51,514 nt of DNA from an uncultured Eubacteriales bacterium. Its GTDB lineage: Bacteria; Bacillota; Clostridia; Christensenellales; CAG-138. Positions 1-51,514 of this stretch are shown piece by piece. The stretch's first letter is position 1; every line of letters starts with the position of its first letter. Under the pieces are notes generated by a model, which saw only the letters and a program-made list of their open reading frames with translations, did not search any database and was not told where the DNA came from. The DNA is taken from NCBI GenBank assembly GCA_902789675.1, contig CADAPG010000018.1:1-51514 (forward strand). The letters run 5' to 3'. The position numbers and the translations under genes are program-made.

Positions 1-1
1 A

Positions 2-1294
2 TACGGCTGGATCAACGGGCTTCGTTTCGCGCCGCTGTACCTCTATGCACATGCGCTATTGCTTGCCTATGCATTGCTCGTACTGTCTCTGTTCCGGAAT
101 CACAACCGTGCACCGCATATGGGAACCTTTTTGCTCGATACGATCAAAGCCGTATTCGTTTACCCGTTTATCTCGTTCATTCACTATTTCCTGACGCTGT
201 TCCGCTGGAACGCACGATCGAAGCGCATCGGCAGGAATGTGCTGTTTGTTTGTATCGGAATCGCCGCCGCGCTGATCCTCGGTCTGATCGTGATCGTTCT
301 GCTGTCGTACGATCCGCGGTTTCACGAGCTCGTCAAGATCGATTTTAACGCCGAGGATATCCCGGAAGCAATTCTGAAAATCATCATTTCCGTACCCTGC
401 GCGGCGGTGCTGTTCAGCGCATTCCGTTCTTCTGCAGAGAAAAAGCTTCCCGATTTTGCAACACAGGAAAAAGCTGACCGCATCGGCGTCAGTCTCAAGA
501 AAATCCCCGCGATCGTCTTTGCGATACCCGCACTGACGCTGCTTGCGATCTACGGTCTGTTCTTCTTCTCGCAATGGGATATTTACACGGGCGCGTTTTC
601 CGGCGTGCTTCCCGCCGAATATACCGCCGCGGAATATGCGCGCGGCGGATTCTTCGAGCTGTGCGCCGTTGCCGCGATCAACGCCGTTGTGTGCTTCGCA
701 TTCTCGGTATTCTCACGCGGAGCGGACCGTGCCGCAGTTCTTTGCAGAAAGATTGTAAACACGATGCTTGCCCTTGCAACGCTGATCCTGATTGCGACCG
801 CAATTTCGAAGATGTTTCTGTACATCCGGTTCTATGATCTGACGGTGCTTCGTCTGTTTACGTCTGTTGTGATGCTTTTGCTCGCGATCGGCTTTCTGCT
901 TTCGATCTTTGCGCAATGGCTCCGGCGGGTGGAGGTCTTCCCCATCATGCTTGTTTTAACCTGCGCGCTGCTGCTTGCGGTACCGTTTATCAATGTGCGC
1001 GGACGGATCGCGCGGTATAACGTGGACGCGTATCTTCAAAGAGCGGAACAGGGCGTTGTCGAAAATCGAATCGATTGCAATTATTTGCTCGATGATCTGG
1101 GTGACGCGGCGATTCCCGAAGCCGTCCGTCTTTTGGAATCCGACAAGCTTAACGAAACCGATGTACAGCTTGTTTACACACTTCTGCAATCAAAACATGC
1201 TCATTTACAGGAGCTTTCATCATCCCGCCACACGCTCGCAAGCCGCCGCGCGCTGAACGCCTTGAACGTTTTATTCGGAGAACCTGAGCAGTGA
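2..1294 (+). CDS. DUF4173-like polytopic membrane protein (5' end outside window)
   Basis: The reading frame is open from base 2, so the start lies upstream of the window. About eight hydrophobic segments are visible, with the motif EYARGGFFELC in the middle, which resembles the signature of the DUF4173/DUF4153 family of integral membrane proteins. The last 100 residues are soluble and hydrophilic. The function of this family is not established. The stop overlaps the GTG start of the next lipoprotein gene, so the two are translationally coupled. A role at the cell envelope together with the three lipoproteins is inference. Confidence 0.75.
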   Translation, partial: YGWINGLRFAPLYLYAHALLLAYALLVLSLFRNHNRAPHMGTFLLDTIKAVFVYPFISFIHYFLTLFRWNARSKRIGRNVLFVCIGIAAALILGLIVIVLLSYDPRFHELVKIDFNAEDIPEAILKIIISVPCAAVLFSAFRSSAEKKLPDFATQEKADRIGVSLKKIPAIVFAIPALTLLAIYGLFFFSQWDIYTGAFSGVLPAEYTAAEYARGGFFELCAVAAINAVVCFAFSVFSRGADRAAVLCRKIVNTMLALATLILIATAISKMFLYIRFYDLTVLRLFTSVVMLLLAIGFLLSIFAQWLRRVEVFPIMLVLTCALLLAVPFINVRGRIARYNVDAYLQRAEQGVVENRIDCNYLLDDLGDAAIPEAVRLLESDKLNETDVQLVYTLLQSKHAHLQELSSSRHTLASRRALNALNVLFGEPEQ

Positions 1295-1713
1295 AAAGAT
1301 TCATCCTTTCTTTACTGTTGATATTTCTTTTTTCAGGTATTCTGATCGGGTGTGATTTCTCAAGGATCTCGGATGATCTCGAATATGAAATCGTTCAGTT
1401 TTCAAACGAAATACTGTCTTCTGAATTCAGCGAATTAACGATCGGGAAAGAAGCAAACAAAGTCAAAGAAATCAATCTTGTAAACAGCAGTTCAGAGATC
1501 GTTGCAACTCTTTCCCTGCCGAAAGCATTGATCGGTCAATTCTATGATATTCGATATGAGAACGGCGATCTGATCTATGTGCAAACAGCTGCGATCGATG
1601 ATGAAACAGGGATCATTTTCAGTAAAGATGCTTTCATCAATATGAACGGCTTCCGGAGCGTTGAACGAATCGGAAGAAACACATACTTCTTTACGACTTT
1701 CAGAGAGAGGTAA
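1291..1713 (+). CDS. Small lipoprotein of unknown function
   Basis: The product is 140 residues. The N-terminus has a basic start, a hydrophobic core and a lipobox (LIGC), so it is probably lipid-anchored on the outer face of the membrane. The GTG start overlaps the stop of the upstream membrane protein. The mature part is acidic and beta-rich with no motif I recognise. The gene is visibly AT-richer than most of the window, like the two that follow it. I cannot assign a function. Confidence 0.7.
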   Translation: MKRFILSLLLIFLFSGILIGCDFSRISDDLEYEIVQFSNEILSSEFSELTIGKEANKVKEINLVNSSSEIVATLSLPKALIGQFYDIRYENGDLIYVQTAAIDDETGIIFSKDAFINMNGFRSVERIGRNTYFFTTFRER

Positions 1714-1717
1714 TCGG

Positions 1718-2182
1718 ATGAAGCAATATAAGATACGAATGCTCATATCGTGCTGTCTCTTGATAGCTGTACTGTGCGCATGTTCCTTTTTCCCGGAGAA
1801 CATGATCGGCAGTATTCGCGGTGATTGGGAAGTGAATCTCTATGGGGAGTATGATCTTGTGCGTGTTAATTCGCATTGCATAGAGATTTCAAAGAAAGCC
1901 GGCGAAGGCGGATGGCATACAATGATACCGCGGTTTTTCGTGACCGGATTCAGTATTCGGGAACCCTATATCCTGCTCGAAGGGATTCAAACCGCAGACG
2001 GTTTTATGACCGATCAGGAGAAGGAAGCGCGGATCCTTAGCTATTACGCGCTCAATACGACGGATGACAGCGTGATCGGTCCGTTTGATACTGCAGACGA
2101 ATTGATGAAGGAACTTGACCTTTCCGGAATCGACTGGACGCCTGTCACCGATCCGCCGGATCTGCCGAACGTGAACTATTGA
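1718..2182 (+). CDS. Lipoprotein resembling DUF3997
   Basis: The product is 154 residues with a signal sequence ending in the lipobox LCAC. I chose the ATG at 1718 because it begins the lipoprotein signal and sits just after the previous stop. The mature part, with a pattern such as NLYGEYDLVRVNSH followed by a segment ending in VIGPF, resembles the small DUF3997 lipoproteins of Bacillus. That family has no known function. It is the third gene of a run of membrane-associated genes transcribed together. Confidence 0.65.
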   Translation: MKQYKIRMLISCCLLIAVLCACSFFPENMIGSIRGDWEVNLYGEYDLVRVNSHCIEISKKAGEGGWHTMIPRFFVTGFSIREPYILLEGIQTADGFMTDQEKEARILSYYALNTTDDSVIGPFDTADELMKELDLSGIDWTPVTDPPDLPNVNY

Positions 2183-2196
2183 ATCATGAGGGTTTT

Positions 2197-3213
2197 ATGA
2201 AGCGTTTCTGTTTGTTCTTTTCTGTCATTTGTGCGCTGTTGTTTTCCTTTGTCGGATGCGGCAGTGTTTTATCGGATGAAATTCATTCCGAATACGGACA
2301 AAACGGTTATACCAAAGAAGAACTGATTGCTTTGTTTCACGAACACAAAGAAGATTTCCTCAAGGTTGCGAACATCGTATTAGGCAGCGAATCTTTTCAG
2401 GAGATATTGAAAAACTCGAACGAGGGACAGGCTTCCATCTGGACCTACAGCAGCAACCATAGCTTTTCGGACGAAGAATGGCATGATATCACAAACCTGT
2501 TTCTTGAAACGGGCGTTCAATGTATAAACAAAAACCGAAAAGGCGGAAAGGACACCATACGGTATTTCTTTCATCAGGATAAAAACCACGAAAGCTTTGA
2601 ATTGGATTACTGCGAATCGAACGATGCTTCAAATTTGCATTATCAAAGACAATACTGTTTTCTGTTCGAAAAGCTGGAAGAGCATTGGTGGATCGGCTGC
2701 CGTGATGACAGTATTTATTTTGGCAGACCATTTGGTTCTGACCTCACAAACATGCATGGTTATAACAAAGTAGTATTTGACGTCATAGTAGATCGAAATC
2801 AGTTTATACAAGAGCTTTGCAACGAAATTCTCAGGCAAAAAACAAATGATATCAGCTCGATCGAGATACATGCATCATCTATGACACTCGCTTACGTTGA
2901 CGGCAGCATCGTTACAGAGCAAACACCGGACGCGATAACGCAAGCGTTCAACGAGATCAACAAGCTGGATGCGATTTATGTCAATGAACGTTATATCCTG
3001 TTTTCCGGTTGGAAATACGACAATTCCGATATCGGATTCTGTTACAATGTTTCGGACGATTTACGCATCAATGATCTTTACGAATCCTGCTGCGAGAACG
3101 AAGCAAAACAAACACGTGACGGTGCTTTGTATTGGGAGAATGAAAACGGTAACGAAAGCATATATTTTATAAAAGTTCTGCCGGGATATTATTACTTTAA
3201 AATCCACAGGTAA
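2197..3213 (+). CDS. Lipoprotein of unknown function
   Basis: The product is 338 residues with a clear lipoprotein signal (lipobox SFVGC near residue 20). The ATG at 2197 follows a GAGGG ribosome binding site about five bases upstream, which favours it over an in-frame TTG at 2179. The mature protein is rich in Asn, Tyr, Asp and Glu and has no motif I recognise. It ends the cluster and is followed by a strong terminator. Its base composition is AT-rich compared with the housekeeping genes, which may mean more recent acquisition. Confidence 0.65.
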   Translation: MKRFCLFFSVICALLFSFVGCGSVLSDEIHSEYGQNGYTKEELIALFHEHKEDFLKVANIVLGSESFQEILKNSNEGQASIWTYSSNHSFSDEEWHDITNLFLETGVQCINKNRKGGKDTIRYFFHQDKNHESFELDYCESNDASNLHYQRQYCFLFEKLEEHWWIGCRDDSIYFGRPFGSDLTNMHGYNKVVFDVIVDRNQFIQELCNEILRQKTNDISSIEIHASSMTLAYVDGSIVTEQTPDAITQAFNEINKLDAIYVNERYILFSGWKYDNSDIGFCYNVSDDLRINDLYESCCENEAKQTRDGALYWENENGNESIYFIKVLPGYYYFKIHR

Positions 3214-3234
3214 TATACGCTATGAAAGTGCAGT

Positions 3235-3276
3235 AAAAAAACGGCAGCGGATGAACATCCGCTGCCGTATTGTTTT
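3235..3276. terminator. Bidirectional intrinsic terminator
   Basis: A 12-base inverted repeat (arms 3242-3253 and 3256-3267) is flanked by an A-run on the left and a T-run on the right. It can therefore end transcription from both the lipoprotein cluster (+) and the converging zinc-ribbon membrane gene (-). Confidence 0.85.
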
Positions 3277-3300
3277 TTGATTCTTCTGCTGTCTTTGCGA

Positions 3301-4098
3301 TTATTCAGCGAAAGGTTCCTCTTTCTCTTCGCCGATGAGCTCCTCATAGAATGCAGCATGGACGATGCCCATGAACAGCGGGAGCAAAACACCGATGCAG
3401 ATCATCAGAAGGGCCATGACGATCAGGAAAAAGATACCGACATACTTGATCAGACCAAGCCCGCACAGTATCGCGATCGTGACGAAAATGAGCACATAAA
3501 CTATGAAGTCGGCAAGGAACATCTGTCCTTTAAAGCCCCTCGTCTTTTCAATCGAAAGCTCTCTTGCCTGCACGGCGTTGAGTTCGGGTTTCTTGACGAG
3601 AATGTACGGAACGAGTCCGTATTCATAGCTCTTGATGATTGCAAAGACCGGACCGACGATCGGGATCAACGCCCAAAGGAAGATCCAGAGGAACGACCAG
3701 CCCATCCCTGCGAGAACGCGCTTGATGGTCGCCCAATCCTTCATGGTAGAGAACAGCTCACAGCAATAGACTTCTTCTCTGTGATACCCTTTCAGGAAGA
3801 TCGCAGCAAGCGCAACCGAAAACAGCCAGGGAATCGCGATTGCAAATGCCGGAATAGAAACGCCCGCCAGTGAAACAAAGACACCGGTCAGAAGACTGCC
3901 GAGCAGAGAGATGCCCCAAAGCTTGATCGGCTTTTCCATTAAGGCGCCGAATGCCTTCCTGTAGATCCTCCAAAAGAGAGGTCCGCTCGGTTCTTTCTTT
4001 GCTTTGACAACAGGCGCGATGCCTGTCGGTGTGCCGCAGCTCGAACAAAATGCCGCTCCGTCGCTCAACCGTGCTCCGCAGTTTCTACAAAATGCCAT
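3301..4098 (-). CDS. Zinc-ribbon polytopic membrane protein
   Basis: The product is 265 residues. The N-terminus is a four-cysteine zinc ribbon (FCRNCG and FCSSCG) typical of the short zinc-ribbon head found on many Firmicutes membrane proteins. Several long hydrophobic segments follow. The organisation resembles DUF975/DUF4013-type membrane proteins, whose function is unknown. Two ATGs are possible. The second (4098) is preferred because it lies eight bases from the GGGGG ribosome binding site, while the first (4104) is only two bases from it. It has its own promoter at 4131-4158. Confidence 0.7.
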   Translation of the reverse strand: MAFCRNCGARLSDGAAFCSSCGTPTGIAPVVKAKKEPSGPLFWRIYRKAFGALMEKPIKLWGISLLGSLLTGVFVSLAGVSIPAFAIAIPWLFSVALAAIFLKGYHREEVYCCELFSTMKDWATIKRVLAGMGWSFLWIFLWALIPIVGPVFAIIKSYEYGLVPYILVKKPELNAVQARELSIEKTRGFKGQMFLADFIVYVLIFVTIAILCGLGLIKYVGIFFLIVMALLMICIGVLLPLFMGIVHAAFYEELIGEEKEEPFAE

Positions 4099-4130
4099 AA
4101 TCATAACCCCCTAATTGATTTATTTTATAT

Positions 4131-4158
4131 ATTATAGCATGTATATTCGTGCCGTCAA
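4131..4158 (-). promoter_or_regulatory. Sigma-A-type promoter for the zinc-ribbon gene
   Basis: On the minus strand TTGACG (4153-4158) is followed after 16 bases by TATAAT (4131-4136), with an extended -10 TG. It lies between the dCMP deaminase stop and the zinc-ribbon start, so that gene can be transcribed on its own. Confidence 0.75.
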
Positions 4159-4175
4159 TTGTTTCTTAAGGATAA

Positions 4176-4673
4176 TCAGACCTTACTTTCGTCAAAGTCT
4201 ATCAAAATCGAATCGCGCTTCGGGATGAGCTTCCGAAGCCGCACGCCCGCGGCGTTGAACAGGCGCTTACTGGCGCGGTTCATCGGTGTGTTGTTGTACT
4301 TATCGGAGAGATACACGACCTCCTTGATGCCGCACTGGATGATCGCCTTTGCGCATTCGTTGCACGGAAACAGCGCGACATAGATGCGGCAGCCCTGCAA
4401 GGATGCGCCGTCGTTGTTCAGGATCGCGTTGAGCTCTGCATGACAGACGTACGGATACTTCGTATCGTACGGATCGCCCTCGCGGTCCCACGGAAACTCG
4501 TCGTCGCTGCAGCCGATCGGGAAGCCGTTGTAGCCGACCGACATGATCTTATTGTTCTCGTTGACGATACACGCGCCGACCTGCGTGCTCGGGTCCTTGC
4601 TGCGGTACGAGGACAGCAGCGATACGCCCATAAAGTATTCGTCCCAGGAAAGATAATCCGTGCGCTTGTTCAT
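4176..4673 (-). CDS. comEB: dCMP deaminase (ComEB family)
   Basis: The product is 165 residues, a normal length. It is a cytidine/deoxycytidylate deaminase-fold zinc enzyme that converts dCMP to dUMP for dTMP synthesis. The zinc and catalytic motifs are both present: CHAEL (His ligand and Glu proton shuttle) and PCNEC (two Cys ligands). The N-terminal [21 protein letters not shown] is typical of the ComEB branch. The ATG at 4673 follows AGGGAGG. It lies just after scpB on the same strand and is probably the last gene of the M50-scpA-scpB run. Confidence 0.9.
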
Positions 4674-4691
4674 AATGTCCTCCCTCTTTTA

Positions 4692-5225
4692 TCAGACGGT
4701 TTCGATGGTCTCCGGCTCTTCCAGCGGAAGCGTCGGCAGTTCGGAAAGATTATGCAGCCCGAACTTATGCAAGAACGTATCGGTCGTGGCATAGAGCATC
4801 GGCTTGCCGATGACGTCCTTACGACCGACGGCGGCGATCAACCCGAGCTTTATTAGCTGACTGACCGCGTATTCGCAGCGGACGCCGCGGATCGATTCGA
4901 TCTCCGCACGGGTAACCGGCTGTTTATATGCAATGACGGCAAGCGTTTCCATGATCGACTGCGAAACGCTCTTTTTCTGTTCCGGCTGAAGAAGCGTTTC
5001 CACATACGAGATGTAGTCGCGGTTCGAAACGAGCTGTGCGGTGTCGTCCGTCGTCATCAGGCAGATGCCGCGTCCCTCCTCTCGATATGTCATTTCCATC
5101 TCATAGAGCAGCGCTTTGACGGACGCCTCGTCCTGTTCGAGCACGCGCGCGATCTCGGTGATCAGCACCGGCTCGCCAGCAACGAACAGCAGGCATTCCA
5201 CGATTGCAGCTTTCTTCTTTTCCAT
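4692..5225 (-). CDS. scpB: Segregation and condensation protein ScpB
   Basis: The product is 177 residues, built of two winged-helix domains as usual for ScpB. ScpB binds ScpA as part of the SMC-ScpAB condensin that organises and segregates chromosomes. Recognisable family features are the FVAGEPV start region, the MIMETLAVIAYKQP-like motif (IMETLAVIAYKQPVTRAEIE, roughly residues 90-110) and IRGVRC. The ATG at 5225 overlaps the scpA stop by one base (TGATG), giving tight coupling that suits a fixed complex stoichiometry. Confidence 0.93.
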   Translation of the reverse strand: MEKKKAAIVECLLFVAGEPVLITEIARVLEQDEASVKALLYEMEMTYREEGRGICLMTTDDTAQLVSNRDYISYVETLLQPEQKKSVSQSIMETLAVIAYKQPVTRAEIESIRGVRCEYAVSQLIKLGLIAAVGRKDVIGKPMLYATTDTFLHKFGLHNLSELPTLPLEEPETIETV

Positions 5226-6010
5226 CAATCCTCAACCTCGTCCATATAAACCGTTTCCGTATCGTTCTCCGCAAGCGCTTTTGCGCGGATATAGATCGGC
5301 GCGAACGTTGCGCCCTGTGTGATATGCACTTCGCCGTGCGCAAGCATCTCCAGCAACGCCATAAAGGTCACGACCATCTCCATACGCGTGCTTGCATCGG
5401 TGAACAGGTCCTTGAAGCGTACGCGTCCTTCCTTGAGCTTTGCGCGAAGATGCAGCACGCGATCACGCACCGTAAAGGTATCGGGACGCACGTTCTGCGT
5501 TCTGTCGATCTTTTCCTCCTCCGTGTCCTCGCGGTTCAGCACCTCCAGGAACGCCGCATACAGGGAATCGATCGAGACGTTCTGCAGCTCGAACTTCTGC
5601 GGCGGAAGGATCACGTCCTCCGGCAGCCGTGCGATCGCCTTCTTTGCCTCTTCGAACCGTTCATGCAGTTCTTCGCTTGCGTTCTTGAACGCCTTGTATT
5701 CGCGCAGCTGACGGAGCAGCGCTTCCTTCGGGTCCTCTTCCTCCTCGTCCTCAACCGGCGGACGCGGCAGAAGACTTCTCGATTTGATCAGAAGAAGCTG
5801 CGCGGCAACCGTCAGAAACGAGCTTGCGCGGTCCATATCGAGCTCGGAAAGATCGTCCATGTACGCAAGATACTGCGCCGTGATCTCGGACACAAAGATG
5901 TCCTCAATATTGATCTCCGCCTTGTCTATGAGATGCAGCAGCAGATCGAGCGGTCCTTCGAATTGTGAAAGTGAAACGCTATACAAAAAACGAAATAATG
6001 ATTCTGTCAA
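5225..6010 (-). CDS. scpA: Segregation and condensation protein ScpA (kleisin)
   Basis: The product is 261 residues and near the usual length. ScpA is the kleisin that bridges the SMC heads in the bacterial condensin. The N-terminus carries the diagnostic FEGPLDLLLHLI motif and the C-terminal winged helix (FMALLEMLAHGEV) contacts SMC. The start appears to be TTG at 6010, which places it 32 bases inside the upstream protease gene. The ribosome binding site there is weak, so the exact start is less certain than the identity. Confidence 0.92.
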   Translation of the reverse strand: MTESLFRFLYSVSLSQFEGPLDLLLHLIDKAEINIEDIFVSEITAQYLAYMDDLSELDMDRASSFLTVAAQLLLIKSRSLLPRPPVEDEEEEDPKEALLRQLREYKAFKNASEELHERFEEAKKAIARLPEDVILPPQKFELQNVSIDSLYAAFLEVLNREDTEEEKIDRTQNVRPDTFTVRDRVLHLRAKLKEGRVRFKDLFTDASTRMEMVVTFMALLEMLAHGEVHITQGATFAPIYIRAKALAENDTETVYMDEVED

Positions 6011-6668
6011 GCTGATCCATCAGCCAGGAAGAAAGCTGAGATGCAGGATGGAAGTGCAGAAACCGCATCAGCAGCAGAATACCGATCAGTATGAAGCTGC
6101 CGTATCTTCGAAGGAACAGCATCGCCTTCAGCGGTAAGTGTTTCCCGAACAGCAATTCAAAGATATGGTATCCGTCAAGCGGATAGATCGGAAGCAGATT
6201 GAACAGCATCAATGTGATATTCAACGCGATTCCGTATACCAGGACCGTCCACAGGATTTCGCTGTTTAACCAATCGTAACCGTACCTTCCCAGCATCCAG
6301 CCGAACAGCACATACAAACCGGAAAACACAATCGCAAGCAGCAGGTTCATCGTAACGCCCGCAAGCGACACGATCGCTTCGCCTGCTTTGTAATTGCGAT
6401 AATTGCGGGAATTGACCGGCACGGGCTTTGCCCAACCGAAGCCTACCAAAAGGATCATCAGCAGTCCGATCGGGTCGATATGCGCAAACGGATTCAGCGT
6501 CATTCTACCGAGGTTTCTTGCCGTCGGATCGCCGCATTTATAAGCCGCAAACGCATGCCCCCATTCGTGCAGGGTCAAGCTCAACAGCATGACGGGAAGG
6601 ATGCATGCAAGCTGTTTCAGAAATCCGAGCGGATCGTTTATCAGTTCACTTAAATTCAGTAATATCAT
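5979..6668 (-). CDS. Site-2 protease family (M50) membrane metalloprotease
   Basis: The product is 229 residues with about five membrane segments. The zinc motif HEWGH is in the second segment, and the second active-site motif appears as PIYPLDGYHIFE near the C-terminus (an NPLDG-type motif with the Asp ligand kept). Members are short intramembrane proteases with unknown substrates and are commonly found next to scpAB in Firmicutes, as here. A consensus promoter lies so close to the ATG that the mRNA may have almost no leader. Confidence 0.88.
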   Translation of the reverse strand: MILLNLSELINDPLGFLKQLACILPVMLLSLTLHEWGHAFAAYKCGDPTARNLGRMTLNPFAHIDPIGLLMILLVGFGWAKPVPVNSRNYRNYKAGEAIVSLAGVTMNLLLAIVFSGLYVLFGWMLGRYGYDWLNSEILWTVLVYGIALNITLMLFNLLPIYPLDGYHIFELLFGKHLPLKAMLFLRRYGSFILIGILLLMRFLHFHPASQLSSWLMDQLDRIIISFFV

Positions 6669-6674
6669 ATGAAT

Positions 6675-6703
6675 ATTATAACCGAAAAAGCGGGGTATTG
6701 CAA
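6675..6703 (-). promoter_or_regulatory. Promoter for the M50-scpA-scpB-comEB run
   Basis: Minus-strand TTGCAA (6698-6703) and TATAAT (6675-6680) are separated by 17 bases. The ATG begins only six bases after the -10 element. The -35 lies inside the loop side of the upstream terminator hairpin. Confidence 0.65.
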
Positions 6704-6720
6704 GTGCAATTCCCCCGCTT
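6685..6720 (-). terminator. Intrinsic terminator after the degenerate carboxypeptidase
   Basis: Minus-strand arms AAGCGGGG and CCCCGCTT enclose a second small stem (ATTGCA/TGCAAT). The hairpin is followed by five T. It ends transcription three bases after the stop of the gene at 6723. Confidence 0.8.
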
Positions 6721-6722
6721 CC

Positions 6723-7705
6723 TTATCCGTTCAGAAACATTGTGAACATGCGTTTCAGGATCTCCGTAAATCCGCTCGACACGACCGCTTCCTTCGGGTA
6801 AAGCGCCTGCTCTGTCAGAAGAGTTCCATCCGCGCCGTAGTACGCGATACTGCCCACGGCATGCTCCGGATCGAGCGGCGCCGAAAGCGATTCCGGCAAA
6901 TCGATCTTCTTCTGCGGCTCTCCGTCGCTCTTTTTCAGCAGAACGGAACATCGCTCCCTTGTGTAAAGATCCACGGCGTCCGTATCGGCTCCTGTGACCG
7001 GATAGCTTTCGATCGCCGGTTCATCAGGGTCGCTGATCGTAACATATTGATAGTTCGCAAACGCTTCTTCAAATAGTTTTATCGCTGTTTCGAACCTTGT
7101 TTTGCTGTTCTGCGCTCCGATCACCGCGCAAACATACGTCGCCTCTCCCCTTCTGCATGCAAACACGCCGCAATAGCCGTCCGATTTTGAGCTTCCCGTA
7201 AACAGCCCGATACAGCCCGGAAGCGTCGTCAAAAGCTTGTTCGACGTCGCAAGCTCGGTCTTTCTGTCTCCACGCCCGCGGCGCGCATTGTCAGCTCGAT
7301 GTTTTTCAGGAAAACATCCTCCGAGCCGAACGCATGCTCCGACAGCGCATAGATGGCATCGCCCGCCGAGATCATAACCGCAGCGCGCATCAGTTCCTTT
7401 GCCGGAACGGTCTCCCCCTTGTCCAGATATGCCGAAGGTCCGCCGATCGAAGCTGCCTTTGCGCTGACCTTGATCTCTGCGTTTTCGTCGATCATCCCCT
7501 TGTCGAACGCCTGACACAGCGTCAGTACCGCCGGAAGCTTTGTCACGCCTGCAATGTTGTACCATGTATCCGAATCCCGTTCCGAAATGACCGTATCGGA
7601 ATGCAGCGGCATGATACAGTACGCCGGAACCGTTTCCGCATGCGCGGAAGGAATCGAAAGCAACAAAAGAAATGCCGTTACGGCAAAGCAAAGCACTTTT
7701 CGCAT
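6723..7705 (-). pseudogene. Degenerate D-alanyl-D-alanine carboxypeptidase homologue, frameshifted
   Basis: It starts at ATG 7705 after a GGGAGGG ribosome binding site with a clear signal peptide (cleavage after AHA). The first 148 codons align with the S11 penicillin-binding-protein carboxypeptidases, including the two intact ones at 37-40 kb, but the frame is lost near 7262. A -1 change restores a homologous C-terminal half (TELATSNKLLTTLPGC onward). All three catalytic motifs are altered: the nucleophile Ser of SxxK is Gly (AGVTK, residue 53), SxN reads SAG, and KTG reads FTG. The usual stretch of about 50 residues between the SxN and KTG regions is also missing. The intact fold and signal peptide could mean a pseudoenzyme, but a decaying pseudogene is more likely. 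Confidence 0.7.
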
Positions 7706-7742
7706 GATGAAACCCTCCCACCAAAGTGTATGAGACAATACG

Positions 7743-7771
7743 AAAAAAAGACGCCGTTTTGTCGGCGTCTT
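7743..7771 (-). terminator. Intrinsic terminator of the murB-rlmL-like operon
   Basis: A nine-base stem (7748-7756 with 7763-7771) is followed on the minus strand by a run of seven T. It begins four bases after the methyltransferase stop and closes the long operon. Confidence 0.85.
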
Positions 7772-7774
7772 CCC

Positions 7775-8881
7775 TCAGTGCTTTGCAAAGTATTGATACA
7801 TCGTACAGACCATACCGCCGTTGCTGAGCTTTCGGCGCTTGTCCGCAGGCTGTCCGTAGATCGATTCGAACTCGCGGTTGGACGTGATCACGTTGATCTG
7901 CCAGCCCGGGATGCGTTCAAACACGGCGTGCATCTCCCGATAGAGCTTTTTGACCTCCTTCGCGTCTGAGAGCCGTTCGCCGTAGGGCGGATTGCAGATC
8001 AGAACGCCGTTCCTCCATTCGGTGGAAAGCTCCTTCAACGGACGCACCTTCCAATCCAGCATCACGCCCGCCTTTTTGGCATGCTTCTTACAGAGGTCGA
8101 TGCAGTGCGGATCAATGTCGGAACCGAGAATGCAAAGCGGATCGTTCTTCTGCGCCGCGCGCGCGTCTTCCCTTGCCTGCCGGAACAGATCGGGATCGAC
8201 AAACCGCCATTGCTCCGCGGCGAACGATCGGTTCAGCGACGGCGCAATATTGTTCGCGATCATCGCGGCTTCGATCGGGATCGTGCCAGAGCCGCACATC
8301 GGATCGATCAGCGGCGTATCCGGAAAGAATCTGGAGAGCAGGATCAGACCCGCGCCGAGCGTTTCGGACAGCGGCGCCGGCACGTTATAGGTCCGGTAAC
8401 CGCGCCGCGAAAGACCCGCGCCGCAGCAATCGAGCGCAAGCGTGACCTCGTCGCGCAGAATGCCGACTTCGACGATGACCTCCTCCTCCGTCTCCGGAAC
8501 GGTGTTTACGTGATAGGACGCCTTCAGCGATTCGACGATCGCCTTTTTGACGATGCTCTGACAATCGGAAACGGAAAACAGCGTGCTCTTTGCGCTCTTG
8601 CCGTTCACATGGATCTTCGTTCTCGGCGACAGATACCGATTCCACGGAAGCGCCTTCGTCTGCTCGAACAGGGAATCGAACGTGTCTGCCCGAAACGTTC
8701 CGACCGTCATCAGAAGGCGCTCTGCGGTACGAAGCCAAAGCAGCGCTTTTGCCATCTCCTGAAATCCGCCGGAAAACTTGACACGCGCATCCAGCGTTTC
8801 TGTATCGAGGATGCCGAGCTTATGCAGCTGGAACGCCACGGTCGATTCCAGACCGATCTTGGCGGTTGCGATAAATTCCAT
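7775..8881 (-). CDS. THUMP-domain 23S rRNA guanine methyltransferase (RlmL/YpsC family)
   Basis: The product is 368 residues. The N-terminal half is a THUMP RNA-binding domain and the C-terminal half a Rossmann-fold methyltransferase with the SAM motif DPMCGSGTIPIEAA and the N2-guanine motif NPPYGERL. It belongs to the single-domain Firmicutes branch related to B. subtilis YpsC and the N-terminal part of E. coli RlmL, which methylate 23S rRNA. The ATG at 8881 follows AAGGAG and sits one base from the upstream TPR gene stop. Confidence 0.88.
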   Translation of the reverse strand: MEFIATAKIGLESTVAFQLHKLGILDTETLDARVKFSGGFQEMAKALLWLRTAERLLMTVGTFRADTFDSLFEQTKALPWNRYLSPRTKIHVNGKSAKSTLFSVSDCQSIVKKAIVESLKASYHVNTVPETEEEVIVEVGILRDEVTLALDCCGAGLSRRGYRTYNVPAPLSETLGAGLILLSRFFPDTPLIDPMCGSGTIPIEAAMIANNIAPSLNRSFAAEQWRFVDPDLFRQAREDARAAQKNDPLCILGSDIDPHCIDLCKKHAKKAGVMLDWKVRPLKELSTEWRNGVLICNPPYGERLSDAKEVKKLYREMHAVFERIPGWQINVITSNREFESIYGQPADKRRKLSNGGMVCTMYQYFAKH

Positions 8882-8882
8882 A

Positions 8883-10637
8883 TCAGGACTCCTTTTCCCT
8901 GTGCATCGTGGACAGAATGCGCCTCAAAGCGTTCTCCATGCGTCGTTCCGATACGTCGTACAGATCCATTATGACGTCCGGCTTGATCGAGGTATCGTTG
9001 ATCGCCCCGAGACCCATCAGGATAAACGCAGCGGCAAACGCATCCTCCTGCTGCCGTGTGATCGTCGGATATTTTCCGTCCGGATAGCAGGACAGATAGA
9101 AGAAGAAAATGCGCGTCGTGACTTCGCGATGATGCTCCGGCACCGTGATGTTCCGATATCGGATGTCGTCGTGCAGATCGCTTTCAAACGAACCGATATG
9201 TTCGAGAATACATTCGTAGCTCAGAGGCAGCTTCTTCGGCATCTGCATGGGACGCACGATCCCGTACTGCCATTCGCCCGAATAATAGAGCGAATACGGC
9301 GGTTTTGCTTCCATACCGAGCAAAAGTCCGAATACAAACTGCTTGTCCTCGTCGGATTGATCGAAGCGGATCAGAAACGCGCGCAATGCGCGTTCCGCTT
9401 CCGCATTTCCGATCACGGAGAGCATCTTTGCCGTTCCACGTACGGACGGCGAAAGCGGGCTGATCAACGCCCATTTGAGGACCGCGCGAAACTCTTTATC
9501 GTTCTCCCATGTTTTCCGGATCGCTTCTATGCCCGCCGTGGCGACGTCGCGGATCCGCCGCTGCCGCACGACCGCTTCCCGCACAGGAACGTCATAGTTG
9601 ATCGACCAGCCGCGCTTGAAATCCGCGTCGGAATCCTCGCGGATATGCTTTTTGTAGTACGATGCGACGGTGTCGTTTTCGTTGCGCACTACAAGATCAT
9701 CGTAGATCTGCTCCGCTTCGCGCTTTCTGCCCTGTACGTAGTAACAAAACGCAAGCTGATGCAGCATTTCCGTATCGTACGGAAGCGAATCGCGCAAAAG
9801 CTCCAACGCTGTCTGCGCCCGCTCATATTCGCCGATCTCCATCAGGATCGGCGCTGCATATCCAAGTTCTTCCGGCGAACATTCCTCGTCGATCAGGATC
9901 TTCTTGCTCTGTTCCTTTGCCTCCTGCTCCTGTTTCTGTACGTGCAGCAGAAGCGTCATCAGCGCGTTTCCGCGCACGCTTTTGCTGTTGCGCTTGAACA
10001 GATTGAACAGGCGCTTTTTCGCTTCGTCATATTCTCGGAGCGAAAACTGCATCATAGCAATTTCCATATCCAGCATTTCGCTGTCGGGGTATTTTTCGGA
10101 AGCCGAAAGCAGCAGCTGCAGCCCGGAATCGTCGTTGCCGGAAACATACATTGCTTTTGCGCGATGGATTGTTTCCAAAAGCGCAAGATCCTCCGCCCCG
10201 ATCAGCCCGATCTGCGCTTCAAGCTCCGGCGCGTCTTCGATCAGTTCGATCATGTCCATTGCGCGGTCGGCATACGGTCCGTCCGGATCCCGTTCGATGC
10301 AAAGCTTACAGCACTGATCCGCCGCCTGAAACTCTTCAAGACCCATGAAATTCGAAGCGATGCCGAAGATCAGCTCGGTTGAATTCTGCGATTCCTCCCG
10401 TAAGGACGTCAAAAGGACGCTGAGGCTCTCCTCGAATCGGTGCATCCGATGCAGGACCTCGGCAAACGCAAGGATGTATTCATCTCGTTCCGGTTCCATT
10501 TCATACGCTCTGCGCAGATACTGTTCGGCTCTCAGAAGATCCTCGTTGTCCGTCAGGTATTTGTTTCCGCGCTGATAAAAGAACTCGGCGTTTTGCTGAA
10601 ACGGGATGATTACTCCCGTTTCCCGATCATTGTTCAT
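8883..10637 (-). CDS. Tetratricopeptide-repeat protein of unknown function
   Basis: The product is 584 residues. Helical repeat pairs with the TPR pattern (for example RAEQYLRRAYEMEPERDEYI and RFEESLSVLL) fill the first two thirds. The last third is helical and has no motif I know. There is no signal peptide or membrane segment, so it is probably cytoplasmic. The ATG at 10637 follows GGAGG and lies inside the end of hslO by 11 bases, so it is coupled to that gene. TPR proteins usually act as scaffolds. No partner can be named from the sequence. Confidence 0.75.
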   Translation of the reverse strand: MNNDRETGVIIPFQQNAEFFYQRGNKYLTDNEDLLRAEQYLRRAYEMEPERDEYILAFAEVLHRMHRFEESLSVLLTSLREESQNSTELIFGIASNFMGLEEFQAADQCCKLCIERDPDGPYADRAMDMIELIEDAPELEAQIGLIGAEDLALLETIHRAKAMYVSGNDDSGLQLLLSASEKYPDSEMLDMEIAMMQFSLREYDEAKKRLFNLFKRNSKSVRGNALMTLLLHVQKQEQEAKEQSKKILIDEECSPEELGYAAPILMEIGEYERAQTALELLRDSLPYDTEMLHQLAFCYYVQGRKREAEQIYDDLVVRNENDTVASYYKKHIREDSDADFKRGWSINYDVPVREAVVRQRRIRDVATAGIEAIRKTWENDKEFRAVLKWALISPLSPSVRGTAKMLSVIGNAEAERALRAFLIRFDQSDEDKQFVFGLLLGMEAKPPYSLYYSGEWQYGIVRPMQMPKKLPLSYECILEHIGSFESDLHDDIRYRNITVPEHHREVTTRIFFFYLSCYPDGKYPTITRQQEDAFAAAFILMGLGAINDTSIKPDVIMDLYDVSERRMENALRRILSTMHREKES

Positions 10638-11538
10638 CCGTTCCTCCGTTGTCCGTTGCTTCCGCAAGAAGCGATTCCAAAGCGGCTCGGTCAAATTGAT
10701 ACGATTTCCCGCAGAACTGGCATGTAAGCTCCGCTTTTCCATCCTGTTCGATCAGCTCGGTCAGCTCTTTTCTGCCGATCGAGATCAACGCGCGTTCCAA
10801 CCGCTCGCGCGAGCAGTCGCAGGAAAATGCGGGCGTATAGGTATCTGTGTAGGTCGCATCGAGATCCCTGAAAAGATCGTGCAGGATATCGTTAAGCGCT
10901 TCTCCGTCGGCAAGGCGTGTGCCGAGCGTCGGGATCCGGTCTGCGATCGCCATCACACGCTCGATCGCTTCGTCCGGACAGTTCGGCATCGTTTGAATCA
11001 AAAGACCGCCCGCACCGGTCACAAAGCCGTCCGCGGCGTTCTCATGCACGCCGAGATAGACGATCGACGGCTGCTGTTCGCTTGCGGTGAAATACTGCGC
11101 GAAGTCCTCTGCGATCTCGCCGGAAATCAGATTGCACATGCCGACGTACGGCTCCTTCAATCCGAGATCCCGGATCAGCGTCAGCTTGCCGGACGTCCCG
11201 ACATATCCGCGCACGTCCAGTTTTGCGTCCGCTCGCAGCGGGAGTTCAACGTCCGGATTCGTCGCATAGCCCTTCACCGCTCCGCCGCTGCGTCCGACGC
11301 ACACCAGGTTGCCGGAGGGACCGTTTCCAGCAAGCACCGTCGTGACCGTATCCGTCGCATTCTTGCACAGCGTCGCGATCACGGACGTCATCAGAAGCTG
11401 CCGTCCGAGCGCGGCGGTCGCCACGCGGGAAAGTCCGTGCGTTTGCTGCGCGTCCCGCACAAGCTGTGTTCCGTCGATCGCCGCAAAGCGCAGCGCGCGA
11501 TCTGCCAGCATTCCGTGTATGATACAATCCTTCGACAT
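10627..11538 (-). CDS. hslO: Redox-regulated chaperone Hsp33
   Basis: The product is 303 residues. Hsp33 is a cytoplasmic holdase switched on by oxidation. The C-terminal redox switch is intact, with four zinc cysteines in CDC and CQFC, and the core shows GRQLLMTSVIATLCKN and GNGPSGNLV. I chose the ATG at 11538, eight bases after AAGGGG, over an overlapping GTG at 11547. It is in an operon with genes for RNA and nucleotide metabolism and overlaps the TPR gene downstream. Confidence 0.93.
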   Translation of the reverse strand: MSKDCIIHGMLADRALRFAAIDGTQLVRDAQQTHGLSRVATAALGRQLLMTSVIATLCKNATDTVTTVLAGNGPSGNLVCVGRSGGAVKGYATNPDVELPLRADAKLDVRGYVGTSGKLTLIRDLGLKEPYVGMCNLISGEIAEDFAQYFTASEQQPSIVYLGVHENAADGFVTGAGGLLIQTMPNCPDEAIERVMAIADRIPTLGTRLADGEALNDILHDLFRDLDATYTDTYTPAFSCDCSRERLERALISIGRKELTELIEQDGKAELTCQFCGKSYQFDRAALESLLAEATDNGGTDEQ

Positions 11539-11543
11539 TTTTA

Positions 11544-12287
11544 TCACCCCTTGATCGCAACGAACTGGATCCGTTCGCTGTCCCGTCTGACGGGATCTCT
11601 CGTGAAGGCGTCATAGGCATGAACGTTCATGAAGCCCGCTTTTTTCAACGCTTTTGTGAGCTCGTCGACCGTGTACGCCCGCTGCAGATGCTTTTCCGTA
11701 AAGCGATCGTACTGCGCGCCGTTTTTCACAAAGCACGTCAGCTCCATCTCGCAGAGCTTTGTTTTCGCATCGTAATTGTTCTTCCAGATATAGGCGTACT
11801 CGTCCGTCTCCTCCGTAAAGGTGTTTGTGCCGAGCACCTTGCGGAACTTGTATGAAGACGAAACGTCGAACAGCAGCATGCCTCCCGGCTTCAAACAGCC
11901 CGCGGCATGCACAAAGAACGATTCGACGTCCTTCATCGACGTCAGATAGTTCACGCCGTCGCAAACGGAAAGCAGCGCGTCGATCTGCTTGTGGATCTTC
12001 AGCCTGCGCATATCCTCGCAGATAAATATGATGCCCTTCGCGCCCTCGCGGAACGCGTTGTTTCTTGCTTCGATCAGCATTTCGGGCGAGACGTCGTTGC
12101 CCGTCACATGATAACCCTTCTTGTACAGCAGGATCGCCGCCGCGCCGGTGCCGCACGCGCAGTCCATGATCCTGTGCGCGCCGTTATCGCGCAGAAATTC
12201 GTCAAGATAATCGATCCAGGCATTGCGGTCGACGTCATGCATCATCCTGTCGTAGACAGGCGCGAATGCCGTATACTGATTCTTCAT
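11544..12287 (-). CDS. Class I SAM-dependent methyltransferase
   Basis: The product is 247 residues. SAM-binding motif I is DCACGTGAAAI and the following acidic residue is in GNDVSPEMLIEA. The later segment GGMLLFDVSS is motif post-II/III. The overall pattern fits the small-molecule or unknown-substrate methyltransferases often linked to whiA operons in Firmicutes. The substrate is unknown. Its ATG overlaps the whiA stop by four bases and follows GGAGGA. Confidence 0.82.
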   Translation of the reverse strand: MKNQYTAFAPVYDRMMHDVDRNAWIDYLDEFLRDNGAHRIMDCACGTGAAAILLYKKGYHVTGNDVSPEMLIEARNNAFREGAKGIIFICEDMRRLKIHKQIDALLSVCDGVNYLTSMKDVESFFVHAAGCLKPGGMLLFDVSSSYKFRKVLGTNTFTEETDEYAYIWKNNYDAKTKLCEMELTCFVKNGAQYDRFTEKHLQRAYTVDELTKALKKAGFMNVHAYDAFTRDPVRRDSERIQFVAIKG

Positions 12288-13216
12288 TCTTCCTCCAATC
12301 CCTCGGCGAGCTTCATCAGCCGGTCAAGCCGATGATACATGCCGGATTTCTGAATTTCGGCAAGATCCGCAAGCTCCTGAACGGTCGCGTCCGGATGCGC
12401 AAGCCGAAGCTGCGCCGCCTGCTGCAGACTTGCCGGCAGCGATCGGATCCCGATCGTTCTGTCGATCACGGCGATCGCCGCCTGCTGACGGATCGACGCG
12501 ACGACCTGCTTGTCCAGATTTGCCGTTTCGCAATTGTTCGTACGATTGATATAGTTTCGCATGTCCTTCTCGACACGCACGTTCTCAAGCGCCAGCGCAG
12601 AAGACGACGCGCCGATCAGAGCAAGCATGCCGCTGACGTCGTCTCCATCCTTGAGATACACAAGGTACCGGTCTCCGTTCCGCACGGAGATCCTTGCGTG
12701 AAGCCGGAATCCGCGCATGATGTCGTGAACGGCGTTTGCAACGGATTCGGAACGGAACACGATTTCCAGATGATAACCGCGTTTCGGGTCGACGCAGCTT
12801 CCGCCGCCGAGGAAGCATCCCCGGAGAAACGCGCGTTGATTTTCCTCATTCCGAAATACAACGGCAGGCACCTCGTTCATCAGACGAATGCCCTGCTCCG
12901 TCCGTACCATTGCGCCGGTATCCTGCATCAGCCGGTCGATCTCCTCGCCCGACAGCTTGACCTCATAGATCGGTTTCTTCCGATGCTCGACGATCTTTTC
13001 TTCAACGACCGCATCCGTGCGGTACAGACTCAGCGCGATCGACGCGACGTGCTTTGCCGCGCTCGGATTCTCCGTATGATAAAACAGTGAGGGCTTCAGC
13101 GAGATCCGGATTCCGCCCGCGGTAAAGGTCGATCCGGACAGCATGCAGAGACGCTGTTCGGGGTTTTTGACGCGTATGCGGATCAGTTCCTCTTTGCAAT
13201 CCGATGAAAAGCTCAT
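12284..13216 (-). CDS. whiA: DNA-binding protein WhiA
   Basis: The product is 310 residues. WhiA combines a LAGLIDADG-homing-endonuclease-like N-terminal domain with a C-terminal helix-turn-helix. Signatures include FLRGCFLGGGS, the NRTNNCETANLDK segment and the HTH with LADLAEIQKSGMYHRL. It is a regulator of division and sporulation in Actinobacteria and affects chromosome segregation in Bacillus. It overlaps rapZ by four bases. In many Firmicutes yvcK separates these two genes, but here it does not. Confidence 0.95.
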   Translation of the reverse strand: MSFSSDCKEELIRIRVKNPEQRLCMLSGSTFTAGGIRISLKPSLFYHTENPSAAKHVASIALSLYRTDAVVEEKIVEHRKKPIYEVKLSGEEIDRLMQDTGAMVRTEQGIRLMNEVPAVVFRNEENQRAFLRGCFLGGGSCVDPKRGYHLEIVFRSESVANAVHDIMRGFRLHARISVRNGDRYLVYLKDGDDVSGMLALIGASSSALALENVRVEKDMRNYINRTNNCETANLDKQVVASIRQQAAIAVIDRTIGIRSLPASLQQAAQLRLAHPDATVQELADLAEIQKSGMYHRLDRLMKLAEGLEEE

Positions 13217-14106
13217 AGTTCCCTCTTTTCGGCGCGAAGCTCAATGTCCTGAAGCTCGCGTTTAATGTCGCGGTGATAGATTCGCACGGCTTGTCCGCGG
13301 TTGCGAAGCCGCTCCGCCATATCCACCGAAGCCGCTACGGAACGGTGCCTGCCTCCCGTACATCCAAAGCAGATGCGAAGAATATGCTTGTCCTGCTTTT
13401 CAAACAGCGGAAGCAGATCGATGATGCTTTGTTCCAGATGATCCAGGAGTTCCTTCACATAGGGCTGTTTCAGAACGAAATCACGCACTTTTTCATCCGT
13501 GCCGGACAGATATCGCATATCCTCATAGTAGAACGGATTCTCCACGAACCGCATATCGATCACGATATCGGCGTCAACCGGCACGCCGCGCTTATAACCG
13601 AAGCTCGAAAGCACGACGGTCATCTGATCCTGGTCCATCTCCGGTATGATCTTTTCCAGGCACGAGGAAAGCTCGCGCGAGGGAATATCGCTGGTGTCCA
13701 GAACAAAATCCGCCGCGTCCCGTATGACGGACAGAAAGCCGCGTTCCGTTCGGACGCCCGATTCCGCCTCGCCGGAAACACCGAGCGGATGACGCTTTCT
13801 GGTTTCGTTGTAGCGGCGCTTCAGAACATCGTCGCGCGCGTCCAGAAACAGGATCGTATGCGGCACATCGATCTTTTTGATCTCTTTCAGTACGGTTTCC
13901 GGGCTTCTCGAAAGCAGGCCCTCCCGCGAATCCATCGTGACCGCCGCATGGCGGATCGGCGGGTTCGCGTTCTTGCACATCGAAATAAACTCCGTCAGCA
14001 TCGGCGAAGGAAGGTTGTCCACGCAGTAAAAGCCCATATCCTCGAGCGATTTCAATGCAAGCGATTTGCCTGCGCCGCTCATGCCCGTTACAATCAGAAG
14101 ATCCAT
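13213..14106 (-). CDS. rapZ: RNase adapter / nucleotide-binding protein RapZ (YvcJ)
   Basis: The product is 297 residues. A Walker A GMSGAGKS is at residues 8-15, Walker-B-type LFLDARD lies near 95-101, and the C-terminal domain ends with the conserved CTGGRHRSVA segment. RapZ/YvcJ binds nucleotides. In E. coli it targets RNase E to GlmZ and so controls amino-sugar synthesis, while in Bacillus YvcJ affects competence. The position between murB and whiA suits a link to cell-wall precursor supply. An AAAGGA site precedes ATG 14106. Confidence 0.94.
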   Translation of the reverse strand: MDLLIVTGMSGAGKSLALKSLEDMGFYCVDNLPSPMLTEFISMCKNANPPIRHAAVTMDSREGLLSRSPETVLKEIKKIDVPHTILFLDARDDVLKRRYNETRKRHPLGVSGEAESGVRTERGFLSVIRDAADFVLDTSDIPSRELSSCLEKIIPEMDQDQMTVVLSSFGYKRGVPVDADIVIDMRFVENPFYYEDMRYLSGTDEKVRDFVLKQPYVKELLDHLEQSIIDLLPLFEKQDKHILRICFGCTGGRHRSVAASVDMAERLRNRGQAVRIYHRDIKRELQDIELRAEKREL

Positions 14107-14118
14107 GCGCTTGTCCTT

Positions 14119-14988
14119 TCAGATTCGTTTGACCTCAGGTTCCAGTGTGACCCCTGTTCGTTCCTTTACTACAGCACGTACATGTTCGATCAGCGCTGTA
14201 ATATCGTTCTCCGTCGCGCCGCCCGTATTCACAATGAATCCGGCATGCTTCGGCGAGACCTGCGCGCCGCCTACGGAATACCCCTTCAACCCGCACTGCT
14301 CGATCAGCGCTCCGGCAAAGTATCCCTCCGGCCGTTTGAACGTGCTGCCCGCGGACGGCAGCTCCAGCGGCTGTTTTGCGCGGCGTTTTTCCATGCACGA
14401 CTGCATCGTTTCCGTCGCAGTTCCGTCGTCCTGCGCAAGTTCGAATTCCGCTTCGAGCGCGACCGTGCCGGGGAATGTAAACGCGCTTCTGCGGTATCCG
14501 AGATCCTCGTCTTTCACGTCAATCCATTCGTCGCGTCCGTTTCTCAGAACGCGGATCCGTTTCAGGATCTGTTTGATCTCGCCGCCGTATGCGCCGGCGT
14601 TCATCGCGCACGCGCCGCCGACCGTGCCGGGGATGCCGCAAAGGCGTTCCATGCCGGAAAGTCCGCGTTTTACCGTCTCGCGCGAGAGCTGCGTCAGCGA
14701 GGTGCCGCAGCAGGCAATCACCTTGGTTCCGTCGAATACCGGTTCATGCAGCGGCGTATCGAACCGGATCACAAGTCCGTCGAATCCGCTGTCGGCCGCA
14801 AGGATGTTGGTCCCCTTCCCGAGCAGCGTGACCGGCATTTCAACGGACGCCGCATATTCGATCGCCTGTCGGATCTCTTCATACGACTGCGGACGCAGCA
14901 CAAAGCGTGCCGGACCGCCGACGCGGAAGCTCGTCAGCTCGGCAAGCGGAATATTCGTTTCAAACCGGAATGATTCCGGCATCTCCAT
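14119..14988 (-). CDS. murB: UDP-N-acetylenolpyruvoylglucosamine reductase MurB
   Basis: The product is about 289 residues. MurB is the FAD/NADPH enzyme that makes UDP-MurNAc. The FAD-binding GKGTNILAAD, the GIPGTVGGA motif and the catalytic Ser and Glu regions (GSTFKRPEG and LEPEV) are present. I prefer ATG 14988 because AGGGG lies four bases upstream. An ATG at 15009 is also in frame but would start almost directly at the -10 element. It is the first gene of the operon running to the rRNA methyltransferase. Confidence 0.93.
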   Translation of the reverse strand: MEMPESFRFETNIPLAELTSFRVGGPARFVLRPQSYEEIRQAIEYAASVEMPVTLLGKGTNILAADSGFDGLVIRFDTPLHEPVFDGTKVIACCGTSLTQLSRETVKRGLSGMERLCGIPGTVGGACAMNAGAYGGEIKQILKRIRVLRNGRDEWIDVKDEDLGYRRSAFTFPGTVALEAEFELAQDDGTATETMQSCMEKRRAKQPLELPSAGSTFKRPEGYFAGALIEQCGLKGYSVGGAQVSPKHAGFIVNTGGATENDITALIEHVRAVVKERTGVTLEPEVKRI

Positions 14989-15015
14989 ATTTCCCCTATT
15001 TTGATTCATATTTTT

Positions 15016-15044
15016 ATTATAACAAATCACACGCGAAGGCACAA
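15016..15044 (-). promoter_or_regulatory. Promoter of the murB operon
   Basis: Minus-strand TTGTGC (15039-15044) and a perfect TATAAT (15016-15021) are 17 bases apart, with an extended -10 TG. Transcription would start only a few bases before the first in-frame ATG of murB. Confidence 0.65.
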
Positions 15045-15047
15045 CAC

Positions 15048-16019
15048 CTATCTGCAACATTCCCGCAAACGATTTGTGAACATCGTGTGCGCTTCCGCAT
15101 CGCCCTTTCTTGACCGCGCCGCATCGTCGCACAGCGCGTCATAGTTCTGTTGCCATAAAAACGGATCGACCGTTTCAATCTTTTGGTATGCTTTATAGAT
15201 CGGTTTCAGGATCGGATCGGGCGGCGTTTGTCGAACGTCCGAACGGACGGAAAACAAGCCGAGCGCATCCAAGGTCTGCTGCGATTCCTGCGTCAGCAGA
15301 AACGCCGTGAAATCCAGGATCACGGCAGTTTTTGCCGCATCCGTTTCCCGATCAACGCCGATCCAGCACACGGCGTCCGTAAAGCTGTCGATCGGCTCTA
15401 TCGTTGAAAGCGCAAATCCATCCTTATACCGGATCAGATCCCCCGCCCGCCGCAGATCCAGAAACAGGACATCCGCTTTCTCCTCGCTTGCCGTATTCTC
15501 GCCCGCGCTCAATCGCGCGGCAAGGATCTCGTCCGCATAATATCTTTTCTCCCCCGTGCCGTCCGGATGCTTCAGTAGTTTACAATAGCCGGAAAAGCAG
15601 TACGGCACGCAGCGATCATCTTGAAACAAACCATCGCGCAGCGGGATGGAAAGGTCCGGAACACTTTGCAGACGATCCGCATACAGGCTTCCGGAGAAAA
15701 ACGAATACGCGTCGGGACGTCTGCCGCCTTCCAGCCGCTCCGCAAACGTCTTTTCGTCCATTCCCTCGATCTCGATGTATGTACCTTTGTGCTTCTTTTC
15801 ATATGCTTCCGCCCTGCGCTTCAGCCATTGCGTCAGGCTGCCGGCATACGGACGATGACGCACGATATGGTACAGCACGATCGACCCCGTGTACCGATCC
15901 GGATCTCTTTCAAAACGCGGATCGACGTACGATTTCTGCGCGCCCTGTACGAGCTTCGCAGGCGTAAAGAGCAGAAAGCAGATCATGGCTGCGCATAGAA
16001 CGGTCCGTAAAATCTTCAT
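15048..16019 (-). CDS. Secreted solute-binding-protein-like protein
   Basis: The product is 323 residues. A signal peptide (hydrophobic core FLLFTP, cleavage near VQGA) precedes a domain with the look of an ABC-transporter extracellular binding protein. It has a LYHI strand, an amphipathic helix, then IEIEGMDEKTFAERL, and a C-terminal FLLTQESQQTLDALGLF resembling the end of family 1 binding proteins. There is no lipobox and no permease gene nearby, so a transport role is unproven. The ATG at 16019 follows AGGA. It is divergent from the spoIIA operon. Confidence 0.6.
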   Translation of the reverse strand: MKILRTVLCAAMICFLLFTPAKLVQGAQKSYVDPRFERDPDRYTGSIVLYHIVRHRPYAGSLTQWLKRRAEAYEKKHKGTYIEIEGMDEKTFAERLEGGRRPDAYSFFSGSLYADRLQSVPDLSIPLRDGLFQDDRCVPYCFSGYCKLLKHPDGTGEKRYYADEILAARLSAGENTASEEKADVLFLDLRRAGDLIRYKDGFALSTIEPIDSFTDAVCWIGVDRETDAAKTAVILDFTAFLLTQESQQTLDALGLFSVRSDVRQTPPDPILKPIYKAYQKIETVDPFLWQQNYDALCDDAARSRKGDAEAHTMFTNRLRECCR

Positions 16020-16134
16020 GTACAATCCTATTCGACAAAACAAGTCCGTATTCACCAGGGCTTGTCCCGTTTCTTAAAAGGATGCAAAGCACAAACGGTG
16101 TATATATATCTGAACCAAATACGGAGGTGGAACT

Positions 16135-16440
16135 ATGGAATTGAATGCGCAAAAGCGCGGTTCTCGGCTTTCCGTGCAGCTCTCCGGCGAGCTCGATCAT
16201 CACAGCGCCGAACAGACCCGCATCATGCTTGACACATTATTACGCGACGTTACCGTCCACGAGCTTGTGCTCGATCTGTCCGGAATGACATTTATGGACA
16301 GCGCCGGGATCGGCGTGATCCTCGGACGGTTCCGGAAGATTTCGATGCGCGGCGGCCGAATGGTCGTAAAAGGAATGAATGCGTCGGTCGACCGGCTGTT
16401 TCAGATGTCGGGGATATACGCGATCGTAGAAAGGCAGTAA
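16135..16440 (+). CDS. spoIIAA: Anti-sigma-F factor antagonist SpoIIAA
   Basis: The product is 101 residues with a STAS fold. The phosphorylated serine lies in MTFMDSAGIGVILGR (Ser56). In its unphosphorylated form SpoIIAA binds SpoIIAB and frees sigma-F in the forespore. It is a little shorter than the B. subtilis protein (about 117). The ATG follows GGAGG. It leads the three-gene spoIIA operon. Unlike in B. subtilis, no dacF precedes it. Confidence 0.94.
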   Translation: MELNAQKRGSRLSVQLSGELDHHSAEQTRIMLDTLLRDVTVHELVLDLSGMTFMDSAGIGVILGRFRKISMRGGRMVVKGMNASVDRLFQMSGIYAIVERQ

Positions 16441-16451
16441 GGAGGCACGAT

Positions 16452-16880
16452 ATGCATAACGAAATGGAAGTCCGATTCTTGTCCCTGTCGGGAAACGAAG
16501 CGCTTGCACGAGCCATCGCGGTTTCCTTCGCCGCACAGATGAATCCCGGAATCGAGGAGCTGTCCGATATCCGCACGGCGGTGTCGGAAGCCGTAACGAA
16601 CGCGATTATTCACGGATACGATCAGAACACCGACCGCGTCGTAACGCTGCAGATGGAGACCGAAAAGGACGTGCTGACCGTGATCGTCCGGGATGAAGGC
16701 TGCGGCATCGGCGATATCGATCTTGCCAGAAAACCGTTTTATACCTCAAAACCCGAACTGGAACGGTCCGGTATGGGCTTCTCGGTGATGGAGGCCTTTA
16801 TGGACAGCGTGGACGTACGTTCCGAGCTCGGGCACGGAACGACCGTTACGATGCGAAAGCGCATCCGTCATGCAGACTGA
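16452..16880 (+). CDS. spoIIAB: Anti-sigma-F factor and kinase SpoIIAB
   Basis: The product is 142 residues, a GHKL-type ATP-binding protein. The N box appears as EAVTNAIIHGY, the G1 box as DEGCGIGDID and the G2 region as ERSGMGFSVMEAF. It binds sigma-F and phosphorylates SpoIIAA. An AAGGAGG site precedes the ATG. Its end overlaps the start of sigF by 11 bases, which couples the anti-sigma factor to its target. Confidence 0.95.
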   Translation: MHNEMEVRFLSLSGNEALARAIAVSFAAQMNPGIEELSDIRTAVSEAVTNAIIHGYDQNTDRVVTLQMETEKDVLTVIVRDEGCGIGDIDLARKPFYTSKPELERSGMGFSVMEAFMDSVDVRSELGHGTTVTMRKRIRHAD

Positions 16881-17574
16881 CCGGGACGCGTTTGCTATCC
16901 TGCTGAAACGCGCGCAGGACGGCGACGCCGCCGCAGAGAATACGCTCCTCGAAGAAAACCTGCCGCTTGTGACCGCCATTGCAAAGCGGTATCAGGGCTG
17001 CGGGCTCGATCCGGAAGATCTTCGTCAGCTCGGTTCCATCGGTCTTCTCAAGGCGATCCGGCGTTTTGATACACAATACAACGTCTGCTTTTCCACCTAT
17101 GCCGTCCCGCTGATCGCCGGTGAGATCCGAAGATTTTTGCGCGACGACGGACTGATCAAGTTTTCGCGCGGCGCGAAATCTTTGGCGCTTCGGATCCGTC
17201 AGGCTGTCACGGAGGATCCGCGCCTTTCGGTCGAAGCGCTTGCCCAAAGGCTTCAGGTCACGGTCGAAGAGATCGCCGCCGCGATCGCAAGCGACTCCCC
17301 CGTCTCCTCGTTGGATGAAACGCTCCCGGACGGCAGCGGAAACCGGTTTGACCGGATCGGAACGGAAAGCGAAGAGGAAGCCTCCGTAAAGCGCCTGACG
17401 CTGAATGCCGCGCTCGAAACCCTGTCGGCGCGGGAACGTCTGATCGTGCGGCTTCGGTACCGCGACGAAAAATCGCAGTCCGAAGTCGGACGTCTTTTGG
17501 GTGTGTCGCAGGTTCAGATCTCGCGCCTTGAAAAAAAGATCCTGCTTCATTTGAGAAGCAGGATGCAGGATTAG
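16870..17574 (+). CDS. sigF: Sporulation sigma factor SigF (SpoIIAC)
   Basis: The product is 234 residues, a sigma-70-family factor of the SigB/F/G group. Region 2 (LVTAIAKRYQGCGLDPEDLRQLG and FDTQYNVCFSTYAVPLIAGEI) and region 4 (EKSQSEVGRLLGVSQVQISRLEKK) are clear. It directs early forespore gene expression and is inhibited by SpoIIAB. It is about 20 residues shorter than B. subtilis SigF. The last codons coincide with a minus-strand terminator hairpin, and the stop overlaps the plsY stop by four bases. Confidence 0.94.
   Translation: MQTDRDAFAILLKRAQDGDAAAENTLLEENLPLVTAIAKRYQGCGLDPEDLRQLGSIGLLKAIRRFDTQYNVCFSTYAVPLIAGEIRRFLRDDGLIKFSRGAKSLALRIRQAVTEDPRLSVEALAQRLQVTVEEIAAAIASDSPVSSLDETLPDGSGNRFDRIGTESEEEASVKRLTLNAALETLSARERLIVRLRYRDEKSQSEVGRLLGVSQVQISRLEKKILLHLRSRMQD
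17531..17564 (-). terminator. plsY terminator embedded in the sigF coding sequence
   Basis: A perfect ten-base stem (17539-17548 with 17555-17564, six-base loop) is followed on the minus strand by C and seven T. It is a textbook terminator for plsY, which stops at 17571, but it lies entirely within the last codons of sigF. Confidence 0.85.
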
Positions 17575-18236
17575 TGTTTGTCGCCGGATGAAATCGCTTT
17601 CTCTTCGCCGCGCAGAAGCCGCTTGATATTGTCCTTGTGCCGGATCAGCAGCAGAAGAACAACCGGCGCGACAAAGAACAGCAGATACCGGTCCGCATTC
17701 CCCGTCGCCCATACGATATACGTGCCGATCAGATAGGAGATCGCGGTCAGGATCGAAACGAGCGATACGCGCTTCCAGATCAGGAAGATCACGATCGCGA
17801 TGATCGTCGAGACAAGCGCCGCCTGCCAGCAAAGGCACCATGTCATCGCATAAGCGGACGCCGCGCCTTTTCCGCCGCGGAACTGGAACAGCACCGGATA
17901 GCAATGCCCCAGCACAACGCAGGCGCTTGCGATATATCCGCCGAGCAGAACGGAAACCGCGGGGTCCGTCGCGTTGATCCCGATCCATCCGCCGAGCAGA
18001 CGCCCGATGAAGAACCCGGCAACGCATTTGCCTGCGTCGCCGAGAAACGTCAGAAGCCCGTAGTTCTTCCCGTAAACGCGGATCATATTGGTCGTTCCCG
18101 CATTACCGCTGCCATAGAGACGCACGTCGTCGCGGAATCTCAGACGGCTGATGATCAGCGCCGTCTGCATGTTTCCGATCAGATACCCGACGACTGCGAC
18201 GGCTGCGATCGCGAGCGCGTTCCATTCTCCGATCAT
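17571..18236 (-). CDS. plsY: Acyl-phosphate:glycerol-3-phosphate acyltransferase PlsY
   Basis: The product is 221 residues with about six membrane segments. The family loops are all visible: YGSGNAGTTNM, GDAGKCVAG and the GGKGAAS motif. PlsY transfers acyl groups from acyl phosphate to glycerol-3-phosphate, the first step of phospholipid synthesis. It lies downstream of der in the order typical of Firmicutes and Clostridia. The stop overlaps the sigF stop tail to tail. Confidence 0.95.
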   Translation of the reverse strand: MIGEWNALAIAAVAVVGYLIGNMQTALIISRLRFRDDVRLYGSGNAGTTNMIRVYGKNYGLLTFLGDAGKCVAGFFIGRLLGGWIGINATDPAVSVLLGGYIASACVVLGHCYPVLFQFRGGKGAASAYAMTWCLCWQAALVSTIIAIVIFLIWKRVSLVSILTAISYLIGTYIVWATGNADRYLLFFVAPVVLLLLIRHKDNIKRLLRGEEKAISSGDKH

Positions 18237-18245
18237 AAGTACGCG

Positions 18246-19568
18246 TTACTCCTCTCTTGCACGATTGCGGAACAGGATCCGGATCGGCGTTCCCGTAAAG
18301 CCGAAGGTCTTGCGGAAATAGTTTTCCAGATAGCGTTCGTAGGAAAAATGCATCAGTGTCGATTCGTTGACAAAGATCACAAACGTCGGCGGCTGGATCG
18401 CGACCTGCGTCGCATAATACAGCTTCAGCCGTCTGCCGTTCTGCGCGGGCGGTTCCGCCATGGAGACCGCCTCGTTCAGCACATCGTTCAGCATGCCGGT
18501 CGGGATGCGGCGAATGCTCTGCGCATAGACTTCTTCAACGTTCTCAAGCACCTTCTGGACGCGCTGTCCGGTCTTTGCGCTGATGAACAGGAACGGCACA
18601 TAGTTCATGAACGCAAGATCGTTCTCCATGTCCTTTTTGAACTTGTCCATGGTGTGCGTGTCCTTTTCGATCAGATCCCATTTGTTGACGATCACGACGG
18701 ACGGTTTTCCTTCCTCGTGCACGAATCCGGCGATCTTGACGTCCTGCTCGGACAATCCCTGCTCCGCGTCGCATACGAACAGTACGGCGTCGGCGCGGCG
18801 GATCGCGGCGAGCGATCGGATTACGCTGTACCGTTCGATGCTCTCGTCCTCGATCGCGCGTTTTCTGCGGATGCCTGCGGTATCGATCAGCACATACTGC
18901 CGCCCGTTCTTCTCAAACGGCGTGTCGATCGCGTCGCGCGTCGTGCCCGGTACGTCGGAAACGATCACGCGTTCCTCGCCCAGAAGTGCGTTCGTAAGGC
19001 TCGATTTGCCGACGTTCGGCTTGCCGACGATCGCGATATGGATGCGCGGATCCTCCTCCGTCTTCTCCGCCTGCGGGAAGTTGGCGCAGACCGCGTCCAG
19101 AAGATCGCCCAACCCGATACCCTGTCCGCCGGACAGAATGAACGGTTCACCGAGCCCGAGCTCATAGAACTCGTAGATCGTTTCATGGTATTTCGGCGCG
19201 TCAAGTTTGTTGACGGCAAGCACAACGGGCTTGTTGCACTTTCGCAGCATGGCGGCAACCTCGCGGTCCGCAGAGGTCATGCCGTCGCGTCCGTCCGTCA
19301 GAAAGATGATGACGTCCGCCGTCTCGATCGCAAGCTCCGCCTGCCGCCGCATCTGAACCGCGATCTTGTCCTCGCTCGCGGGTTCGATGCCGCCCGTATC
19401 GATCAGCGTAAATGAATGGTCCAGCCACTCCGCGTCGCCGTAGATCCGGTCGCGCGTGACGCCCGGCGTATCCTCCACGATGGAGATCCGCTTGCCCGTC
19501 AGACGATTGAATAAGGTTGATTTGCCGACGTTCGGTCTGCCGACGATCGCTACCAAAGGTTTTGCCAT
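18246..19568 (-). CDS. der: Ribosome-assembly GTPase Der (EngA)
   Basis: The product is 440 residues, a normal length. Tandem GTPase domains are shown by two P-loops (GRPNVGKST at the N-terminus and GKPNVGKSS near residue 180), with DTPGVTRD and DTAGIRRK switch regions and NKLD/NKWD motifs. A C-terminal KH-like domain follows. Der acts in maturation of the 50S subunit. The ATG follows AGGAG, three bases after the DUF512 gene stop, so the two are co-transcribed with plsY. Confidence 0.97.
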
Positions 19569-19571
19569 AGT

Positions 19572-20879
19572 TTACTCCTCAAACAAACAGGAAATGAGTT
19601 CCGTTCCGTCCGCAAAGGTCCGGATCGACACGCCGAGCGCAGTTTGAACTTCCGAAAGCGTCATGCCGTCCAAGAAGACGTCCTCCGTCTCCCGGAGCAT
19701 ATTCTTCGGGATCAGCAGCGGATCGGAAAGATCCTTTCCGGAAAGCTCGGTCAGAAGGTCGCTGCCCGTCACAAGCCCCGCCACATGCACGTTTCCGCCG
19801 AACCAGCGATTCGGAATCGGATGCAGGTCGGTTACGATCCTGTATGGTTCCAGCGCGCGGTACATGTCACGAAAAAACGGATATGCCGCCGTGCCGCCCG
19901 CGATCGAAGCACGTTTCGGCTTCGTTCGCTTTTCACATTCTGCAAGCGCATAGCGGAAGTCCTCCTCGAACATGCGCAGCAGTCCTACGCCGTTTTCGAT
20001 CTGTTCGTACTCCTCATACGCTTCCGGTTCCGGCAGCGGTAGGTTCGCATTCAGATACCACTCGTCAGAAAGGAATACCAGCCTTGTGCCGAAGCGATCG
20101 AGGTATTCCCGCTGCAGCGTCTCGATCGTGCGGATCACCGCATCGCTTTGCTGCGCATCGAAGGTTCCGAGTGCAGGAAGCCCTTCGCGGTATTTCGTGA
20201 CGCCGACCGGAACGATCGCAACGGACGAGCATGCAGGCGCAAGCGACGACAGATCCGAAAGCGTTTTCATAAGGACGTCGCCGTCGTTCAGCCCGCGGCA
20301 CAGCACGATCTGCGCGTTGAACCGCAGCCCGGCGTCACGGAGTGCGGTCAGCCGTTCCATGATGCGTCCCGCCGAAGGATTGCGCATGATCCTTGTGCGG
20401 ATCTCCGGATCGGTGGCGTGCACGGACACATAGAGCGGGCTGACGCGGCGTTCAATGATGCGGGCAAATTCCGCGTCGCTCACGTTCGTCAGCGTCACAT
20501 AGTTGCCCATGATAAACGACATCCGCCAGTCGTCGTCCTTGACGTTCAGGCTGCTCCGGACGCCTTTCGGCATCTGGTCGATGAAGCAGAACACGCAATG
20601 GTTCCGGCACGTCATCATGCGGCTCATCAGCGTCGTTTTAAAGCACAGACCCAACGGTTCGTATTCATCCTTGTGCAGCACGATCGAAAACGGCTCTCCC
20701 TTGCGTTCGAGATCGAGCTTCAGCGCGCGCCGCGCGGTCAGCGCTTCGTAGTCGATGAGGTCGATGACGGGCGTATCGTTGATGCGAAACAGGACGTCGC
20801 CGACCTGCACGCCCGCACGCTTTGCAGGCGTATTCGGTTCCACAAATGTGATCGGTTGTCCTTTAACGTATATTTCCAT
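19572..20879 (-). CDS. DUF512 radical SAM-like protein with N-terminal PDZ domain
   Basis: The product is 435 residues. The first 60 residues form a PDZ-like domain (NTPAKRAGVQVGDVLFRIN). It is followed by the cluster motif CRNHCVFCFIDQMPKG, which resembles a radical SAM CxxxCxxC site, and then the DUF512 region ending in GLVTGSDLL. The family is conserved in Clostridia and usually lies beside der, as here. Its substrate is unknown. The ATG at 20879 follows AAGG. Confidence 0.88.
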   Translation of the reverse strand: MEIYVKGQPITFVEPNTPAKRAGVQVGDVLFRINDTPVIDLIDYEALTARRALKLDLERKGEPFSIVLHKDEYEPLGLCFKTTLMSRMMTCRNHCVFCFIDQMPKGVRSSLNVKDDDWRMSFIMGNYVTLTNVSDAEFARIIERRVSPLYVSVHATDPEIRTRIMRNPSAGRIMERLTALRDAGLRFNAQIVLCRGLNDGDVLMKTLSDLSSLAPACSSVAIVPVGVTKYREGLPALGTFDAQQSDAVIRTIETLQREYLDRFGTRLVFLSDEWYLNANLPLPEPEAYEEYEQIENGVGLLRMFEEDFRYALAECEKRTKPKRASIAGGTAAYPFFRDMYRALEPYRIVTDLHPIPNRWFGGNVHVAGLVTGSDLLTELSGKDLSDPLLIPKNMLRETEDVFLDGMTLSEVQTALGVSIRTFADGTELISCLFEE

Positions 20880-20979
20880 AAATATACCTTACCACATCTT
20901 TACCTCTTTTGCAAGCACATGAAATCGGATCTCATCCATTCAACGCTAAAGAGTTCACAACTAATATCCCGCTCTTCTC

Positions 20980-21007
20980 TTGATTTTTTATCTGTACATG
21001 CTACAAT
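20980..21007 (+). promoter_or_regulatory. Promoter of the PstS-like gene
   Basis: TTGATT (20980-20985) and TACAAT (21002-21007) are separated by 16 bases, with an extended -10 TG. The transcript would have a leader of about 25 bases containing CGGAGG. Confidence 0.65.
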
Positions 21008-21038
21008 AAATTTGTTCATTTTATTCGGAGGCAAGGAA

Positions 21039-22538
21039 ATGAAAAAGTGGCTGCAAGTTTTACTGATGTACGTCGGCATTCCGGCTGCCGGTACAATCGC
21101 TTGGTTGTTATTCTTCCTCATTGAATGGTTATTGAACGGATGGGGTCTAACAATCTGCGTCCCTGCTGTTACAATTGTACTGTATATTGTGCTGCGCAAA
21201 AAGCTTGATCTTCGCTTTGCTGCAAAAGTCAATGCTATGATCCTGATTGTGCTTTCTGTTGCTTTGGGGATCATTCTGCATATCACCACCGGCTCAACAC
21301 GTGATCCCCTGTTTTCCGTTTTCCGGATCATGACATTTCCGTTTTTGATTCCATCTTTTGCAATGCAACTTTTTGATACCATGCATATCGCTTTTGTTTG
21401 CATCTTTGCGACCTATGCAGCGGCAGTGGTTACGTGTATCATCTTGTCATGCTGCATGAAATCCGGTGGATCCGAAAGCGCTTGTAAACCGGTTTATCGC
21501 AAGCTTCTACCATATCTCATTACCGCCGCTGTGGTCCTGCTCTGCGGTGCGTTCAGCATAAAACAGTATCTGAACCGACCGGAAGTACGCTATGCCGGAC
21601 ACGGCTTTAACTATATGCACGGATACTCTACGACAGACTTTACCGATTACACGGTCTACAGTGAGCATTCGAAGCTTGTCACGCTCGACCATGAGCCGGA
21701 ATTCATGATCGAGAACGAGGCTGATATGCCGGTTATGGACGGCGCGGAAGCGTGCTATCCGGTCTATGCCGCCGTTGCAAAGGCGGTGTACCGCGATATC
21801 GACGTGATCGAATCGCAAGCCGCGCAGGACGAAAATCGCAAAAACGGCAGGGTCGTAACCTTTACAAACACAGTTCTAGGTTTTCGAAGACTGATCGACG
21901 AAGAGGTCGACCTGCTCTTCGGCGCAAGGCCGTCAAAGAGTCAATTCGCTGAGGCAGAAGCCAAAGGGATCGCGCTGAACGTAACGCCGATCGGACGCGA
22001 GGGCTTTGTCTTCTTTGTGGAGGAAGATAATCCCGTCGAAAATCTCACAAGCGAGCAGATCCGCGCGATCTATCACGGCGACATTACAAACTGGAAAGAG
22101 GTCGGAGGAAGGGATCAGAAGATCAAAGCTTTTCAACGGCCGAAGGATTCCGGTTCGCAGGCGATGATGGAATACTTTATGGGCGACGTCTCATTGATGG
22201 AGCCGGACACATATGAAATCATCGGCGGTATGCTGGACGTCATCGATAAGGTTGCGCAGTATGCAAACGAGGACGGCGCATTCGGCTACTCCTTCCGGTA
22301 TTTTGTGGAGGAGCTCAGTCAGGAAAAAGGTGTAAAACTCTTATCGATCGACGGCATTGCGCCGACGCTGGAAAACATCGAAAACGGGAGCTATCCGCTT
22401 ACGGTCGATCTGTGTCTTACCACACGCACGGAGGATCCGAATCCGTATGTACAGAAGATGATCGACTTCATGCTCTCGAAGGACGGTCAGGAAATCGTAA
22501 GGTGCACCGGCTATGCGGGGCTGCAATCAAAAGATTGA
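21039..22538 (+). CDS. Membrane-anchored PstS-like substrate-binding protein
   Basis: The product is 499 residues. The first about 170 residues hold five or six hydrophobic segments. The remainder is a PstS-type periplasmic-binding fold, with MPVMDGAEACYPVYAA, LTSEQIRAIYHGDITNWKEVGG and RPKDSGSQ, the phosphate-binding-protein pattern. The domain should sit outside the membrane, tethered by the N-terminal segments. No pstC, pstA or pstB is nearby, so a sensing role is as likely as transport. The ATG at 21039 follows CGGAGG by seven bases. The membrane half is AT-rich and the binding half is not. Confidence 0.75.
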   Translation: MKKWLQVLLMYVGIPAAGTIAWLLFFLIEWLLNGWGLTICVPAVTIVLYIVLRKKLDLRFAAKVNAMILIVLSVALGIILHITTGSTRDPLFSVFRIMTFPFLIPSFAMQLFDTMHIAFVCIFATYAAAVVTCIILSCCMKSGGSESACKPVYRKLLPYLITAAVVLLCGAFSIKQYLNRPEVRYAGHGFNYMHGYSTTDFTDYTVYSEHSKLVTLDHEPEFMIENEADMPVMDGAEACYPVYAAVAKAVYRDIDVIESQAAQDENRKNGRVVTFTNTVLGFRRLIDEEVDLLFGARPSKSQFAEAEAKGIALNVTPIGREGFVFFVEEDNPVENLTSEQIRAIYHGDITNWKEVGGRDQKIKAFQRPKDSGSQAMMEYFMGDVSLMEPDTYEIIGGMLDVIDKVAQYANEDGAFGYSFRYFVEELSQEKGVKLLSIDGIAPTLENIENGSYPLTVDLCLTTRTEDPNPYVQKMIDFMLSKDGQEIVRCTGYAGLQSKD

Positions 22539-22570
22539 TCTGCTCCCCTGTCTTTCCAAATAGACATCAA

Positions 22571-22603
22571 AAGGGACTGCATCGAATCGGATGCAGTCCC
22601 TTC
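22571..22603. terminator. Intrinsic terminator between converging genes
   Basis: An 11-base stem (22573-22583 with 22590-22600) lies between the PstS-like stop and the PPDK stop. The T-run is short on both strands but better on the minus strand (TTTT), so it mainly serves PPDK. Confidence 0.7.
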
Positions 22604-22616
22604 GCATTTGGTCAGA

Positions 22617-25067
22617 TTACTTCGCTTCCTTGATTGCTGCCTGTGCTGCGGCGAGACGAGCAATCGGTACGCGGAACGGCGAGCAGGACACATAGTCGAG
22701 ACCGATCTCGTGGCAGAATTCGACGGACGTCGGATCGCCGCCGTGTTCGCCGCAGATACCGAGCTCGAGGTCCGGACGGTCGTCACGGCTGAAGCCGAAC
22801 GTCATCTGGGTCAGGTCGTTCGTGCCGAAGCAGAAGAACTCTGCGTCCTTCGCGATCTCATCCGCGGTGAGGCACGCGCGCGGGATCTCGATCATGGTGC
22901 CGACCTCATACTTGAGCGCGACGCCGGAAGCCTTGATCTCCTCGTCCGCAACGGCGACGACGATGTCGCGCACAAAGCGGAACTCCTTGGGATCGCCGAC
23001 GAGCGGGATCATGATCTCGGGCTCCATCTTCCATTCCGGATGCTTCTTCTGCACGTTGATCGCAGCGCGGATAACAGCCTTGGTCTGCATCTTTGCGATC
23101 TCCGGGAATGTGACAGTCAGACGGCAGCCGCGGTGACCCATCATCGGGTTGAACTCGTGCAGACCTGCGATGATGTTCTTGATCTCCTCAACGGTCTTGC
23201 CCTGCGTTTTTGCAAGCAGCTCGATGTCGGCTTCCTCGGTCGGAACGAACTCATGAAGCGGCGGATCCAGGAAGCGGATGACGACCGGATAGCCTTCCAT
23301 CGCCTCGTAGATCGCTTCAAAGTCGCCCTGCTGCATGGGGAGCAGTTTATTGAGCGCATTCTCGCGTTCTTCCACGGTGTCGGAGCAGATCATTTCACGG
23401 ATCGCCGCGATGCGGTCGCCGTCAAAGAACATGTGCTCCGTGCGGCAGAGACCGATGCCCTCTGCGCCGAGCTCGCGCGCCTTCTTCGCGTCGCGCGGAG
23501 TGTCTGCATTGGTGCGGACGGAAAGTCTTCTGTACTTGTCCGCCCAGCCCATGATGCGGCCGAACTCGCCTGCGATCTCTGCGTCGACGGTCGGGATGAT
23601 GCCGTCATAGATGCAGCCGGTGGAACCGTCGATGGACAGCCAGTCACCCTCGTGGTATTCCTTGCCCGCGAGAACGAAGCGCTTGTTCTCCTCGTCCATG
23701 GCGATCGCGGAGCAGCCGGAGACGCAGCAGGTGCCCATGCCGCGCGCGACGACCGCCGCGTGGGAGGTCATACCGCCGCGAACGGTCAGGATGCCCTGGG
23801 ACGCCTTCATACCTTCGATGTCCTCGGGAGAGGTCTCAAGACGGACCAGCAGGACTTTCTCGCCGCGTGCTTTCCATGCCTTTGCGTCCTCTGCGGTGAA
23901 GACGATCTTGCCGCATGCCGCGCCGGGAGACGCTGCGAGCGCCTTTGCGACGGGCGTTGCCGCCTTGATCGCATTTGCGTCAAACTGCGGGTGGAGCAGC
24001 GTGTCGAGGTTTCTCGGGTCGATCATTGCAACCGCTTCCTGCTCGGTGCGCATACCCTCGTCAACGAGATCGCACGCGATCTTGAGCGCCGCCTTTGCGG
24101 TACGCTTGCCGTTGCGGGTCTGCAGCATGTACAGCTTGCCGTGCTCGACGGTGAACTCCATGTCCTGCATGTCGCGATAGTGACCTTCGAGGATCTTGCA
24201 GACCTCGTTAAACTGCTCGAACGCTTCGGGGAACTTCTGTTCCATCTCGGCGATGTGCATCGGGGTGCGGACGCCTGCGACGACGTCTTCGCCCTGCGCG
24301 TTGGTCAGGAATTCGCCGAACAGACCCTTTTCGCCGGTTGCGGGGTCACGCGTGAACGCAACGCCGGTGCCGCAATCGTCGCCCATGTTGCCGAATGCCA
24401 TCGACTGTACGTTGACCGCGGTGCCCCAGGAATACGGGATGTCGTTGTCGCGGCGATAGACGTTTGCGCGCGGGTTGTCCCAGGAACGGAAAACGGCCTT
24501 GATCGCCTCAAACAGCTGTACCTTCGGATCGGACGGGAAGTCCTCACCGATCTTCTCTTTGTACTCTGCCTTGAACTGATTCGCGAGCTCCTTGAGGTCT
24601 TCCGCGGTCAGATCGACGTCCTGCTTGACGCCCTTCTGTTCCTTCATGCGGTCGATCAGGATCTCGAAATACTTCTTGCCGACTTCCATAACGACGTCGG
24701 AGAACATCTGGATGAATCTGCGGTAGCAGTCCCATGCCCAGTTCAGGATCGTGTCCATCATGCCGGGCATCGATGCGCGTGCGCCGGAACGAACGGAAAC
24801 GAGAAGCGGGTTTTCGTGATCGCCGAACTTCTTGCCGGTGATCTTTTCCATCTTCTCGATGTATTCCATGATCTGTGCCTGGATCTCGGGATTGATCGTG
24901 CGGCCGTCCTCATAATACTGCGTGCACGCTTCCGTCGTGATCGTAAAGCCCTGCGGAACCGGAAGACCGAGGTTGGTCATTTCGGCAAGGTTTGCGCCTT
25001 TGCCGCCCAACAGGTTGCGCATTTCCGCATTGCCTTCACTGAACAGGTAGACATACTTTGTAGACAT
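22617..25067 (-). CDS. ppdK: Pyruvate, phosphate dikinase, shorter than usual
   Basis: The product is 816 residues, whereas family members such as the Clostridium symbiosum enzyme are about 874. The enzyme interconverts pyruvate, ATP and Pi with PEP, AMP and PPi. The ATP-grasp start (GGKGANLAEM), the swivelling domain with the phosphohistidine (RGGMTSHAAVV, His436) and the catalytic Cys (GICGEHGG, Cys772) are all present. Compared with the family as I remember it, about 20 residues are missing after MMDTILN (residue 109) and about 40 after FGFSRDD (residue 763), both in frame. The ATG at 25067 follows AGGAGG. Confidence 0.94.
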   Translation of the reverse strand: MSTKYVYLFSEGNAEMRNLLGGKGANLAEMTNLGLPVPQGFTITTEACTQYYEDGRTINPEIQAQIMEYIEKMEKITGKKFGDHENPLLVSVRSGARASMPGMMDTILNWAWDCYRRFIQMFSDVVMEVGKKYFEILIDRMKEQKGVKQDVDLTAEDLKELANQFKAEYKEKIGEDFPSDPKVQLFEAIKAVFRSWDNPRANVYRRDNDIPYSWGTAVNVQSMAFGNMGDDCGTGVAFTRDPATGEKGLFGEFLTNAQGEDVVAGVRTPMHIAEMEQKFPEAFEQFNEVCKILEGHYRDMQDMEFTVEHGKLYMLQTRNGKRTAKAALKIACDLVDEGMRTEQEAVAMIDPRNLDTLLHPQFDANAIKAATPVAKALAASPGAACGKIVFTAEDAKAWKARGEKVLLVRLETSPEDIEGMKASQGILTVRGGMTSHAAVVARGMGTCCVSGCSAIAMDEENKRFVLAGKEYHEGDWLSIDGSTGCIYDGIIPTVDAEIAGEFGRIMGWADKYRRLSVRTNADTPRDAKKARELGAEGIGLCRTEHMFFDGDRIAAIREMICSDTVEERENALNKLLPMQQGDFEAIYEAMEGYPVVIRFLDPPLHEFVPTEEADIELLAKTQGKTVEEIKNIIAGLHEFNPMMGHRGCRLTVTFPEIAKMQTKAVIRAAINVQKKHPEWKMEPEIMIPLVGDPKEFRFVRDIVVAVADEEIKASGVALKYEVGTMIEIPRACLTADEIAKDAEFFCFGTNDLTQMTFGFSRDDRPDLELGICGEHGGDPTSVEFCHEIGLDYVSCSPFRVPIARLAAAQAAIKEAK

Positions 25068-25097
25068 GTGTATCCTCCTAACAATTAGTAACAATTT

Positions 25098-25125
25098 ATT
25101 ATACCATAAAAATGAAACGATGCAA
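25098..25125 (-). promoter_or_regulatory. Promoter of ppdK
   Basis: Minus-strand TTGCAT (25120-25125) and TATAAT (25098-25103) are 16 bases apart, with an extended -10 TG. The -35 lies in the 3' arm of the recO terminator hairpin. Confidence 0.7.
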
Positions 25126-25141
25126 GAAAAATCTTGCATCG
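25113..25141 (-). terminator. Intrinsic terminator after recO
   Basis: A perfect ten-base stem (25118-25127 with 25132-25141) with a four-base loop is followed on the minus strand by a T-rich stretch. It lies 20 bases after the recO C-terminal stop. Confidence 0.7.
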
Positions 25142-25160
25142 TTGAATATTATATATAGAT

Positions 25161-25807
25161 TTATCTGATCTGGTCGAGCAGTGCGACGCCCTTGTCTCCC
25201 TCGCCGAGCATGTTTGCGCAGGAATTCCGGAGCATCGGCAGGATCTCATCCCTGAGTTCCGGCTTCAGAACAACGCGGTTCAGGTCTTCGTGCGAAAGCA
25301 GCAGAATCCGCCGCATCGCTTCCAGCGCGAGCTTGTCGATCCGTTTCCCGCTGTCAGCGAAGGACGGTACCCCGCATGGTCCAGATAATGCAGCAGAAAC
25401 GCGATCATTAGATCGTTCGGATCGGAATCGGAATACGCAAGAAACGACAGGATATGATACAGCAGTGAAAACAGCTGTTCGTCCGCAGACTCATGCTCGA
25501 TGACCGTATTGCAAAGCTGCGTGCAAACCGACGCCGTCATGAATCGGTCGACGTCCTCCCGCAGCGGATAGAACGTTTCTCGCACGTCGCACGCGTTCAC
25601 GGTCACGCGATCGTTGTTGATAAACAGCTCGAACTCGCCGAAGACAAACGGCTGCGTGCAGGAAAGCAACGGCGAGGTCGGCTTGCGGCAGTTCCTTGCC
25701 TTGCAGTCGATCCGTCCGCGCTGCGGCGAGAACAGCGTCAGCATGCGGTCGTTGTCCTTGTAGTCGGTATATCCCGTTACGATGGCTTGTGTGAGCTCTG
25801 TCGGCAT
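25161..25807 (-). CDS. recO: DNA repair protein RecO, reading frame broken
   Basis: RecO loads RecA in recombination repair. The first 155 codons from ATG 25807 give a good RecO N-terminus (OB fold, LTLFSPQRGRIDCKAR, then the helical domain ending FLLHYLDHAGYRPSL), after which this frame stops at 25280. The -1 frame continues without a gap as a RecO-like C-terminus (RIDKLALEAMRRILLLSHED to LLDQIR, stop 25161). The switch point coincides with GGGAAAC at 25343-25349, in phase as G GGA AAC. The joined product would be 215 residues and lacks the four-Cys zinc finger found in most Firmicutes RecO proteins (about 255). It could be a pseudogene, a sequencing error or a programmed frameshift. Confidence 0.75.
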
Positions 25808-25896
25808 TCCCTTTGCTTCGCCTTATAGGCAAGATAATCCTTTACGCTTCCGGAACGCAGAAAGCGCTCCCATTCCTCTGTCTGTTTGTTCTTCAT
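25777..25896 (-). CDS. YqzL-like small protein
   Basis: A 39-codon frame starts at ATG 25896 and ends at 25777, overlapping the recO start by 31 bases. Its centre, WERFLRSGSVKDYLAYKAK, fits the YqzL pattern (hydrophobic/aromatic, then a Gly-Ser/Asn turn, then YLxYK). yqzL lies between era and recO in Bacillus, the same place as here. The function of YqzL is unknown. No strong ribosome binding site is visible. Confidence 0.72.
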   Translation of the reverse strand: MKNKQTEEWERFLRSGSVKDYLAYKAKQRECRQSSHKPS

Positions 25897-25958
25897 ACGG
25901 ACAGTATGCCCGTCCGCCGTTCATTTCATGTCCGAATCTGATTTGGGAGATCGAAGCG

Positions 25959-26858
25959 TCAGTCTTCGCGGTAGCCGAGCTCGTTCAGCATCTGCTGCCG
26001 GTTGCGCCAATCCTCCTTGACCTTGATCCAGAGCTGCAGATTGACCTGCACGTCCAGAAGCCATTCGATATCCTTGCGCGCTTCGGAGCCGATGCGCTTC
26101 AGCATCTTGCCGCCTCTGCCGATGATGATTCCCTTGTGACTTTCGCGTTCGCAGTAGATCGTCGCCCAGACGTCCATCAACTTCCCGTCCGGACGCATCT
26201 GCATCTTGTCGATGCCGACGCCGATTCCGTGCGGGATCTCCTCGCGCAAAAGCTCCAGCGTCTTTTCGCGGATCATTTCGGCGCAGATCACGCGCTCCGG
26301 CTGATCGGTCACCATATCTTCGGGATAGTATTGCGGTCCCTCGGTCAGATAGTTTTTCAGAAGCTCTTCAAGCTTGTCGAGGTTTTCGCCGGTCTGCGCG
26401 GAAATCGCAAGCACGGTGTCGAATCCGGCTTCTTTGATCGCGTCGCGCGCTTCCTGCATTTTGAGCGCGCTTGCGACGTCGCATTTGTTGATCAGCACGA
26501 TCGCAGGCGAACGCTGTGCCTTCACGATCCGCATGACCTCCGCGTCGCGTTCGCGCACGCCCTGCAGCGCGTCGACGACAAGCAGGATCGCTTCGGTGTC
26601 CTTCGACGCGTCCTCAGCCGTTTTCTGCATGAACTCGCCGAGCTTGTTCCGCGGCTTCGTCATGCCGGGCGTGTCGAGGAAGATCATCTGATAATCCTTA
26701 CGCGTGAGAATGCCCGTGATGCGGTTGCGCGTGGTCTGCGCGCGATCCGTCACGATCGCGATCTTCTGTCCCACCAACCGGTTGATCAGCGTCGATTTTC
26801 CGACGTTCGGACAGCCGACGATGCTGAAGAACCCGCTTTTATACCCCGTCGCGTTCAT
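25959..26858 (-). CDS. era: GTPase Era
   Basis: The product is 299 residues. The GTPase domain has [19 protein letters not shown] and NKCD, followed by a KH domain (IIIGRGGKMLKRIGSEAR) that binds the 3' end of 16S rRNA. Era is needed for 30S maturation. The start overlaps the cdd stop by four bases. The gene lies in the conserved yqfC-to-recO cluster. Confidence 0.97.
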   Translation of the reverse strand: MNATGYKSGFFSIVGCPNVGKSTLINRLVGQKIAIVTDRAQTTRNRITGILTRKDYQMIFLDTPGMTKPRNKLGEFMQKTAEDASKDTEAILLVVDALQGVRERDAEVMRIVKAQRSPAIVLINKCDVASALKMQEARDAIKEAGFDTVLAISAQTGENLDKLEELLKNYLTEGPQYYPEDMVTDQPERVICAEMIREKTLELLREEIPHGIGVGIDKMQMRPDGKLMDVWATIYCERESHKGIIIGRGGKMLKRIGSEARKDIEWLLDVQVNLQLWIKVKEDWRNRQQMLNELGYRED

Positions 26859-27262
26859 AGCAGATCCTTCGGTCCGAACCGGTGCGGCATCATCTGATCG
26901 AGCGTTTCGGTCACAATCTCGCTTCCGTCGCGATTCGAAACGACGATCTCAAAGTCTCCGTCGCAGAACTCGGACATCACCTGACGGCAGACGCCGCACG
27001 GAAATGCCGGAAGGTCACCCGAACCGGTGATCGCAATCGCGGAGAATGCGCGGACGCCGTCGTAGATCGCCTTGAAAAACGCGGTTCGCTCAGCACAGAT
27101 CGTCGGCGTGAACGACGCGTTTTCGATATTGCAGCCCTGATAGATCTTTCCGTCCTTTGTGAGCAGCGCGGCGCCGACGCTGTAATGCGAATACGGCGAA
27201 TACGAATGATCGCGCGCTTCCGCCGCAAGCTTCAGCAGGATCTCTTTCTGTTCCTGTTCCAT
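26855..27262 (-). CDS. cdd: Cytidine deaminase
   Basis: The product is 135 residues, a homotetrameric zinc enzyme that deaminates cytidine and deoxycytidine for salvage. The active site is intact: TICAERTA (Cys ligand and Glu) and PCGVCRQVMSEF (two Cys ligands). The N-terminal YSPYSHYSVGAALLT is the usual substrate-binding region. It overlaps era by four bases and directly follows ybeY. The dgkA gene often found between ybeY and cdd in Firmicutes is missing. Confidence 0.95.
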   Translation of the reverse strand: MEQEQKEILLKLAAEARDHSYSPYSHYSVGAALLTKDGKIYQGCNIENASFTPTICAERTAFFKAIYDGVRAFSAIAITGSGDLPAFPCGVCRQVMSEFCDGDFEIVVSNRDGSEIVTETLDQMMPHRFGPKDLL

Positions 27263-27699
27263 TACCTTGTCACTCCTATTCCGTCCAGAATCGTCGTTTG
27301 TTTTTCGCGCATGACACGCTCGTCCGCTTCCGTCATGTGATCATAGCCCAAAAGATGCAGCACGCCGTGCACCGCAAGGAACGACAGCTCGCGCAGGAGC
27401 GAATGTCCGTACGTCTCCGCCTGTTCGACCGCGCGATCGTAACAGATCATGATGTCGCCGAGATAGCCGTCCGCCGAAAGCGGATCCTCCCCCTCCCACG
27501 CGGGAAAGGTCAGAACGTCCGTCACCGCGTCGACGTGCCGGAACTCGCGGTTCAGCGTTTGAATGCGTTCCGGCGTGTCGATCAGGATCGTCAGATCGCC
27601 GTCGCGTCCTTCGGCGTCGAGCGCCGCCTGTGCAGCCCGCGCAATGCCTGTCCGCTCTGCATCGGTGATTTCGACCGTTTCGGAAAAGACGTCAATCAT
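27262..27699 (-). CDS. ybeY: Endoribonuclease YbeY
   Basis: The product is 145 residues. The metal-binding motif HGVLHLLGYDH is complete and the strand DVLTFPAW is conserved. YbeY takes part in 16S rRNA 3' processing and 70S quality control, consistent with era two genes downstream. It overlaps phoH by eight bases at the start. Confidence 0.95.
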   Translation of the reverse strand: MIDVFSETVEITDAERTGIARAAQAALDAEGRDGDLTILIDTPERIQTLNREFRHVDAVTDVLTFPAWEGEDPLSADGYLGDIMICYDRAVEQAETYGHSLLRELSFLAVHGVLHLLGYDHMTEADERVMREKQTTILDGIGVTR

Positions 27700-28687
27700 T
27701 GCCGCGCTCCCTGTTCCTTGCGTTTTCGTGACGCTCGTACGCCTGAATGATGCGCTGCACCAGTTCGTGACGAACGACGTCCTTGTGCGTCAGCTTCACG
27801 ACAGAAATGCCCTCCACGCCGTCAAGCACACGGATCGCATGGACAAGCCCGCTCATCTTCTCTTTCGGCAGGTCGATCTGCGTCACGTCGCCGGTCACGA
27901 CGATGCGGCTGCCCTCACCGAAGCGCGTCAGGAACATCTTCATTTGTTCGATCGAGCAGTTCTGCGCCTCGTCGAGGATGATGAACGCGTTGTTCAGCGT
28001 GCGGCCGCGCATGTATGCGAGAGGCGCAACTTCGATCGCGCCGCGCTCCATCAGCTGCTTATAGGTTTCGAGCCCGAAAAACTCCTGCAGCGCGTCGTAC
28101 AGCGGACGGAGATACGGATCGACCTTGTTCTGCAGATCGCCCGGCAAAAAGCCCAGCTTTTCGCCCGCTTCGACCGCCGGACGCGTCAGGATGATGCGCT
28201 CGACCTCTTTATTCTTGAACGCAACGACCGCCATTGCAACCGCAAGATATGTTTTGCCGGTGCCGGCGGGACCGACGCCGAACACAAGCTCGTGCGTTTT
28301 CAGCGCCTGAATGTATTTCTTCTGCCCGAGCGTCTTGCACTTGATCTGCTTGCCGCGGTTCGTCAGCGCCACGACGTCGCCCATGATCTCCTTGATCAGC
28401 TCGGCGTTGCCGTCCTTGGCGATATCGATCGCGTAGCGGATGCGTCCGCGGTTGATCGGCTCGCCCTTCCGCTGCATGTCCAGCAGTTTTTCGAGGACCG
28501 TTCTGCAAAGATTGACCTGTTCCTCGTCGCCCTCGATCGCGATCCCGTCCGAGCGAATCCGGATCCGAACTCCGATTTCCTCCTCAAACACGTTCAGGTT
28601 TTCGTCAAACACACCGAACAGACCGATGGAATCGTCCATCGACTCCAGTTCGATCCGGGCAACCGACTTGCCCATTTCATCCGTCAT
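27692..28687 (-). CDS. phoH: PhoH-family ATPase / RNA-associated protein
   Basis: The product is 331 residues. The Walker A is GPAGTGKTYLA and the Walker B region DEAQNCSIEQMKMFLTR. The N-terminal about 100 residues are a KH-like part (IRSDGIAIEGDEEQV). It is a predicted RNA helicase-like ATPase. The fixed neighbourhood with ybeY suggests an RNA-processing role, but its substrate is unknown. The ATG follows GGAGGA and overlaps yqfD by 11 bases. Confidence 0.94.
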   Translation of the reverse strand: MTDEMGKSVARIELESMDDSIGLFGVFDENLNVFEEEIGVRIRIRSDGIAIEGDEEQVNLCRTVLEKLLDMQRKGEPINRGRIRYAIDIAKDGNAELIKEIMGDVVALTNRGKQIKCKTLGQKKYIQALKTHELVFGVGPAGTGKTYLAVAMAVVAFKNKEVERIILTRPAVEAGEKLGFLPGDLQNKVDPYLRPLYDALQEFFGLETYKQLMERGAIEVAPLAYMRGRTLNNAFIILDEAQNCSIEQMKMFLTRFGEGSRIVVTGDVTQIDLPKEKMSGLVHAIRVLDGVEGISVVKLTHKDVVRHELVQRIIQAYERHENARNRERGND

Positions 28688-29834
28688 GCGGGTCTTCCTC
28701 CGTTCTTCCTATCGTTTCTTCCGCGGTTACGGTCACGACCGCAAACCGTTTTCCGTGTTTCGTCCGTACCGTACCGTATATGTTGATCACCGCCGCGTCG
28801 CGCGGCACCTGTTCCAAAGCCTGTTCCCGCGCGAGCATCAGCGCGTTCTGTTCCGCTTCCTCCTCGGAAAGCGCACGCTCCCGGAATCCGATCTCCCGCG
28901 CCGTGTATGTGTCCATCAGGACCGGCAGCAGTTCGCCGATCGCCCGCGACTTCCCGTCTGTAAGCCGATAGTGTTCGAACGTCGGCTTTGCACGCAGGAT
29001 CTCCCACGGTCCGATCCGGATCACGCGAACGGTTTCGATTGCATCGGTCTCATAGGATTCCGTAACAGTATCGGTCAGCTCGACTTCGCTTCGATAACAG
29101 ACGGACGCCTTTACCGTTCCGTCCGCATTGGTCCCGTAGCCTTTTTCCTTATAAAACACCGTTCCGGAGATCAGTACGTCCCCCGCCTTTACGGCATCGC
29201 CGATCTTTACCCGCGCCTGCCCGCGCATCACCTGAACCGAGGTCACGACGCCGTCCTTTTGTGCGATCACGTCGGACGGGACCTGCGTCGTCTTCTTCGA
29301 CGTTTCGGGGATCGCTTCGACCACGTTGACCTTCAGCATCACGCCTTCGCGGTCCAGCCCGATCCATGCGGCGTCTTTGATTTGCGCCGAAAGATCGTTC
29401 GCCGCCGTGATCAGGATCGGTCCCTCCGGGCGAAAACCGGGTCGGATCCCGCGTTCCTCGAGCAGCGAAAGGATCTCCTCCCGGTCGACGCGCTTCGTTT
29501 CGTCGATCCGGATGATCCAGACTCTCGAAGACAGGATCAGCATCCCGCAGAACAGCAGCGGGATCCCGATCCAAAGGACCGGACGACGGCGGAGCCTTTG
29601 CAGCAGAAACGGCAGCCCGACGCGGGAAAGAACGCGGATCCGAAGGTGCAGCCCCGTTCCGAGTCTGTGGATCGCAAAGAACGCTTTGACCGGAATCGTC
29701 AGGCGGACGGTCTTTGCATCGACCTTGCGAACATTGCGTACGCGAACGCCGGATGCCGTAAGTCTGCCGAGCAGACGGGATGCGTATGCTCCCTCAATTT
29801 GAATTATAACATACCCGTTCAGAAATTGCCACAT
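28677..29834 (-). CDS. yqfD: Sporulation protein YqfD
   Basis: The product is 385 residues with one membrane segment (about residues 80-105, WIGIPLLFCGMLILS). It has a domain before the segment and a large domain after it (YqfD family, related to stage IV sporulation protein). In B. subtilis it belongs to the sigma-E regulon and is membrane-bound in the mother cell. The ATG at 29834 shares its first base with the yqfC stop (TGATG), so both are made together. Confidence 0.88.
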   Translation of the reverse strand: MWQFLNGYVIIQIEGAYASRLLGRLTASGVRVRNVRKVDAKTVRLTIPVKAFFAIHRLGTGLHLRIRVLSRVGLPFLLQRLRRRPVLWIGIPLLFCGMLILSSRVWIIRIDETKRVDREEILSLLEERGIRPGFRPEGPILITAANDLSAQIKDAAWIGLDREGVMLKVNVVEAIPETSKKTTQVPSDVIAQKDGVVTSVQVMRGQARVKIGDAVKAGDVLISGTVFYKEKGYGTNADGTVKASVCYRSEVELTDTVTESYETDAIETVRVIRIGPWEILRAKPTFEHYRLTDGKSRAIGELLPVLMDTYTAREIGFRERALSEEEAEQNALMLAREQALEQVPRDAAVINIYGTVRTKHGKRFAVVTVTAEETIGRTEEDPHDG

Positions 29835-30115
29835 CAACTTTTTGCCTCAAGCGAAACGGAACGGATCTTTCCGCAGACTTTTGCGCGGGATGCGGTCATC
29901 TGTTCCAGTTCCAGATCCTCGCCTTCCGCCGTCAGTATCCCCTGCTCGGTCAGAAAGCGGATCTGCGTCGCCGCAAAGCTCAGTATCCCGCGATGCTGCT
30001 CGATCATACATTCGTTCCCGCCGAGCCACTGCACAAAAAACAGGTGCGGATCCAGATCCATGGGAAGATCCGCCGCCCTGACGACGCGATGGAATAATTT
30101 GCCGTATCGTTTCAT
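29834..30115 (-). CDS. yqfC: Sporulation protein YqfC (YabP family)
   Basis: The product is 93 residues. The pattern of a short N-terminal helix, then beta strands with EQHRGILSF and a C-terminal VCGKIRSVSLE, is that of the YabP/YqfC family, a small sigma-E-dependent sporulation protein. I chose ATG 30115 by comparison with family N-termini (MKR...). An ATG at 30148 is also possible. Neither has a visible ribosome binding site. It heads the yqfD-phoH-ybeY-cdd-era operon. Confidence 0.8.
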   Translation of the reverse strand: MKRYGKLFHRVVRAADLPMDLDPHLFFVQWLGGNECMIEQHRGILSFAATQIRFLTEQGILTAEGEDLELEQMTASRAKVCGKIRSVSLEAKS

Positions 30116-30150
30116 GGTGCAGTATATGCGCCGAATCGGGACATCCATGC

Positions 30151-30173
30151 AAAAAGCCGCGAAACGCGGCTTT
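30151..30173 (-). terminator. Terminator after the 5'-nucleotidase-like gene
   Basis: A nine-base stem (30153-30161 with 30165-30173) with a three-base loop ends in five T on the minus strand, three bases after the stop at 30176. Confidence 0.7.
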
Positions 30174-30175
30174 GT

Positions 30176-32080
30176 TTAGATGATCACCCATTTGTAAAGA
30201 TGTTTGAGTTTCAGAGTTTGAGCATTTTCGAGATAGGCAACCAGCGCATTGACGACCGGATTGTCCTTGACCGGTTCGAAGCCGACCGGCTGCGGCAGCG
30301 TAACGCCCGTGATCACACGGTCCTCAAGCGACAGCCATTCCTCATCGAGATACGGACGCAGCAGCAGTTCCTCGTCCGGCTTTTCCGCAAGGATCAGCGT
30401 AAACACTTCGTCGTCTTCCACGTCTTTTCCGGAGCTGTGCTCCAAAAAACCGATCGGCGTATCGGGATTCAGCGTATTCAGAAGATAGCTGAGCCCGTAC
30501 AGCGAATAGACCGTCTTCTCGGTCAGGATCGAGCCGGAATAGGCGGACAGCCATGCGCGAAGCTCGCTGCCGCGGATCAGCATCAGCGTATACTGCGGCG
30601 TTTCCGGTTTCAGCACGAACAGTTCCCGATACCGGAGCGGTCCCTCTCTGCGGGCTTCCATCGGTAGATACGAATAGGCAACGGAAAGGATCTCGTGCGG
30701 CATATCCAGTCCGTTTTCCTCTATGTACTTTCGCGCCGCGTAGATCTGCATCTCATGCGTGATCTCCATGCAATCCGTGGATCCGAGCGCATTCGGTTCA
30801 AACGCGTCGACTCTTCCTTCCACATTGCAGACCACACCGTCCATCAATCCGGAAAATGCGCTGACATAGGGCTTGACGGCTTTGCGGATCGTATCGTCCG
30901 GCACGCTGTTCTTTGTGTCGATCTGCTCGACAAGCACTGCCGGGCGACCTCTTTCGCGCAGGGAAACGGATACGGCGGTCAGCGTTTCCGTTCCGCCGCG
31001 AAGCGAGACGATCGGGATCTCGACCCCGGAGGCGTTTCGTTCCGATCGGACGCTCTCCCCTTCGCCGTGCGCGGCGACGACGAGATCGATGCTGTCTGTT
31101 TTCTTCAGCAGATCCCGGAGCGAATAGACGCCGTCGCCGAGCGCGTCCGATTCGATATTCCCGTGGTAAACAAGAACGGTATAATCGACCTTATCCTTCA
31201 GCGCTTTTCGCAGTTTGGAATAGACGATGAGCGGTTCGGCGGGAAGCACTTCGTCATCGGACGGGCAGAGATCCGGCTGCGTCATGCCGATCACGGCGAT
31301 TTTCATCGGATCCTTTCCATCTCCCTGCGGCGATTCAAGAATCACATACGGCACAAGGTCGTTCCAAAGCGCATCGGAAGGATCGAAAACCGTCGGATCC
31401 GCTTTCTGCAGATTCGCGCCGATGACGGGGATCTTTTTCAGCAGCAGTTCGTTGACCTCTTTCCGGACGGTCTGCGAGGGATAGGACATCGCTTCGTCGC
31501 CCAGTAATACGGCGTCGTACTGCATCTTGACAAACAGCGCTGTCACCGGTCCGTACATCTTGTCCGTCTTCTGCGCATAGTCGTCCGCAATCGAGCTGCC
31601 GAGCAGCGACCCGCCCGCGTCGATCAGATACAGATTCGGATTCTTTTCGCGAAGCGCGGCAACGCATGCCGCCACGTTCATCACCGTGCACGCACTGTTT
31701 TCTTCGGTTTCGGCGGGATCCCACGCAAAGCCGCGCATATCGGACGTGAACAGCATCGAAACGGATTTTGTCGCCGGAACGGAAAACTCCGGCGCTGCGA
31801 ACGAATTCAGGATCAACGATGCGTCGAGCTCGGTAACAAGGCCGTCGCCGTCGTAATCCGCGCGCGATAAACCGGCGGCGTCCATCAGCTTGAACCCGGT
31901 GAGATGACGTGTGATACAGCTTGCGTCCTGCACGGTCAGTTCGCCGTCCCCGTCCGCATCTCCGAAAACGGCAGCGTTCGGAACGGTCTTTTCATCCGCA
32001 ACCGAAACAAACCCGCACAGAAGCAGGCTTGAAAGCAGAAGCAGTATTCCGTTGCGCAGCAGTTGTATTACCCGTTTCAT
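30176..32080 (-). CDS. Secreted 5'-nucleotidase-like protein with N-terminal dockerin, probably inactive
   Basis: The product is 634 residues. A signal peptide (LLLLSSLLLCGFVSVA) is followed by a type I dockerin-like pair of calcium loops (DADGDGELTVQD and DYDGDGLVTELD, about residues 40-95). A calcineurin-like metallophosphatase domain follows, and then a 5'-nucleotidase C-terminal-like domain. The family motifs are recognisable but altered: the N-terminal DxH reads DMRG, the GD motif reads AGG, GNHE reads GDEA, and the final HxH reads HGEG. Loss of these metal ligands suggests no phosphatase activity. A consensus promoter ends 10 bases before ATG 32080 and no ribosome binding site is visible. 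Confidence 0.78.
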   Translation of the reverse strand: MKRVIQLLRNGILLLLSSLLLCGFVSVADEKTVPNAAVFGDADGDGELTVQDASCITRHLTGFKLMDAAGLSRADYDGDGLVTELDASLILNSFAAPEFSVPATKSVSMLFTSDMRGFAWDPAETEENSACTVMNVAACVAALREKNPNLYLIDAGGSLLGSSIADDYAQKTDKMYGPVTALFVKMQYDAVLLGDEAMSYPSQTVRKEVNELLLKKIPVIGANLQKADPTVFDPSDALWNDLVPYVILESPQGDGKDPMKIAVIGMTQPDLCPSDDEVLPAEPLIVYSKLRKALKDKVDYTVLVYHGNIESDALGDGVYSLRDLLKKTDSIDLVVAAHGEGESVRSERNASGVEIPIVSLRGGTETLTAVSVSLRERGRPAVLVEQIDTKNSVPDDTIRKAVKPYVSAFSGLMDGVVCNVEGRVDAFEPNALGSTDCMEITHEMQIYAARKYIEENGLDMPHEILSVAYSYLPMEARREGPLRYRELFVLKPETPQYTLMLIRGSELRAWLSAYSGSILTEKTVYSLYGLSYLLNTLNPDTPIGFLEHSSGKDVEDDEVFTLILAEKPDEELLLRPYLDEEWLSLEDRVITGVTLPQPVGFEPVKDNPVVNALVAYLENAQTLKLKHLYKWVII

Positions 32081-32090
32081 ATTATAAAAT

Positions 32091-32119
32091 ATTATATCCC
32101 AGTTTTCTGCAAAATGCAA
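32091..32119 (-). promoter_or_regulatory. Promoter of the 5'-nucleotidase-like gene
   Basis: Minus-strand TTGCAT (32114-32119) and TATAAT (32091-32096) are 17 bases apart. The expected transcription start is within about five bases of the ATG. Confidence 0.65.
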
Positions 32120-32132
32120 GATTCCGGGGATG

Positions 32133-32158
32133 CAAAAAAGGGAGTCCGAAGACTCCCT
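32133..32158 (-). terminator. groEL terminator
   Basis: An eight-base stem (32139-32146 with 32151-32158) is closed by a UUCG tetraloop on the minus strand and followed by six T. It starts 14 bases after the groEL stop. Confidence 0.88.
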
Positions 32159-32171
32159 GTTCAGGTATGAA

Positions 32172-33815
<1,644 letters not shown>

Positions 33816-33818
33816 CTA

Positions 33819-34091
33819 TTATTCAACGACCGCAAGAATATCGTTCTGCTTGATAACGATGACTTCCTGTCCGTCGATCTTGACTTCCGTACCGGCATAT
33901 TTCTGATAGACGACCTTGTCGCCCACTTTCAGAACCATTTCAACGTCCTTTGCGCCGGGACCGACTGCAAGCACTTCCGCCATCTGCGGCTTTTCCTTTG
34001 CGGCGCTCGTCAGAAGGATCCCACCCTTGGTGACCTCTTCCGTTTCGATGTTCTTGATCACAACACGATCGAATAACGGTTTCAATGACAT
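33819..34091 (-). CDS. groES: Co-chaperonin GroES
   Basis: The product is 90 residues. It has the N-terminal LKPLFDRVVIK, the mobile loop near EEVTKGGILL, and C-terminal EVIVIKQNDILAVVE. It caps the GroEL ring. An AGGAGGT site precedes ATG 34091. A perfect CIRCE element and a consensus sigma-A promoter lie directly upstream. Confidence 0.97.
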   Translation of the reverse strand: MSLKPLFDRVVIKNIETEEVTKGGILLTSAAKEKPQMAEVLAVGPGAKDVEMVLKVGDKVVYQKYAGTEVKIDGQEVIVIKQNDILAVVE

Positions 34092-34114
34092 AACTCATAC
34101 CTCCTGTGAATCTT

Positions 34115-34141
34115 TTAGCACTCATTCCTTTCGAGTGCTAA
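34115..34141 (-). promoter_or_regulatory. CIRCE operator (HrcA binding site)
   Basis: TTAGCACTC, nine bases, GAGTGCTAA: a perfect match to the CIRCE consensus. It lies between the promoter and the groES start, so HrcA would repress groESL in the absence of heat stress. hrcA itself is not in the window. Confidence 0.97.
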
Positions 34142-34153
34142 CCATCGTCCCCT

Positions 34154-34182
34154 ATTATAGTGACCGCTCTCCGGAATGTCAA
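34154..34182 (-). promoter_or_regulatory. Consensus sigma-A promoter of groES-groEL
   Basis: Minus-strand TTGACA (34177-34182), 17 bases, TATAAT (34154-34159). Both hexamers match the consensus perfectly. The CIRCE element follows about 12 bases downstream. Confidence 0.92.
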
Positions 34183-34299
34183 TCGGGGAATTGCAACGAA
34201 GTTGTGAACTCTTCGGCGAGCATTCACGCTTCCATGTTATGCAAAAACGCTTTCTCCGATTCTCTTTCAAAAAAAGGTGAAAAAACGCAAAAATAATCC

Positions 34300-34328
34300 T
34301 TGCATTGTGAGATTCTTTGTGATAAAAT
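34300..34328 (+). promoter_or_regulatory. Promoter of rpsT
   Basis: TTGCAT (34300-34305), 17 bases, TAAAAT (34323-34328) with an extended -10 TG. It drives the divergent S20 gene with a leader of about 50 bases. Confidence 0.75.
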
Positions 34329-34384
34329 GTACTGCGTTCGTATCGGGAGACCGTTCGGGCAAATCTTACAGGGGGTGAAATGCT

Positions 34385-34648
34385 TTGGCAAACATCAAGT
34401 CCGCTATGAAGCGTGCGAAGACTTCCGTTGGTGAAAACCTCAGAAATCGCATGGACAAGTCCGCTCTGAAGACTGCTGTCCGTCGTTTTGATGAAGCGCT
34501 GAAGTCCGGCGATAAGGAAGCTGTCGAAACGGCTTACCTCGCGGCTGTCAAGACCGTTGACCAGTCTGCCGCGAAGGGCGTTATCCACAAGAACGCAGCT
34601 GATCGCAAAAAGGCACAGTTGGCAAAGAAACTTGCAGCTAACAACTGA
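34385..34648 (+). CDS. rpsT: Small ribosomal subunit protein bS20
   Basis: The product is 87 residues, lysine-rich and all-helical: ANIKSAMKRAKT at the N-terminus and VIHKNAADRKKAQLAKKL at the C-terminus are diagnostic. S20 binds 16S rRNA. The start is TTG at 34385, eight bases after AGGGGGTG. A UUG start is also used by E. coli rpsT, where it takes part in autoregulation. A nearby ATG at 34379 is out of frame. It is monocistronic, with its own terminator. Confidence 0.96.
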   Translation: MANIKSAMKRAKTSVGENLRNRMDKSALKTAVRRFDEALKSGDKEAVETAYLAAVKTVDQSAAKGVIHKNAADRKKAQLAKKLAANN

Positions 34649-34669
34649 ACCCCGGTATTCGCATGACAT

Positions 34670-34698
34670 AGCGTCCGTTTTCCCGGACGCTTTTCTTT
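34670..34698 (+). terminator. rpsT terminator
   Basis: An eight-base stem (34670-34677 with 34684-34691) is followed by TTTCTTT. Confidence 0.85.
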
Positions 34699-34702
34699 AT
34701 GC

Positions 34703-34731
34703 TTGCAATATTGCTCCGATGCGTTTAGAAT
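34703..34731 (+). promoter_or_regulatory. Promoter of the NFACT gene operon
   Basis: TTGCAA (34703-34708), 17 bases, TAGAAT (34726-34731), directly after the rpsT terminator and about 20 bases before the ATG. Confidence 0.65.
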
Positions 34732-34750
34732 ACGGTTGAAGGAGAAACAG

Positions 34751-36433
34751 ATGGCTACGGACGGATTTACCTTATACGCTTGCATACGGGAACTTCAAAA
34801 CCTTGTCGGCGGAAAGATCGACAAAGTGCAGCAGCCCAATAAAGATATCGTCATTCTGCACATTCACGCGCCGAACGCAGGTCGCGTGAAGCTGATGCTC
34901 TGTATCCATGCGGAAAACGGACGCATCCAGACGATCGCAAAGAATCTGGAGAATCCCGAAGCCGCGCCCGCGTTCTGCATGCTGCTCCGGAAATACCTGA
35001 TCGGCTGCCGCATCGTTTCGATCGAACAGCAGGGGCTGAACCGCATCGCGGTCTTCTCCCTCTCCGGGCGCAACGAATTCATGGACGAGGTGCAGCTGCG
35101 GCTCGTCGTCGAGCTGATGGGACGCCACGGCAATCTTTTCCTTCTGGACGAAACCGACAGGATCATCGACTGTCTGCGGCATTTCGGCATCGGTGAGAGC
35201 GCCGCGCGCATCTGTCTGCCGAACGTGCCGTACGAAGCTCCGCCCGAAGCGGAAAAGCGCGATCCCTTTACGGCGACCGTCGACGAGATCGCCGTGCTGG
35301 CGCACGGACGCACGTCGTTCCGCTGGCTGACCGACGCGTTCCACGGCGTTTCGCGGCTCTGTGCCGAACAGATCGTCAAAGACGGCACGCCGCCCGAACG
35401 TACGGGCGAAGAGATCCATGCCGTGTTTCAGTCGATCCGCGAATACCGGTTCGAGCCTTCCGTGATCCCGAACGCCGGCGTTCTCCCCTTCCGTCCCAAG
35501 AATACAGCGTCCGTTGCCTGCGGCAGCATCAACGAGGCGCAGGATCTGTTCTACCGTCAGCGGGACGAGCAGACGGTCCTTTTGAAGCAGCACAACGCGC
35601 TTCGGACCGTGCTCGAGCATGCGGTGAAGCGGACGGAAAAGAAGCTTGCGGAATGTATGAAAACGATCGGCAGCGAGGAGCAGATCGAACGCGATCGGCT
35701 TTACGGCGAGCTGCTGCTGTCGACACGGAATGCGCCGGGCGGGCAATCCTCCGTCACCGTGCAGAACTATTACGAATTCCCCCCGGTCCCGATCGAGATC
35801 CCGCTCGATCCGAAGATGTCTGCGGCGGACAACGCGCAGCGATATTTCAAGCGCTACCGCAAGAACAAGGCGGCGCGCGCATATGCGCTCGAGCAGACCG
35901 ATGCGCTGAACGCGGAACTGGACTATCTCAAAGGTCAGCTTTTGAATACCGCGGCGTGCAGCACGCGTGAAGAGCTTTCCGAGATCCGTGACGAGCTGAT
36001 CCGGGAACGGTATATCCGCGAGCAATCCGAACAGCGAAAGCCCTCCGCTTCGCACAGCCGCCCGCTGCATTACCGCACGAGCGGCGGCGTCGATATCCTG
36101 GTCGGCAAGAACAATCTGCAGAACGAGCGCCTGATCCGCACGTCCGATCCGAACGCGATCTGGCTGCACGCAAAAGGCGTTCCGGCTTCGCATGTGATCC
36201 TGAACACAGCCGACCCTTCGCGCGAGGATCTGTTCCTTGCCGCTAAGATCGCGGCGTATCATTCCGGCGCGTCGGCGTCCGAGAACGTTCCCGTTGACTA
36301 TACGCATGTCCGTTATGTCAAAAAGCCCTCCGGCGCACGACCGGGGTTTGTCAACTATTTTCATCAGCATACGCTGTACGCAACGCCCTCGCAGGATGCG
36401 ATCGCGCCGTACCGCGTCGGGGAGGAATCATGA
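34751..36433 (+). CDS. rqcH: NFACT-family ribosome quality-control protein (RqcH-like)
   Basis: The product is 560 residues. The N-terminal NFACT-N domain (MATDGFTLYACIREL, GKIDKVQQPNKDI), a long coiled-coil middle (about 270-430) and the C-terminal NFACT-R domain (DILVGKNNLQNERL, ANDIWLHAKG-like NAIWLHAKGVPASHVIL) are all in place. This family was first named fibronectin-binding protein FbpA. In B. subtilis RqcH binds stalled 50S subunits and recruits Ala-tRNA for C-terminal alanine tails. The ATG follows AAGGAG. It overlaps rdgB by four bases. Confidence 0.93.
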   Translation: MATDGFTLYACIRELQNLVGGKIDKVQQPNKDIVILHIHAPNAGRVKLMLCIHAENGRIQTIAKNLENPEAAPAFCMLLRKYLIGCRIVSIEQQGLNRIAVFSLSGRNEFMDEVQLRLVVELMGRHGNLFLLDETDRIIDCLRHFGIGESAARICLPNVPYEAPPEAEKRDPFTATVDEIAVLAHGRTSFRWLTDAFHGVSRLCAEQIVKDGTPPERTGEEIHAVFQSIREYRFEPSVIPNAGVLPFRPKNTASVACGSINEAQDLFYRQRDEQTVLLKQHNALRTVLEHAVKRTEKKLAECMKTIGSEEQIERDRLYGELLLSTRNAPGGQSSVTVQNYYEFPPVPIEIPLDPKMSAADNAQRYFKRYRKNKAARAYALEQTDALNAELDYLKGQLLNTAACSTREELSEIRDELIRERYIREQSEQRKPSASHSRPLHYRTSGGVDILVGKNNLQNERLIRTSDPNAIWLHAKGVPASHVILNTADPSREDLFLAAKIAAYHSGASASENVPVDYTHVRYVKKPSGARPGFVNYFHQHTLYATPSQDAIAPYRVGEES

Positions 36434-37041
36434 AGCTTTTACTGGCAACCAACAACGCGCACAAGGCGCAGGAAATCCGCGAGATCTTAAGCGGCAGCTT
36501 TTCGGATATCATGACCATGCGGGAAGCCGGGATCGAACTTGAGGTTGAAGAAAACGGAACGACGTTCCGTGAGAACGCCTTGAAGAAAGCCGTCGAAACG
36601 CTTGCGTTCGCCGGCGACCGGTTCGATGCGGTCCTTGCCGACGACAGCGGGCTCTGCGTCGACGCGCTGGACGGCGCGCCGGGCGTCTATTCCGCACGGT
36701 TTTCCGGCGAAGGGCACAACGATGCCGCAAACAACGCGAAGCTGATCGCGCTTCTCAGGGATGTTCCCGACGATAAGCGCACCGCACGGTTCTGCTGCTG
36801 CGTTGCGCTCGCGCGGACCGGCATGGATCCGATCGCCGTGCAGGGCGAGGTCGAGGGCACAATCCTTCACGCGGCACGCGGAGAGAACGGATTCGGTTAC
36901 GATCCTTTCTTCTACTATGCGCCGTTCGGAAAGAGCTTTGCGGAGCTGTCCGCCGAGGAAAAGAACGCGGTCAGCCACAGGCGGCGCGCACTGAATCTGC
37001 TCAGGGAGGCGCTCGATGTCGAAAATCGCAGTCATATCTGA
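36430..37041 (+). CDS. rdgB: XTP/dITP diphosphatase (RdgB/HAM1 family)
   Basis: The product is 203 residues. It hydrolyses non-canonical purine triphosphates (dITP, XTP) to the monophosphates. The N-terminal LLATNNAHKAQEI, the catalytic region DDSGLCVDALDGAPGVYSAR and C-terminal FGYDPFF and SHRRRAL are family hallmarks. It is translationally coupled to the NFACT gene upstream and overlaps the phosphoesterase gene downstream by 26 bases. Confidence 0.96.
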   Translation: MKLLLATNNAHKAQEIREILSGSFSDIMTMREAGIELEVEENGTTFRENALKKAVETLAFAGDRFDAVLADDSGLCVDALDGAPGVYSARFSGEGHNDAANNAKLIALLRDVPDDKRTARFCCCVALARTGMDPIAVQGEVEGTILHAARGENGFGYDPFFYYAPFGKSFAELSAEEKNAVSHRRRALNLLREALDVENRSHI

Positions 37042-37480
37042 CACGCACGGTTCCATTGAAAACATCCGGCTGTTTCTTCCGCGGCTCAAAGGCGTCGACG
37101 CGCTGTATCATCTCGGCGACCATGCCGAGGACGCGCCGGACCTTGCGCGGATCCTGAACTGCGGGTTTGTTTCCGTCTGCGGAAACTGCGATCCCTTCTC
37201 CGCCTCTCCCGTACAGTACGTGGTGGACTGGCACGGTAAGCGGATCCTGCTTCTGCACGGGCATACCGTCTTCGGTCGTCAGCATCTGTTCTATGCCGCC
37301 AGGCAGGAGAACTGCGACGCCGTGCTGTTCGGACATTCCCATGTGGCATCGATCGAAACATATGAGGGCGTTCTGATGGTGAATCCCGGAAGTCTTTCGC
37401 GTCCGCGCGGCGGAAAGGGTCCGAGCATGGCGCTTCTGACGCTTACCGATGAAGCGCTCAACGCGGAGCTGCTTTTTTGA
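37016..37480 (+). CDS. YfcE/MJ0936-family metallophosphoesterase
   Basis: The product is 154 residues. Metal-binding motifs are complete: SDTHG, HLGDH, GNCD, LLHGH and FGHSH. The family hydrolyses simple phosphodiesters in vitro and its natural substrate is uncertain. It is commonly next to rdgB in Firmicutes, as here. The ATG follows GGGAGG, inside the end of rdgB. Confidence 0.93.
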   Translation: MSKIAVISDTHGSIENIRLFLPRLKGVDALYHLGDHAEDAPDLARILNCGFVSVCGNCDPFSASPVQYVVDWHGKRILLLHGHTVFGRQHLFYAARQENCDAVLFGHSHVASIETYEGVLMVNPGSLSRPRGGKGPSMALLTLTDEALNAELLF

Positions 37481-37528
37481 ACAAAGTTTTAAACCGTATT
37501 ATTCACAATTTTTCAACAGTTTTATGCA

Positions 37529-37557
37529 TTGACAAGCATAAGCATTGTCAGTAAACT
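37529..37557 (+). promoter_or_regulatory. Promoter of the tandem carboxypeptidase genes
   Basis: TTGACA (37529-37534), 17 bases, TAAACT (37552-37557). The spacer carries a near repeat of the -35 region (GCATTGACA and GCATTGTCA), which could be an operator or chance. Confidence 0.6.
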
Positions 37558-37598
37558 GTTATACAGAAACGAATGTCTCCGAAAGGTTTATTATAGTT

Positions 37599-39194
37599 AT
37601 GAAAAGAATACTGTCCCTTGTTTTTGCCGCGCTTTTGTTCTTCGGTTCCTTTTCATTCATCCCGTTTGCCGAAGCAGGCGCGGATTCTTTTTCCAAGAGT
37701 TCGATCTATGAGCCGTATTTTATCCTTGTCAACGCCGAAACGCCCGAAACATCCTACCGCGGAATCGAGCAGGACGCGGACAGGCAGGTCTTTCCGGCAA
37801 GCACGACCAAGATTCTGACCTGTATTGTCGCGCTTGAAAGAGGCAACCTCAGCGACATGGTCACCGTATCCGCAAAGGCTGTCAACTTCGGACGCGGCAA
37901 TTCTCTGATGGGGCTGCAGGAAGGCGATCAGTATTCGCTCAAAGATCTTCTTTACGGCATGATGCTGCCGTCCGGCAACGACGCGGCGATCGCGATCGCG
38001 GAACATATCGCCGGCAGTACGGACGCCTATGCCGACTTGATGAATCAGAAAGCGAAAGAGATCGGCATGGATCATTCGCATTTTGTCACGGTGCACGGCA
38101 AGCAGAACGATAACCATTACACGACCGTCCGCGATATGGCAGTCCTGACCGCCTATGCGCTGAATAAAAGCCCCAAGAGCACTGAATTTCGCAGCATCGT
38201 CGGCGCCGCATCGTATACGACGGAGAGCGGTCCGCGCGCGATCACTCTGATCAACTCAAACCGCATGCTGATCGACGCGCCGGCAACCGAGACGATGACG
38301 AAACCGATCTCCTGTCTGTATCCGGACGCGATCGGCGTCAAGACCGGCGATACGAACGCCGCGGGCAAGTGTCTGATCGCAGCGGCAGAGCGCAACGGCG
38401 TCACGCTGATCGCCGTACTGTACGGCGGTACGCTCGGCGATCCCGAATATAACGACGGCTGGACCGACGCGCAGAAGGATAAATACAATGTCCGCCGGTT
38501 CCAGGACGCCGCGGCGATGTTCGACTATGCGTTTGCCGACATGGTCAGGTCCTACAGCGTCTCCGATCTTGCCGCAAACGGCATGCCCATTTCCTTCGAC
38601 GTTCAGATCACCAACGCCTCTGCCGAGGATTCGCAGGGCGGCACATTGACCGCCAATGCGAACCTGTCTATGGATACGATGATCTCGGTGATGCAGCCCG
38701 ATCCGAACGCAAAGATCAGCGATCTGAACATTGAAGCCGTACCGAATTTCACGAACATCTATGCGCCGATCGGCGAAGGCGCGGTCATCGGAACCGTCGA
38801 ATACAGGTATATGGGCGAAACGCTCCTCCGCGTGAACCTGCTTGCGTCCCGCAGCGTCAAGGAAGGCACTGCGCAGACGGAGATCGCCCCCGCAACGTCG
38901 GGCAACAATACGGCTCCGCAAGGCAGTCTGATCGGCGATGCGAACGCGCCGACCGTCAACCCCGTCGATCCCGTCAACGGAACGCCTGTCAGCGAAAGCA
39001 CAGGCAGCTGCGGTCTTCCGAAGAACATGCAATGGATCCCGATCGTGATGATCATCGTCTTTGTGCTTCTTCTGATCTGCGTCGTTCTGTTCATTCTCTA
39101 TCTGCGTGCCGAAGCAAAACGCAGACGCGCCGCCGCCCGCCGCCGCGCAAGACAGCGCGCGAGGCAGGCAGGACAAGATTACACGCGCCGCTAA
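37599..39194 (+). CDS. Serine-type D-Ala-D-Ala carboxypeptidase (S11, DacF-like), membrane-anchored
   Basis: The product is 531 residues. A signal peptide (to about AEAGA) is followed by an S11 peptidase domain with intact motifs: SxxK as PASTTK (Ser68), SGN (125-127) and KTG (248-250). After a beta domain comes a Pro/Asn-rich linker, a membrane segment (IVMIIVFVLLLICVVLFILY) and a strongly basic cytoplasmic tail of about 30 residues rich in Arg. It trims the terminal D-Ala of peptidoglycan stem peptides outside the membrane. The ATG at 37599 is chosen for the signal peptide. The ribosome binding site is weak. Confidence 0.92.
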   Translation: MKRILSLVFAALLFFGSFSFIPFAEAGADSFSKSSIYEPYFILVNAETPETSYRGIEQDADRQVFPASTTKILTCIVALERGNLSDMVTVSAKAVNFGRGNSLMGLQEGDQYSLKDLLYGMMLPSGNDAAIAIAEHIAGSTDAYADLMNQKAKEIGMDHSHFVTVHGKQNDNHYTTVRDMAVLTAYALNKSPKSTEFRSIVGAASYTTESGPRAITLINSNRMLIDAPATETMTKPISCLYPDAIGVKTGDTNAAGKCLIAAAERNGVTLIAVLYGGTLGDPEYNDGWTDAQKDKYNVRRFQDAAAMFDYAFADMVRSYSVSDLAANGMPISFDVQITNASAEDSQGGTLTANANLSMDTMISVMQPDPNAKISDLNIEAVPNFTNIYAPIGEGAVIGTVEYRYMGETLLRVNLLASRSVKEGTAQTEIAPATSGNNTAPQGSLIGDANAPTVNPVDPVNGTPVSESTGSCGLPKNMQWIPIVMIIVFVLLLICVVLFILYLRAEAKRRRAAARRRARQRARQAGQDYTRR

Positions 39195-39203
39195 GGAGTC
39201 CAC

Positions 39204-40637
39204 ATGAAACATACCGTCCTCTGCTTGCTCTTGGTCGTTTTGCTCCTTCCCTTTCACGGGATCGCCGAAACATCCGAATCGACAGGATTCGACCTCAAGT
39301 CGCTTGCGGAGGACACAGTATTTTTGGTCAACCTCGAGGATCCCACACAGGCGATCCTCGGTCTTGAGCGCAATGCCGACAAGAAGCGGTACCCCGCCAG
39401 TACGACCAAGATCATGACCTGCATCCTCGCGCTTGAGGAATCGGATCCGGATGAGATCGTTACGGTCAGCAAGCGCGCATGCAACCTCTCCGACCGCAAT
39501 TCCAAAATGGGTCTGGAACCCGGCGAGCATTATAAGATGATCGATCTGCTGTACGGTCTGATGCTCCCCTCCGGCAACGACGCCGCGATCGCGATCGCCG
39601 AGCACATCGGCGGCAGCGTCAACGGTTTTGCCGATCTGATGAACCGGAAAGCGGAAGACCTCGGCATGGAGCATTCGCACTTCATGAATCCGCACGGACT
39701 TCACCATTCCGATCATTACACGACCGCGCGCGATCTCGCGCTGCTGGCTGCGTACGCCATGGGCAACGATACGTTCCGCGAGATCGTTTCCACGTCGCAG
39801 CGCACCGTCAGGTCCGAGGAGGGCCGCAAGATCGTTCTCCGGAACTCCAACCGTCTTTTGCGCGACAGGACCGCGGAGGACTATAAGCCGTATTCGTGTC
39901 TTTACGAGAACGCGATCGGCATCAAAACCGGCGATACGCATCTTGCGGGCAAATGTCTCGTCGCCGCCGCGAAAAAGAACGACACCACCTATCTGCTCGT
40001 TCTGCTCAAAGGCGAAGCCGCGCCTGACAATGTGAAAGGTCGGAAGAAGGACAAATACTCTGCGCAGCGCTATTTCGACGCGATCAAGCTGTTCGAATAT
40101 GCCTTCGAGCACGATACCGTGTCGCTGACTGTCGACGATCTTACAGAGGGCAGCCTACCCGATACCTATGCCGTATCGCCCGATCCGAAGGAAACGCTTG
40201 CCGCGGAAGCGCTTTACCGGATCGAATGGGATCGCTCCGATGAACTGACGCTCCCCCGCTGGATCGCCGATACGTATCTGAACGACCCGCTCCCGGAGGA
40301 CAGCTTCGCTTACTCCGTCGATTCCTACCGCGCCGCCGTCGGTACGAAAGCAGGCGCCGTTTCCGTCACGATCAACGGCAGCGTCGCTTTTCGCGGCGAT
40401 CTGATCGTCGAGGAATACACCTACCCCCCGACGCCCGAGTCCACGGAGGAGCCTGTCTATATCCCTGCGGACGAGACCGTGCCGCCTTCCTCCCTGCCCT
40501 CGCCCGGCAGCACTGCGTTATCGCCGGACACCAGTGCAAATCCCTCGCCCTCTTGGATGCCGATCCCGACCGCGGATCCGAACAAGAACGAATCCTGGTT
40601 CTTCCGGCTGCTCCGCTGCGGCGGCTGCGGATCCTAA
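39204..40637 (+). CDS. Second serine-type D-Ala-D-Ala carboxypeptidase (S11)
   Basis: The product is 477 residues and a clear paralogue of the gene nine bases upstream. It has a signal peptide and intact PASTTK (Ser66), SGN (123-125) and KTG (241-243). Unlike its neighbour it has no C-terminal membrane segment. It ends in a Pro/Ser/Thr-rich linker and a short SWFFRLLRCGGCGS, where two Cys might allow attachment or metal binding (guess). AAGGAG precedes the ATG. Its stop overlaps that of the converging NlpC/P60-like gene. Confidence 0.92.
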   Translation: MKHTVLCLLLVVLLLPFHGIAETSESTGFDLKSLAEDTVFLVNLEDPTQAILGLERNADKKRYPASTTKIMTCILALEESDPDEIVTVSKRACNLSDRNSKMGLEPGEHYKMIDLLYGLMLPSGNDAAIAIAEHIGGSVNGFADLMNRKAEDLGMEHSHFMNPHGLHHSDHYTTARDLALLAAYAMGNDTFREIVSTSQRTVRSEEGRKIVLRNSNRLLRDRTAEDYKPYSCLYENAIGIKTGDTHLAGKCLVAAAKKNDTTYLLVLLKGEAAPDNVKGRKKDKYSAQRYFDAIKLFEYAFEHDTVSLTVDDLTEGSLPDTYAVSPDPKETLAAEALYRIEWDRSDELTLPRWIADTYLNDPLPEDSFAYSVDSYRAAVGTKAGAVSVTINGSVAFRGDLIVEEYTYPPTPESTEEPVYIPADETVPPSSLPSPGSTALSPDTSANPSPSWMPIPTADPNKNESWFFRLLRCGGCGS

Positions 40638-41332
40638 AACGGAAGTCCGAGCGCGAAGAACGTATTCTTCCCGGCGATCCCGTCCGCCTTCAATCCGCAT
40701 GATTTCTGGAACCGCTTTACGGCGCGTTCCGTTTTTTTACCGAAAATACCGTCCGTCTGTCCCGGATCGAACCCCTGATCCCGCAGCGCGATCTGCAGCC
40801 GTCTGACGTCCTCGCCTCGCATATAGGGATGCGTCAATCTGAGCTCGCGCGATCCGAAAAACGGCGGTCGCCCGAACCGGTCCCATCCGGATACCTTGCT
40901 CTCCACAACGCCCACGTCCCTGCCCTTCGCCTCGATCACACGGTCGCGGTCGATCGCATAACCGACGTGCACCGCGCGTCCGCCGCTCATCCGGAACGTC
41001 ATATCGCCCTCGCGCAGCTCGCTGCGTTCGATCTCGCGGCATAGCTTTCTGAGTCCGTCCGCGTTCACGTCATGGTCGATCAGATTGTGCTTCAGGAAGA
41101 AAAACGTCCCGAGCCCCGAACAGTCGAATGCGCGCAGAACGTCGCCGTAGCCCTCGCGGACTTCCTTTTTCCAATGCGCGATCGCGCGATCGGCATTCCG
41201 CTTCGTTTTCTCCCGTTTCCGGATCCACGCCTCCGTGATCGTCGGCTTTTTCTGTCCCTGCGCACCCCAGACATAGATGCTGTGGTTGCGCACCTGTTCC
41301 TTCAAGTACTCCGTAAAATCCGATGCTTTCAT
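40634..41332 (-). CDS. NlpC/P60-like hydrolase with C-terminal peptidoglycan-binding domain
   Basis: The product is 232 residues. The first 150 residues look like an NlpC/P60 cysteine peptidase: YVWGAQG, FDCSGLGTFFF with the nucleophile Cys, and RAVHVGYAI with the His. Residues about 165-230 form a PG_binding_1 domain (LQIALRDQGFDPGQTDGIFGKKTERAVKRFQ). There is no signal peptide, so it resembles phage endolysins or internal enzymes more than housekeeping wall hydrolases. GGGGAGG precedes the ATG but is part of a hairpin. Confidence 0.82.
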   Translation of the reverse strand: MKASDFTEYLKEQVRNHSIYVWGAQGQKKPTITEAWIRKREKTKRNADRAIAHWKKEVREGYGDVLRAFDCSGLGTFFFLKHNLIDHDVNADGLRKLCREIERSELREGDMTFRMSGGRAVHVGYAIDRDRVIEAKGRDVGVVESKVSGWDRFGRPPFFGSRELRLTHPYMRGEDVRRLQIALRDQGFDPGQTDGIFGKKTERAVKRFQKSCGLKADGIAGKNTFFALGLPF

Positions 41333-41338
41333 ATAAAA

Positions 41339-41371
41339 ATCCTCCCCTTCATTCTATGTGAAGAGGAGGAT
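41339..41371 (-). terminator. Hairpin that could be a terminator and mask a ribosome binding site
   Basis: Two 12-base arms (41339-41350 and 41360-41371) pair with one mismatch and a nine-base loop, and are followed on the minus strand by TTTTAT. It fits a terminator for the DUF2804 gene, but the 3' arm is also the GGGGAGG site of the NlpC/P60-like gene. Confidence 0.6.
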
Positions 41372-41393
41372 CGGCGGTGCATTCCAAAGCGTA

Positions 41394-42425
41394 TCACCAT
41401 TTATTGAAGACCTTTTCCGCAAAACCGGGGAATTCCGAAAGCGCAAGTTCCGTACCGTCGTCAAGCACGACCCTGCCGGTGAACCTGCCGAACACCTGAT
41501 GCTGATCGGAACAGATGATCTTCACGTCCGTTTTCGACGCGCGGTCGAGGATCGGCGTAAAGAGAAGATCGAGCCGATTCGCATCGTCTGTGAAATGCCA
41601 CGGAGAAAGCAGATCGTCCGTCCCGTCCGGCTTTTTCGGAATACCGAAATCGACGCGTCCGAGCTTGTGCGCGATCCCGTCGTAAAACAGCATGTTTTCG
41701 CTTGCGGCGCTTGTGTTCCCGAAGCCGTATCCGAGGTTGAAGCCGAACACATGCCCGTCGACCGCGCCCTGCGCCGCGCTCCAGTACCACGTGTTCCTGT
41801 AGGTCCAAACGCCCCTGCCCCAGTCGAGCAGGCCGAAGGTTTCCTGCGGATCGAGCTCCGTCCGTTCGTCGCCGACCGCAAAGAAGCCGCCGGCGCGCAT
41901 GCCGATGATCTTTTGGTTGTAATAGAAATGTCCTTTCTTTTCAAACGGCGTTGCGATGACCATGGAATCCTGCGGCGCATCCGAGAGCAGGATATCGCAC
42001 ACGAACGGCTTTCCGTCGCGGAAGCTGTCGATCCGAAACTGCAGCCGTCTTCCCTCCGGGGTATGCGCAAACGAACCGGACGCGTTCTTCAGCGTCTTTT
42101 GAACGTCGCCTTCCGCCGAGCTTGCCGGAAAGCCGGTCTTTCCCAACGGCAGCCAGAACATCGGCGACACGGTCGTTTCCGTGCAGGCTTCGAAATCGAG
42201 CACAGACGCGGAGAGCAGTCCCATATAGCCGTTGTCGTCGATCGTCAGCGCGACGCCCCACCGGTCGTTCGTGATCAGATAATAGTCCCATTCCTTGATG
42301 CGAAGCTTGCTTGCCTTGATCGCCTTGCGGTCGTACGTTTTCAGAAGCGCCGTCGCAAAGCCGGGTTCCGCAAGATTGCCCTGTCCGTCCAACAGCGGAC
42401 CGGGACCGAACCGATGCTGTTCCAT
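41394..42425 (-). CDS. DUF2804 family protein
   Basis: The product is 343 residues, cytoplasmic and beta-rich. The segments IKEWDYYLITNDRWGVALTI, LDWGRGVWTYRNTWYWSAAQ and FGFNLGYGFGNTSAASENM match DUF2804, a conserved family of unknown role. ATG 42425 is preferred because GGAGGA lies five bases upstream. An earlier in-frame ATG at 42437 overlaps that site. Confidence 0.85.
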   Translation of the reverse strand: MEQHRFGPGPLLDGQGNLAEPGFATALLKTYDRKAIKASKLRIKEWDYYLITNDRWGVALTIDDNGYMGLLSASVLDFEACTETTVSPMFWLPLGKTGFPASSAEGDVQKTLKNASGSFAHTPEGRRLQFRIDSFRDGKPFVCDILLSDAPQDSMVIATPFEKKGHFYYNQKIIGMRAGGFFAVGDERTELDPQETFGLLDWGRGVWTYRNTWYWSAAQGAVDGHVFGFNLGYGFGNTSAASENMLFYDGIAHKLGRVDFGIPKKPDGTDDLLSPWHFTDDANRLDLLFTPILDRASKTDVKIICSDQHQVFGRFTGRVVLDDGTELALSEFPGFAEKVFNKW

Positions 42426-42440
42426 ATGTTCCTCCATGAT

Positions 42441-42467
42441 AAAAAAAGGAGGGCGTTTCCGCCCTCC
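42441..42467 (-). terminator. Terminator after the GGGtGRT gene
   Basis: An eight-base GC-rich stem (42448-42455 with 42460-42467) with a GAAA loop on the minus strand is followed by seven T, ten bases after the GGGtGRT stop. Confidence 0.9.
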
Positions 42468-42476
42468 GATCGTTTC

Positions 42477-43472
42477 TTACAGGCTCTGCGCGATCGCAAC
42501 CGCGACGGCGACCGTTGCGCCGACCATCGGGTTGTTGCCCATGCCGATGAGACCCATCATCTCGACGTGCGCCGGAACGGAGCTGGAGCCCGCAAACTGC
42601 GCGTCGCTGTGCATTCTGCCCATCGTATCGGTCATGCCGTAGGATGCGGGACCCGCCGCCATGTTGTCCGGATGGAGCGTTCTGCCCGTGCCGCCGCCGG
42701 ACGCCACGGAGAAGTATTTCTTGCCGTTTTCGACGCACCATTTCTTATAGGTGCCCGCGACCGGATGTTGGAAGCGCGTCGGGTTCGTGGAGTTGCCCGT
42801 GATGGAAACGTCGACGTTCTCGTGACGCATGATCGCAACGCCCTCGTTGACATCGTCCGCGCCGTAGCAGCGGACCTTTGCGCGTTCGCCGTCACTGAAC
42901 GGCTTGGTGTAAACGATCTTCAGATCGCCGGTGTAGTAATCATACTCCGTTTCCACATAGGTGAAGCCGTTGATGCGGGAAATGATGTATGCCGCGTCCT
43001 TGCCGAGACCGTTCAGGATGACCTGCAGGGGCTTTGTGCGGACCTTGTTCGCGGTACGCGCAATGCCGATCGCGCCTTCCGCGGCCGCGAAGGATTCGTG
43101 ACCCGCCAGGAACGCGAAGCAGCTCGTCTCTTCGCGAAGGAGCATCGCGCCGAGGTTACCGTGACCGAGACCCACCTTGCGCTGATCCGCAACGGAGCCC
43201 GGGATGCAGAACGACTGGAGACCGATGCCGATCGCTTCCGCCGCTTCCGCCGCGTCCTTGACGCCCTTCTTGTATGCAATCGCCGCGCCGACGGTGTATG
43301 CCCATCCCGCGTTTTCAAATGCGATCGGCTGAATGCCCTTGACGATGCCGTACGGATCGACGCCGTGCGCGTCGCAGATCGCTTTCGCTTCCTCAAGATC
43401 CTTGATGCCGTACTCGTTCAGCACCTTCGTGATCTTGTCGATTCTTCTTTCAAAACCTTCAAACGTAATCAT
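42477..43472 (-). CDS. GGGtGRT protein
   Basis: The product is 331 residues. It carries the name-giving motif SGGGTGRTLHPDN near residue 260, and also ITGNSTNPTRFQHPVAGTYKK and a conserved Gly/Ala-rich C-terminus. The family is found in anaerobes, usually beside an Fe-S scaffold-like gene, and has no known function. Here it directly follows that scaffold gene (12-base gap) and both share one promoter. CGGAGGTG precedes the ATG. Confidence 0.9.
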   Translation of the reverse strand: MITFEGFERRIDKITKVLNEYGIKDLEEAKAICDAHGVDPYGIVKGIQPIAFENAGWAYTVGAAIAYKKGVKDAAEAAEAIGIGLQSFCIPGSVADQRKVGLGHGNLGAMLLREETSCFAFLAGHESFAAAEGAIGIARTANKVRTKPLQVILNGLGKDAAYIISRINGFTYVETEYDYYTGDLKIVYTKPFSDGERAKVRCYGADDVNEGVAIMRHENVDVSITGNSTNPTRFQHPVAGTYKKWCVENGKKYFSVASGGGTGRTLHPDNMAAGPASYGMTDTMGRMHSDAQFAGSSSVPAHVEMMGLIGMGNNPMVGATVAVAVAIAQSL

Positions 43473-43484
43473 GCGGCACCTCCG

Positions 43485-44177
43485 TTATTCCTTACGCGGG
43501 TCGATGACCTTTGCGGCGGTTGCGAATCTGCCGTAGGTCCCGATGTTCTTCTCGAACGCTTCCTTGGGATCCATGCCCTTCTTGATTGCGTCCATCATCT
43601 TGCCGAGGCTGACGAACTGGTAGCCGATGATCTCGCCTTCTTCGTCGAGACCGATCTTCAGAACATAGCCCTCTGCCATTTCGAGGTATCTCGGTCCCTT
43701 TGCCTTGGTGCCGTACATCGTGCCGATCTGCGAACGAAGTCCCTTGCCGAGGTCCTCAAGCCCTGCGCCGATCGTGAGACCGTCGTCCGAGAATGCGCTC
43801 TGGCTTCTGCCGTAAACGATCTGCAGGAACAGCTCGCGCATTGCGGTGTTGATCGCGTCGCACACAAGGTCGCTGTTCAGCGCTTCGAGGATCGTCTTGC
43901 CGGGCAGGATCTCCGCCGCCATTGCCGCAGAGTGCGTCATGCCGGAGCAGCCGAGCGTTTCGACGAGCGCTTCTTCGATGACGCCTTCCTTGATGTTGAG
44001 CGTGAGCTTGCATGCGCCCTGCTGCGGTGCGCACCAGCCGACGCCGTGCGTCAGACCGCTGATGTCCTTGATCTCCTTCGCCTTGACCCACTTGCCCTCC
44101 TCGGGGATCGGAGCGGGTTCATGCTTCGCGCCTTTTTTGACGCATACCATTTCTTCCACGTCGCGGGAATACTGCAT
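43485..44177 (-). CDS. Iron-sulfur cluster assembly scaffold-like protein
   Basis: The product is 230 residues. It resembles the IscU/NifU-like scaffold partner of GGGtGRT proteins. Cysteines in GVGWCAPQQGACKL and ETLGCSGMTHSAAM sit where IscU-type proteins bind clusters. A long C-terminal part (from about residue 130) is specific to this subfamily. An unusually good AAAGGAGGT lies 11 bases before ATG 44177. The pair probably handles an Fe-S cluster, which is inference. Confidence 0.86.
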   Translation of the reverse strand: MQYSRDVEEMVCVKKGAKHEPAPIPEEGKWVKAKEIKDISGLTHGVGWCAPQQGACKLTLNIKEGVIEEALVETLGCSGMTHSAAMAAEILPGKTILEALNSDLVCDAINTAMRELFLQIVYGRSQSAFSDDGLTIGAGLEDLGKGLRSQIGTMYGTKAKGPRYLEMAEGYVLKIGLDEEGEIIGYQFVSLGKMMDAIKKGMDPKEAFEKNIGTYGRFATAAKVIDPRKE

Positions 44178-44238
44178 GAATGTAGATACCTCCTTTATTA
44201 CTCGGGCGCGAAAAACCGCATTCCCGGATTATGAAAAA

Positions 44239-44267
44239 AGTATATCATAGAATTTTTCTCTTCGCAA
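44239..44267 (-). promoter_or_regulatory. Promoter of the scaffold-GGGtGRT operon
   Basis: Minus-strand TTGCGA (44262-44267), 17 bases, TATACT (44239-44244) with an extended -10 TG. Its -35 overlaps the -35 of the divergent promoter. Confidence 0.7.
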
Positions 44268-44289
44268 GATGGGAAAAGCGTGGTATAAT
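44261..44289 (+). promoter_or_regulatory. Promoter of the lysoplasmalogenase-like gene and rmuC
   Basis: TTCGCA (44261-44266), 17 bases, TATAAT (44284-44289) with an extended -10 TG. Transcription should start at about 44296, which excludes start codons upstream of that point. Confidence 0.7.
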
Positions 44290-44308
44290 CATTTTGGAGG
44301 TGGTATTT

Positions 44309-44971
44309 CTGCATCCCGTATGGACAATCGTATTCGCAGCGCTGTTTTTCTGCGATGCGGTGCTGCATTTGATCGCATGCTACCGCAGGTATCCGAAGCT
44401 TCGCACCGTCACCAAAGCGCTGCTGATGCCGCTTTTGTGCGCGCTGTATGTGTTCTCCGTGCGCGAGCCGCGTCTTTTGGTCGTCGCGGCGCTTGTGTTC
44501 GGCTGGCTCGGCGACGTCTTTCTTCTGTTCAAGAACGGACGGCTCTTCATGCTGCTCGGGATCTGCGCGTTTGCGCTCGGTCACGTCTTCTATATCGGCG
44601 CGTTTCTTTCCGAGCATCCTTCCTTCCATGTGCTGATGCTGATTCCGGTTGCGCTCTGCGCCGTCTGGATGACGTTTGTTTTTAAAAAGCTGATCCCCTA
44701 TGCGCCGAGATCGCTCAGAAAGCCCGGCTTTCTCTATGCGCTGCTGCTCTCGTGGACCGGACTGTCCGCGCTTTATCTGCTGCTGTTGACGCAGAAGCTT
44801 CCGTACCTTGTCGCGTTTGTCGGCGGATTGTTCTTTATGGTCAGCGACACGATCCTGACCGGACAGCAATACCGCAAAGAAACAAAACACGGAAATTTCT
44901 ACGTCATGCTGACCTATATCATCGCGCAATCCCTTCTTGTGCTGGGATTCGTACTTTTGGGAGGAATATAA
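44309..44971 (+). CDS. YhhN/TMEM86-family membrane protein (lysoplasmalogenase-like)
   Basis: The product is about 220 residues with seven to eight membrane segments. TKALLMPLL near the start and FGWLGDVFLLF and SDTILTGQQY, with conserved Asp residues, fit the YhhN family, whose animal members (TMEM86B) cleave lysoplasmalogens. The frame is open from 44231, but the promoter lies inside that part. The best-placed codon after GGAGG (44296-44300) is an unusual CTG at 44309. In-frame TTG and GTG at 44294 and 44300 overlap the ribosome binding site. rmuC follows with no gap. Confidence 0.78.
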   Translation: MHPVWTIVFAALFFCDAVLHLIACYRRYPKLRTVTKALLMPLLCALYVFSVREPRLLVVAALVFGWLGDVFLLFKNGRLFMLLGICAFALGHVFYIGAFLSEHPSFHVLMLIPVALCAVWMTFVFKKLIPYAPRSLRKPGFLYALLLSWTGLSALYLLLLTQKLPYLVAFVGGLFFMVSDTILTGQQYRKETKHGNFYVMLTYIIAQSLLVLGFVLLGGI

Positions 44972-46210
44972 ATGGAACTTGCCGCTTTGATCCTTTCCGG
45001 CGTCACACTGGTCGTGATGCTCGTGATCCTGATCGTTCTGCTGCTGAGCAGCCGCAAAGACGGCTCATCGGAGCTGCGCATGGAGCTCAGCAACTCGCTT
45101 GAGGCGTTCGGCAGAACGATCTCCGAGAATCAGCGCACCGCGTCCGAATCGCAGGACAAACGCCTTTCCGCAATGGAACAGAACAACGCGCTGGACTTTG
45201 AGCGCCTCCGCAAATCACAGGAAGACCGTATCAGCTCGCTTGAGCGGAACAACGAACTGAAGCTTGAATCGATTCGTCAGACGATGGAACGTCGGCTCTC
45301 ATCGATCCAGACCGAGAACGCCGAAAAGCTCGAAAAGATGCAGATGGTCGTCGATGAAAAGCTTGAAAAGACGCTCGAAAGCCGCATCTCGGAATCGTTC
45401 AAGGTCGTATCCACACAGCTCGAGCAGGTCTATAAGGGACTCGGCGAGATGCAGGCGGTTGCCGCCGGCGTCACCGATCTCAAGAAAGTCCTGTCGAACG
45501 TCAAGACGCGCGGCATCCTGGGCGAAGCGCAGCTCGGCGCCATTCTTTCCGAGATCCTTCCGCCCGAGCAGTACGACGTCGACATTGCAACCAAACCCGG
45601 TTCCAGAGATCACGTGGAGTTTGCGATCAAACTGCCCGGCGATGGCGAAACGCCGGTGTATCTTCCGATCGATGCAAAGTTTCCGGGCGAAACCTTTGCG
45701 CAGCTGCAGGACGCCTACGAAAGCGGCGATGCAGAACGCGTCGCAGCAGCGGCAAAGATGCTGGAAATTCGTCTGAAATCCGAGGCAAAGGACATCCGCG
45801 AAAAGTACATCGACCCGCCGCACACGACCGATTTCGGCATTCTCTTCCTTCCGTTCGAGGGGCTTTACGCCGAGGCGGTCAACCGCGGTTTCATTGAGGA
45901 GCTGCAGCGGACCTACCGCATCAACGTGACCGGTCCGTCCACGATGGCGGCGTTTCTGAACTCCCTGCAGATGGGATTCCGCACGCTTGCGATCCAAAAG
46001 CGTTCCGGCGAGGTCTGGCAGATATTGGGCGCGGTCAAGACCGAATTCGAATCATTCGGCACCATTCTCGAAAAATCCCAGGACAAGCTTCGTCAGGTCA
46101 ACGACGAGCTTGACAAACTGATCGGCACGCGAACCCGTGCGATCAACCGCAAGCTCAAGGACGTCGAAAAGCTCGACTCCGCCGATTCCGTCAAGCTTTT
46201 GGAGAGCTGA
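44972..46210 (+). CDS. rmuC: DNA recombination protein RmuC family
   Basis: The product is 412 residues. An N-terminal membrane segment (LAALILSGVTLVVMLVILIVLLL) and a long coiled coil (about residues 40-160) are followed by the RmuC nuclease-like domain: GILGEAQLGAILSEILPPEQY, DAKFPGE and INVTGPSTMAAFLNSLQMGF. RmuC limits inversions at short repeats in E. coli and its enzymatic activity is not settled. The ATG begins on the base after the upstream stop and follows GGGAGGA. Confidence 0.95.
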   Translation: MELAALILSGVTLVVMLVILIVLLLSSRKDGSSELRMELSNSLEAFGRTISENQRTASESQDKRLSAMEQNNALDFERLRKSQEDRISSLERNNELKLESIRQTMERRLSSIQTENAEKLEKMQMVVDEKLEKTLESRISESFKVVSTQLEQVYKGLGEMQAVAAGVTDLKKVLSNVKTRGILGEAQLGAILSEILPPEQYDVDIATKPGSRDHVEFAIKLPGDGETPVYLPIDAKFPGETFAQLQDAYESGDAERVAAAAKMLEIRLKSEAKDIREKYIDPPHTTDFGILFLPFEGLYAEAVNRGFIEELQRTYRINVTGPSTMAAFLNSLQMGFRTLAIQKRSGEVWQILGAVKTEFESFGTILEKSQDKLRQVNDELDKLIGTRTRAINRKLKDVEKLDSADSVKLLES

Positions 46211-46232
46211 TCCCAACGCAACAGCCGGTTGC

Positions 46233-46261
46233 TTGTGCGCCGCACGGATTTGCATTACAAT
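46233..46261 (+). promoter_or_regulatory. Promoter of the HTH/zinc-ribbon regulator
   Basis: TTGTGC (46233-46238), 17 bases, TACAAT (46256-46261). The -10 lies in the palindrome at 46250-46265. Confidence 0.6.
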
Positions 46262-46265
46262 GCAA
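46250..46265. promoter_or_regulatory. Palindromic operator candidate
   Basis: TTGCATTACAATGCAA is a perfect seven-base inverted repeat with a two-base centre. It covers the -10 element of the gene for an HTH protein, so autorepression is the simplest reading. Confidence 0.55.
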
Positions 46266-46291
46266 TCAGAAAACGGACGGGAGGTGCCCCC

Positions 46292-47056
46292 ATGGAAACC
46301 AAGGATGTCATTTATTCGCTTCGAACCGGGAACGGTCTGTCGCAGGATGAACTTGCCGAAAAGGTCTTTGTAACGCGACAGGCGGTGTCGCGCTGGGAGA
46401 ACGGCGAAACAGTGCCGAATACCGAAACGCTGAAGCTGCTATCCAGGCTGTTCGATGTGTCCATCAACACGCTGCTCGGCTCCCCGCAAAAGCTCATCTG
46501 CCAGTGCTGCGGCATGCCGCTGGAGGACAAAATCATCGGCAAGGACAAGGACGGCACGCCGAATGAATCGTACTGCAAGTGGTGCTATGCAGACGGCACA
46601 TACACGTACAGCAATATGGACGAGCTGATCAACGTATGTATCCCGCATATGGTCAGCGAATCCTTTTCCGAAGATCAGGCACGCGCCTATCTGAAACAGA
46701 TGCTGCCGCAGCTGGATTACTGGAAGCACTACGAGGAGTTGAGCGACAATGGGCAGTTTGAAGCGTTCAAGAAGCAGCTCATCCGCGAGATCAACGATCT
46801 GCATATCGAAGGCATGCCAAAGGTGGAACGGCTCAACGCGCTTGTCGGAAGCTACGTGAATCTCGCCTATTCGCTGCCGAGCGGCGTCAGCGTCAGGTTT
46901 CTGAACGACGGTACAACCTACCTCGGTAACCAGCTCGAATCGGAATTCGGCGGCGACCGGTGTTTCGGTGTGCTTGCCAACATGGATTTCATTCTTGTCT
47001 GCACCTATGAAGCGGAGGGCAAAAACCCCGAGCTCGTGCTGTATAAGAAACGATAA
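46292..47056 (+). CDS. XRE-type transcriptional regulator with zinc ribbon
   Basis: The product is 254 residues. Residues 1-65 are an XRE helix-turn-helix (LSQDELAEKVFVTRQAVSRWENG). Residues about 70-100 are a four-Cys zinc ribbon (CQCCGMPL and CKWCYADG) of the kind found in putative metal-binding regulators. The C-terminal about 100 residues have a mixed helix-strand pattern, and GVSVRFLNDGTTYLGNQLE may bind a ligand. GGAGGTG precedes the ATG. It is probably autoregulated through the palindrome in its promoter. Confidence 0.85.
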   Translation: METKDVIYSLRTGNGLSQDELAEKVFVTRQAVSRWENGETVPNTETLKLLSRLFDVSINTLLGSPQKLICQCCGMPLEDKIIGKDKDGTPNESYCKWCYADGTYTYSNMDELINVCIPHMVSESFSEDQARAYLKQMLPQLDYWKHYEELSDNGQFEAFKKQLIREINDLHIEGMPKVERLNALVGSYVNLAYSLPSGVSVRFLNDGTTYLGNQLESEFGGDRCFGVLANMDFILVCTYEAEGKNPELVLYKKR

Positions 47057-47074
47057 CCTGAACCTTTCAAAACT

Positions 47075-47105
47075 AAAACGACCGGGCGATTCGCCCGGTC
47101 GTTTT
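47075..47105. terminator. Bidirectional intrinsic terminator
   Basis: A GC-rich stem of up to 14 bases with a small loop is flanked by AAAA and TTTT. It lies between the converging regulator and S9 peptidase genes and can serve both. Confidence 0.9.
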
Positions 47106-47107
47106 GC

Positions 47108-49102
47108 TTATTCCTTCGTGTATTTTTCAAACCAGTTTGTAATCTCGGTGAGCCTGCGAATGCGATGTTTCGGCTTGCCGGAGCGGGACAGCTCGTGGTT
47201 TTCGCCGTGGAACACGCAGATGTGCGAAGGAATGCCGCGGTCGACCAGCGCGGCATACATCTGCAAGCCCTGATCGAGCGGGCAGCGATAGTCCTCGTCC
47301 GAATGGATGAACAGCGTCGGCGTTTTCACGTTCTTCGCGTATTTCAGCGGGCTGTGCTCCCAGAGCTTTGCGTGGTCGGTATAGAAGTCCGCCTTGTTCT
47401 GATCGCCGACGAAGTAGTAACCGATGTCCGAGAGTCCGTTGAAGCTCAGCCAGTTCGAGATCGAGCGTTGCGACGCGCAGGCACAGAACCGGTCCGTATG
47501 CCCGATGATCCAGTTCGTCATAAAGCCGCCGTAACTGCCGCCCGTTTCGCATACACGGTTCGGATCGATCGCGGGATAGCGGCGCAGGACCTCGTCCGCA
47601 AAGTCCATGAGGTTCTTATAATCCGTCTCGCCGTAGTGTCCCATGATGTCCGCAAAGGCGTCTCCCCTGCCGTCCGAGCCCTTCGGGTTGCAGAAGAACA
47701 CAAAGTAGCCCATGCCTGCCCAAAGCTGCATTTCGTGATAGAACACCGTGCCATAGACCGTCTTCGGTCCGCCGTGAATGTCGAACACCGCGGGATATTT
47801 CTTGCTCGGATCATAATCCTTGGGCTTGAGCACCCAGCCGTCGATCTTCCAGCCTTCGCTTTCCGCCGAGACCGGCTCGCACTTCGCGACATACTTGTCC
47901 TTCAGCGCATCGTCGTTGAAATGCGACAGCTTTTTGAGTTCGCTTGTCTTCAGGTTCTTTGCGTAAAGCTCCTGTAAGCTGCCCTCGTACAGCGCAATAA
48001 ACAGCGCTTCTTCATTGTCCGGATGGATCGCCACAGCGTCGATGGAGCCGATTTCCGTCGCAATCGGAACATTGTTCCCAACAAGGTCCAAAGCGTACAA
48101 ATGCGAGCTCTCAAAGCGCGTGGTGATGTACCAGAGGCGATCGTTCGCGCCGATCATGCTCTCGCCGCCGCCGTACCGCACGTCGCTCCCCACCGAGTTC
48201 CATAGGCTCTCGGTGTTCTCGTACAACATGGTCAGTTCACCGGTCTCGCGGTCGACGGTATAGAAATCGACGTTCTCGTTTAAGCCGATATCCTTCCCCT
48301 CCGTCGCCGTCATCACGAGCGTTTCGCCGACCGCCTTGATGCGATCGACATAATAACCCGCGTACTCCCGCAGGAAACGAACCGTGCCGGTGCATCCATC
48401 CATCACGTACAGTTTCGAATGCGTCAGATCGCGCCGCGCGGTGTAGGTGTCGCCGAGGAAATACGCCGTATCGCCGATCGTTTCGATCGCGTCGACCGAG
48501 AAGAACGGTTCCGTGACGCGTTTGATCTCCTTTGCGTCCGCCGACACAAGGAACAGCGCCGTGCGGTTCTTGTTGATGATCCCGCCGCCGTTGAACCGGT
48601 ACGGCAGCTCGTCGAAGACCTCATAGTCCGCATCGTCGGCGTAGCCCTTCTCGACCTTCTCGCGGTCCTCTTTGCTCATGCAATAGTAATCCGGCGCGTT
48701 TGCGTCGATATCGCCGAGCACGGCATAGGCGCCGTTCGGAAGCTTTTTGATCCACGTCGCCGTAAACGGCAGCGTAAACGCATGCAGCGCTTCGCCGCCG
48801 GACAGGCGCAGGCGATAATAGGCAGTGAACTGCTCCTTCTTTTCGGCGCGTTTCTTTTCGTCTGCAGAGCGCACGGCGGGAAACAGGATCGTATCCGTGT
48901 CCTCCCAGAAATACCGGCTCTCCTTGCCGAGATCGGTCAGCTGCCGGAAAGCGCCGTCATAGAGCCAAAGGCGGCTTTCGTAGCTGTTTTCCTCCTCGTT
49001 GCAGTTGGACACGACAAACGCGGCGCGCTTGCCGTCCGGAGCGTATTTCACGTTTGACAGGAATTTGTAATTCAGAAAGTCTTTGATGCCGATCGGTTCC
49101 AT
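47108..49102 (-). CDS. S9-family serine peptidase (acylaminoacyl/prolyl oligopeptidase type)
   Basis: The product is 664 residues with no signal peptide. The N-terminal about 390 residues form a beta-propeller and the last about 250 an alpha/beta-hydrolase. The catalytic triad is complete: GGSYGGFM (Ser), HSDEDYRCPL (Asp) and HGENHELS (His). Such enzymes cut short peptides in the cytoplasm. ATG 49102 follows GAGGAGG by seven bases. It appears monocistronic, with its own promoter and the terminator at 47075. Confidence 0.94.
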   Translation of the reverse strand: MEPIGIKDFLNYKFLSNVKYAPDGKRAAFVVSNCNEEENSYESRLWLYDGAFRQLTDLGKESRYFWEDTDTILFPAVRSADEKKRAEKKEQFTAYYRLRLSGGEALHAFTLPFTATWIKKLPNGAYAVLGDIDANAPDYYCMSKEDREKVEKGYADDADYEVFDELPYRFNGGGIINKNRTALFLVSADAKEIKRVTEPFFSVDAIETIGDTAYFLGDTYTARRDLTHSKLYVMDGCTGTVRFLREYAGYYVDRIKAVGETLVMTATEGKDIGLNENVDFYTVDRETGELTMLYENTESLWNSVGSDVRYGGGESMIGANDRLWYITTRFESSHLYALDLVGNNVPIATEIGSIDAVAIHPDNEEALFIALYEGSLQELYAKNLKTSELKKLSHFNDDALKDKYVAKCEPVSAESEGWKIDGWVLKPKDYDPSKKYPAVFDIHGGPKTVYGTVFYHEMQLWAGMGYFVFFCNPKGSDGRGDAFADIMGHYGETDYKNLMDFADEVLRRYPAIDPNRVCETGGSYGGFMTNWIIGHTDRFCACASQRSISNWLSFNGLSDIGYYFVGDQNKADFYTDHAKLWEHSPLKYAKNVKTPTLFIHSDEDYRCPLDQGLQMYAALVDRGIPSHICVFHGENHELSRSGKPKHRIRRLTEITNWFEKYTKE

Positions 49103-49130
49103 AGCAGTCCTCCTCATGTTCTGTATCTTT

Positions 49131-49159
49131 ATTGTAGCGGGTTGCGAAGGGATTTGCAA
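49131..49159 (-). promoter_or_regulatory. Promoter of the S9 peptidase gene
   Basis: Minus-strand TTGCAA (49154-49159), 17 bases, TACAAT (49131-49136), about 30 bases before the ATG. Confidence 0.6.
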
Positions 49160-49161
49160 GC

Positions 49162-49188
49162 AAAAGAAAAGAACGGCATTTGCCGTTC
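49162..49188 (-). terminator. Terminator after the DUF2877 gene
   Basis: A seven- to eight-base stem (49171-49178 with 49181-49188) is followed on the minus strand by TTTTCTTTTG, 14 bases after the DUF2877 stop. Confidence 0.8.
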
Positions 49189-49201
49189 CGTAATAATGAA
49201 T

Positions 49202-50104
49202 TCAGTTGACAGGCGCTTCCGAATAGAGCATCGAAAGCGAAAGATAGACGCCCACGAGGAGGTCCGCTCCGCCGCCCAAGGGCAGCGCGGCGATCCGGTT
49301 CGCGCTCGCGATCAGCGTGGAATACGCGGCGTCGGACAGCGTATTGCGCAGCAGGATGAACAGGTCCTCGGAAACGAGCCCTTCCCCGCTCTGCAGCAGA
49401 AACGCGCCGGAAAGCTCCGTCGTATGCGCTGCGGACGTGCCCGCAAGCTCGCGTGTCATCTCGAGCACGCGGTTGAAGCTCCTGCCGAGCGCGGCGGAAA
49501 GCGCTGCGTAGCCTGCCATATATCCGCACAGAAGGCGGTCGGCGGACGGGATCAGCCCCGCGCCGATGCCCGCGATCGCAGATGCGGCTTCGCGGCATTC
49601 CGCCGGGTCCTGTTCGCGGAACGCGGCGTGCAGCCGCGGCAAAAGCGGCTTCAGCGTTTCGGAGTATTCGTTCGGCTTTGCGTCGGTCACGATCGGACCG
49701 AGATCGTCCTCCTTCGCATTCGTTTCGATCGCGCGAAGGATGTGTCTTAGCCGGATGTCGTAATCGTTCGGCAGAAAGACCGCACGGATCGAATCGAGCG
49801 ACAGATCGTAATCGGTTGCCTGCGAAAGGTCCACGGTAAATTCCGCTTCCGGGATCTCGATGCGCTCGTTGCCCAAAAGCACCTGCTGTCCTTCCTCGAT
49901 CTCGTAACGCGTCAGCGCCTTGGTCGAGGGCACGACGGCGGAGAACGGCGCGAGGCAGTGCGCGTTTGTGAGGATCGCAAGCATGCCGATCGACGTATCC
50001 AGATAAACCGCGTCCGGATACACGGCGTGCACCGTTCCGGCGTAGTTGCTCATGCGAAGATATGCGTGCAGTCTTCTGCAGATTTTTCTTGCTGTTTCGG
50101 TCAT
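49202..50104 (-). CDS. DUF2877 (AllH-like) protein
   Basis: The product is 300 residues, cytoplasmic. The core GIGAGLIPSADRLLCGY matches the DUF2877 motif normally written GLGPGLTPSGDD, with the double Asp changed here. AHTTELSGAFLLQSGEGLVSED is the second conserved block. DUF2877 includes AllH, a subunit of anaerobic oxamate carbamoyltransferase, but allF/allG-type neighbours are absent, so a different role is likely. No strong ribosome binding site is seen before ATG 50104, and a palindrome lies in the leader. Confidence 0.75.
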   Translation of the reverse strand: MTETARKICRRLHAYLRMSNYAGTVHAVYPDAVYLDTSIGMLAILTNAHCLAPFSAVVPSTKALTRYEIEEGQQVLLGNERIEIPEAEFTVDLSQATDYDLSLDSIRAVFLPNDYDIRLRHILRAIETNAKEDDLGPIVTDAKPNEYSETLKPLLPRLHAAFREQDPAECREAASAIAGIGAGLIPSADRLLCGYMAGYAALSAALGRSFNRVLEMTRELAGTSAAHTTELSGAFLLQSGEGLVSEDLFILLRNTLSDAAYSTLIASANRIAALPLGGGADLLVGVYLSLSMLYSEAPVN

Positions 50105-50125
50105 GGGAAATCCGGCGGGCCGTAC

Positions 50126-50139
50126 CGCGGTCGACCGCG
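50126..50139. promoter_or_regulatory. 14-base palindrome in the DUF2877 leader
   Basis: CGCGGTCGACCGCG is a perfect palindrome between the promoter and the ATG. It may be an operator or form a hairpin in the mRNA near the start codon. Confidence 0.4.
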
Positions 50140-50164
50140 TATATACAAGCTCCGTCTCGTTTAT

Positions 50165-50193
50165 ATTTTATCGTGCCGATTCGACTTTGTAAA
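50165..50193 (-). promoter_or_regulatory. Promoter of the DUF2877 gene
   Basis: Minus-strand TTTACA (50188-50193), 17 bases, TAAAAT (50165-50170). The leader would be about 55 bases. Confidence 0.65.
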
Positions 50194-50261
50194 GCATTCC
50201 ACGCGGTTTTGAACGCCGTACATTATGAATAGACTGTAAATTTATTCATCCGATGAGACAA

Positions 50262-50295
50262 ACAAAACAGGGAGAAGCGATTTGCCTCCCCCTGT
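50262..50295 (-). terminator. Terminator after the CD1247-type gene
   Basis: An imperfect 12-base stem around 50267-50295 (one bulge, one wobble pair) is followed on the minus strand by TTTTGTTTG. It lies 14 bases after the stop at 50309. Confidence 0.7.
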
Positions 50296-50308
50296 CGTTT
50301 CGTTCGGA

Positions 50309-50710
50309 TTATGCTTCCGGATCCTTTTCCGGGATGTTCAGCTCGATCGGCTCGTTGCAGTTCGGGCAGATGAGACCGTCCGGCGTGTCGAGCATGTCCT
50401 GATCGAAATAGATGGTTTCGCCGCAGTTCGGGCAGACGATCTCAAAGAAATCGTCCTCGTCGAACTCGTCTTCCTCATCCTCGTCCTCGTCGCCGTACAG
50501 AAAATCGTCGTACTCGTCGAGATTCTCGAAGATTTCTTCCACGCTGTCGTCGAGGTCCGCAAGCGTATCCTCGTGATCGGAGATCTCCTCCGCGATCAGA
50601 TCGAGCGCGTCGACGATCGCCGTAAAGATCTTGGCGTATTTGTCCTCTTGGATGTTGAGGCCTTCCATCAGACCGTCCAGATATGCGACCTTCTCAGAAA
50701 TTCTGCTCAT
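50309..50710 (-). CDS. CD1247 N-terminal-domain protein with zinc ribbon
   Basis: The product is 133 residues. The helical N-terminus (KVAYLDGLMEGL) is typical of the Clostridia family named after C. difficile CD1247. A very acidic stretch (about residues 65-88, almost all Asp and Glu) is followed by a four-Cys zinc ribbon (CPNCGE and CPNCNE). The role is unknown. It lies 36 bases downstream of efp, which is its usual place. GGAGGTGCA precedes the ATG. Confidence 0.88.
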   Translation of the reverse strand: MSRISEKVAYLDGLMEGLNIQEDKYAKIFTAIVDALDLIAEEISDHEDTLADLDDSVEEIFENLDEYDDFLYGDEDEDEEDEFDEDDFFEIVCPNCGETIYFDQDMLDTPDGLICPNCNEPIELNIPEKDPEA

Positions 50711-50746
50711 GCTGCACCTCCGAATGATTGTAATGTGTATTCAGCG

Positions 50747-51304
50747 TTATACGCGGGACATGTATTCGCCGGTTCTCGTGTCGATGCGGATGATGTCGCC
50801 TTCGTTGACGAACAGCGGGACCGCAATGTGGTAGCCGGTCTCAACGACCGCGGGCTTGGTCGTGCCGGTCGCGGTGTCGCCCTTGAAGCCGGGCTCGGTC
50901 TGCGTGACCTTGAGCTCGACGAAGTTCGGCGCTTCGACGGAGAACGCGCTGCCCTTGTAGAAGCGCATCTTGACCTGATCGTTCTCCTTGATGAAGTCGA
51001 TCGCGTCCTCGACCTGCTCGAAGTTCAGCGGGATCTGCTCATAGGTCTCGATGTCCATGAAGTAGTAGAGCTCGCCGTCGGAATACAGATATTCCATGTC
51101 CTTGGTTTCGATGTGTGCCAGCGGGTACTTATCCGTCGGGCTGAAGGTACGCTCCAGCACTGCGCCGGTCATAACGTTCTTGAGCCTGGTGCGCACAAAT
51201 GCCGCGCCCTTGCCCGGTTTTACATGCTGAAAGTCGGAAATCGACCAAACGACGCCGTCGATCTCAACCGTCACGCCCTTGCGGAAATCGCCTGCCATAA
51301 TCAT
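50747..51304 (-). CDS. efp: Translation elongation factor P
   Basis: The product is 185 residues. EF-P relieves ribosomes stalled at polyproline stretches. The N-terminal [10 protein letters not shown] aligns with the usual MISAGDFRNG, which supports ATG 51304, placed eight bases after GGGAGG. The modifiable lysine is Lys32 in [10 protein letters not shown]. The C-terminal [17 protein letters not shown] is standard. It is in an operon with an M24 peptidase upstream and the CD1247-type gene downstream. Confidence 0.97.
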
Positions 51305-51337
51305 AAGTATGTCCTCCCAATTTGATTCCTTGTATTG

Positions 51338-51514
51338 TTAAATGTGCTGCAGCTCTTTGGTTGCATGCGCAAAGTTCAGCTTGCCGTCCTTGGTGACCAC
51401 GCAGCAATCCTCGATGCGGACGCCGAACTTATCTTCGATGTAGATGCCGGGCTCGACCGTGATCGTCATGCCCTCGGTAAAGACCGTGTCGCCGGTGACG
51501 GACGCGCGCGGCTC
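51338..51514 (-). CDS. M24 (Xaa-Pro-type) aminopeptidase, C-terminal end only
   Basis: Fifty-eight codons before a TAA at 51338 encode the end of a pita-bread metallopeptidase: TEGMTITVEPGIYIEDKFGVRIED holds the last metal-ligand Glu (in VEPG) and a second one (RIED). The rest lies beyond the window. A Xaa-Pro peptidase upstream of efp is common in Firmicutes. Confidence 0.88.
   Translation of the reverse strand, partial: EPRASVTGDTVFTEGMTITVEPGIYIEDKFGVRIEDCCVVTKDGKLNFAHATKELQHI

Follow-up and report, generated by a model that had tools for sequence, protein, structure and literature searches.

Is the recO gene of this uncultured Eubacteriales bacterium, the reading frame of which changes exactly at a slippery-type heptamer, a gene inactivated by a deletion, or does it direct the synthesis of a compact RecO protein through −1 ribosomal frameshifting? 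The window, i.e. the whole stretch of 51,514 nucleotides that we analysed, lies on contig C18 of a 2.35 Mb assembly comprising 147 contigs, with an estimated completeness of 89.5%. It was compared with 22 congeners (the genus set comprises 23 genomes, including the window's own); the named relatives are chiefly uncultured Clostridia of the rumen and gut, and a scan for conspecific records returned other species only. The nearest relative, as judged from the N-terminal part of recO (92% identical), is G022; both G022 and G006 are syntenic with the window at the recO locus, and the gene order is kept over most of the window. The relevant features of the locus are as follows:

25280 to 25807, minus strand: recO 5′ part, a 0-frame ORF of 175 amino acids encoding RecO_N and the first half of RecO_C, followed by a 20-codon out-of-frame tail.
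25350 to 25355, minus strand: deletion junction, a net loss of 94 bp as compared to the congeners (RCxVCRRD...CxxCPHG finger).
25343 to 25349, minus strand: GGGAAAC heptamer, a relic of the Gly-Lys-Pro codons located 3′ of the finger; the same seven bases occur, in phase 0, in the intact L005 and L009.
25161 to 25349, minus strand: recO 3′ part, the −1 frame encoding the RecO C-terminal helices (62 codons and TAA).

On the minus strand recO follows era (26858-25959) and a 39-amino-acid ORF; its 0-frame starts with the ATG at 25807 and stops at 25280. In profile searches, the 175-amino-acid product matched RecO_N fully (E 1.7e-14) and RecO_C over positions 1-73 of 157 only, as compared to positions 1-151 for the intact RecO of L003, so that the complete domain does not occur in one frame; the TIGR00613 match reaches residue 155-156. 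In the −1 frame, no stop codon interrupts the stretch between 25490 and the TAA at 25161; from the GGG at 25349, this frame encodes GKRIDKLALEAMRRILLLSHEDLNRVVLK...LLDQIR, which is homologous to the RecO C-terminus. This homology begins at the heptamer itself, where GGG AAA corresponds to the Gly-Lys of the HGGKPVSK motif of the relatives, which places the meeting point of the two frames at the deletion junction just upstream of GGGAAAC. No CxxC pair is present in the recO of the window, and searches of the genome, with the RecO_C family and with a finger plus C-terminal query, returned neither a second recO nor a finger-bearing fragment. These findings bear out the preliminary description, which had reported an N-terminal frame with a tail ending at 25280, a −1 frame running to 25161 and the absence of the zinc finger. 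The recR and recF products are present and intact in the same genome, making recO the sole affected member of RecFOR.

The 39-amino-acid ORF between era and recO (25896-25777, minus strand; MKNKQTEEWERFLRSGSVKDYLAYKAKQRECRQSSHKPS), which overlaps the recO start, is kept in nearly all congeners with the pattern WxRFxxTGxxxDYLAYxxxxR, and it matched none of the Pfam and NCBIfam models. By its position and look it may be akin to the small YqzL-type proteins found at the same place in Bacillus, between its era and recO genes.

In 18 of the 22 congeners recO is complete and uninterrupted, a single frame that spans at least 248 amino acids from stop to stop and covers both halves. The G012 recO runs in a single frame through the first finger cysteines up to the contig end, whereas in G001, G002 and G017 neither recO nor its neighbour era was matched, so that the whole era-recO locus is absent from these incomplete assemblies. 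A split recO was found in no other member of the genus. The CxxC...CxxC finger, or a close form of it, occurs in all the congener sequences listed (in L008 the second pair reads C..H). The distance from codon 152 (...SLT) to the Gly-Lys pair preceding KLALEAMRR is 96 nt in G022 versus 2 nt in the window. At the sequence level, the comparison with the relatives demonstrates both the deletion and its net length of 94 bp, which corresponds exactly to the finger; the reading frame changes, since 94 bp do not amount to a whole number of codons. The intact orthologues at the syntenic loci of G022 and G006, together with a length change not divisible by three, support one of the two earlier proposals, namely that a deletion plus a frameshift made a pseudogene. 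As for the origin of the deletion, ACA occurs on both sides of it (CTG ACA in the window, ACA in L003 and CGCACAGCGG in L007). With L003 and L007 standing in for the ancestor, this sharing of ACA by both flanks suggests a microhomology deletion.

The second earlier proposal was that a fingerless RecO is produced by −1 frameshifting on GGGAAAC, with the 175-amino-acid form as a second product. The heptamer (25349-25343) does lie at the frame switch in the X XXY YYZ phase with respect to the upstream frame, as previously described, and such sites are rare: we counted three in-phase heptamers in 2104 codon positions of six neighbouring genes, i.e. an expectation of about 0.1 in the 71-codon overlap, which makes the coincidence a moderate one. 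The proposal is nevertheless not supported, for the following reasons. First, the same seven bases occupy the corresponding position in the intact recO of L005 and L009, where they are read in phase 0 as Gly-Lys-Pro, indicating that the heptamer is older than the deletion. Second, any deletion that leaves the downstream frame at −1 and retains XXX YYY as the first codons after the junction automatically produces the X XXY YYZ phase. Inheritance of the codons, rather than selection for slipping, thus explains the heptamer, the ancestry of which the alignments establish. Third, neither the site nor the two frames are conserved. The preliminary description had held that relatives with an uninterrupted frame and devoid of the heptamer would argue against frameshifting; the 18 single-frame congeners conform to the first part of this expectation, and the heptamer nonetheless occurs in two of them, out of the slippery phase. 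Fourth, the downstream RNA folds no better than shuffled sequences (z −1.0; 29 of 200 shuffles reached the same stability), a pseudoknot-free model places no stem at the expected distance of 5-9 nt, and no Shine-Dalgarno-like or purine-rich stretch was found just upstream of the heptamer. Fifth, according to a review (PMC5009743), the shift-prone form of this heptamer in E. coli is G_GGA_AAG, whereas G_GGA_AAC is one of the sites on which mammalian ribosomes shift most readily and is also used by one archaeal virus. Slipping on G_GGA_AAC is not impossible, yet this is not a typical site for bacteria.

Besides the phasing of the heptamer, the frameshifting proposal can appeal to the constraint still visible on the −1 frame (see below) and to RecO homologues of the same order that lack the Cys4 finger and are encoded in a single frame (L051 and L052). 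These homologues make a fingerless RecO conceivable and frameshifting not impossible, but nothing speaks positively for the latter. A search for literature on recO frameshifting or pseudogenes returned titles and abstracts with nothing relevant to it. Altogether, we consider it very improbable that the window encodes a compact RecO by means of −1 frameshifting.

How long ago did the deletion occur? As compared to its nearest relative, L003, the −1 part shows 9, 7 and 37 differences at codon positions 1, 2 and 3, respectively, and the relative-rate counts reveal no excess on the window's side past the first six residues. Thus, no relaxed selection was found downstream of the deletion, as expected if the deletion is recent. 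Given this strong third-position bias, the deletion must be young compared to the divergence from L003, or occur in some strains only, or result from a faulty assembly, unless the −1 part is still translated, continued translation being the least likely of these readings. The residues adjoining the junction behave otherwise: RID replaces PVS after Gly-Lys (25335-25343, minus strand), a change unseen in 13 congeners, where PVS is nearly invariant, whereas few residues unseen in the congeners occur in the remaining C-terminal part. The RID cluster could stem from mutations made together with the deletion, or from relaxed constraint at the base of the missing finger. These three residues could also represent an adaptation after the deletion, in which case a frameshift site born by chance would have become "compensatory", with a compact RecO made by −1 slipping and PVS subsequently changed to RID. 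To this variant of the frameshifting proposal we likewise grant only a very slight probability.

A different explanation is that the recO of the organism is intact, and that the contig either bridges the finger by joining two pieces or represents a minority variant carrying the deletion. The window comes from an assembly that is fragmented in the manner of MAGs, recO occurs without exception elsewhere (in 38 of 38 good relatives), and the fully constrained −1 part is what one would see in such a case. When the window was set against G022 (about 39.6 kb) and G006 (80 kb), no other genuine gene was found to be split in the aligned part, which excludes general indel noise as the cause and leaves a local error as the form that an artefact could take. 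Against a local error, the junction shares only about 3 bp, too little for a repeat-collapse error, no finger-bearing fragment occurs elsewhere in the assembly, and the residues adjoining the junction are altered too. We therefore regard a local artefact as a doubtful explanation, though one with a better claim than ribosomal frameshifting.

The other apparent frame switches that we examined as possible indel noise could be traced to antisense or overlapping ORFs that are spurious (the one at 42468, for instance, has an intact 347-amino-acid ORF downstream). In the 41394-42741 region (minus strand), a 331-amino-acid gene is immediately followed by a 347-amino-acid gene (41394-42437); in G006, the 347-amino-acid gene is fused to an alternative frame of its 331-amino-acid neighbour, which generates a false frameshift signal in comparisons.

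From these lines of evidence, we propose that recO probably underwent an out-of-frame 94-bp deletion, confined to this genome, and that it is most likely a recent loss of function in a MAG-like assembly. In this scheme, the deletion, plausibly occurring between short ACA repeats, would have taken out the zinc-finger segment; the remaining mRNA would be translated into a 175-amino-acid protein with a nonsense tail, devoid of both the finger and the C-terminal helices; and the inherited Gly-Lys codon pair, GGGAAAC, would have been put by chance in the X XXY YYZ phase. A product lacking the finger and the C-terminal helices is most likely non-functional as a RecO, and we infer that the gene has recently become a pseudogene or represents a variant at the level of the strain, the still coding-like −1 part fitting a recent event. 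Two observations sit less well with a recent inactivation: the C-terminal frame shows zero decay, as a still-translated or misassembled gene would also show, and the substitution of RID for PVS means that the scar is not clean, or that some time has elapsed since the deletion.

If the deletion is real, we are dealing with a rumen-type clostridial lineage that lacks RecO while possessing RecF and RecR, through an ordinary recent gene inactivation. The locus also calls for caution in a more general way: a deletion occurring beside a GGG AAA codon pair can yield a perfectly phased slippery heptamer at the frame junction, and it is the comparison with congeners that settles the origin of such a heptamer.

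Of the known systems, the first to be compared is RecO itself (TIGR00613; PF11967, RecO_N; PF02565, RecO_C; structures 1u5k/1w3s from D. radiodurans and 3q8d from E. coli). Similarly to it, the window has the N-terminal OB-fold part in one frame with the first half of the C-terminal domain, the era-recO order, and the C-terminal helices, here in the −1 frame; unlike it, the finger segment is deleted, the frame is broken and no single frame covers the protein. The E. coli RecO (3q8d) keeps the aligned segment, without the four cysteines. Short RecO homologues also occur in two distant genomes of the same order (L051, 448-993, 182 amino acids; L052, 582-1226, 214 amino acids); the L051 protein is apparently short of its C-terminus, and the L052 protein has no detectable RecO_C match. 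They resemble the window in lacking the CxxC...CxxC finger, and differ from it by their uninterrupted frame, their distant sequences and the absence of a deletion scar or slippery heptamer. Lastly, the window shares with the dnaX type of bacterial −1 frameshifting (A_AAA_AAG; PMC5009743) an X XXY YYZ heptamer where the frames meet. It differs from the dnaX type in that the site is not conserved, no stimulator was found, the second codon is unfavourable for bacteria, and ancestry explains the presence of the heptamer.
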